This document shows positions 1-44,949 of a stretch of DNA of 44,949 nt, one piece after another. The DNA lies in NCBI GenBank assembly GCA_024762535.1, contig JANTHG010000002.1:1-44949 (forward strand), read 5' to 3'. The notes beneath the pieces are model-generated. The model ran no database searches. It was not told the origin of the DNA and worked only from the letters and a program-made list of their open reading frames with translations. Both the position numbers and the translations under genes were made by a program. The stretch's first letter is position 1. Every line of letters starts with the position of its first letter. The stretch comes from Calditrichaceae bacterium (GTDB lineage Bacteria > Calditrichota > Calditrichia > Calditrichales > Calditrichaceae).

Positions 1-2340
1 TTAACTCTGCATTATCACACATTTTTTTGGTCCGATTATGACCATGATGGTGTATTCTACTGGAATCAGGCGAAAACGTTTCTGGAATCCAAAGATGATT
101 TCAATGTAACACTGGCGCAATTTCTGTTGGAAGAGCATGTCTTTCCCGTTTCGTTCCGCAGCGGCTGGCACTATATGGACAATGACTGGCAGCACTATCT
201 GGATGATCGCATTTTGCCCTACAGCATGCATAACGATTACCCTCATAAAAAAACATCGGACCCGGAGCCAATTGACAATATCTATGATTGGTCCGAAGCG
301 CCTTCTGCCTTTGTACCGTACCGTCCCTCGCGGGAAAATTACCAACTTCCGGGAAATGGCAAGGGGTGGGAAGTACGTTCCGCTTCCTTTTGGGGTACGC
401 GGGTGAATGATTATATGGATACGGTGTTTGCGGCTGCTCATGCCGGTACGGACCAGGTCGCCTGCTTTTGGTCGCATTTGCCGCAAAACGATTTCCCGGA
501 CAATATGCAAATGATTGATAGTCTGGCACATCGCTATGAAGCCAAATATCCCGATGTTCAATTTCGCTATTGTACAGCCATTGAAGCCATGCAGCGCTGG
601 CGTAAAAGTACAGATGAAACAGCGCCCGCCCTTATCTTCACGGATGACATTTCAGGTAATGATGTCTATTTTAACATCTCTTCCGATGAAGATATTTTTC
701 AGCAGCAACCCTTTGTAGCTATCAAAGACATTTATGAAAATTATTCTGTACTTGAATGTGCTTCAACCGGAAGCCATCAGTGGAAAACGATTCAGCCGGT
801 CCCCCTTGATGCCCTGGCCAAAGCGGGTGTTACGGTTTGCGATACACTTGGCAACCAGGCGATGCGCTTTATTAACTATCTGCCGGATGAGGTATTTATT
901 GATAATCAGGATAGCGGTTATGCGGAAATCTACGGGAATTGGAGCAATTCCTCTGCCTACGCCTGGGGAACGGATTCCCGCACGGTTGAATTGGCTGCTT
1001 CGGATTCAGCAAAAGTTAAATGGTCTTACCGTGTGCCACAAACAACCTACTATAATCTTTTTATCCAGTTCCCGGATATTGACAACCGCGCATCGACGAT
1101 TACCTTTTTGATTTCTGAAAATCAAATACCCATAGATACAATTCAGGTAGAAACGGTCCAAAATGCAAAACAATGGCATTTCCTCAGGACGGTTCAGCCC
1201 GAACAGGGAAGTGAACTCACGGTGGAAATGAGCGCGAAGGGTCAAGTGCAACCCGGTAAAATACTAACCGCCGATGTACTTAAAATAACGCCATTGGTAC
1301 GTGATAAATCTTTGGAAATTAATGAAAAATATATTGATTTCGGGCCGGTGAGTGTGGAAGATTCGGCGCAATATATTCTAAAAATCACCAATACGGGTAT
1401 TCATGAGTTACAGGTTTCCAATTTGATTTCTGCGCGCCAGCTGGTATCGAGTGCAGAACCACTACCGTTTACCATTAAACCCATGTCCTATAAAGAAATT
1501 CCTTTAATTTTAACGCCCGTAGAAATAGGAACATTATCAGACACACTGGAAATTGAATCGGATGACCCGGCCAACCCCAGATTTAAGCTGCCTGTTACTG
1601 CTGAGGTGATGAATTATTTCCACATCATTGATAATGAAGACAGCTCCGAATATGAAGAATACGGCGAATGGCATACCAGTAATGCCAATATTTACGGACC
1701 GACCAGCCGCTACGCCTGGCTCAATCGAACACCACTGGCTTCCGCCCGTTTTCATGCCAAACTTAAAAAGAGCGGAACCTATGAAATTTATGAAATTGTC
1801 CCTTCTACGGTTAACGCCACAAATGATGCACTCTATGAAGTTTTGGTCAACGCCAACACAAAAGCCACATTCCATGTGGACCAAAATCAGGGCAGTGGAA
1901 AATGGGTGCTTCTTGGGAAGGTTTATCTACTGGCTGAAACAGAAATAGAATTACGGGTTAGCGATACCGGCAACAATACGAATCCTTCCGGTGCCGTGCT
2001 GCGTACCGATGCTGTACGATTTACTTTTGTGGACGAAAGTACAGGCCTTGATGAGGGGCAGACAGACAAACTACTCTCAGCCTTCCGGTTAGAACAGAAT
2101 TATCCCAATCCGTTTAATCCATCTACAGTTATTAATTATCAGTTGCCCGTTACCAGTAATGTTGAATTGACGGTTTATAATACGCTGGGGCAGAACGTAC
2201 AAACCCTGGTAAACAAGCGCCAGCAGGCCGGTGTACATACAGCTGTCTTTGATGCAAAAGGACTGGCGAGTGGTGTTTATTACTATCGGCTTGTAGCCGG
2301 CTCTCTAGTGTTCAGCCGTAAAATGATTGTGTTAAAGTGA
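1..2340 (+). CDS. Secreted/surface protein with two golvesin-like domains and a C-terminal T9SS type A sorting domain (5' partial, continues upstream of window)
   Basis: Frame 1 is open from base 1 ([21 protein letters not shown]...), so the track start at 127 (TTG) is only an internal codon. Repeated blocks [29 protein letters not shown] and [29 protein letters not shown] resemble golvesin-type modules. The C-terminus [22 protein letters not shown]...[22 protein letters not shown] is typical of type IX secretion sorting domains. Confidence 0.85.
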
Positions 2341-2786
2341 ACAATATCTGGGTAGATGCCGACGCCTGTCCCCGGCCGGTAAAAGAAATTTTGTACCGGG
2401 CCGCACAGCGCAAACAGATCTTAACCACCTTAGTGGCTAATCAGCCATTGCGGGTTCCTAATTCACCTTTTCTGAAGACACTGTTGGTGCCCGATGGATT
2501 TAATGTGGCGGATGATAAAATTGCTGAGTTGAGCCATGAAGATGATTTGGTGATAACTGCGGATATACCGTTGGCTGCCCGGGTGATTGAAAAGGGGGCG
2601 GTTGCCCTGAACCCGCGGGGCGAACTCTACACCCGTAATACGATCGGCGAAATTTTAAGTATGCGTAACTTAATGGATGAATTGCGCAGTAGCGGACTGG
2701 AAACCGGCGGCCCGTCTGCGTTCAATACCAAAGACAGGGAACGGTTTGCCAATACCCTGGATCAGATTTTGAATAGGAATGATTAA
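2337..2786 (+). CDS. YaiI/YqxD (DUF188) family protein
   Basis: Starts with [19 protein letters not shown] and contains [28 protein letters not shown], as in the DUF188 family; GTG start overlaps the previous stop (GTGA). Confidence 0.9.
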
Positions 2787-2795
2787 ATCCCGACT

Positions 2796-3983
2796 CTAAT
2801 CCTGAACAGGAAATAATTTGGATATATTGTCTAAAATATTTTGAGATTTATCCGGATCATGTAGATATGTTTTATATATTTCCGCTGCTTGCTTTAATTT
2901 TTGGGGATCCCTTAAAACTCTGGATTCAATCAAAAGAATTCTGGCTGCTTTTTCATACGCCTTTAATTTGGTTAAATAGATTTCCTCAAGATGCTTTAAA
3001 GCGTGAAGAGCAAGTGTATCTGTAGGGGCATATTCATATAATTTTTCGAAAGCCAGTGCGGCTTCTTCCCACTTTTGTAAAGATTCATTTAGTTCTCCAG
3101 AACGGCGTAAAGCATAGAGGACCTGAGCGGAATCTGAAAAATGTTTTGTGTACATCTGATAATAGAGCAAGGCTTCTTCGCTGTTTTTCAGACTGTCATC
3201 ATAAATCCGCGCCAGGGCAAATTGTGCGTCACCGGCTATGGGTTTATCAGAATAAGTATTGATAATATTTAAAAGATGAACCCGGGCCTTACGTACTTTT
3301 TTTAAATGATTTAAATACAAAAAGCTCAAATTTAGTTCGGCCTGTCCGGATACAGGGCTATTTGGATAGAGCTGAAGCACTATTCGATATAAAACTTCGG
3401 ACTCATGGTAAGCGTTCAGTTGTTCATTTAAAACTCCCTCCCAAAAAAGCAAGATATCTCCAAATTTACTGTCTGGAAAATGGGTTAGAAAATCATTGAT
3501 TTCCAAAAGCAAAGCAGAACGAAGAGGATCGGAATTCTGACTGTATAAAAAAGATATTTCGTTAAAAAAAGCTTCTTCCAAATTCGGGATAAAAGGAATT
3601 TGTTTTAGATATGCCGGTACCGTCTCCGGCAAAGCCAGCACAATACTCAGAGAATCCAATAAGTGCTTGCTCTGCTGTACAAATGTGCTTTGAGGAAAGA
3701 GGGAGGCAAGCCTAAAAAAATGGCAGAAAGCTGAACTCGACTGCCCTGTGTTTAATTCCAGATTGGAAATCATCCATAATACTTGTTCGTATTCAGCAGG
3801 AGATAGATGATGCAATTGCAAGGACTGCATTTTGTCTAAAAGAAACGTGTCGTACTGGTGCTGCGTGTTCTCGAAGTAGATTTGCTGTAAAAATTCGAAA
3901 TAGCCCTTTCGTTCCGCCTGGGAAAAAACCGATCCGGTATTGAAGAGCAGTAATAAATATAGGATAATTGTCGTTCTTTTCAT
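2796..3983 (-). CDS. Secreted tetratricopeptide-repeat protein
   Basis: Likely start at the internal Met followed by signal peptide MKRTTIILYLLLLFNTGSVFSQ; TPR-like helices (EEALLYYQMYTKHFSDSAQVLYALRRSGEL, EEAALAFEKLYEYAPTDTLALHAL). Confidence 0.7.
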   Translation of the reverse strand: MKRTTIILYLLLLFNTGSVFSQAERKGYFEFLQQIYFENTQHQYDTFLLDKMQSLQLHHLSPAEYEQVLWMISNLELNTGQSSSAFCHFFRLASLFPQSTFVQQSKHLLDSLSIVLALPETVPAYLKQIPFIPNLEEAFFNEISFLYSQNSDPLRSALLLEINDFLTHFPDSKFGDILLFWEGVLNEQLNAYHESEVLYRIVLQLYPNSPVSGQAELNLSFLYLNHLKKVRKARVHLLNIINTYSDKPIAGDAQFALARIYDDSLKNSEEALLYYQMYTKHFSDSAQVLYALRRSGELNESLQKWEEAALAFEKLYEYAPTDTLALHALKHLEEIYLTKLKAYEKAARILLIESRVLRDPQKLKQAAEIYKTYLHDPDKSQNILDNISKLFPVQD

Positions 3984-4180
3984 TGTAAAAAGTTCTATTC
4001 CTGCCAATAAACATAGATGCTTTCTGTTTCTTTTGGATAAATATATTCAGGATTATTATAGCATCCAAAAATTAGTTTTAAAAAACAGTCCAGATCCGGG
4101 CAAAAATAATTTATTTCTTAGGATGACACGCCCCGTTTCCACAAATCGTGCACTCTATTCAATATCCAAATCTCATGGTG

Positions 4181-5848
4181 CTAATTCAAATGCAGCGGTT
4201 CCACAAAAAGAACTTCTTCATTGCGTACATTCACCGTACCCGGCAGCGCTTTACGAATGCGGCTCACAAAGCGCACTTCCGAAACCATAACCGGCACAGA
4301 AGAAGAAAAACGCGCTTTACTGTTGGAAGCGGCAATAGCTGCTGCCCGTTCAATAACCCGTCGCGGCGGCTGCGTATTTTTCCCTGGTAAATGAATAATG
4401 ACATGGGAACCGGGAACGCCCTGGGCATGCAGCCACAAATCCCATTTATGCGCAAATTCAAAGGTGAGCAAATCATTGTTGGCGCCGTTTTTCCCTATGT
4501 AAATATCCCAATCTTCTTCTAAAATGACCCGTTTAAACGCAAATTGCAAATCGCCCTTTTCTGTGGCGGAAGGCGAAGTGATGTCCTGAACAATTTTCAT
4601 TCCAATCAATCGTTTATACAAAGCATTCACTTTTTCCGGACGCGCGCTTTCCAATTCCTTTTGTATGGCAAATATGCGATTTAATTCAGTTTTTAGAGTT
4701 GTCTTTCGGATTTCCGCCACTTCTTTTTGTTTATCCATTTGTTTGTATTTATTAAAATAATGTGTGGCGTTTTCAATAACGGATTTAGCGGGATTGAGTT
4801 TAATTTCGATGGATTCGGCCTGCTCACTAAATATATTCTTTAGAGATACCCGTGATACTCCGGGCTGAATATCATTTTGAAAGGTGAGCAATAAATTCCC
4901 TTTGAGTTCGGCAAGTTCTTTACGCGCCCGGATATCTTCGGCTTCTTGTAGTTTTTGCAGGGAACGTTCTAAATAGCGTTGTCGTTTCTCTAACCCGTTG
5001 CGGCACAGGGTGCGCACATGTTCTGCTTTGGCGTGGTTTTGCGCAAGAGAAATGAATTTCCACCAGGCTTTGTTCACCAAATCATAGCTTTCCATACGGA
5101 CATCCGGCTGTGTGTTCAGGTGGGTCAGTTCAAGCAAAGAAGCTGCCAGAATCACTTCCTGTTTGTAATACAAAAAGGCGCGACCCGAAGCGCACTCCTG
5201 ACCCGCTTGTTTAAAGGTCTGTGCTATCTGACTGAGCTGAGCGCCGGAAATAGCCTCCAAAAGGGTATCCGCTTGTAACCCGCTGCGAAACAGCAGCTCT
5301 TTATACAACGAGCCGCTTAAAGCGTAAAATTGCCGTTTAAGCGCAAAAGCCCATTTTTGTTTGGATTCCTGCTTACAAAGCTCTGCGAGTTTGTCAGCTT
5401 CTATGGTGCGAAAGTCGAAACGTACGGTTTCGGGTTCCGCTGGAAAATCGGCCGGCCGTTGTTTAAACGAAGCCATCCGGCGCCCCTGTTTATCGAATAA
5501 ATGAATATTCGGATTGGCGCCGTAAAAGAAGATTTCCAGTAAAAAATCATCCAATTCGATGCGTACATGTTTATCATAGGGGATAATATCCATGCCGCGG
5601 ATAACCTGACCGTTTACATTTTCAAAGAGCTGAAATTTAGGCTGGCGAAACCGACGCGCTGTACCCTCGAGCAGGTAGGGGAAGCGGACGTCCATTGAAA
5701 TATGCAGTAAAATCTGTTCACCCGCTTTTTCCAGTTCCAGTATCATCTCATTTTTTCGCAAAGTAAATGCTGACAGCACACGGCTGGAAAGCGCTCTGTT
5801 TTGTAACTGTTTTATTTGTTGTTCAAACCAAAAAAAATTACGATGCAT
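4181..5848 (-). CDS. NFACT family protein (RqcH/Rqc2 homolog, FbpA-like)
   Basis: N-terminal MHRNFFWFEQQIKQLQNRAL..., coiled-coil middle, C-terminal NFACT-R region IYIGKNGANNDLLTFEFAHKWDLWLHAQGVPGSHVII. Confidence 0.88.
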   Translation of the reverse strand: MHRNFFWFEQQIKQLQNRALSSRVLSAFTLRKNEMILELEKAGEQILLHISMDVRFPYLLEGTARRFRQPKFQLFENVNGQVIRGMDIIPYDKHVRIELDDFLLEIFFYGANPNIHLFDKQGRRMASFKQRPADFPAEPETVRFDFRTIEADKLAELCKQESKQKWAFALKRQFYALSGSLYKELLFRSGLQADTLLEAISGAQLSQIAQTFKQAGQECASGRAFLYYKQEVILAASLLELTHLNTQPDVRMESYDLVNKAWWKFISLAQNHAKAEHVRTLCRNGLEKRQRYLERSLQKLQEAEDIRARKELAELKGNLLLTFQNDIQPGVSRVSLKNIFSEQAESIEIKLNPAKSVIENATHYFNKYKQMDKQKEVAEIRKTTLKTELNRIFAIQKELESARPEKVNALYKRLIGMKIVQDITSPSATEKGDLQFAFKRVILEEDWDIYIGKNGANNDLLTFEFAHKWDLWLHAQGVPGSHVIIHLPGKNTQPPRRVIERAAAIAASNSKARFSSSVPVMVSEVRFVSRIRKALPGTVNVRNEEVLFVEPLHLN

Positions 5849-5991
5849 GGGTCGCTTCTTTGCTTTTAAAGCCCTGCTTGGTTAACTTGCTTTTTTGCCA
5901 GAGCTGAGTGAAAAATAAGGAATTGCTCAACCTGGTACTAATAAATTTATTACATTCATTTTAAAAATCATAATATTTTGGAAAGAACAGA

Positions 5992-6864
5992 ATGAAAAGC
6001 ATGACAGGCTTTGGCAAAGCCACAAAAGCCAATGAGTTATATGAGCTTACCGTAGAATTACGTGCAGTAAATAACCGCTATCTGGATTTGAATATTCGCT
6101 TACCGAGAGAATTTTCGTTGTTCGAGAATCTCATCCGGGAACGCATCAAAAAGGAAATTACGCGTGGTAAAATTAATGTGTTTGTTAATTTAGAAAAACA
6201 TGGCGCCCAATCCGATGCTGCAGTGGACCCGGCTTTGGCTCAAAAAATGTTTTCCGAATTACAAGCTATTCATCTATCGCTTAATTTACAAGAACCCGTT
6301 ACTCTGGCTCATTTGTTAAACTACCTACCGCTGGCCGAAACCGGTTCCATCCAACTCGAGGAAGAAGAATTTAAAGCTTTGCTTGAACCCGCTTTGCAGG
6401 AGGCGCTGACTCAGTTGAATACTATGCGTGGGGCAGAAGGCGCGCATCTTAAACAGGATATGACGGAACGTATAAACAACATTGCCGAACTGACCGAAGA
6501 TATTAAGAATAAAGCAAGCGGTAATGTACAGGAAACCTTTAACCGTATGCTGGAAAATATTCGTACGCTCATCGGTGAGCAGAAAATGGATGAAACACGC
6601 TTAGAACAGGAGGTAGCTCTGATTTCCGATAAAGTGGATATTACCGAAGAATGCGTGCGCATGGACAGCCATTTAAAACTTTTTCGGCAGACCATGGAAA
6701 AATCGGGTGAAACAGGTAAGAAGCTCACGTTTATTTTGCAGGAGATGCTGCGCGAAGCGAACACAATGAATTCAAAAAATGCCAATGTGGCCATTCAGCA
6801 TCAGGTTATCCGCGTGAAAGAAGAAATTGAAAAAATCAGAGAACAGGCACAAAATCTGGAATAA
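5992..6864 (+). CDS. YicC/YloC family endoribonuclease
   Basis: MKSMTGFGKA...LRAVNNRYLDLNIRLP and C-terminal LTFILQEMLREANTMNSKNANVAIQHQVIRVKEEIEKIREQAQN are diagnostic. Confidence 0.95.
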   Translation: MKSMTGFGKATKANELYELTVELRAVNNRYLDLNIRLPREFSLFENLIRERIKKEITRGKINVFVNLEKHGAQSDAAVDPALAQKMFSELQAIHLSLNLQEPVTLAHLLNYLPLAETGSIQLEEEEFKALLEPALQEALTQLNTMRGAEGAHLKQDMTERINNIAELTEDIKNKASGNVQETFNRMLENIRTLIGEQKMDETRLEQEVALISDKVDITEECVRMDSHLKLFRQTMEKSGETGKKLTFILQEMLREANTMNSKNANVAIQHQVIRVKEEIEKIREQAQNLE

Positions 6865-6870
6865 GAACAA

Positions 6871-7434
6871 ATGGACTTTAAATCGCCCTATATTGCCTTC
6901 TCCGCGCCTTCCGGTGCCGGCAAAACAACAATTGTAAAACAGCTTGCCCAACGCTATGCGCAAACCGTTATTTCCGTATCTGCAACCACACGCCCCAAAC
7001 GTCCCTTCGAGACCGATGGAGTGGATTATATTTTTTTAAGCGAAGAAGCGTTTAAAGAAGACATCGCCCGCGGAAAGTTTTTGGAATACGAAAAGGTGCA
7101 CGGTAATTATTACGGTACGCTGCTGGAAACAATAGAAAAATTCCGCAAACAGGGAAAAGTGGTGCTGTTCGATATTGATGTGAACGGCGCTCTTGCCGTA
7201 AAGAGACACTATCCGGAGGCTATTCTTATTTTTATCAAACCGCCTTCCACCGAAGAACTCATCCGACGCCTCAAAGGCCGAAAGAGTGAAACCGAAGCAT
7301 CCATTCAGAAACGGCTGGAACGTCTGGAATTTGAATATGCCCGCGCCGGGGAATTTGATTACAGCATTGTTAATGATGATTTGGCTGCCGCGATTGCCGA
7401 AGTGGAACGGCTAATTTTGAAAGACAAAACATGA
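6871..7434 (+). CDS. gmk: Guanylate kinase
   Basis: P-loop APSGAGKTTI; TTRPKRPFETDGVDYIFLSEEAF; DIDVNGALAVK; downstream of yicC as in many genomes. Confidence 0.96.
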   Translation: MDFKSPYIAFSAPSGAGKTTIVKQLAQRYAQTVISVSATTRPKRPFETDGVDYIFLSEEAFKEDIARGKFLEYEKVHGNYYGTLLETIEKFRKQGKVVLFDIDVNGALAVKRHYPEAILIFIKPPSTEELIRRLKGRKSETEASIQKRLERLEFEYARAGEFDYSIVNDDLAAAIAEVERLILKDKT

Positions 7435-8453
7435 TTATTCATTGTAAAGATGAAAGCAATGGTCTGCTCTTTTTGGCGGTTGAGGCGCTGAGCATGCTTA
7501 GTGAACTGGTGGATACGATTCGCATTGAGGTTCTGCCGCACCACCGGGAACGCTATAAACCCTTATTTGATTTGTTTGAAAAGGTCGAAGTTGCAGATAA
7601 TCTCTCGCAAAGCCCGGATTTAATTTTTACCCGGAAGGTTGAGCCTCATTCCGAATCAGCGTTGTATTTTCCCATTTTACCGGCCCGGGAACAACCGGAA
7701 CACGCTTTAGGAACTTCGTATGTGCCCTTAAACAGTGCGCGCAGGATTAACGGCTATGTACTGGGTGAAACCGCCTCCGCCGAAGACCTCTTGCTCAGAA
7801 GAAAAGGGGAAGGTGATTTAAAAGGGAAACGCCTGCTCATCAGCGCCGGCCCCACAGCAGAAGATATGGACCCGGTGCGTTACCTGACTAATCGTTCCAG
7901 TGGGAAGATGGGTATTGCCCTGGCACGTGTTGCCTTTCGGCGTGGGGCAGAAGTAACGCTGATTCTGGGCCCGGTGTCTACTCCGGTGCCCTCTGTGATT
8001 CCAACGGTTCGTGTCCGCTCGGCCGCTCAGATGGCGGAAGCGGTGTTAGAACGTTTCCCACAATGTGACGCCTATTTTGGCGCAGCCGCTTTGGCCGATT
8101 ACACGCCGGAAGCGCAGGTTTATCATAAAATCAAGAAACTAGACAGCGGACTCGATTTAAACCTGAAACGGACGACCGACGTACTTCGCGCCCTTTCCAC
8201 GCAAAAAAATAAGCAGAAGGTAATAGGCTTCTCCGTAGAAACAAACAACATTCTGGAAAACTCCAAACGGAAATTACTTGAAAAAGCGCTGGATATGATA
8301 GTTATCAATAATCCTAAGGAAGCTGGTGCTGCCTTTGCCGTGGACACCAATCGGGTGACGGTGCTAAAGAAAAGTGGCGAAACGGTGGATTTTCCTTTAC
8401 TTTCCAAGCTGGAACTGAGCAACCGTTTGTTGGACCTTTTTAAAGAATTATAG
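7431..8453 (+). CDS. Phosphopantothenate--cysteine ligase (CoaB)-type protein with a non-CoaC N-terminal region
   Basis: KRLLISAGPTAEDMDPVRYLTNRSSGKMGIALA, FGAAALADYTPE and NPKEAGAAFAVDTNRVTVL match the CoaB domain. The first ~125 aa do not show the usual CoaC flavoprotein start (GVTGGIAAYK). Confidence 0.85.
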   Translation: MIIHCKDESNGLLFLAVEALSMLSELVDTIRIEVLPHHRERYKPLFDLFEKVEVADNLSQSPDLIFTRKVEPHSESALYFPILPAREQPEHALGTSYVPLNSARRINGYVLGETASAEDLLLRRKGEGDLKGKRLLISAGPTAEDMDPVRYLTNRSSGKMGIALARVAFRRGAEVTLILGPVSTPVPSVIPTVRVRSAAQMAEAVLERFPQCDAYFGAAALADYTPEAQVYHKIKKLDSGLDLNLKRTTDVLRALSTQKNKQKVIGFSVETNNILENSKRKLLEKALDMIVINNPKEAGAAFAVDTNRVTVLKKSGETVDFPLLSKLELSNRLLDLFKEL

Positions 8454-8459
8454 GGTAGT

Positions 8460-9209
8460 ATGAAAGATATTGTTCAGGAAATTGAAGATTATTTTAAAAA
8501 TATAAAAGCGGTGTACGGCCCCCGTCTTTTTTTAGACCATGCCTTGCAGGATGCGGAAGTAACTTCAACGGAACCGGTAACGCCAACATCCGTTAAAACG
8601 CAGCCTCGGCCCGTGGCTTCTAAAAAATCCTTCAAAAGCCATGTGCCGCCCCAGACCAGTCCGGAACTGGAAGCCTATTTTCAGGAAATCAAAGAGTGCA
8701 CAGCGTGTGCGCTTTCTGCTACCCGTACGCATTTTGTATTTGGTCATGGCAATGCCAAAGCGGATATTCTTTTTATTGGCGAAGCCCCGGGGCAGGATGA
8801 AGATGAACAGGGCATTCCTTTTGTGGGAAGGGCAGGGCAGCTTCTGGATAAAATGCTCCGCGCCATTGGTTTAAGCAAAGACGAAGTTTATATCGCCAAT
8901 GTGCTCAAATGCCGTCCGCCGCAAAACAGAGACCCCTTACCAGACGAGGTCCTTAAATGCGAACCTTATTTACAACATCAGATAGAGTTGATTAATCCCA
9001 AAATTTTGGTAGCTCTCGGAAGAGTGGCCGGTAACACCTTGCTTCGGCAGGAAAGCGCCCTTACCACCTTACGCAATCAGGTATTTACCTACAAAGAAAG
9101 ACCGCTTATTGTAACGTACCATCCGGCAGCGTTGTTGCGTAATCCCCGCTGGAAGATTAGCAGCTGGCAAGATCTGAAAAAAATAAAAAAATTGCTTTCT
9201 GAACTTTAA
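8460..9209 (+). CDS. Family 4 uracil-DNA glycosylase (4Fe-4S)
   Basis: ECTACALSATRTHFVFGHGNAKADILFIGEAPGQDEDEQGIPFVGRAGQLLDKML, VLKCRPPQNRDPLPDEVLKC, VTYHPAALLRNP. Confidence 0.94.
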   Translation: MKDIVQEIEDYFKNIKAVYGPRLFLDHALQDAEVTSTEPVTPTSVKTQPRPVASKKSFKSHVPPQTSPELEAYFQEIKECTACALSATRTHFVFGHGNAKADILFIGEAPGQDEDEQGIPFVGRAGQLLDKMLRAIGLSKDEVYIANVLKCRPPQNRDPLPDEVLKCEPYLQHQIELINPKILVALGRVAGNTLLRQESALTTLRNQVFTYKERPLIVTYHPAALLRNPRWKISSWQDLKKIKKLLSEL

Positions 9210-9281
9210 ATCGAGCTTGATAAAAAGCCTTTTTTTGATTATCCTTTTTGACACCATTTTAAAAACAAAACGGAGTTTTTT

Positions 9282-10682
9282 ATGCCCGAAAAAGAAACCA
9301 ATTCCGGAATTTTGCGCATACCGCCACAATCGCTGGAAGCGGAACAGGCCGTACTCGGCGCACTCTTTTTAGATCGTGAAGCAGTAGCTATGGCCGTGGA
9401 AACGATTCAGCCGGAATATTTCTATAAAATGAGTCATCGCCATATTTTCAGCGCTATTTTAAAATTGTTCGAAAATAATCAGGAAATTGATTTGTTGACT
9501 ATAACGGACATGCTCAAAAAAAAGGGTGTATTGGATGACGTGGGAGGTTCCTACTATCTGGCTGAAATTTCCAACAGTGTTCCGTCTTCGGCCAATATTG
9601 AACAGCATCTTAATTTAATCAAAGAAAAAGCGCTCTCGCGCATGCTGATTCGCGAATGTGATTCCATTATCACCAAAAGCTATGAAGAAACAGAAGAAAT
9701 CGATTCTCTTTTAGATTACGCGGAGAGCAAAATATTCGAAATTTCCGAGCGGAGGCTAAAAAAAGGATTTGCCTCCATCGATCCTATTTTGCACCGCACA
9801 TTTGAGCGTATCGACGAGCTATACCACTCCAGTCGTTCTGGGGTTACAGGTGTGGCAACCGGATATAAAAAATTAGATGAAATGACGGCCGGTTTACAGC
9901 GTTCCGATTTACTGATTCTGGCGGGTCGGCCCAGTATGGGTAAAACAGCATTTGCTTTAAACCTGGCCCGTAATGCGGCCATTGATTTTGGAATTCCGGT
10001 GGGCATGTTTAGTCTTGAAATGTCATCCGATGCCCTGGTAATGCGCCTGCTTTGTACCGAAGCCAAAGTAAACCAGATGTCTGTGCGCACCGGAAAGCTG
10101 ACCAAGGATGAAATGGGACGGCTTACACAGCATGTGGCCAAACTGATGAGTGCACCCATATATATCGACGATTCACCTTCATTAAATGTTTTGGAACTCA
10201 GAGCAAAAGCGCGCCGTTTAAAAGCTGAGAAAAATGTGGAACTGCTGATAATCGATTATTTGCAGTTGATGGAAGGAACAAAAGGCGAAAACAGGCAGCA
10301 GGAAATTACTCATATTTCACGGGCTATCAAAGGAATCGCTAAAGAGTTGGATATTCCGGTTCTGGCCCTGTCACAGCTTTCACGCCAGGTGGAAACACGT
10401 GATAAATCCAAAAAACCGCAATTATCTGACTTGCGGGAATCCGGCGCCATTGAACAGGATGCGGATGTGGTTATGTTTGTATATCGTCCGGAATATTATA
10501 ATATCATGGAATTTGAAGACACAGGCCAATCGACGCATAATATGTGCGAAATTATAATTGGCAAACAACGTAACGGCCCTACAGGAACTACACGGCTAAC
10601 TTTTCTTAAAGAATTCGGTAAATTTGGTGATCCGGATATGTATAGTGAAGCTGGTGGTGTATTATCTAATGAAAATTGGTAA
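9282..10682 (+). CDS. dnaB: Replicative DNA helicase DnaB
   Basis: PPQSLEAEQAVLGALFLD; Walker A LAGRPSMGKTAFALN; LLIIDYLQLM; SQLSRQVETRDKSKKPQLSDLRESGAIEQDADVV. Confidence 0.97.
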   Translation: MPEKETNSGILRIPPQSLEAEQAVLGALFLDREAVAMAVETIQPEYFYKMSHRHIFSAILKLFENNQEIDLLTITDMLKKKGVLDDVGGSYYLAEISNSVPSSANIEQHLNLIKEKALSRMLIRECDSIITKSYEETEEIDSLLDYAESKIFEISERRLKKGFASIDPILHRTFERIDELYHSSRSGVTGVATGYKKLDEMTAGLQRSDLLILAGRPSMGKTAFALNLARNAAIDFGIPVGMFSLEMSSDALVMRLLCTEAKVNQMSVRTGKLTKDEMGRLTQHVAKLMSAPIYIDDSPSLNVLELRAKARRLKAEKNVELLIIDYLQLMEGTKGENRQQEITHISRAIKGIAKELDIPVLALSQLSRQVETRDKSKKPQLSDLRESGAIEQDADVVMFVYRPEYYNIMEFEDTGQSTHNMCEIIIGKQRNGPTGTTRLTFLKEFGKFGDPDMYSEAGGVLSNENW

Positions 10683-10684
10683 CC

Positions 10685-12880
10685 ATGGCTAAAGAAAACG
10701 ACACTGTTTTATTGCAGAAATTGCATAAACGCTTTGATCCCATGTATGGAGAAATTCTCCGTAAAATGCGTTTATATTGTCGCGACATGGATATTCAGGC
10801 TCTGAATAAAGCTTATAACCTGGGCATGGAAGCGCACAGGCATCAAAAGCGCCAATCCGGTGAGCCCTATTTTGACCATTGTATGAATGTGGCGCTGATT
10901 TTGGCGGACCTGCGCATGGACAAGGCAACCATTATTGCCGGCCTTCTTCATGATACGGTTGAAGATACGGATGTAACCTTAGAGGAAATTCGTGATGAAT
11001 TTGGTGATACGGTAGCGCTTTTAGTGGACGGCGTTACGAAGATGAGCAGCGTAAAATTCCAGAGTAAGGAAGCCCGCCAGGCCGAGACCTTTCGTAAGAT
11101 GCTGCTTTCAATGGCTAAAGATATACGTGTTATTATTATCAAATTTGCCGACCGATTGCACAATATGCGTACATTACAGCATGTACCGGAAAATAAACGT
11201 GAACGTATAGCCGTTGAAACAAGGGATGTGTACGCACCTTTAGCCCACCGACTTGGTATTGCTCGTATCAAAACAGAATTGGAAGATTTGGCCCTTAAAC
11301 ACACAAACGAAAAGGCGTACCGGGATTTAAGTAAAAAGATAAAAGTTTCTAAAGCGCGTCGTCAGGCATATATCCGCGAAGTTACTGCTCCTATTGAAAA
11401 GGAATTAAAGAAACATGATTTGGAAGCTGGTATTTCCGGAAGACCTAAATCTTTCTTTAGTATTTATAATAAAATGGAAAAACGCAATCGTCCCTTCGAA
11501 GAGATATACGACTTATTAGCGATTCGTATTATAGTAGATAAAATCGAACAATGTTACTATGTCCTAGGCTTGGTACACAGCCTCTATCTGCCCGTGTACG
11601 ACCGCTTTAAAGATTATATCGCGATGCCTAAAATAAACGGGTACCAATCTCTTCATACTACGGTTGTTGGCCCAAAAGGTAGGATGGTGGAAATTCAGAT
11701 CCGGACCCAGTCCATGCACGAAATGGCCGAAGATGGAATTGCTGCCCATTGGAAGTACAAAGAAGGCGGGAAGGAAGAACGCAGTCAGTTTGAAGAACAT
11801 TTAAACTGGGTTAAAGATTTATTAGATCGTCAGATGCAGGAAAAAGATCCTGACGATTTTATGGAAAGCCTTAAAATCGATTTATTCCAGGATGAAGTAT
11901 TTGTGTTTAGTCCCAGGGGAGATCTAATTAAGTTACCTAAAGGATCCACTCCCATTGATTTTGCTTATGCCATTCATACCAATGTGGGGAATCAGTGTAT
12001 TGCCGCTAAAGTCAATGGTAAAATTGTTGCTCTGCGTACACCTCTAAAAAGCGGACAACAGGTGGAAATAATTACATCTCATAATCAAAAACCCAATCAG
12101 GACTGGCTTGCTGTTGTAAAAACCAGTAAAGCAAGACATTGGATAAAAAAGATTTTACGGGAAGAACAGAAGCTGCAAACGCTTCAGATTGGTTCCGAAA
12201 TTCTAACCAAATACCTGAAGAAACATAAACTATCACCGGATAATCCTAAGGTTTCTGAATTGCTGGGAGAGTTTGGCTTTCAGGATTTGGATAGCCTTAA
12301 GTTTGCCATCGGACGTGGTGATTTTTTAGTTGAAAATCTTGGCAAAAAACTCTTCCCTGAACCTGAAGAAAAGAAAAAAAATGACAATTTTTTTGTCAAA
12401 TATCTTCGACGTGCACGCAGCGAAAGCGGGATTCGTGTTCAGGGTATCGATAATATGCTGATTCATTTTGCCAAATGTTGTCAGCCTGTTCCGGGAGATA
12501 GAATTATTGGGTATCTGACCAGAGGAAAAGGTGTTACTATTCATCGAACTGATTGTAAAAATATGATCAAATTATATGAAGATAAAGAACGTATTATCGA
12601 TGTGGAATGGGATATTGCGGATCAACAGAAATTTCAGGTACATCTTTCCATTTTGGGAGAAGACCGAAAAAATTTACTCAAAGATATAACGCAATGCGTT
12701 TCCAAACAGGAAATAAACATTATCGGTGTTTCATTTAAAGTGGAAGATATGTATGCAAAAGGACAGTTGGATGTTGAGATTACCGATCTGCAACATTTGA
12801 CTAAAATAATGAAAAATATCCGCAAAATATCCGGTGTATTTACTGTTGAACGCTTAGACGACACATCCCAGCTTACGTAA
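10685..12880 (+). CDS. Bifunctional (p)ppGpp synthetase/hydrolase, RelA/SpoT family
   Basis: HD domain GLLHDTVEDTDVTLEEI intact; synthetase motif IYNKMEKRNRPFEEIYDLLAIRII and GYQSLHTTVVGP; TGS and ACT C-terminal regions. ATG at 10685 preferred over the track's upstream TTG at 10676. Confidence 0.95.
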   Translation: MAKENDTVLLQKLHKRFDPMYGEILRKMRLYCRDMDIQALNKAYNLGMEAHRHQKRQSGEPYFDHCMNVALILADLRMDKATIIAGLLHDTVEDTDVTLEEIRDEFGDTVALLVDGVTKMSSVKFQSKEARQAETFRKMLLSMAKDIRVIIIKFADRLHNMRTLQHVPENKRERIAVETRDVYAPLAHRLGIARIKTELEDLALKHTNEKAYRDLSKKIKVSKARRQAYIREVTAPIEKELKKHDLEAGISGRPKSFFSIYNKMEKRNRPFEEIYDLLAIRIIVDKIEQCYYVLGLVHSLYLPVYDRFKDYIAMPKINGYQSLHTTVVGPKGRMVEIQIRTQSMHEMAEDGIAAHWKYKEGGKEERSQFEEHLNWVKDLLDRQMQEKDPDDFMESLKIDLFQDEVFVFSPRGDLIKLPKGSTPIDFAYAIHTNVGNQCIAAKVNGKIVALRTPLKSGQQVEIITSHNQKPNQDWLAVVKTSKARHWIKKILREEQKLQTLQIGSEILTKYLKKHKLSPDNPKVSELLGEFGFQDLDSLKFAIGRGDFLVENLGKKLFPEPEEKKKNDNFFVKYLRRARSESGIRVQGIDNMLIHFAKCCQPVPGDRIIGYLTRGKGVTIHRTDCKNMIKLYEDKERIIDVEWDIADQQKFQVHLSILGEDRKNLLKDITQCVSKQEINIIGVSFKVEDMYAKGQLDVEITDLQHLTKIMKNIRKISGVFTVERLDDTSQLT

Positions 12881-12964
12881 TTTCTTGAATTTCATTGTAT
12901 TCATTCTTAGCTTTTACTATTCAATACAGTGCGTTAGTTAAAACGAACAGAAAGGAAGAACACT

Positions 12965-13432
12965 GTGGAATACGTTTATTTAACCGCAGAAGGTTTAGAA
13001 AAATTAAAAAATACATTGCATGAATTAAAATTCGTAAAACGGCCTGAAATATCGCAAAAAGTTGCCACAGCCCGTGATCATGGTGATCTGAAAGAAAATG
13101 CCGAATATCATGCCGCACGTGAAGAATTATCCTTAATAGAAACCAAAATCCAGGATATGCAGGATCGATTGGCGCGCGCCCGATTGATAGACGCCTCGGA
13201 AATTAACACCGAAGAAGTATCCATTTTAAACACTGTAAAAGTTAAAGATCTGAAGCGAGGTAGAGAGTACCGCTACGTTTTGGTCTCTGCTGAAGAAGCA
13301 GATATAAAGCAGGATAAAATTTCCATTGCTTCACCGGTAGGGAAAGGATTGCTTGGTAAAAAAGTAGGTGATATTGCCGAAATTCAGGTACCGGCCGGCT
13401 TGCTTCGCTATGAAATTTTATCGATTGAGTAA
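12965..13432 (+). CDS. greA: Transcription elongation factor GreA
   Basis: YLTAEGLEKLKNTLHELK...RPEISQKVATARDHGDLKENAEYHAAREELSLIE; GTG start. Confidence 0.96.
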   Translation: MEYVYLTAEGLEKLKNTLHELKFVKRPEISQKVATARDHGDLKENAEYHAAREELSLIETKIQDMQDRLARARLIDASEINTEEVSILNTVKVKDLKRGREYRYVLVSAEEADIKQDKISIASPVGKGLLGKKVGDIAEIQVPAGLLRYEILSIE

Positions 13433-13523
13433 ATTATGCGCAACCAATTCGTTTTTTTTACGTCTTAAAGAGAAAATGCCAAAAATTTGCTAAACAGGTT
13501 TCATAAGAAAAGAGAAATAATCC

Positions 13524-14249
13524 ATGATTGAAAGTTCACACACTGAAAATGTAAAACGCCTTTATCGGTCGCATGCGGACCGGATGTTGGCCGGTGTGTG
13601 CGGCGGTATGGCGGAATATTTTTCTATTGACCCGGTTCTGATGCGTGTTCTATGGGTCATTATTACCTTGTTTGGCGGCGTCGGCCTTTTATTGTACATA
13701 GCTGCAGCCATCATCATTCCCCAGGACAATGAAGGCGGAGAAACTTCTATTGGAACGAATTCTACCACACGTCAGCATAGCGATAAAACCTTGTTTTGGG
13801 GAGCATTGCTGGTAATCGTTGGAATGGGATTGATTTTAAGACAATTTGGCGTCTTTACCTATTTTTCAATGATGCACATTCCCTGGCAACTAATTTGGGC
13901 AATCCTTTTAATTTTGTTGGGACTGTACATTATGTTGTACCGTAGTCAGCAAAGCGTTGATCCAAAGCCATTTAATGATCCGAAATCAGAGTCCTCTTCA
14001 CAAAGCAATGATGCTGCCCCAAAAGATAAACAAATATATCGTTCACGCAGTAACAAGATGATAGCCGGTGTTTGCGGAGGATTGGCTGAGCATTTCAATA
14101 TGGACCCAACAGTTATGCGACTGATTTATGTTCTTTTGTCCACAGCTTCCATTGGGATGGGACTGGTGGTTTATATTGTTCTGGCTTTTGTATTCCCCGA
14201 ACGACCTTACGAGATATCCGATAATCCGGAAAGTGAATACCACTCATGA
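13524..14249 (+). CDS. Membrane protein with two PspC domains
   Basis: Two PspC units: LYRSHADRMLAGVCGGMAEYFSIDPVLMRVLWVIITL... and IYRSRSNKMIAGVCGGLAEHFNMDPTVMRLIYVLLS... Confidence 0.9.
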   Translation: MIESSHTENVKRLYRSHADRMLAGVCGGMAEYFSIDPVLMRVLWVIITLFGGVGLLLYIAAAIIIPQDNEGGETSIGTNSTTRQHSDKTLFWGALLVIVGMGLILRQFGVFTYFSMMHIPWQLIWAILLILLGLYIMLYRSQQSVDPKPFNDPKSESSSQSNDAAPKDKQIYRSRSNKMIAGVCGGLAEHFNMDPTVMRLIYVLLSTASIGMGLVVYIVLAFVFPERPYEISDNPESEYHS

Positions 14250-14809
14250 AACGGTCAAACATGAAACGCTCTAACTGGAGCGCCTGGCTGATGATTGGTT
14301 TGGGTGTCGCACTATTGTTAAACCATTTTAATCTGCTCGAAAATAATCGCGTAACAAGCGCTCTTATTTTATCTGCTTTTCTAGTATTTGTTTTTATTAA
14401 ACGCGCCCAACAACACGCGTTGCATAAAGGAATCATCGGCTCGGTTTTTTTTACTTCCTTGTTCATAATTATACTGTTTATGAAAATGGGTTGGCTGCCT
14501 GTGGATGACCGGCTTGGCAGCGGACTCGTTCTGCTGGCGCTGGGTTTCGCCAATCTGGTTTACTATTTTATTACGAAATTAAAAATTACTAACTTAGTGT
14601 ACGCGCTTGTATTATTTGTGATAGGCATTCCGTTTGTAGTTAGTTATTTTAAATGGATGGAAGCCTGGGAATTAGAATCGATTTACACAGTCTACTGGCC
14701 TGTGCTCTTAATTATCATAGGGTTGGCCATATTAGCAGATAGCCTGTTTAAACGGGCTGCTCTCCGACGTAAGCTAAATAATTCTTCATCCGATTTTCTG
14801 GAAAAATAA
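14246..14809 (+). CDS. Multi-pass membrane protein (LiaI/DUF5668-like), coupled to the PspC gene
   Basis: ATGA overlap with the upstream gene; repeated WSAWLMIGLGVALLLNHFNL / YWPVLLIIIGLAILADSLF hydrophobic units. Confidence 0.65.
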   Translation: MKRSNMKRSNWSAWLMIGLGVALLLNHFNLLENNRVTSALILSAFLVFVFIKRAQQHALHKGIIGSVFFTSLFIIILFMKMGWLPVDDRLGSGLVLLALGFANLVYYFITKLKITNLVYALVLFVIGIPFVVSYFKWMEAWELESIYTVYWPVLLIIIGLAILADSLFKRAALRRKLNNSSSDFLEK

Positions 14810-14811
14810 GA

Positions 14812-16068
14812 ATGCCCCGAATTCATGCTCATTTAAAATTGCCGGGTGATAAATCTATATCACACCGCGCAGCTCTGTTTGCCGCATTGCGCTATGGAGA
14901 AAGCCGATTCCAAAATTTTAATTTCAATCAGGATTGCAGCGCCACTTTGAATTGCCTGCAGGAATTAGGAATATCGTGGCAGTTTGAAAATAAAACCTTA
15001 CGTGTTTTTGGTAAACATCCAGAACAATGGAAGCAACCATTAACCATTCTAAACGCACAAAATTCGGGTACAACCGCCCGATTGCTCAGCGGCATTCTGG
15101 TAACGCTGCCCTTTGAAACCCGCTTAAGCGGAGATGCTTCTTTACAAAAACGGCCCATGGGGCGGATTTTGGACCCTTTACAGGAAATGGGTGCGGAAAT
15201 CATTTCGGCTGACCGCTTTTTACCATTACAGTTTAAACCGGTACGTTCCTTGCGTGGTATGCGCTACAAATTGCCTGTGGCTAGTGCACAGGTTAAATCG
15301 GCGCTATTGCTGGCCGGGTTGTTTGCAGAAGGGACAACGGAAGTTGTGGAAAGCATTCCGTCCCGCGATCATACAGAGCGTATGTTGCAATTAATCAAAC
15401 AAGATAACACCGATGGTACGGTCTCTATTTTTAGTAATTCTCAAGACGAAATACCTGATGTATCCATGACCATTCCGGGTGATATCTCTTCAGCCGCCTT
15501 TTTTATCGCTGCCACGCTCGTTATGCCAGATTCGGATCTGATATTGGAACATGTTTCACTCAATCCCACCCGTGATGGCATCCTGCGTGTGCTGCAAGCT
15601 ATGGGCGGGCAAATCGAAACCCGGGAGACCATTGCGTTCCCGGAACCAGCTGGTACGATTCGTGCACGAACCTCGAAGCTCGTGAATCATGCTATTCCGA
15701 ATGAATGGATTGCCAACATTATTGACGAAATCCCCATTCTTGCCGTGTTGGCAACCCAGGCAGACGGTCCATTTAGTATCCGCAATGCTAAAGAATTGCG
15801 TTTTAAAGAATCCGATCGTATTTCCAAGATGGTGCAGAATTTCCGGACCATCGGTGTGGAAGTGCAGGAGTTTGAAGACGGTTTTGCTTTCGACGGACCG
15901 GTCAAGCTGCGTGGCGGCGCTGTTCAAACGGCAGGCGATCACCGGATTGCCATGGCGTTTGCGATTGCCGATTTGTTCACAGACGAATCGATTCAGTTGG
16001 ACGATCCGGACTGTGTAGCGGTTTCATTCCCTGAGTTTTGGGATATACTTCAACGCATCGTTCAATAA
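14812..16068 (+). CDS. aroA: 3-phosphoshikimate 1-carboxyvinyltransferase
   Basis: LPGDKSISHRAALFAAL, NAQNSGTTARLLSGIL, LRFKESDRI, GDHRIAMAFAIA. Confidence 0.96.
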   Translation: MPRIHAHLKLPGDKSISHRAALFAALRYGESRFQNFNFNQDCSATLNCLQELGISWQFENKTLRVFGKHPEQWKQPLTILNAQNSGTTARLLSGILVTLPFETRLSGDASLQKRPMGRILDPLQEMGAEIISADRFLPLQFKPVRSLRGMRYKLPVASAQVKSALLLAGLFAEGTTEVVESIPSRDHTERMLQLIKQDNTDGTVSIFSNSQDEIPDVSMTIPGDISSAAFFIAATLVMPDSDLILEHVSLNPTRDGILRVLQAMGGQIETRETIAFPEPAGTIRARTSKLVNHAIPNEWIANIIDEIPILAVLATQADGPFSIRNAKELRFKESDRISKMVQNFRTIGVEVQEFEDGFAFDGPVKLRGGAVQTAGDHRIAMAFAIADLFTDESIQLDDPDCVAVSFPEFWDILQRIVQ

Positions 16069-16901
16069 TGTCTGAAATAAAACAAAAATATGCTATTTTG
16101 GGTTATCCCTTAGCCCACTCCTTATCGCCTGGTATTCACAATGCTGCTTTTAGCGATTGGAAAATAAAAGCCTTTTATGAAAGAAGGCCTATTCCACCTG
16201 CGGATTTTTCCCAAACAATTCAAAAACTAAAGAAAGAAAGCTGGGGAGGGTTTAATGTAACTATTCCTTTTAAGCAACGCATTATTCCATTTTTAGACCG
16301 CATCGATCCGCTTGCCGAAAAAATAGGTGCTGTTAATACCATAAAGGTTGACAAATTAGGGAGGTGGGTCGGTTTTAACACGGATTATATAGGCTTCCTA
16401 AAACCGCTGGAAGTTCATGCGAAATCTATCCATTCCTGCTTGATTATAGGATCGGGCGGCGTGGCCAGAGCGGTGGCATTTGGAATTCTCGATACTATAA
16501 CCCCTAAATCCCTAACTATTCTTAATCGCACAGCTGCAAAGGCTAAAAACTTAATTGACAGCTTGAGAAAATATAAAGCAATACATTATAAATATGGCTC
16601 ACTTGATTATGGTTCTAAGCAAAAATATGATTTGATAGTAAATGCTACCTCGGTTGGTATGACAGGGTTTGAGAATGATGTCCCTATTGAGATAGCTGAT
16701 AAGGTGTCAAAAAGCACTATCGTTTACGAGATAATCTACAAACCACTTCAAACTCCTTTACTCAAAAAAGCCAGTTCAATGGGGTTGATTACTTTTAACG
16801 GTTGGCCAATGCTTATTTATCAGGCTGAGGCTGCTTTTAAAATTTGGACTGGGAAGCCATACAGTTCTGAATTACTGTACTCTCTTCTGAATAAATTTTA
16901 A
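16068..16901 (+). CDS. aroE: Shikimate dehydrogenase
   Basis: YAILGYPLAHSLSPGIHNAAF, GGFNVTIPFKQ, GAVNTIK, GFNTDYIGF, IGSGGVARAVAFGI, NATSVGM. Start ATG at 16068 overlaps the aroA stop (TAATG); the track start at 16038 lies inside aroA. Confidence 0.95.
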   Translation: MSEIKQKYAILGYPLAHSLSPGIHNAAFSDWKIKAFYERRPIPPADFSQTIQKLKKESWGGFNVTIPFKQRIIPFLDRIDPLAEKIGAVNTIKVDKLGRWVGFNTDYIGFLKPLEVHAKSIHSCLIIGSGGVARAVAFGILDTITPKSLTILNRTAAKAKNLIDSLRKYKAIHYKYGSLDYGSKQKYDLIVNATSVGMTGFENDVPIEIADKVSKSTIVYEIIYKPLQTPLLKKASSMGLITFNGWPMLIYQAEAAFKIWTGKPYSSELLYSLLNKF

Positions 16902-16944
16902 TTTGCATTGAAATTCATAACATGATAAAATTTTAAAACAATGC

Positions 16945-19386
16945 TCAGTTTTTATCTTCATTTTCTTCATTATTTTCTTTTTTTTCCAAATCACCTAAAT
17001 TTTTGCGAAAATGGTGGGCCGTACGTGCAAACTCAATTAACCGTTTTTGAACTTTATCGAAAATAGAATCTTTGGTAAAGCTGCCATCTTTGTGGATAAA
17101 GCCACACTTAGCGCCAGTTAGAATCTGAATTCCTTCTTCTATATGCGATACTGAAAAAATGCGAAAATCGCCTTTTTCTACAGCTTCAATCACTGCTTCA
17201 CTCAGTAAAAGATTCCGTTCGTTTGCTTTGGGAATAATCACTCCCTGGCTGCCGGTGATTCCACGCGATTGGCAGACCTTAAAAAATCCTTCTATTTTTT
17301 CATTTACGCCACCAATTGCCTGCACTTCACCTTTTTGATTGACCGAACCGGTTACAGCGATTCCCTGATCAATGGGGATGCCGGATAGGGAAGAGAGTAG
17401 GGCGTATAATTCAGTGGAAGAAGCGCTGTCCCCGTCTATCATGCCGTAGTTTTGTTCAAAAGTTATAGTAGCTGAAAAAGAAAGTGGCATGGTTTGACCA
17501 AATTTCTGACTAAAATATCCATTTAGCACAAGCATACCTTTATCATGGATTTTCCCGCTGAGTTTGGCTTCCCGTTCAATATTAACAATTCCACGACCGC
17601 CAATAAAGGTATTTACCGTGATGCGCGATGGGCGACCAAATGAATAGTCGCCTAAATTATACACAGCTAATCCGTTAACCTGTCCCACTACCGAACCTTT
17701 CACAGCAATTTTAACGGATTTATCCAGAATGGACTCGTGTACTTTTTCTTCAACTAAATTATGACGGTATATTTTTTGTTCAATAGCATACAGAACCTGC
17801 GGGCGACCTACCATTTTTTTTCGTTTTTTCTTGGCCCAGAATGATGCTTCCCGGATAATTTTGACGACTTCACCGAAGCGAATGGATAATTTGTTTTGGT
17901 CACCGGATAAACGAAAACCATATTCAAGTACTGCTGTTACGCCACTCCGATCGAATGGCAGCAGATTTTCTTCTTGAACAACCCGTGAAATAAAACGGAT
18001 ATATTTTTTTAACGCTTGTTTGGTGTTTTTTACTTCGTTGTCGAAATCGGCGCGCACTTTAAATATCTTACGGAATTCGTCATCATTATTATGAAGCAGA
18101 CGATAAACATAAGAATTACCGATCAGAACCACTTTTATGTTTAGAGGAACCGGATCCGGTCTTAAAGAGACTGTAGAAGTGTAACCGTAATATGTATTCA
18201 TATCCTCGATGCGTAAATTCTTGGAACGTAAGGCCCGTTTTAATGCTTCGTAAGCAAAGGGGTGTTTTAAGAGCTGTTCAGCATCCAAAATCAAATAACC
18301 ACCATTAGCTGCCAATACGGAACCTGGTTTGATCATAGTGTAATCTGTGTAAATATAGCCCTGATACGACTTTTTTTCGATACGGCCAAATAGGTTTGTG
18401 TAAGTTGGGTTTGTTTCATAAATAACAGGAGCACCTTTTTGTCGCGCGTTATCGATTAAGATATTTACTTGATATTTATTAAGCGCGGGCGGCATGGACT
18501 GGTTTGGATTCGGAACTTCTTCTTCGGATTCTGTAAGTCCCGCAAATTCAAGGACATTATCTATGATATGTTCAGCAGCCTCTTTCAAATAAGCAACCAC
18601 ATCCGGGCAATGATTGTATAATTCCAGCATCTCTTCAAAATGATTTTCGATTACAAATCGGGCGGCTTCCTCATTGAGGTCATCAATCTGTTCGGCGAGT
18701 TTGCGGTCTAAAATATTGGCAGCGCGGATCATTTGCTTTAACAGTTTTTGCACGGTCGTAGCATGCGCATTAATCGATTCGCGTTCTTCAGTAGAGAGGG
18801 AAGCGAAGCCGTCGTCACTGATTTCTTCTCCGTTTAACAGCGGAATGGTAGCAAAGCCCATACTAGTACTTTTAATCCGGATTTGTAAAGCAGCCGCTTT
18901 TTGTTCCACTTCGCTATATAAATGCTGTTTGGCCTTTTGAATGCTTTCCACAATTTCATTTTTTCGTTCTGCGTAAGTCTTGGATTCAAATGTTTTTTGC
19001 AGTTCATTGGAAAGATTAAAAATGAGCCGATTCATTCGCTTCTTAAACCGGATAGCCTGCCCTGCATCCATACGCAGCGCTTTGGGTTCATCCGGAGAAT
19101 TAAAATTATAGACAAAGAGCCAGTCCGATGGAGCCGGTAATGATTTTGCGCTTTTATTTAATAAATCCTGAACAATCGTCGTCCTCCCCGTACCATAGCT
19201 ACCCGTGGCAAATATATTATATCCCGAATCATCAATTTCCAGTGCAAATTGAATAGAAGATACAGCGCGTTCCTGACCGATAACAGAAGTTAGCGGTTGA
19301 ATTTCTTCTGTGGTAGAGAAGGGGATGGTATCCAGATTGACTATTTTTTTTAGAGATGCTGCAGGAATCACACAATTTCGATTCAT
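16945..19386 (-). CDS. Lon-family ATP-dependent protease with AAA_32-type ATPase domain
   Basis: IFATGSYGTGRTTIVQDLL P-loop; C-terminal Lon protease region SFSATITFEQNYGMIDGDSASSTELYALLSSLSGIPIDQGIAVTGSVNQKGEVQAIGGVNEKIEGFF. Confidence 0.92.
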   Translation of the reverse strand: MNRNCVIPAASLKKIVNLDTIPFSTTEEIQPLTSVIGQERAVSSIQFALEIDDSGYNIFATGSYGTGRTTIVQDLLNKSAKSLPAPSDWLFVYNFNSPDEPKALRMDAGQAIRFKKRMNRLIFNLSNELQKTFESKTYAERKNEIVESIQKAKQHLYSEVEQKAAALQIRIKSTSMGFATIPLLNGEEISDDGFASLSTEERESINAHATTVQKLLKQMIRAANILDRKLAEQIDDLNEEAARFVIENHFEEMLELYNHCPDVVAYLKEAAEHIIDNVLEFAGLTESEEEVPNPNQSMPPALNKYQVNILIDNARQKGAPVIYETNPTYTNLFGRIEKKSYQGYIYTDYTMIKPGSVLAANGGYLILDAEQLLKHPFAYEALKRALRSKNLRIEDMNTYYGYTSTVSLRPDPVPLNIKVVLIGNSYVYRLLHNNDDEFRKIFKVRADFDNEVKNTKQALKKYIRFISRVVQEENLLPFDRSGVTAVLEYGFRLSGDQNKLSIRFGEVVKIIREASFWAKKKRKKMVGRPQVLYAIEQKIYRHNLVEEKVHESILDKSVKIAVKGSVVGQVNGLAVYNLGDYSFGRPSRITVNTFIGGRGIVNIEREAKLSGKIHDKGMLVLNGYFSQKFGQTMPLSFSATITFEQNYGMIDGDSASSTELYALLSSLSGIPIDQGIAVTGSVNQKGEVQAIGGVNEKIEGFFKVCQSRGITGSQGVIIPKANERNLLLSEAVIEAVEKGDFRIFSVSHIEEGIQILTGAKCGFIHKDGSFTKDSIFDKVQKRLIEFARTAHHFRKNLGDLEKKENNEENEDKN

Positions 19387-19540
19387 TATATATACCTCGC
19401 AGGTTGGCTGATTGATGTCAGAAGCGTAATATAATCTTTTTGTAAAACATAAAAAAAATACAGATAGTTTTTTTCTGAAACAACTATTTCAATATTTTTG
19501 TTGAATCATATTCGATAATCCATTAAAATTCAACTTTTAG

Positions 19541-19631
19541 GGGAGTAGTTGGGGCCCGGTGGCCCCCCCGGCCTTCAAAGCCGTGCGAGTCCGGCAAACG
19601 GATTGGTGGGTTCGACTCCCATGTACTCCCG
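19541..19631 (+). tRNA. selC: tRNA-Sec(UCA), anticodon at 19575..19577
   Basis: Acceptor GGGAGTA/TACTCCC; 6-bp D stem GGGGCC-CGGT-GGCCCC with 4-nt loop; anticodon loop CTTCAAA; long variable arm AGTCCG-GCAAA-CGGATT; T arm TGGG-TTCGACT-CCCA; discriminator G. The arrangement parallels E. coli selC. Confidence 0.95.
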
Positions 19632-19633
19632 CT

Positions 19634-19667
19634 AAGCGTCTTTGGATTTTCTCAAAGGCGCTTTTTT
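19634..19667 (+). terminator. Intrinsic terminator after tRNA-Sec
   Basis: AAGCGTCTTTG-gattttct-CAAAGGCGCTT followed by TTTT. Confidence 0.8.
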
Positions 19668-19875
19668 ATTTGAAATGAAGATAAGTGATGTGTTTTTCAT
19701 TTGTAATTATCGAATAATGCAGACTTGACAACCCCCTATTCCACTTTGCTAAGGGGAAATCAGGTTCAACAACAATATGGTTTCTTGATTACGAAGGGCA
19801 GCTGTTCAATTAAACCTAAAGTTTTTTTTGCAAACGACGAATTTCGTATTAGAACAAAACAAGGAGGTTCGTCCT

Positions 19876-19974
19876 ATGTCATTCAAAATAAGACTTCAGT
19901 TTCTACTCATCCGTTACCTGGAAATCCCGTTCGTATATTTAAAAGCATCTCTGCACAGGCTTGCTAAAAATTAA
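19876..19974 (+). CDS. Candidate 32-aa basic small protein (MSFKIRLQFLLIRYLEIPFVYLKASLHRLAKN)
   Basis: ATG 8 nt after a perfect AGGAGG (19862..19867); lies between tRNA-Sec and tRNA-Tyr; no homology evidence available. Confidence 0.35.
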   Translation: MSFKIRLQFLLIRYLEIPFVYLKASLHRLAKN

Positions 19975-20006
19975 ACAAAAAAAATGAATATATTTGCAAC
20001 TTCCTC

Positions 20007-20036
20007 TTGACTTAAATCAAAAGCATTCTGTATATT
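20007..20036 (+). promoter_or_regulatory. Sigma70-type promoter of tRNA-Tyr
   Basis: TTGACT - 18 nt - TATATT, -10 ends 17 nt before the tRNA 5' end. Confidence 0.7.
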
Positions 20037-20053
20037 AATCGCCTCGAAAAAAT

Positions 20054-20137
20054 GGGGAGGTTGCGGAGTGGTCAAACGCAACAGACTGTAAATCTGTCGA
20101 CTGAATGTCTTCGGAGGTTCGAATCCTCCCCTCCCCA
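20054..20137 (+). tRNA. tRNA-Tyr(GUA)
   Basis: GGGGAGG/CCTCCCC acceptor, CAGACTGTAAATCTG anticodon arm, variable arm, GGAGGTTCGAATCCTCC T arm. Confidence 0.95.
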
Positions 20138-20141
20138 CAAG

Positions 20142-20167
20142 AAAGCCCCGCATGCGGGGCTTTTTTT
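20142..20167 (+). terminator. Intrinsic terminator after tRNA-Tyr
   Basis: AAAGCCCCGCATGCGGGGCTTTTTTT. Confidence 0.85.
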
Positions 20168-20240
20168 ATGGTAAAATCTAACATGCATTTTTTGTTGATT
20201 TTATTCATCTTATATTTTAAATTGCATAATTAAAATTGTT

Positions 20241-20318
20241 GGGGCGGTAGCTCAGTCTGGTTAGAGCGCTACGTTGACATCGTAGAGGTCGAGAGTTCGA
20301 GTCTCCCTCGTCCCACCA
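20241..20318 (+). tRNA. tRNA-Val(GAC), with encoded CCA
   Basis: GGGGCGGTAGCTCAGTCTGGTTAGAGCGCTACGTTGACATCGTAGAGGTCGAGAGTTCGAGTCTCCCTCGTCCCACCA; anticodon GAC. Confidence 0.93.
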
Positions 20319-20321
20319 AAG

Positions 20322-20349
20322 ACCACGAGTGGTTCTCGTGGTTTGTTGT
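20322..20349 (+). terminator. Terminator-like hairpin between tRNA-Val and thrS
   Basis: ACCACGAG-tggtt-CTCGTGGT followed by TTGTTGT; U tract is imperfect. Confidence 0.55.
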
Positions 20350-20368
20350 TTATAAATTGAGGTTTATT

Positions 20369-22291
20369 TTGGCTCAAATAGAAATTCGCTTCCCGGACGG
20401 GAATACTCAAACTTTTGAATCCGGAACAACACCGCTGGAAATTGCCAAAGGAATTAGTAATTCTTTGGCCAAGCGTTCTGTGGCCGCTAAATTCAATGAT
20501 GTGGTTATTTCACTGGTACAGCCTCTGCAGGAAGATGGTGTTCTGCAATTATTGTCTTTCAAAGACGATGAAGGCAAAGATGTGTTCTGGCATTCTTCGG
20601 CTCATTTGATGGCCCAGGCCATTAAACGTGTTTTTCCGGAGGCGCAGCTCGGTATTGGTCCACCCATTGCAGACGGCTTTTATTACGATATTGATTTGGA
20701 CCGTGCCATCACACCCGAGGACTTTGAAACGCTCGAGCAGGAAATGGCTAAAATTGTTGAGGAAAACCATCCTACAGTTCGGAAAGTTCTGAGCGCTAAG
20801 GAAGCATTGGATTTCTTTAAGAAGAACCATGAAATGCTCAAGGTAGATTTGATTGAAGAATTAGCTCAGAACGGTGAGACTATTACGGTTTACGAGCAGG
20901 GTGAGTTTGCTGATCTCTGTCGTGGTCCGCATGTACCTTCTACCGGATATCTTGGTAAAAATTTTAAACTTTTATCCGTAGCCGGCGCTTACTGGCACGG
21001 TGATGAAAAAAATAAAATGCTTCAGCGCATTTACGCTACTAATTATCCGGACAAGAAACTTCTGAAGCAGCATTTAAAGCGCATTGAAGAAGCCAAAAAG
21101 CGCGATCATCGCAAGCTGGGCAGGGAACTGGATCTGTTCAGTATTCAGGATGAAATTGGCAGCGGACTCATTTTGTGGCATCCAAAAGGTGCCCTTATGC
21201 GCCATTTAATCGAATCTTATTGGAAAGATGAACATTTGAAAAACGGGTACGATTTGGTATCCACTCCTCATGTAGCTAAACACCATTTGTGGGAAACCAG
21301 CGGACATACCGGCTTTTATCAGGAAAATATGTTTCGCCCCATGACTGTGGATGATGTGGACTACCAGTTAAAACCCATGAATTGTCCCTTTCATATGATG
21401 ATTTATAAATCACAAATTCGCAGTTACCGCGATTTGCCCATTCGATTTGCCGAATTGGGAACCGTGTATCGGTATGAACGTTCCGGCGTTTTGCATGGCC
21501 TGATGCGCGTTCGTGGCTTTACGCAGGATGATGCGCATATTTATTGCCATCCCGATCAGTTAACGGATGAAATTATTGGTGTACTGGATTTGAACAGCCG
21601 TATGTTAGCCAAATTTGGATTTACCGAGTACGATGTGTATCTTTCCACCCGTCCGGATAAATTTGTGGGCAGTCAGGAAAGCTGGGAACATGCAACAGAG
21701 GCCTTGCGAAAAGCTTTAGAACTGAAGAATATGAACTACCAGGTCGATCCGGGCGAGGGCGTTTTTTACGGCCCGAAGATCGATATTAAAATCAAAGATG
21801 TATTGGGACGCAGCTGGCAATGCTCCACCATCCAGGTTGACTTCAACCTGCCTGAGCGCTTTGATCTGAATTTTGTAGATGTAGATGGGCAGCGTCATCG
21901 TCCCATAACCATTCATCGCGCTTTACTCGGTTCCCTGGAGCGCTTCTTTGGTATTTTGATAGAACACTATGCCGGGAATTTTCCGTTTTGGCTGGCGCCT
22001 GTTCAGGCCATCGTTTTACCAATTGCAGACCGTCATTTTGACTATGCAGCTGAGGTTAAACAACAACTTATGCAGGCCGGTTTACGTGTAAACAGTGATT
22101 TACGTAATGAAAAGGTCGGTTTCAAAATCCGTGAAGCCGAAGTAGCCAAAATACCGTTTATGATTATCATAGGAGATAAAGAAGTTGAAACGCAAACTTT
22201 ATCTATTCGTCATAAAGGCGAAGGTGATCTTGGTGTAATGAAGCTTAAGCAATTGCTTGAGCATATTCAGGCAATTCAGGATAAAGAATAA
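20369..22291 (+). CDS. thrS: Threonine--tRNA ligase
   Basis: AQIEIRFPDGNTQTFESGTTPLEIAKGIS TGS domain; DVFWHSSAHLMAQAIKRVFPEAQLGIGPPIADGFYYDID; MNCPFHMMIYKSQIRSYRDLPIRFAELGTVYRYERSGVLHGLMRVRGFTQDDAHIYC. Start taken as TTG 20369 (alternative TTG 20357). Confidence 0.96.
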   Translation: MAQIEIRFPDGNTQTFESGTTPLEIAKGISNSLAKRSVAAKFNDVVISLVQPLQEDGVLQLLSFKDDEGKDVFWHSSAHLMAQAIKRVFPEAQLGIGPPIADGFYYDIDLDRAITPEDFETLEQEMAKIVEENHPTVRKVLSAKEALDFFKKNHEMLKVDLIEELAQNGETITVYEQGEFADLCRGPHVPSTGYLGKNFKLLSVAGAYWHGDEKNKMLQRIYATNYPDKKLLKQHLKRIEEAKKRDHRKLGRELDLFSIQDEIGSGLILWHPKGALMRHLIESYWKDEHLKNGYDLVSTPHVAKHHLWETSGHTGFYQENMFRPMTVDDVDYQLKPMNCPFHMMIYKSQIRSYRDLPIRFAELGTVYRYERSGVLHGLMRVRGFTQDDAHIYCHPDQLTDEIIGVLDLNSRMLAKFGFTEYDVYLSTRPDKFVGSQESWEHATEALRKALELKNMNYQVDPGEGVFYGPKIDIKIKDVLGRSWQCSTIQVDFNLPERFDLNFVDVDGQRHRPITIHRALLGSLERFFGILIEHYAGNFPFWLAPVQAIVLPIADRHFDYAAEVKQQLMQAGLRVNSDLRNEKVGFKIREAEVAKIPFMIIIGDKEVETQTLSIRHKGEGDLGVMKLKQLLEHIQAIQDKE

Positions 22292-22324
22292 GAACGGGTT
22301 AAACTTATCTTAAGGAGATAGCAT

Positions 22325-22840
22325 ATCGCAAGCAAAAGTCCAAGGACCAGAATAAACGATACCATTACAGCGAAGGAAGTACGCTTAATAAGTCCCGATG
22401 GCGAACAACTCGGCATTGTTTCTCTGGAAGATGCGTTGGCAAAAGCCGCTGAAAAAGAATTAGACCTGGTGGAAATTGCGCCTACAGCCAAGCCACCTGT
22501 GTGTAAAATAATGGATTTTGGAAAATATATTTACGAGCAGCGCAAAAAAGAAAAATTAAATAAAAAGAAACAACACACTATTGTTGTTAAAGAAATAAGG
22601 ATGCGCCCGAAAACAGATACACACGATCTGGAATTTAAGGTTAAACACGCGCGCGCTTTTTTAGAGCAAAAAAATAAAGTAAAGTTTACTGTACAATTTC
22701 GCGGCCGGGAACTGGCCTATAAAGAGTTCGGATACAAGCTGCTGGAACGAGTACAGGAAATGTTAGAAGATGTAGCCAAGGTCGAAAGCGGAATCAAATC
22801 GGAAGGCCGCTTTATGAACATGGTGATGTCACAAAAGTAG
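22325..22840 (+). CDS. infC: Translation initiation factor IF-3 with a non-canonical ATC start codon
   Basis: In-frame extension upstream of the track ORF (22436) encodes the conserved RINDTITAKEVRLISPDGEQLGIVSLEDAL. There is an in-frame TAG at 22319, no ATG/GTG/TTG between it and 22436, and AAGGAG at 22312..22317, 7 nt before ATC. Confidence 0.9.
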   Translation: MASKSPRTRINDTITAKEVRLISPDGEQLGIVSLEDALAKAAEKELDLVEIAPTAKPPVCKIMDFGKYIYEQRKKEKLNKKKQHTIVVKEIRMRPKTDTHDLEFKVKHARAFLEQKNKVKFTVQFRGRELAYKEFGYKLLERVQEMLEDVAKVESGIKSEGRFMNMVMSQK

Positions 22841-22855
22841 AAAGGGGAAGATAGA

Positions 22856-23050
22856 ATGCCGAAAATGAAATCGAACCGCGGAGCTGCAAAACGATTCCGT
22901 GTTACAGCGAGTGGAAAGATAAAGAGACATTCTGCCTATCATAGCCATATTTTGACCAAAAAGTCAGCTAAAAGAAAACGGAACCTGCGTCAGGAGAGCC
23001 AGGTTTCGCAGGCAGATACTCCAAAAGTACGTAAAATGATTTTAAAGTAA
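22856..23050 (+). CDS. rpmI: 50S ribosomal protein L35
   Basis: [46 protein letters not shown]. Confidence 0.97.
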
Positions 23051-23071
23051 ACAGGAAAGAGGGAGATAAGA

Positions 23072-23419
23072 ATGCCACGTGCCACTAATAATGTTGCTGC
23101 CCGGCAAAGACGTAAAAAAATACTCAAAGCCGCAAAAGGTTATCGCTTAGGCAAGAGCCGTTTGTATGCAACAGCTAAAGACCAGGTTGAAAAAAGCTGG
23201 CAGTACGCTTATCGTGATAGACGCGCCAAGAAACGTACCTTCCGCAGATTGTGGATTGCACGTATTAACGCGGCCTGCCGTTTAAGCGGTGTATCGTATT
23301 CGGTATTTATGAATGCGCTTAAAAAAGCAGAAGTTGGATTGGATCGCAAAGTATTAGCCGATATGGCTGTACAAAATCCTGCTGGTTTCGCTGATCTTGT
23401 AAAACAAGTAACTGCGTAA
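23072..23419 (+). CDS. rplT: 50S ribosomal protein L20
   Basis: [70 protein letters not shown]. Confidence 0.97.
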
Positions 23420-23444
23420 CTTATACATTCTGTAAAAATTGAGA

Positions 23445-23475
23445 GGAAGTACCTGTTACGGTGCTTCCTTTTTTT
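23445..23475 (+). terminator. Intrinsic terminator between rplT and pheS
   Basis: GGAAGTACC-tgttac-GGTGCTTCC followed by TTTTTTT. Confidence 0.8.
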
Positions 23476-23493
23476 CTATCCGGGATATTATTT

Positions 23494-24501
23494 ATGTTAC
23501 AAAAAATAGATGAAATTCGTGAACAGTTTCAATCCGAGTTAAAGGCTGTATCTAACAACGAAGAGTTAGAAGCTTTACGCATCCGATTTTTAGGTCGTAA
23601 AGGATCCATTGCTTCCGCCTTCAGCCTGATGCAGGAAGTACCGGCTGAACAGCGGCCCAAATTTGGGCAAACATTGAATGTGCTTAAAAAAGAGGCAGAG
23701 GCTCAATACGAAGCATTAAAAAGCAAGCTGTTAAAACCGAAACAAAATAAAAACCAGCTTGACCTTACCCTTCCGGGGCGTAAAATGGCCACGGGCGGAA
23801 AACATCCTTTGCTGGCGGTTGCCGATGAAATAAAAGCGGTATTTACCAGCCTTGGTTTTACCATTGAAGACGGTCCGGAAATTGAAACCGATTTTTATAA
23901 TTTTGAAGCTTTGAACATTCCCAAATCCCATCCGGCCCGGGATATGCAGGACACATTGTACATCACCGAAGATATTGTGCTGCGTACACACACCTCGCCG
24001 GTACAAATTCGGGTGATGGAACGTCAAAAGCCCCCCATTCGAATGATTGCGCCCGGAAGGGTTTACCGCCGTGATACACCGGATGCCAGCCATTCGCCCT
24101 TTTTTCATCAGGTAGAAGGGCTCGTGGTAGGTGAGGGCGTTTCATTCGCTGATTTAAAGGGCGTTATCCAGGCCTTTGCCCATCGGATGTTTGGCAAAGA
24201 TATAAAAGTACGTTTTCGTCCCAGCTTTTTTCCTTTTACAGAGCCTAGTGCCGAATACGACTTTAGCTGTGTCTTTTGTCGCGGAAAAGGGTGCAATGTG
24301 TGCAAAGGAACCGGTTGGATGGAAATTTCAGGTTCGGGCATGGTGCATCCCAAAGTATTTGAAGCGGCCGGCGTTGATTCGGAAAAATATACTGGTTACG
24401 CTTTTGGAATGGGAATCGACCGTATTGCTATGCTCAAATACGGTATTAACGATATTCGTCTCTTTTTTGAAAATGATCTTAGATTTTTATCTCAATTTTA
24501 G
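23494..24501 (+). CDS. pheS: Phenylalanine--tRNA ligase alpha subunit
   Basis: FLGRKGSIASAFSLM; GGKHPLLAVADEIKAVFTSLGFTIEDGPEIETDFYNFEALNIPKSHPARDMQDTLYI; GMGIDRIAMLKYGINDIRLFFENDLRFLSQF. ATG 23494 preferred over GTG 23461, which lies in the terminator. Confidence 0.96.
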   Translation: MLQKIDEIREQFQSELKAVSNNEELEALRIRFLGRKGSIASAFSLMQEVPAEQRPKFGQTLNVLKKEAEAQYEALKSKLLKPKQNKNQLDLTLPGRKMATGGKHPLLAVADEIKAVFTSLGFTIEDGPEIETDFYNFEALNIPKSHPARDMQDTLYITEDIVLRTHTSPVQIRVMERQKPPIRMIAPGRVYRRDTPDASHSPFFHQVEGLVVGEGVSFADLKGVIQAFAHRMFGKDIKVRFRPSFFPFTEPSAEYDFSCVFCRGKGCNVCKGTGWMEISGSGMVHPKVFEAAGVDSEKYTGYAFGMGIDRIAMLKYGINDIRLFFENDLRFLSQF

Positions 24502-24509
24502 GCAAGAAA

Positions 24510-26891
24510 ATGAAAATCACATACAACTGGCTCAAAGAATATATTGATGTAGATTTAACACCACAGGCCTTGGCCGACAAACTGACCAATGTGGGTTTTG
24601 AAGTAGAAGAACTCATACCGTTGTTGCAGCCCTTTAGCGGTGTGGTAGTTGGTAAAGTGGAATCGGTTTCCAAGCATCCCGATGCCAACAAACTTTCCCT
24701 TTGTACTGTCAACGATGGCGCTGAAACATTTCAGGTGATATGCGGTGCCGCCAATGTGGCGGAAGGTCAGATAGTGCCATTCGCAAAAGTGGGCGCTCGT
24801 TTGCCCGGTGATTTTAAAATTAAAAAAGCTAAAATCCGTGGGGTGGAATCCTTTGGTATGATCTGTTCCAAAGAAGAACTGGGACTCGAAAAAAAATCCG
24901 AAGGTATCTGGCCGTTTGAACAGGCCGAGCCTCTTGGAACCGATGTGTTTGAGATGCTCAACCGCAATCCGGATTACATCTACGACTTTTTTATCACACC
25001 TAACCGTCCGGACTGCCTGAATCTTATCGGCATTGCGCGGGAAGTTTCCGCGATTACCGGGAAACCGCTTAAAATGCCTGAAGTTACAATTCAGGAAGAT
25101 ACCTCCGCTGAGATTGCTGATTTTATTAAGGTGCATATCCACGATACGGAAGGTTGCCAGCGTTATGCGGCCCGCGTTATCCGAAATGTAACCATTGCCC
25201 CCAGTCCGGAATGGATGCAGCAGCGCCTGGAAGCAGTAGGTATCCGCCCTATTAACAATATTGTGGATATAACCAATTATGTACTGATGGAAACGGGGCA
25301 GCCCCTACACGCCTTTGATTTAAAAGAAATCAGGGGAAAAGAAATCCATGTACGCGCCAGTAGACCGGGTGAAAAATTTACCACATTGGATGACAAAGAA
25401 CGTAGCTTGCCGGAAAACACGGTAATGATTTGCGATGCCGAACGGGCCGTAGCTATCGGCGGAATTATGGGTGGACAAAATTCAGAAGTATCACCCGCAA
25501 CAACCGACATCCTTTTGGAAAGCGCCTATTTTAAGCCCACGCGGATCGCCTTTGCCGGAAAAAAACTGGGACTGTCTTCCGAAGCGTCTCAGCGCTTTGA
25601 ACGCGGTGCTGACCCCAATAATGTGCTAAATGCTTTAAATCGGGCAGCTTCGTTAATGGCAGAACTGGCCGGCGGTCATCTTGTGCATGGAATTGATGAT
25701 GTCTATCCTAAGGAAATTAAGCCCGCACGCGTTCCCTTTGATCCCGAAAAAATTAATCGTCTGCTTGGTACATCATTCAGCAGGCAAGAAATCAAAGAAA
25801 AATTAACGCGGCTCCAATTAAACGTTGCAAACGATTATGTGGAAGCGCCTACCTTTAGAGTGGATTTAAAAATTAACGTGGATTTGGCGGAAGAAGTAGC
25901 CCGGCTGGTAAACCTGACCAATTTACCAACCAATGAAACCACTGAAATTAACTATGAAATACCGCAGCCCGAAATTGAACAGCGCATAAATTTTGTACGC
26001 CAAAAAATGCTGGAAATGAACTTGCAGGAAGCCTTTTCCGCCAGTATGCTCAAGCAATCCGAGGCAGCGCTGTTTCAGAATGGAGAGCTCATTTCCATTC
26101 TGAATCCCATTAGCGATGATTTGACAACGATGCGTCCGTCACTCCTGCCAGGTTTGCTGCGCGCAGTGAATCATAACATCAACCGAAATATGACAGATGT
26201 ACGTTTGTTCGAAATCGGTCGTATTTTTACCAATTATCGCGAAAACAATTTGCCCGATCAACCCTATAGCCTGGCTATGATTCAAACCGGGAATCGTCAA
26301 CCGGAAGATTGGGGAAACGTATCCGTTCCTGTTGATTTTTATGATATTAAGGGCTATCTCGAAAATTTTGTTTCTAAAATAGCGCTTGACAATTTTGCTT
26401 TTATTTTATATGATAAAAGCAGTTATTTTATGAGTACGGAAACCGTTGCGTTATTGGTAAAAGATACGGTCATTGGATTTTGTGGCAGGGTTGAACCGGA
26501 AGTTTGCGCGGCCTTTGGTATTGAACAGGCTGTTTACGCTTTCGAATTAAACCTCGATGCGTTATCCGGTTTAATAAATTACCAAAGGCACTATCAGCCC
26601 ATTTCCCGCTTCCCGTATTCGGAACGGGATATGGCACTGGTCCTGGATGATGAAATTCCTGCCGCTGATATTTTAAATGAAATTCGTAAGCACGGCGGAA
26701 AACTATTAAAACATCTCGCTGTATTTGATGTATTCAAAGGCGATTCCATCCCCGAAGGGAAAAAGAGCATTGCGATACGCCTGCGTTTTCAGTCTTTGGA
26801 TCGTACACTTAGTGATAAGGAAGTGGATAAAGTGTTCCGTAATATCATTAAACGAATGGAAAATACTTTTAACGCAAGTTTGCGGAATTAA
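24510..26891 (+). CDS. pheT: Phenylalanine--tRNA ligase beta subunit
   Basis: MKITYNWLKEYIDVDLTPQALADKLTNVGFEVE; tRNA-binding domain; ETGQPLHAFDLKEIRG; C-terminal ferredoxin-fold anticodon-binding domain. Confidence 0.96.
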   Translation: MKITYNWLKEYIDVDLTPQALADKLTNVGFEVEELIPLLQPFSGVVVGKVESVSKHPDANKLSLCTVNDGAETFQVICGAANVAEGQIVPFAKVGARLPGDFKIKKAKIRGVESFGMICSKEELGLEKKSEGIWPFEQAEPLGTDVFEMLNRNPDYIYDFFITPNRPDCLNLIGIAREVSAITGKPLKMPEVTIQEDTSAEIADFIKVHIHDTEGCQRYAARVIRNVTIAPSPEWMQQRLEAVGIRPINNIVDITNYVLMETGQPLHAFDLKEIRGKEIHVRASRPGEKFTTLDDKERSLPENTVMICDAERAVAIGGIMGGQNSEVSPATTDILLESAYFKPTRIAFAGKKLGLSSEASQRFERGADPNNVLNALNRAASLMAELAGGHLVHGIDDVYPKEIKPARVPFDPEKINRLLGTSFSRQEIKEKLTRLQLNVANDYVEAPTFRVDLKINVDLAEEVARLVNLTNLPTNETTEINYEIPQPEIEQRINFVRQKMLEMNLQEAFSASMLKQSEAALFQNGELISILNPISDDLTTMRPSLLPGLLRAVNHNINRNMTDVRLFEIGRIFTNYRENNLPDQPYSLAMIQTGNRQPEDWGNVSVPVDFYDIKGYLENFVSKIALDNFAFILYDKSSYFMSTETVALLVKDTVIGFCGRVEPEVCAAFGIEQAVYAFELNLDALSGLINYQRHYQPISRFPYSERDMALVLDDEIPAADILNEIRKHGGKLLKHLAVFDVFKGDSIPEGKKSIAIRLRFQSLDRTLSDKEVDKVFRNIIKRMENTFNASLRN

Positions 26892-26893
26892 CT

Positions 26894-27187
26894 ATGCGAC
26901 TGGATCAGTTTGATAAATTAAAGCATCTGGTTGAAAAATTATTGGATTCTCATAGGGAAGCCAATTTCAAGCTGGTTCGTCTGCAGCGGGAAAATGCAGA
27001 GCTGAAGCAGCAATTAGAAGTATTTAGGAATTTGCCTCCGGATTTGGATGAAGCATTCCTAAAAGAAGTACTAACCGAGAATGAAAGGCTAAAGGATAAA
27101 AACCAAACTGTTCAAACTCAATTGGGTGAATTAGTAACCCAGTTAGAAAGCCGAATACAACGGCATATTAATGGTGTTGATTTTTAA
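26894..27187 (+). CDS. Small coiled-coil protein immediately upstream of zapA (possible division-associated, ZapB-like in architecture only)
   Basis: 97 aa, heptad-like LKHLVEKLLDSHREANFKLVRLQRENAELKQQLEVF; tightly packed between pheT and zapA. Confidence 0.6.
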   Translation: MRLDQFDKLKHLVEKLLDSHREANFKLVRLQRENAELKQQLEVFRNLPPDLDEAFLKEVLTENERLKDKNQTVQTQLGELVTQLESRIQRHINGVDF

Positions 27188-27200
27188 GTAAAGGGAAAAA

Positions 27201-27488
27201 ATGGCTCCAGGCCAATTACGCGTAAATATCTTTGGCACAGAATACACGCTCATTTCGGATGATGATGCCGAATATGTACAAGAAATAGGGCGGTATCTTG
27301 ATGAAAAAATGCGAGAAATTGATAAAAACCAATCAATTAAATCTGCCAGCAAAGTGGCGGTACTGGCTGCTTTAAATATTGCGGATGAGCTGTTTCAGGA
27401 GCGAAAATATACACAAAAATTATTAAATCAACTTAATGAAGAGGCGCGAAAGATAAACCATTCTATTGTTGATTTCCTGGATGAATAG
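27201..27488 (+). CDS. zapA: Cell division protein ZapA
   Basis: LRVNIFGTEYTLISDDDAEYVQEIGRYLDEKMREI...KVAVLAALNIADELFQE. Confidence 0.9.
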   Translation: MAPGQLRVNIFGTEYTLISDDDAEYVQEIGRYLDEKMREIDKNQSIKSASKVAVLAALNIADELFQERKYTQKLLNQLNEEARKINHSIVDFLDE

Positions 27489-27502
27489 GTTTATCTTGAT
27501 TT

Positions 27503-27680
27503 AAAACCCTGTTACCTGTAAACGGGTAATAATAGGACCAACACCATTAAAACAGGGAACTGAACTCCGGACGTGAAATGCAGGCCCCACCCTCGGGTGA
27601 GTGGAAGCGTAAAGCGTGCGGGAGGTACCCATCATGCTTTAATAAGGTTCTATTTCCGTGTACGGTGGCAGGGTTTTTGT
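27503..27680 (+). ncRNA. ssrS: 6S RNA (SsrS) candidate
   Basis: ~178 nt between zapA and rny; closing stem AAAACCCTG (27503..27511) with CAGGGTTTT (27669..27677), continued by TTACC/GGTGG; internal hairpins such as CCACCCTCGGGTG; T-rich 3' end. Position after zapA is a known 6S context. Not checked with a covariance model. Confidence 0.75.
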
Positions 27681-27705
27681 TTTTTAGCAGAACTTAGGAG
27701 AAAAA

Positions 27706-29262
27706 ATGTCAGTAACAGCACTGTTAATCTGGATCGGAATACTGATTGTTGGATTTGCAGCCGGTTGGCTATTCAATTCTTTTTTGGGAAACAAAAGCTT
27801 AACGTCTGCTCAAAAAGAAGCAGCAGAGTTATTAAAAGAAGCTAACGAGGATGCAGAAGCAAGTAAAAAAGAAAAACTGATTGAACTGGAAGATGAAATT
27901 TATCAAAAACGGCAGGAACTAGAGCAGGAATTTCGTTCTAAAAAAAGCGCTTTAAAAAGAGAAGAAGATGAGTTACTTACCAGAGAAAACAACCTGGAAC
28001 GAAAAGCGGATCTTATTGCCAAAAAAGAACATGATATAGAATTCCACCAACGAGATATTAAAAATCGTGAAAATCAGTTACGCATTAAACAGCAACGCTT
28101 AGATCATCTACTGGATGAAGAGAATCTGCGGTTGGAACGTATTGCCGGTTTGTCACGTGAAGAGGCTAAAAAGACCCTCATGGATAATTTGGTTGATTCT
28201 GTTAAAGCAGAGGCTGCAGATACTGCCTTTAAAATTTTAGAAGATGCGCAAAAGAACGCTCAGTCAAAAGCTAAAGAAGTAATCATTACGGCAATGGAAC
28301 AGACCGCTACGGATCACGCGGTCGAATCCACTGTTTCAATTGTCTCTTTGCCCTCCGATGATATGAAAGGGCGCATTATCGGACGGGAAGGGCGAAATAT
28401 TCGTGCTTTTGAAATTGTAACCGGTGTGGATGTGATCGTGGATGATACGCCTAATACGGTCATATTAAGCGGATACGACCCTTTTCGCAGAGAACTGGCA
28501 CGTTTAACTATGGATAAGCTGGTGTCGGATGGTCGTATTCATCCAGGCCGAATTGAAGAGACCTACGAAAAAACCGTGAAAGATATGAATGAATATCTGA
28601 CGGAATTAGGGGAACAAGCGCTTTTGGAAACAGGTGTGCATGGCATTCATCCGGATATTATTGTTACACTCGGTAAATTACGTTTCCGTACCAGTTATGG
28701 CCAAAATGTGTTGCAGCATAGTAAAGAAGTTGCTACTATTGCCGGAATTATGGCATCTGAGCTGGGATTGGATGAAAGCATGGCTAAACGAGCAGGAATT
28801 TTACATGATATTGGTCGGGGTGTGGAACGACATTCCGAAGGCAGTCACTGTCAAATAGGATATGATTTTATTAAACGCTATGGGGAACCGCCCATTGTTT
28901 TAAATGCTATTATAGGGCATCATGGCGAAGTAGAAGCTATTTCACCTATTACAATTTTGGTTATGATCGCCAATGAAATCAGTCGCAGTCGTCCGGGTGC
29001 ACGGCGCGATGTGATCGAAAATTTTGTTAGACGTATGCAAAATATGGAAGAATGTGCCCAGTCCTTTGAAGGCGTTAAATTGGCCTATGCCATTCAGGCA
29101 GGTAAAGAAGTACGGGTCATTATTGATCACGAAAAAATTGATGATGCACGCAGTCACCAACTGACAACAGATATCGCGCATAAAATAGAAAGTGAAATAG
29201 ACTATCCCGGACAGGTGAAAGTGGTTGCCATCAGGGAATTCCGTGCTATTGACTTTGCATAA
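27706..29262 (+). CDS. rny: Ribonuclease Y
   Basis: N-terminal TM helix, coiled coil, KH domain GRIIGREGRNIRAFEIVTGVDVIVDDTPNTVILSGYDPFRRELARLTMDKLVSDGRIHPGRIEE, HD domain. Confidence 0.96.
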   Translation: MSVTALLIWIGILIVGFAAGWLFNSFLGNKSLTSAQKEAAELLKEANEDAEASKKEKLIELEDEIYQKRQELEQEFRSKKSALKREEDELLTRENNLERKADLIAKKEHDIEFHQRDIKNRENQLRIKQQRLDHLLDEENLRLERIAGLSREEAKKTLMDNLVDSVKAEAADTAFKILEDAQKNAQSKAKEVIITAMEQTATDHAVESTVSIVSLPSDDMKGRIIGREGRNIRAFEIVTGVDVIVDDTPNTVILSGYDPFRRELARLTMDKLVSDGRIHPGRIEETYEKTVKDMNEYLTELGEQALLETGVHGIHPDIIVTLGKLRFRTSYGQNVLQHSKEVATIAGIMASELGLDESMAKRAGILHDIGRGVERHSEGSHCQIGYDFIKRYGEPPIVLNAIIGHHGEVEAISPITILVMIANEISRSRPGARRDVIENFVRRMQNMEECAQSFEGVKLAYAIQAGKEVRVIIDHEKIDDARSHQLTTDIAHKIESEIDYPGQVKVVAIREFRAIDFA

Positions 29263-29274
29263 AGGATAACGGAA

Positions 29275-30177
29275 ATGCATTCTGTACCCGAAGAAAAACT
29301 TTTAAAAGGAAAGCCTGTTTCGGAACATGTATATAACCGGTTAGGCGAACAACTTTCCTTTTTAAAATCCAATAACGTTACACCCAAACTAACTGTAATT
29401 CTCGTGGGCGAAGACCCTGCCTCACAAGTGTATGTACGCCGTAAAGGCAAGGCCTGTGAGAAATTAGGCATTCTCTCCGAAACGATTACACTCCCGGCAG
29501 AAACCAGTGAAGAAACTCTGCTTGCGCGTATTCAGGAATTGAATACCGATGATTCCAACCACGGCATTTTGGTACAGTTGCCCCTTCCATCTCATATCGA
29601 TGAAAATCGTGTGATTCGTGCCATCAATCCAGCAAAGGATGTGGATTGTTTTCATCCACAGAATGTAGGGCTGCTGGTCAGTGGTAACCCGTATGTATTA
29701 CCTTGTACACCTGCTGGTATTATGGAAATGCTTGATTATTACAACATCCCTACTTCCGGGAAACATGTGGTAGTGGCCGGACGCAGCAATATTGTGGGTA
29801 AACCTATGGCTAATCTATTGGTGCAAAAAAATAATAGAGCTAATGCTACGGTTACGGTTGTGCATAGTCGTACGCAAAATATGGCGGAACTTACCAAACA
29901 GGCCGATATCCTGATTGCCGCAATAGGGAAGCCCCGTTTTTTTACCGCCGAACACATTTCTAATGGAACGGTAGTGGTGGATGTGGGCATTAATCGCATC
30001 GATGCTGATACGGAAAAAGGGTATAAATTGGTAGGCGATGTAGATTTGGATTCGGTCAGTACCCTAGTTGAAAAAATAACACCGGTGCCCGGTGGGGTTG
30101 GCCCCATGACCATTGCCATGCTCATGCAAAATACAGTTTTGGCAGCGGCCGCTCAGGAAAATGTCGTCTTTCCGTAA
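29275..30177 (+). CDS. folD: Bifunctional methylenetetrahydrofolate dehydrogenase/cyclohydrolase
   Basis: VGEDPASQVYVRRKGKACEKLGI; GILVQLPLPSHID; PCTPAGIMEMLDYY; VVAGRSNIVGKPMANLL; TPVPGGVGPMTIAMLMQNT. Confidence 0.96.
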   Translation: MHSVPEEKLLKGKPVSEHVYNRLGEQLSFLKSNNVTPKLTVILVGEDPASQVYVRRKGKACEKLGILSETITLPAETSEETLLARIQELNTDDSNHGILVQLPLPSHIDENRVIRAINPAKDVDCFHPQNVGLLVSGNPYVLPCTPAGIMEMLDYYNIPTSGKHVVVAGRSNIVGKPMANLLVQKNNRANATVTVVHSRTQNMAELTKQADILIAAIGKPRFFTAEHISNGTVVVDVGINRIDADTEKGYKLVGDVDLDSVSTLVEKITPVPGGVGPMTIAMLMQNTVLAAAAQENVVFP

Positions 30178-30241
30178 CAGAAGGAAACAAATTCGTGCTC
30201 TGTTCCGTTTAGACTATTAGCTGTATAAAAAAGAGGGAACG

Positions 30242-30583
30242 ATGGGCGAGCTTTTCATTATACTTCTCATAGCGGTTAGTGTTTTGCTAATTGTGCAGAT
30301 TGTTGCCTTGTTTCGCATCCGTTATTTAACACGCCAGTTGCGTTACACTCTGCATACGATGCGGCAGGCATTCGGTTTTCTGCAAAAGAGTGAATTACCT
30401 GCCGAAGTACGTCGTTGCCAGTTCTGTAAATATCGTAAAACCTATATGAAAAATAACTATTCGGGGCAGGGCAGCGCCTTTTACTATCGCTGCGGTTTAG
30501 ACGAACATCCCATTCGCTTAGACCACACCTGTAAACAATTTGAACCGGAATCTTTTTATTTTGATAAAAAAGAGCCACGTTAA
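30242..30583 (+). CDS. Small membrane protein with cysteine-rich soluble tail
   Basis: N-terminal TM helix MGELFIILLIAVSVLLIVQIVALF; CQFCKY...YYRCGLDEHPIRLDHTCKQFEP (four Cys); no family recognised. Confidence 0.55.
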   Translation: MGELFIILLIAVSVLLIVQIVALFRIRYLTRQLRYTLHTMRQAFGFLQKSELPAEVRRCQFCKYRKTYMKNNYSGQGSAFYYRCGLDEHPIRLDHTCKQFEPESFYFDKKEPR

Positions 30584-30621
30584 AAGTTGAACTCTATTGA
30601 AACCCTTTGTAGATTTTTCTC

Positions 30622-31509
30622 ATGCAATCGGAACTATTAACGCCTCAAATAATTAATCGATTAAACACACTTGATTTGCAGGCCCGTCAGGTAGTGGAGG
30701 GATTCATTTCCGGATTGCATAAAAGTCCCTTTCACGGGTTCAGCGTAGAATTTTCTCAGCACCGTCCCTATTTACCGGGCGATAGTTTACGCTATGTGGA
30801 CTGGAAAGTGTATGGGCGCACGGACCGCTATTACATCAAACAGTTCGAACAGGAAACCAATCTTCGTGCACATATCCTGTTAGATGTATCCGCTTCCATG
30901 TCCTTTTCCAGTTTGGACGTCAGCAAGCGTCAGTATGCTAATGTTCTGGCAGCTGCTTTATCCTTTTTACTGATTCGCCAAAAAGACGCTACGGGACTGG
31001 TACTGTTCGATCATACGATTCGTTCCATGCTGCCGGCGCGTTCCGTGCCATCTCATTTAAAACAGATATTTTTAGAATTGGACAAAACGGAAACCGGAAC
31101 GGATACAACCATCAGTTCGGTATTACATGAAGTAGCCGAACGCATTCAACGCAGAGGTTTGATTATTATCATTTCCGATTTATTGGATGAACCCTCGGAA
31201 GTTCTCAAGGGATTGCAGCATTTTCGTTATGAGCGCCATGAGGTGCTGGTGTTTCATGTGCTTGACCCGGCGGAAATGAATTTCGGCTTTTCGGGTGATA
31301 TTGTTTTTAAAGATCTGGAATCGAATGAAACGCTTAAAACTCAACCCGAATTTATCCGTGCCGCATATCAGGAAAAAATAAACTCTTTTTTGGAAACCTA
31401 TCGAAAACAATGCCATAATAGCGGAATTGATTATTATCCGGTCGTCACATCCAGTCCCTATGATGTGGCTCTTACGGAATTTTTACTGAAACGGAAACGA
31501 TTATTATGA
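30622..31509 (+). CDS. DUF58 domain-containing protein
   Basis: FHGFSVEFSQHRPYLPGDSLRYVDWKVYGRTDRYYIKQFEQETNLRAHILLDVSASMSF. Confidence 0.92.
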   Translation: MQSELLTPQIINRLNTLDLQARQVVEGFISGLHKSPFHGFSVEFSQHRPYLPGDSLRYVDWKVYGRTDRYYIKQFEQETNLRAHILLDVSASMSFSSLDVSKRQYANVLAAALSFLLIRQKDATGLVLFDHTIRSMLPARSVPSHLKQIFLELDKTETGTDTTISSVLHEVAERIQRRGLIIIISDLLDEPSEVLKGLQHFRYERHEVLVFHVLDPAEMNFGFSGDIVFKDLESNETLKTQPEFIRAAYQEKINSFLETYRKQCHNSGIDYYPVVTSSPYDVALTEFLLKRKRLL

Positions 31510-32567
31510 GAAAAGAAATTCGACTGACCGCATTGGTCTCCTGCGCTGGCTGAGCGAGTAAAATTGATCCGGAGTTACTGGACAAGATACTTTCTCAATT
31601 ACCTGATGCACAGCAAGATACCGCTCTGCTTGCCGGACGATCCAATGCTGAAGACGCCAGTGTGTACCGTTTGACGGATGATCTCGCGGTTGTCAATACG
31701 GTGGATATCTTTACACCGGTTGTGGATGATCCTTATGATTATGGGCGGATTGCTGCGGCAAACTCGTTAAGCGATGTGTACGCCATGGGCGGAAAACCGG
31801 TTTTAGCGCTTAATGTGTTAGCTTTTCATCAGGGCAAAATTCCTGCAGATGTGGTAGCGGATATTTTACGCGGTGCTCAGGATAAAACCCGTGAAGCCGG
31901 CTGCGTGATTGCCGGCGGGCATAGCATCCAGGATACGGAAATTAAATACGGCCTTTCCGTAACGGGAATCGTACACCCAAAAACGTTTTGGCGCAATCAT
32001 ACACCTCAGGAAGGTGATGTGCTGGTTCTGACCAAACCACTGGGCACCGGCTGTATTACTACTGCTCTTAAGCACGAAAAAGCGGATTCAGAGGATTTAT
32101 CTACTGCCATTGAATCTATGGCGGAACTGAATCGCCTGCCAGCAGAAATTTTGATTGATCAACAGATTGAAGTACATGCCTGTACCGATATAACCGGATA
32201 CGGTCTGGCAGGACATTTGGTGGAGATGCTCGACGAGTGCGGACATTCGGCACAGCTTCAATCAGGCAATTTCCCCTTGCTGCCGAATGTATTTAACTAT
32301 CTTGGAGATCCGGCCTGTCTGCCGGGCGGGTTCTATAATAACATGCTCTACAATCAGGATCATGTTTTATTACCGGAAGATATAGAGGAAGCGCAGCGCA
32401 ATATTTTATATGACCCGCAAACCAGTGGCGGCCTGCTTATAGCCTTACCGGAAAAAAATGCCAAACAGTTGCTGGTAGAATTAGAAAAACAACACTATCC
32501 TTTAAAGGCAGCTGTGATTGGTTCGGTTTTGCCCGGGCAGGATAAAAAAATTATTGTTGTTAAGTAG
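31506..32567 (+). CDS. selD: Selenide, water dikinase (selenophosphate synthetase), selenocysteine-containing; UGA(Sec) at 31551..31553
   Basis: Translation from ATG 31506 (ATGA overlap with DUF58 stop): MRKEIRLTALVSCAGUASKIDPELLDKILSQLPDAQQDTALLAGRSNAEDASVYRLTDDLAVVNTVDIFTPVVDDPYDYGRIAAANSLSDVYAMGGKP... CAGUASKIDPELL aligns to E. coli SelD GAGCGCKISPKVL, with U at catalytic Cys17 and the conserved Lys retained. The track begins only at 31662 because of the in-frame UGA. Confidence 0.94.
31568..31582 (+). promoter_or_regulatory. Candidate bacterial SECIS hairpin downstream of the selD UGA
   Basis: TCCGG-AGTTA-CTGGA (5 bp including one G-U), starting 14 nt after the UGA; loop contains GU. Confidence 0.5.
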
Positions 32568-32578
32568 ATTCTATCGCT

Positions 32579-32932
32579 TTAATCTTCTTTAACCGGGCAA
32601 TCCAGGCGAATAAATTTTTGCTGATGAAGAGCCACAACAAATTTGGTTAATCGCTCGTAAATGGGCTCAATTTCCGGTCCAAATTGCTGGCCGAGAATTT
32701 TGCCGATTTCATCTACAGTTTTTACGCCGTCTATATTTTCCCACACCGCACTGCCAATAGGGTCCAGTTTAACTTTAAAAAATTTCGATTGCAGTAATGG
32801 TTCTATAAGTTTCTTCGCAATTGTCCATTGAAATTTAGGTTTAAGTACAACGATGCGCCCGGTTTCAGCATCAACTTCATGTTCATGCAAGGCAGTTGGA
32901 ATACATTGCATCACGTCATGGGTGGTCTTCAT
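32579..32932 (-). CDS. PqqD-like (RRE-fold) protein
   Basis: FKVKLDPIGSAVWENIDGVKTVDEIGKILGQQFGPEIEPIYERLTKFVVALHQQKFIRL follows the PqqD family pattern. Confidence 0.75.
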   Translation of the reverse strand: MKTTHDVMQCIPTALHEHEVDAETGRIVVLKPKFQWTIAKKLIEPLLQSKFFKVKLDPIGSAVWENIDGVKTVDEIGKILGQQFGPEIEPIYERLTKFVVALHQQKFIRLDCPVKED

Positions 32933-32952
32933 TCAAAATCCTTTTGGAATAA

Positions 32953-32970
32953 GGGCCGGAAACCCGGCCC
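32953..32970 (-). terminator. Hairpin between the OPT gene and the PqqD-like gene (attenuator or weak terminator)
   Basis: Minus strand GGGCCGG-GTTT-CCGGCCC followed by TTATT. Confidence 0.45.
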
Positions 32971-32991
32971 GTGGTTCGTTTTCATAGAGTT

Positions 32992-34989
32992 TTATTTTTT
33001 AGAAGCTTTTAAAGGCAACGTAACCAATAGCCAAACCATTGCTAAAAACACAAACATACCGGCAATAGCGCTGGGATGTTGGACGCCAAGGGTCTGAATA
33101 GCAAAGTTTTTAAGGACACTGACCGAATTGCCCATAAATGTATGTTCCACACCGGAAAGGCGTTCTCCAAGCACAATAAAAGCCAGAATCACTGCCATCA
33201 ACGCTTCACCGGCAATCAGGCCGCTGGAAATAAGCACGCCGTGGTTTTCCGCTTTCGTTTTTTCTTCTGCCGTAGCATTGCGTTTCGCTAAGGTTTTATC
33301 GAGAATCCATTTAATGACACCACCCACAAAAATAGCCGAGGTGGAATGAAAAGGTAAATACATTCCTACAGCGATGAGCATAGGGGAGGGCGCGTTGACA
33401 ATAATTAAACCAATTGCAAATATCATCCCTGATATAACCAAAGGCCACGACATCTGTCCGCCTACAATACCTTTAGCCATTAAGGCCATCAACCCCGCCT
33501 GAGGTGCCGGTAATTCCGGACTACCGATATGGTACACCTGATCCATGGCCATCATAGGGAAAACCAGAATAACGGCTGCCGCAATTACACCGATAATTTC
33601 CGCCAATTCCATTTTCCAGGGCGTGCCACCCAAAATATGGCCGACTTTTAAATCCTGCGTCATATCACCGGCGATTCCTGCCGAGGTACAAACCACACCG
33701 GCTACTCCAAGAACAGCCATCACACCGTGCTGGCCGGTTACACCGATAATGACAAGCAATACAGCGGAAATTAAAAGGGAACTCAGAGTTAATCCGCTAA
33801 TGGGATTATTGGAACTGCCTACAAGTCCCACAAGGTAACCGGCTACAGCGGCAAATAAAAAGCCGAGAATCACCATTACGATGGTCAATACAAAAGCGCC
33901 TCCAACGGATTGAGCAAAATATTCATACAGGCCGTAAAGGGGAAGGGCAATCACTAAAATGGCAATACCCACTTTTTTGAAATCCAAATCCACTTCTAAC
34001 CGTGTTACCTCGCGTTCTTTATTTTCTTTCGCTCTTAAATCTTTTACAGCTTTGGTAATGCCGGCAAAAAGGGAATCTTTTAAATTGTAAAGCGTGTAAA
34101 AAGCGGCGACTATCATGGTGCCTACTGCAAAGGGACGAATCTGCTTGAACCAAACTTCTTCAGAAATTTGCAGCCAGGAATGTCCCTTGGCAGCTAAATC
34201 CGCGAAACCGGGGTTCATAAATACACCTAACGGAACAAACACCAGCCAACCCAGTACAGCACCTGCAAAAAGCACAGCGGAAACACGCATGCCCACAATA
34301 AATCCCACACCGATTAATGCCGGAGAAGCGGCCGGAGATTCTCCAATAAATCCGCCGCCAAAATTATAATTGGTACCCAGCATAGTGATTTTGGATTTGG
34401 CAAGTGTAAAATAGTGCTGTGTGTAATCGGCAATAATATGAATTCCATTGGAATTTTTAAACATTTCCCATAAAGCAGCAAGGCCCATGCTCACAAACAC
34501 CACACCGGCTCCGGACTGACCACCCTGACCAGCCTTAACAATTTCGGCTGCGGCAATACTTTCCGGGAATGGTAAATCTGCTTCTTCAACCATACTGCGG
34601 CGTAAAATGGTCACGAACAAGACACCCAGTACACCACCAATCAGCATAATCAGTGTACTTTCCAAATAGTGTAATTCTGTCCACACACCACTAATCACAA
34701 AAGCGGGAATGGTGAAAATGGCACCGGCCACCAAAGCTTCACCAACGGAAGCGGTGGTTCGGGCAATATTTTCTTCAAGAATATTCCCTTTCATAGCGCG
34801 CAAGGCAGCCATTGCTACTACAGCCGCAGGGAAGGTGGCGGCCACAGTCAGCCCTGCCTTCATTCCCAGATAAGCATTGGCGGCGCCCAAAATAACAGCC
34901 ATTAGTACGCCAAGGCCTACGGCTTTAAAAGTGAGTTCTTTTAATTCCGAACTGGCCGGAACAAAAGGTTTAAATTCAGGTTTTTCCAT
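32992..34989 (-). CDS. OPT family oligopeptide transporter
   Basis: MEKPEFKPFVPASSELKELTFKAVGLGVLMAVILGAANAYLGMKAGLTVAATFPAAVVAMAALR; many TM helices; AGIAGDMTQDLKVGHILGGTPWKMELAEIIG. Start at the internal Met (34989) is preferred. Confidence 0.92.
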   Translation of the reverse strand: MEKPEFKPFVPASSELKELTFKAVGLGVLMAVILGAANAYLGMKAGLTVAATFPAAVVAMAALRAMKGNILEENIARTTASVGEALVAGAIFTIPAFVISGVWTELHYLESTLIMLIGGVLGVLFVTILRRSMVEEADLPFPESIAAAEIVKAGQGGQSGAGVVFVSMGLAALWEMFKNSNGIHIIADYTQHYFTLAKSKITMLGTNYNFGGGFIGESPAASPALIGVGFIVGMRVSAVLFAGAVLGWLVFVPLGVFMNPGFADLAAKGHSWLQISEEVWFKQIRPFAVGTMIVAAFYTLYNLKDSLFAGITKAVKDLRAKENKEREVTRLEVDLDFKKVGIAILVIALPLYGLYEYFAQSVGGAFVLTIVMVILGFLFAAVAGYLVGLVGSSNNPISGLTLSSLLISAVLLVIIGVTGQHGVMAVLGVAGVVCTSAGIAGDMTQDLKVGHILGGTPWKMELAEIIGVIAAAVILVFPMMAMDQVYHIGSPELPAPQAGLMALMAKGIVGGQMSWPLVISGMIFAIGLIIVNAPSPMLIAVGMYLPFHSTSAIFVGGVIKWILDKTLAKRNATAEEKTKAENHGVLISSGLIAGEALMAVILAFIVLGERLSGVEHTFMGNSVSVLKNFAIQTLGVQHPSAIAGMFVFLAMVWLLVTLPLKASKK

Positions 34990-35110
34990 GCAGAACCTCC
35001 GTATTTGAACCAAAAGAATGTAAAAACATAAATTAACTATTTTGTTTTTCCCATACAACATTTAATTATGGCTAAGTTAAGTCGAACGATTGTTGATATA
35101 GTGGCTTTTC

Positions 35111-35282
35111 AAATTAAAATTATTCGTGTAACTTCGTGCCTTCTTTGTGGTTCCTGGTGATATGCTTCCTCTATTTCACGAAGTTCCACAGAGGATTTAC
35201 AGAGAGCCACGAATTTTTTTTTGTTTTTTTAAATTAAAAGAGCCTTCGTGCAACTTCGCGCCTTCTTCGAGGCTCTTTGTGT
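35111..35282 (+). repeat. Intergenic degenerate repeat cluster (TTCGTGtAACTTCGTGCCTTC units, two direct and one inverted)
   Basis: AAATTAAAATTATTCGTGTAACTTCGTGCCTTCTTTGTGGTTC (35111..35153) and AAATTAAAAGAGCCTTCGTGCAACTTCGCGCCTTCTTCGAGGCTC (35231 on); between them CACGAAGTTCCACAGAGGATTTACAGAGAGCCACGAA in opposite orientation. Confidence 0.6.
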
Positions 35283-35386
35283 AATTGTATTGGATTACCC
35301 CCAAAATCCACAATCTATTCAAAATGATTTTGTTTTTTTAGAAAGAAGCCCTAAATTTAAAGCAGCACATTAAATTAAGGATAGAC

Positions 35387-35800
35387 ATGGCATCAGAAAA
35401 ACCAAAATTATCCTTTTCCATTGGACAGGTGGCGCAGCATACAGGATTACCTCAATCCGTCCTTCGTTACTGGGAAACCGTATTTAAATCTTTAAAGCCG
35501 CACAAATCGCCCGGTGGAACACGGCTATATTCACAGCAGGATATTCAGCTTATTCTGCGTATCAAAAGTCTTTTATATGAAAATGGCTTTACCATTAAGG
35601 GTGCCAATATTCAGTTACAAAAAGACAGAGCATCCGCAATAAAACCGGATTCCTCGCCGGTAACTGTCACACAAACGCCTAAGAAGGTGGCCGCCCATAC
35701 CTCCCAAAACAAGAAACAAAAAGAAGCTGTAATTTCCGTTGGCGATTTACAGGTTGTGCTGGGTAAACTTAAAGAAATGATGAACGTTCTCAATTCTTAA
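35387..35800 (+). CDS. MerR family transcriptional regulator
   Basis: FSIGQVAQHTGLPQSVLRYWETVFKSLKPHKSPGGTRLYSQQDIQLILRIKSLLYENGFTIKGANIQL. Confidence 0.9.
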   Translation: MASEKPKLSFSIGQVAQHTGLPQSVLRYWETVFKSLKPHKSPGGTRLYSQQDIQLILRIKSLLYENGFTIKGANIQLQKDRASAIKPDSSPVTVTQTPKKVAAHTSQNKKQKEAVISVGDLQVVLGKLKEMMNVLNS

Positions 35801-35894
35801 CAGCTAAAACCAATACTTAAAATACAATTACATTTTTTCTAAACAACTTGGTTTGCTTTCCATCTTTTTGTTTTTTAAATTGGCTGCCGTTGCT

Positions 35895-35968
35895 CGGAGC
35901 GTGGCGCAGTCCGGAAGCGCACTTGAATGGGGTTCAAGGGGTCGCTGGTTCAAATCCAGTCGCTCCGA
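35895..35968 (+). tRNA. tRNA-Pro(GGG)
   Basis: CGGAGCG/CGCTCCG acceptor; anticodon arm CTTGA-ATGGGGT-TCAAG; T arm CTGGTTCAAATCCAG. Confidence 0.93.
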
Positions 35969-35976
35969 CACAGTGG

Positions 35977-36009
35977 AAGGGGATTGACCAATAATCAATC
36001 CCCTTTTTT
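35977..36009 (+). terminator. Intrinsic terminator after tRNA-Pro(GGG)
   Basis: AAGGGGATTGA-ccaataa-TCAATCCCCTTTTTT. Confidence 0.85.
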
Positions 36010-36019
36010 ATTTATAAGA

Positions 36020-36709
36020 ATGAAAGCAGGTATGGCGGCGTATTCGGTTTTAATTCCCGCATATAATGCGGAACAGACAATCGCTAATTTGCTGAATGAT
36101 TTGCAGCGCATTACACCCCGTCCGGCAGAAATTATAGTGGTAGATGATGGCTCGGATGATAAAACGGCGGAGCTTTGTCGGCAAAAAAAAATACGTTTAC
36201 TGCAAAATACGACTAATAAAGGTAAGGGGTACTGTCTTCAAAAAGGATTTGATGACTTTCTTGCGCATTCGACCCACGAATGGCTGGTGTGTATGGATAG
36301 TGATTTGCAGCATCCGGCGAACTCTATTCCCGATTTCTTTGAAAAGCAAAAAAAAACAGAAGCACGCTTAATAATTGGTAATCGAAAGAAAAGCGTGAAA
36401 ACTATGCCGCTCAGCCGGGTGGTATCCAATCGACTGACTTCCTGGTTGTTGACTAGAATTACCGGCTTCCTTATTTTAGACAGCCAATGTGGATTTCGTC
36501 TGATTCATCGTTCGGTTTTGGAAAGAGTGGAATTACAAGAAGAGGGCTTTCAACTGGAAACGGAATTTATTTTAAAGGCCACAGCACAGAATGTTCAACC
36601 GGGATTTGTTTCCATTCCCACCATTTATAACGGGGAAGTGTCCCATATTCAGCATGTTGCTGATACCCTGCGTTTTATCCGATTAATCGTGGAAGCGATT
36701 TTAAAATGA
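36020..36709 (+). CDS. Glycosyltransferase family 2 protein
   Basis: YSVLIPAYNAEQTIANLLNDLQ...PAEIIVVDDGSDDKTAELC...VCMDSDLQHPANSIPDF. The track start (35927) runs through the tRNA; ATG 36020 or 36032 is more likely. Confidence 0.9.
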   Translation: MKAGMAAYSVLIPAYNAEQTIANLLNDLQRITPRPAEIIVVDDGSDDKTAELCRQKKIRLLQNTTNKGKGYCLQKGFDDFLAHSTHEWLVCMDSDLQHPANSIPDFFEKQKKTEARLIIGNRKKSVKTMPLSRVVSNRLTSWLLTRITGFLILDSQCGFRLIHRSVLERVELQEEGFQLETEFILKATAQNVQPGFVSIPTIYNGEVSHIQHVADTLRFIRLIVEAILK

Positions 36710-37335
36710 TTTACACAGCTCAACGCAAAAAAATGGTCGAACGGCTTCGTTCTGCCGGTATAAGCGATGCGCGGGTTCTGGATGTAATGGAACACATACC
36801 GCGACACGAATTTGTAGCGGCCGGAATGGAATTTCAGGCGTATGATGAAAAAGCCTTACCCATCGGTTTTGAACAGACTATTTCGCACCCCTACACGGTA
36901 GCGGTAATGACACAGGCTTTAGAAGTTAAAAAAGGGCAGCGCATTTTGGAAATTGGCACGGGTTCCGGGTATCAAACGGCAGTGCTTTGTGAATTAGGCG
37001 CTCAGGTATTTACCATAGAAAAAGTTCCTGCGCTGGGCAAATTCTCTGCAGAACGACTAAAACGGTTTCGTTACCACGTAGTGCAGCGCGTAGGTGACGG
37101 AACCCTTGGCTGGCAAAGTTATGCGCCATTCGATTCCATTATTGTAACGGCCGGTGCACCGGTCGTACCGGAAACTTTGATGAGTCAGCTCAAGGAAAAC
37201 GGACGATTGCTCATTCCCGTGGGCCATAAGGACGAACAAATTTTAACCCTCTTCATGAAACAGGAAACAACCTTTAAAAAATTTGAACTGGAAACCTTGC
37301 GTTTTGTACCGCTTAAAGGCAAAGAAGGATGGTAA
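36706..37335 (+). CDS. pcm: Protein-L-isoaspartate O-methyltransferase
   Basis: MVERLRSAGISDARVLDVMEHIPRHEFV...ALPIGFEQTISHPYTVAVMTQAL...RILEIGTGSGYQTAVLCEL. Confidence 0.95.
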   Translation: MIYTAQRKKMVERLRSAGISDARVLDVMEHIPRHEFVAAGMEFQAYDEKALPIGFEQTISHPYTVAVMTQALEVKKGQRILEIGTGSGYQTAVLCELGAQVFTIEKVPALGKFSAERLKRFRYHVVQRVGDGTLGWQSYAPFDSIIVTAGAPVVPETLMSQLKENGRLLIPVGHKDEQILTLFMKQETTFKKFELETLRFVPLKGKEGW

Positions 37336-37959
37336 ATGAAAATTAAAAATTATATAGACGCTTTGTACAAATGGTTGCTGCATTGGGCGGAAACGCCTTA
37401 TGGTGTATTGGTTTTGTTTTTTTGGGCTTTGGCAGAATCTTCTTTTTTCCCCATCCCACCGGATGCCTTTTTGATAGCTATGGTGCTGGGCGCCCGTAAA
37501 AAAGCGTTTCGTTTCGCGCTGTTTGCTTCTATCGCTTCGGTCATAGGCGGAATTTTGGGATATGGCATTGGGTCCTGGCTATGGTGGGACGCGCCCGGCG
37601 TCTATTCGCACACGGCTCAATTCTTTTTTAATAATGTACCGGGATTTACCGTTCACCAGTTTCAGAACATTCACCAACTGTACGAACAATGGAATTTCTG
37701 GATTGTGTTTACAGCCGGTTTTACTCCCATTCCGTACAAGGTAATTACTGTTTCGGCAGGCGCTTTTAATATTCATTTTCCCATTTTTGTTTTAGCTTCA
37801 GCCATCAGCCGCACAGCGCGGTTTTATCTGGTATCCTGGTTGTTGTGGAAATTCGGTGAACCCATCAATGCTTTTATCGAAAAATATCTTGGCTGGCTGA
37901 GCATCGCATTTGTCGTCTTGTTAGTTGGCGGGTTTATAGTTATCAAAAATGTTTTATGA
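37336..37959 (+). CDS. YqaA family (SNARE-associated/DedA-like) membrane protein
   Basis: [57 protein letters not shown]. Confidence 0.85.
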
Positions 37960-38004
37960 GAATAAAAGTAGATATGACGAATAAAATTTTTTGAGTAAAT
38001 ATAT

Positions 38005-38033
38005 TTGACAGTTGACGGGAATTTCAATAAATT
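38005..38033 (+). promoter_or_regulatory. Sigma70-type promoter of tRNA-Pro(CGG)
   Basis: TTGACA - 17 nt - TAAATT; tRNA starts 17 nt after the -10. Confidence 0.7.
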
Positions 38034-38050
38034 TGGCGTCTTCAAACAAT

Positions 38051-38125
<75 letters not shown>

Positions 38126-38169
38126 ATCTTTTCCCGCAGCAAACCTTCAAACTTTCGGAGTACTAAATT

Positions 38170-40638
38170 ATGGCCATTCCATATCATCAAATCGAATCCA
38201 AATGGAAAGCTTATTGGGAAGAAAACAAAACCAACAAAGTGAATTTAAACAGTGATAAACCCAAGATGTACACGCTGGTTATGTTTAGTTATCCTTCGGC
38301 TGACAAATTGCATTTGGGACACTGGTTCAATTACGCTCCCACAGACAGTTGGGCGCGCTTTAAACGTATGCAGGGTTTTAACGTGTTCGAACCTATGGGC
38401 TTTGACGCTTTTGGTTTACCGGCAGAGAATTATGCGGTTAAGACCGGTATTCATCCCCATACAACTACAGATGGTAATATCAGCTATATTCGTGAACAGT
38501 TAAAGGCTATTGGGGCTATGTACGACTGGGATTACGAAGTCGTTACCAGTCATCCCGATTATTATAAGTGGACACAATGGCTGTTTTTAAAATTATATGA
38601 AAAAGGTCTGGCTTACAAAGCGAATGCGCCTGTAAACTGGTGTCCGAAAGACCAGACGGTTCTGGCTAACGAACAGGTGCACGATGGCAAATGCGAACGC
38701 TGCGGTACCGAAGTGGTAAAAAAGAATTTAACCCAGTGGTTCTTTAAAATTACGGATTATGCCGAAGAATTACTGGAAGGTCTGAATACCATAGACTGGC
38801 CGGAAAAAACCAAGGCTATGCAGCGCAACTGGATTGGAAAGAGCACCGGTTTGCAAATTCGGTTTGATTTGGACGGCCATGCGGATAAGCATTTGGATGT
38901 GTTCACCACCCGACCGGATACGTTATTCGGCGTAACCTATGTGGTTCTGGCTCCGGAACATGCTCTGGTGGACGCGTTAACCCTTCCTGAGAATAAATCG
39001 GCTGTGGAAGCCTATGTGCAACAGGCCGCCAAAGCTTCCGATATCGACCGTGTAGCCACCACCCGTGAAAAAACAGGCGTGTTTACCGGCAGTTACGCTA
39101 TTAATCCCGTTAACAATGAAAAAGTTCCTGTATGGATTTCCGATTATGTACTGGCAACGTACGGTACAGGCGCTGTTATGGCTGTCCCTGCGCACGATAC
39201 ACGAGATTTTGCTTTTGCCAAACAATTTGATTTGCCTATTATTGAAGTAATTATTCCGGAAGGCAAGTCAGCTTCCGAAGAGTTGAGCGAAGCATTTACG
39301 GAAAAAGGCGTTATGGCCCGGTCCGGCAAATATGATGGTTTAGCCTCAACCGATGGCGCTAAACAAATTGGTGATGATTTGGAAAAGAGCGGACAGGGTA
39401 AATGGACCATTCAATATAAATTACGGGACTGGCTGGTTAGCCGGCAACGGTACTGGGGCGCGCCCATCCCCATTGTTTATTGTGATGATTGTGGCGAAGT
39501 GGCTGTCCCGGAAGAACAACTGCCGGTGGAATTGCCTGAAGATGTAGATTTTAATCCGCATGGAACTTCACCGTTGGCCACAAGCGAAACATTTGTGCAC
39601 ACGACGTGTCCTAAGTGTGGAAAGCCAGCCAAAAGGGAAGTGGATACCATGGATACGTTTGTTTGCTCATCCTGGTATTATTTGCGTTATCCTGACCCGC
39701 AAAATGATGATAAACCCTGGGATGTGGATTTGATTAACCGCATTTTACCGGTGGATAAATATGTAGGCGGCGCTGAACATGCTACCATGCATTTGCTATA
39801 TTCACGATTTGTAACCCGCGCTTTAAGAGATATGGGATTTGTATCCTTTGACGAGCCGTTTCAGAGCCTGGTGCATCAGGGTGTTATTATGGGACCGGAT
39901 GGCATGCGTATGTCCAAATCCAAGGGCAACGTGGTGAACCCCGAAAATTATCTTGAAAAATACGGTAGCGATGTATTCCGCATGTATTTAATGTTTGGAT
40001 TCGCGTACACGGACGGCGGTCCCTGGGATGATTCCGGAATTGCGGCAATAGACCGTTTTCTTAATCGGGTATGGCGTTTGCTAGATGAAGTACAAAACAC
40101 ATTTTTTACGGTAAAGGGCTCGGATTTATTTGAAGCGCCGGAAAAAAGTTTACGGATGGTGATGCATCAATCTATAAAAGGTGTAACCGAAGATACGGAA
40201 CGCTTTCATTTTAATACTTCGGTTAGCAGGATTATGGAACTCACCAATGAATTGTACAAATATATTCAGGAACGTACAGACGAAAATTACAACAGGGAAT
40301 TACTGGAAACAGCGATTCGTAATTTAGTTTTATTGCTAGCGCCTTTTGTGCCGCATCTTGCAGAAGAATTGTGGGGTCGTATAGACGGCACGCCGACTGT
40401 ATTTGACCAGACCTGGCCGAGCTATGATGAAGCCTATTTAAAAGTGGATGAAATTGACTGGGTCATTCAGGTGAATGGAAAAATTCGCCAACGCATTACA
40501 GCTTCTGCAACTTTAGATAAAAAAGAGGCCGAAGAAATGGCTTTGGCGGATGAACGTATATCCGAACTTGTTCAGAACAAAACCATTCGCAAAGTAATTG
40601 TAGTGCCTAAAAAATTGGTTAATATTGTTGTGTCGTAA
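38170..40638 (+). CDS. leuS: Leucine--tRNA ligase
   Basis: [86 protein letters not shown]. Confidence 0.97.
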
Positions 40639-40687
40639 ATAAAGTACTTGTAGTACTAAATCACTATTAATGATTTAAATTATATAT

Positions 40688-40722
40688 AAAGCTCTGCAAG
40701 ACATATTGTAGAGCTTTATTTT
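40688..40722 (+). terminator. Terminator after leuS
   Basis: AAAGCTCTGCAA...TTGTAGAGCTTTATTTT. Confidence 0.65.
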
Positions 40723-40738
40723 CTTATAGAAGGTTTGT

Positions 40739-41512
40739 ATGCACCAGTTTTTAATCGGGTTAGCTTTAGCTCTGGTTTTAGTAGGCTTAAGCTATTACTT
40801 TTCCTTTTTGTCTGTGTCCGGCAGCGTGGCCACGTTTATTCTTGCTGTGATTATTTTTGGCCTGGGTGGCTGGCCATGGGCTATTCCTATTTTAACTTTT
40901 TTCATTCTTTCTTCGTTGTTAAGCAAACTGGGGAAGTCTAAAAAACAACGCTTTAAGGATACGTTTGAAAAGACAGGTAAGCGGGATTATGGTCAGGTAA
41001 TCGCAAATGGCGGTCTGGCCGGATTGTTTACACTAGCTTGGTTTGTAACAAAAAATGATATGTACTATTCATTTTATGTCGTTTCTCTCGCTGCGGTGAA
41101 TGCAGATACCTGGGCTACGGAATTGGGCGTGTTGTTCTCCTCACATCCCAGACTGATCACCAATTTTAAAAGGGTAGCGCCCGGTATTTCGGGTGCTGTT
41201 TCCATTCCGGGTTCTCTCGCTGCGCTGTTTGGCAGTTTTGTGGTAGCGTTAAGCGGATATATTTTTATAGGTGGCTGGGCCTGGTTACTATTGGTTACTT
41301 TGGCCGGTTTTGCCGGTTCTGTAATCGACAGCTTTCTCGGCGCTTTATTTCAGGCGCAATATCAATGTACTGTTTGTGAAAAATTCACGGAAAAAAATGT
41401 GCATTGCCAAAATCCTTCCCGTTTAATAAGCGGTCATCGCTGGCTGAATAATGACTGGGTTAATATATTAGCTGCATTGATTTCTGTACTTTTATTTTTG
41501 TTAATATTTTAA
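40739..41512 (+). CDS. DUF92 family membrane protein
   Basis: KRDYGQVIANGGLAGLFTLAWFV...AAVNADTWATELGVLFSSHPRLITNFKRVAPGISGAVSIPGSLAALFGS...SVIDSFLGALFQAQYQC. Confidence 0.9.
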   Translation: MHQFLIGLALALVLVGLSYYFSFLSVSGSVATFILAVIIFGLGGWPWAIPILTFFILSSLLSKLGKSKKQRFKDTFEKTGKRDYGQVIANGGLAGLFTLAWFVTKNDMYYSFYVVSLAAVNADTWATELGVLFSSHPRLITNFKRVAPGISGAVSIPGSLAALFGSFVVALSGYIFIGGWAWLLLVTLAGFAGSVIDSFLGALFQAQYQCTVCEKFTEKNVHCQNPSRLISGHRWLNNDWVNILAALISVLLFLLIF

Positions 41513-41838
41513 GTTTTTTTAGTTCCTCATAAACACCCTTCAGACAAACGTATAAAATAAATACCAAGTAAACGGAGCCGTAATTTTTCCGCTGATTGAG
41601 TTAAAAAATTAATCAACAAGCTTTGAAACAACCCTAAAAGCCATATTAAAAACATTGTGATGTTGTATAATATATATTATGTAAACAATAATATGGGTTA
41701 AGTTATTGTTTTGATTGATTATGTTTGGGCGTGTTGTATTTCGTGCAATTTGCTGCCAATTTGTCTCTATCCCCTGTTTTGTTTGATGCGTTGATAGGAT
41801 TTTCGTAAATTAAATCAAAAATGAAGGGAGTGATTATA

Positions 41839-42045
41839 ATGGATAAAGATTTAATTGCTGTGGAATATTTGAAAATTTATTTTAATTCACATCCAGATGA
41901 GGTTCCGGCTAATCCCGAGGAAGCCCTGGAAAAGTTCCAGAAATTACACAAAAAATATAAATCGAAGTTTTTAAATGACTATAAGCAGCGAAGCGAAAAA
42001 TTTGTGGATAAGTTTTTTGATGACAAAGATAAAAAGTATTATTAA
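41839..42045 (+). CDS. Small charged hypothetical protein (68 aa)
   Basis: ATG at 41839 follows GGGAG; MDKDLIAVEYLKIYFNSHPDEVPANPEEALEKFQKLHKKYKSKFLNDYKQRSEKFVDKFFDDKDKKYY. Confidence 0.6.
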   Translation: MDKDLIAVEYLKIYFNSHPDEVPANPEEALEKFQKLHKKYKSKFLNDYKQRSEKFVDKFFDDKDKKYY

Positions 42046-42170
42046 GCTTAAGATTATAAATATGGAACCGGAAAGATAAATGCGCACTATTTGTTTGGAT
42101 TAGTAAGAATAGACTGAATTTAAAATAATAATCCGGTTGAAATCGAAAGAACAAGCCATATGAAGAAGGA

Positions 42171-42368
42171 TTATTTCTTCTTTGTCTCAAGTTGTTCGGA
42201 AAACGAAACCCCTTTCACGCGTTCGTATAATTCTTCGCGATAAATTTCAATTTCCCGTGGCGCTTCGATACCCAGTTTAACCTGGTTCCCATCAATATCC
42301 ACTATCACAATTCGGATATTATCAGAAATTGTTATGGCTTCGCCTAACCTCCGTGTCAATACCAGCAT
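42171..42368 (-). CDS. csrA: Carbon storage regulator CsrA
   Basis: [51 protein letters not shown]. Confidence 0.95.
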
Positions 42369-42381
42369 AGGTTTCTCCCGC

Positions 42382-43161
42382 TTATGAGTGTGTCCATTTC
42401 GGTTTTCTTTTTTCTATGAATGAAGTAATGCCTTCCATAAAATCTTCGGTGGTGCGGAATGTAGCGTTGATACGTGCCAGCTTTTCCAGTTCCTTTTCAA
42501 TATCTTCGTTAAAAAGAGCTTTGGTAGTACGCATGGCCAAAGAGGAATTGTTTAACAGTTTTTGAATCAATTCACTCTCTGCATTCCGAATAAGTTGCTC
42601 TTCCACTACTTTAGTAATCATCCCCAGCTCAAAAGCGCTTTGGGCAGAAATAATTTCGCCACTCAATAGCAATTCTTTGGCCCTGCGCTGCCCTACCTGG
42701 CGAATCAGAAAAGCAGAAACCAGTGCAGCCACAAAACCGATTTTTACTTCCGGATAGCCAAATTTGGATTCGGGGGTGGCCAGCACAAAATCACATACCG
42801 TAGCCAAGCCGCTGCCGCCTGCGAGAGCGGCGCCCTGTACTACGGCCACAACCGGTTTGGGAAATGTGTAAATTTGACTGTATAATTGGGATAAGGAAAA
42901 GGAATCTTCCAAATTTTTAGACTCGTCAAAGGCACGCATGGCTTTAAGGTGTTCCAAATCGGCTCCGCTGCAAAATGCTTTGCCCTTCCCTTTTAACGAA
43001 ACTACTTTAACGGAAGTATCCGATTCCAGTTCAGTGAATACGTCTTTTAATTCCTGAACCAAATGATTATTCAGCGCGTTACGTTTTTCAGGCCGGTTGA
43101 GCCAAACAGTGGCGTGCGCGCCTGATTGTTCCAAAAGAATAGTTTCAAAATATCGGCTCAT
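42382..43161 (-). CDS. Enoyl-CoA hydratase/isomerase family protein (methylglutaconyl-CoA hydratase-like by context)
   Basis: [77 protein letters not shown]. Confidence 0.9.
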
Positions 43162-44831
43162 GTTTGAAGCACTCCGGCGTTAAAGGGCTCAATAATCGGA
43201 ATCTGCGTCACAGCTTCAAAAGCTGAGATGAGCCGTTCCCGTGTTTCTTCCGGCAAGATAATTTCATCGACCCATAAACGCGCTGCACCATACGTGGGCT
43301 CGGTTTGTTCGGTATAGGTGTTTTTAATGGATTCGTACAGCTCTTTTTTGGCGGCATCATCCAGTTTGGTGCCGTTGCGTTCCAATTGCCGAACTTTAAT
43401 ATCCAGCAGTGTGTTAGCTGCCTGAGCGCCGCCCATCACCGCGTATTTGGAAGAAGGCCAGGCAAAGATAAAATTAGGAGCGTAAGCTTTTCCGCACATG
43501 GCATAATTACCGGCACCGAACGTACCGCCGATGATAAGAGATATTTTCGGTACAACGGAATTGGAAACCACATTGACCAGTTTGGCTCCGGCCTTAATAA
43601 TGCCGCTTTGTTCGGCATCGCGTCCCACCATAAAACCGTTTACATCGTGGATGAATAAAAGTGGAATAGTATTTTGGTTGCAATCCATAATAAACCGGGC
43701 TGCCTTTTCCGCACTTTCTGTGTAAATAACGCCGCCAAACTGGGGTTGTTTACCCTTGCGCACCACATGTTTTTTCTGGTTGGCAATAATCCCAACGGGG
43801 ATGCCTCCTATGTGGGCGTATCCGCACACCAGAGTTTGACCGTATTCCTTTTTATACTCTAAAAACTCGGCATCGTCAACAATACGTGCGATCACTTCAT
43901 GAACTTCATATTCCATGGACTGGTCAAACGGAACAATTTTATGTAATTCTTCCGCTTTATAAACAGCGGGACGAGCTTCACGAATATTGAATAAAGTCGC
44001 ATGGGGCCTTCCTGTATGTTTAATCAGTTTGCGAATATGTTTTAAAGCGGAAGGGTCATCCTTCTCTTTAAAATCAACGGTTCCACTGACTGCTGCGTGC
44101 ATTTCCGCACCACCCAGTTCTTCAGCGCTGATAACCTGGCCGATAGCCGCTTTTACCAGGGCCGGGCCGCCCAAAAAGAGTCCGCTACCTTCTGTCATTA
44201 AAACCGTATCGGTCATTACCGGTAAATAGGCGCCGCCCGCCACACACATTCCCATAATTGCCGTTATTTGCGGGATGCCTCTTGCCGTCATGCGGGCATT
44301 TAGATAAAAGACCCGACCAAAATCATCCTGGTCCGGAAACACATCCTCCTGAAGTGGAAGAAAGATGCCGGCGGAATCCACCAAATAAACGGTAGGCAAA
44401 TGATTTTCCATGGCAATAGTTTGCGCACGTATTACTTTTTTGGCAGTCATCGGGAAAAAGGCACCGGCCTTTACGGTTGCGTCGTTCGCAATGACCATAC
44501 ATAAACGGCCTTCGATATACCCTAATCCGCAAACGGTTCCGGCGGAAGGTGCACCTCCCCACTCTTTGTACATATTAAAAGCGGCAAACTGCCCGATTTC
44601 ATGAAATGGTGTATTTTTATCAATAAGTTTACGAATGCGCTCGCGAGCGGTTAAACGGTTTTTAGCGTGTTGACGGTCTATATTTTTGGGGCCGCCACCT
44701 GCCGAAATCTTTTTTCGATGTACTTTTATGCTTGATATACTATCTTGCCAAAGTTGCTCATTTTTTAAGGCGGCTTTTGCCTGTAAATCGGCCTGGCTAA
44801 CGATTCGGTCATCCTTGTTGATTGTGGCCAA
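43158..44831 (-). CDS. Acyl-CoA carboxylase beta (carboxyltransferase) subunit, methylcrotonyl-CoA carboxylase-like
   Basis: RQHAKNRLTARERIRKLID; VYLVDSAGIFLPLQEDVFPDQDDFGRVFYLNARMTARGIPQITAIMGMCVAGGAYLPVMTD; GTFGAGNYAMCGKAYAPNFIFAWPSSKYAVMGG. Confidence 0.92.
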   Translation of the reverse strand: MATINKDDRIVSQADLQAKAALKNEQLWQDSISSIKVHRKKISAGGGPKNIDRQHAKNRLTARERIRKLIDKNTPFHEIGQFAAFNMYKEWGGAPSAGTVCGLGYIEGRLCMVIANDATVKAGAFFPMTAKKVIRAQTIAMENHLPTVYLVDSAGIFLPLQEDVFPDQDDFGRVFYLNARMTARGIPQITAIMGMCVAGGAYLPVMTDTVLMTEGSGLFLGGPALVKAAIGQVISAEELGGAEMHAAVSGTVDFKEKDDPSALKHIRKLIKHTGRPHATLFNIREARPAVYKAEELHKIVPFDQSMEYEVHEVIARIVDDAEFLEYKKEYGQTLVCGYAHIGGIPVGIIANQKKHVVRKGKQPQFGGVIYTESAEKAARFIMDCNQNTIPLLFIHDVNGFMVGRDAEQSGIIKAGAKLVNVVSNSVVPKISLIIGGTFGAGNYAMCGKAYAPNFIFAWPSSKYAVMGGAQAANTLLDIKVRQLERNGTKLDDAAKKELYESIKNTYTEQTEPTYGAARLWVDEIILPEETRERLISAFEAVTQIPIIEPFNAGVLQT

Positions 44832-44949
44832 AACCTGTTTCCTCCATTGAACTGGTCAGAAAGATTTTAAAAGAAATGTAAAATATAAAGGTAACTGTTA
44901 GAAAACATACAGATAACAAACATATTTGTCAAGGACTTAAGTTAAACGT

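Follow-up and report, generated by a model that had tools for sequence, protein, structure and literature searches.

The window, a stretch of 44,949 nucleotides of DNA from a Calditrichaceae bacterium, carries at positions 31506..32567 of the forward strand a selD gene (selenide, water dikinase) that we read as encoding a selenocysteine (Sec)-containing selenophosphate synthetase, with the UGA at 31551 decoded as Sec. Judged from the sequence, this reading, including the catalytic role of the Sec residue, has a probability of about 0.96. The in-frame "stop" of selD is very probably a selenocysteine codon at the catalytic position. The gene is an ordinary Sec-SelD, of a kind already well known in other bacteria. 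The earlier note on this DNA had also stated that the family is not new, in agreement with the known arrangement (PMC4561486). In our literature search, no publication on how Calditrichota use selenocysteine was found, the matches to Caldithrix being, by their titles, on other subjects.

The ATG start codon of selD (31506-31508) overlaps the TGA stop codon (31507-31509) of a DUF58 protein gene (30622..31509, forward strand), forming an ATGA. The selD frame then contains a single in-frame TGA (31551-31553) and stays open up to the TAG at 32565-32567. The full read-through product has 353 amino acids with Sec at residue 16, in the context MRKEIRLTALVSCAG-U-ASKIDPELLDKIL; coordinates and single TGA agree with the frame proposed in the earlier note. 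This product scores 367 bits over residues 6-318 against the selD model TIGR00476, the curated cut-off of which is 125. It aligns with Escherichia coli SelD (PDB 3u0o) without gaps, residue 16 facing the catalytic Cys17 and Lys19 facing Lys20, as had been claimed for the position of the UGA and for the conservation of the downstream lysine. EDASVY, SLSDVYAMGG, TDITGYG, and DPQTSGG also align with 3u0o; the phosphate/metal-binding motifs and the conserved lysine are present.

Standard ORF calling yields a truncated frame with a GTG start (31662..32567, forward strand, 301 amino acids), which is devoid of the 52 N-terminal residues, catalytic loop included. This loss, already described in the earlier note, is easily overlooked. 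Indeed, Pfam scores the truncated ORF nearly like the full SelD (85 vs. 92 bits for the AIRS domain), so that automatic annotation would miss it. One may then ask whether translation starts at 31662 and gives a SelD-like protein without catalytic loop, having some other role. This frame is the sole standard ORF and its domains are still recognized by Pfam, so that annotation raises no flag. However, conservation with both Sec and Cys homologs already begins upstream, at about residue 1-6, and we consider a start at 31662 to be extremely improbable. The region upstream of residue 52, where a failure of homologs to align would have spoken against the read-through frame, aligns well with homologs, and nearly all of these carry the TGA. 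Unless UGA is read as Sec, annotation of selD in this genome and in its Calditrichota relatives misses the catalytic N-terminus.

The TGA is found in many relatives. A SelD with exactly one TGA occurs in 30 of the 40 genomes of the phylum Calditrichota, and wherever such a SelD was examined, its TGA fell on residue 16 of the window SelD in the alignment. The TGA is also at the residue-16 codon in 80 out of 80 SelD loci from named genomes, which are the closest relatives of the query only and hence no fair sample of all SelD. These loci belong mostly to Chloroflexota, but also to Zixibacteria, Krumholzibacteriota, KSB1, Spirochaetota, and one Clostridiaceae bin; the two sets share loci (L019/L052, L022/L053), which, together with the named close matches, points to Calditrichota as the phylum of the 40 genomes. 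With the TGA recurring in the same alignment column, chance is ruled out and an error of sequencing becomes very improbable. A sequencing or assembly error, with TGC or TGT as the true codon, could be envisaged for a single draft metagenome assembly. However, the nearest relatives, G009 and G010 (tblastn identities of 62% and 74%, the latter covering half of the length), also have TGA, as do dozens of other sequences, and a Cys gene would give no reason for the conservation of the hairpin described below; such an error thus has hardly any probability left. A tree built from 64 SelD proteins groups the window SelD with that of G009 (support 100/98), and the Sec forms fall to the same side of one branch (support 99/80). 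Since the root of this tree is not fixed, the direction of the Sec/Cys change is not given by it.

Downstream of the UGA, at a distance of 19 nucleotides, lies the apical hairpin of a predicted bacterial SECIS element (31568..31582, forward strand). It is made up of a 5 bp stem (UCCGG/CUGGA) and a 5-nucleotide loop with G in second position (AGUUA, 31573-31577). Loop, stem, and spacing all conform to the bacterial SECIS model in the form quoted in PMC13188914. The folded 79-nucleotide region of the window is somewhat more stable than its shuffles (z -2.4). A search of the SECIS region against Rfam returned no family match even at E <= 5, and the hairpin was therefore assessed through covariation instead. 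One register of pairing could not be applied to all phyla, since the Chloroflexota sequences pair in another, and the counts were therefore restricted to 31 Calditrichota loci and one KSB1 sequence (n = 32), with a seven-pair consensus. In this set, 88.8% of the cells are paired (vs. 76.3% in shuffled and 22-50%, at most 49.6%, in slid alignments), 38 cells show double changes (vs. 11.0 shuffled and 2-11 slid), and the covariation score is 0.501 (vs. 0.260 shuffled and <=0.162 slid); in reading these values, the shuffle test is inflated by related rows, the slid control preserves relatedness, and the structure itself was derived from the consensus. Double changes affect five of the seven pairs, and examples of hairpins among the relatives are AUCCAGAGGUUCUGGAU, GCCUAAAGGAUUUAGGC, and ACCUAACGGUGUUAGGU. 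The window's own hairpin is devoid of the outermost (A-C) and innermost (A-A) pairs of the consensus.

Components of the Sec machinery are encoded in the same genome. A tRNA-Sec gene with anticodon TCA (19541..19632, forward strand) is located 12 kb upstream of selD, and the two genes are 12 to 16 kb apart in four relatives (G009, G006, G001, and G004). In another genome (G037), a compact cluster selB - Sec-selD - tRNA-Sec is found on contig C80 (2924-5878, L134), and another Sec-SelD on contig C93. The earlier note had made its reading depend on the presence of selA and selB. The first was indeed detected on contig C79 (494 bits vs. a cut-off of 268). The second was not found in this assembly (89% complete, 317 contigs) with either the family model or the SelB of the nearest relative, these searches giving only other translational GTPases, as judged from partial matches and length. 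Because selB is present in 14 out of 14 other genomes of the same family (f1) and the assembly is only 89% complete, the absence of selB likely corresponds to an assembly gap, and the gene would be in the unassembled part. The kinase gene adjoining selB in G009 has no clear ortholog in this genome, which is consistent with a gap but is no proof of it. Just upstream of selB in G009, a gene for a bleomycin hydrolase-type cysteine peptidase (L160, 5980-7340, reverse strand) has an in-frame TAG. Since the interruption is TAG and not TGA, this gene does not encode a selenoprotein, and the TAG results from either decay or an assembly error.

Other genes of this genome are also interrupted by TGA at a catalytic position. 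A search for peroxiredoxins over the family gave one-TGA genes in 13 genomes, with one or two Sec-peroxiredoxins in most family genomes. Two are present here (contig C218, 1552-1950, L171, and contig C161, 4476-4865, L172), with TGA at the catalytic cysteine, which, from the peroxiredoxin motif, we take to be the peroxidatic one. Their UGA contexts are GDFTFV-U-ATEVSAVAA and AAFTFV-U-PTELSAVAA, and G-containing hairpins (CAGC-GGUC-GCUG and CCGC-AGUU-GCGG) are found 3' of the UGA codons; this UGA recurs in the 12 further family genomes examined. With selD, Sec decoding in this organism is therefore supported by at least three genes. The alpha subunit of formate dehydrogenase was also considered as a selenoprotein and was rejected, its homolog in this genome being without TGA. 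No convincing further candidate for UGA read-through was found within the window.

The distribution of the Sec trait across the phylum provides a natural control. Among the 40 genomes, selB is present in 28 of the 30 having Sec-SelD vs. 2 of the 10 without, with a Fisher p of 2e-5 that is only indicative because the genomes are related. The two Sec-SelD genomes without a selB match are the present one and G035 (62% complete). Family f1, which includes this genome, has Sec-SelD. The sister family f2 (G015-G020), which belongs to the same order, yielded neither selB nor a tRNA-Sec match above the gathering score, and its SelD has Cys at the Sec position in all five genomes where it is readable. 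The selenouridine synthase gene (mnmH) adjoins Cys-SelD in most f2 genomes. As a second use of selenophosphate, selenouridine synthase was not found in this genome, and no match above the cut-off was obtained in family f1. Altogether, tRNA-Sec, selA, the covariation of the SECIS hairpin, the two UGA-containing peroxiredoxins, and the Cys-SelD of the Sec-less sister family uphold the earlier claim that this genome decodes UGA as Sec.

A second SelD, in the Cys form, is encoded on contig C9 (3-1622, L002). In a single 539-amino acid frame cut by the contig start, a NifS-like cysteine desulfurase is fused N-terminal to a SelD with the motif LGCACKL. The fusion is whole in the relative G009, where it has 743 amino acids, and is found in 13 Calditrichota genomes, 11 of which also have a separate Sec-SelD. 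In others, among them G005 (98% complete), this search gave the Sec-SelD form only; a Cys partner is therefore not obligatory for Sec-SelD. The existence of a Cys-containing SelD, together with the lack of selB in the assembly, could suggest that the TGA at 31551 is a real stop, the selD of the window being truncated or decaying and the function being ensured only by the fusion on C9. However, the frame is intact and conserved 3' of the TGA, the TGA occupies the same codon across several phyla, the pairing of the hairpin is maintained via compensatory changes, and tRNA-Sec, selA, and two Sec-peroxiredoxins are retained. In view of these features, a real stop appears highly improbable.

The two SelDs might divide their labor. 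We tentatively propose, as a rather speculative hypothesis, that the Sec-free Cys fusion could initiate or restore the synthesis of Sec following a period of selenium starvation, possibly drawing selenium from cysteine/selenocysteine, and that Sec-SelD would take over once Sec is available, the whole forming an autocatalytic loop whose starter is independent of Sec. In any case, a genome that encodes both Sec-SelD and a Cys NifS-SelD is a natural model in which to study how a cell gets started when its selenium-activating enzyme itself requires selenium.

The surroundings of selD are conserved. After selD, a PqqD-like protein gene (32579..32932) and an OPT family oligopeptide transporter gene (32992..35061) are found, both on the reverse strand, and the order DUF58-selD-PqqD-like-OPT is identical in G009. 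Two other features of the window deserve mention. Rare start codons are often used by infC genes, and for the infC of the window (22325-22840) the probable start is one of these, ATC 22325, preceded by AAGGAG; the mechanical ORF begins at TTG 22436 and its N-terminus is lost. A 6S RNA (27501-27680) is predicted upstream of the RNase Y gene with a score of 46.4 bits, exactly the gathering score.

A very probable course of events can be drawn from these elements. Translation of SelD would start at ATG 31506. The hairpin that follows UGA 31551 would guide a factor of the SelB type, which would insert Sec at this codon, delivered by the tRNA-Sec encoded at 19541. In the protein, Sec, preceded at a distance of three residues by a cysteine (CxxU), would be part of a mobile N-terminal loop and would handle selenide, and the AIRS-type body of SelD would use ATP for the formation of selenophosphate. 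SelA would then use selenophosphate to produce the Sec-tRNA needed to make SelD itself as well as two or more Sec-peroxiredoxins.

Compared with known systems, the window SelD shares with Sec-SelD/SPS2 (Mariotti et al., 2015; PMC4561486) the UGA in place of the Cys17 codon of E. coli, the downstream SECIS hairpin, the genomic Sec machinery, and the domain architecture. Nothing essential sets it apart, except that it falls in the CxxU subset. This subset accounted for about 5.6% of the single-domain Sec-SelDs in GOS data (PMC2398784), and of the 107 different Sec-SelD sequences collected in this analysis, 94 are CxxU. With the Cys-form SelD of E. coli (3u0o), the alignment covers the full length, and Lys20, SD, TD(I/V)TG, and DPQTSGG are kept. 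The differences are that Cys17 is replaced by Sec16 and Cys19 by Ser18, the window SelD having instead a cysteine at position -3. As to NifS-SelD fusions, only two prokaryotic instances were known in 2015, one of which, in Geobacter, has Sec (PMC4561486); one fusion is also named in PMC2398784. The C9 copy and its relatives resemble them by the cysteine desulfurase at the SelD N-terminus. However, the Calditrichota fusion is a Cys form (GCACK), whereas the Geobacter fusion is a Sec form.
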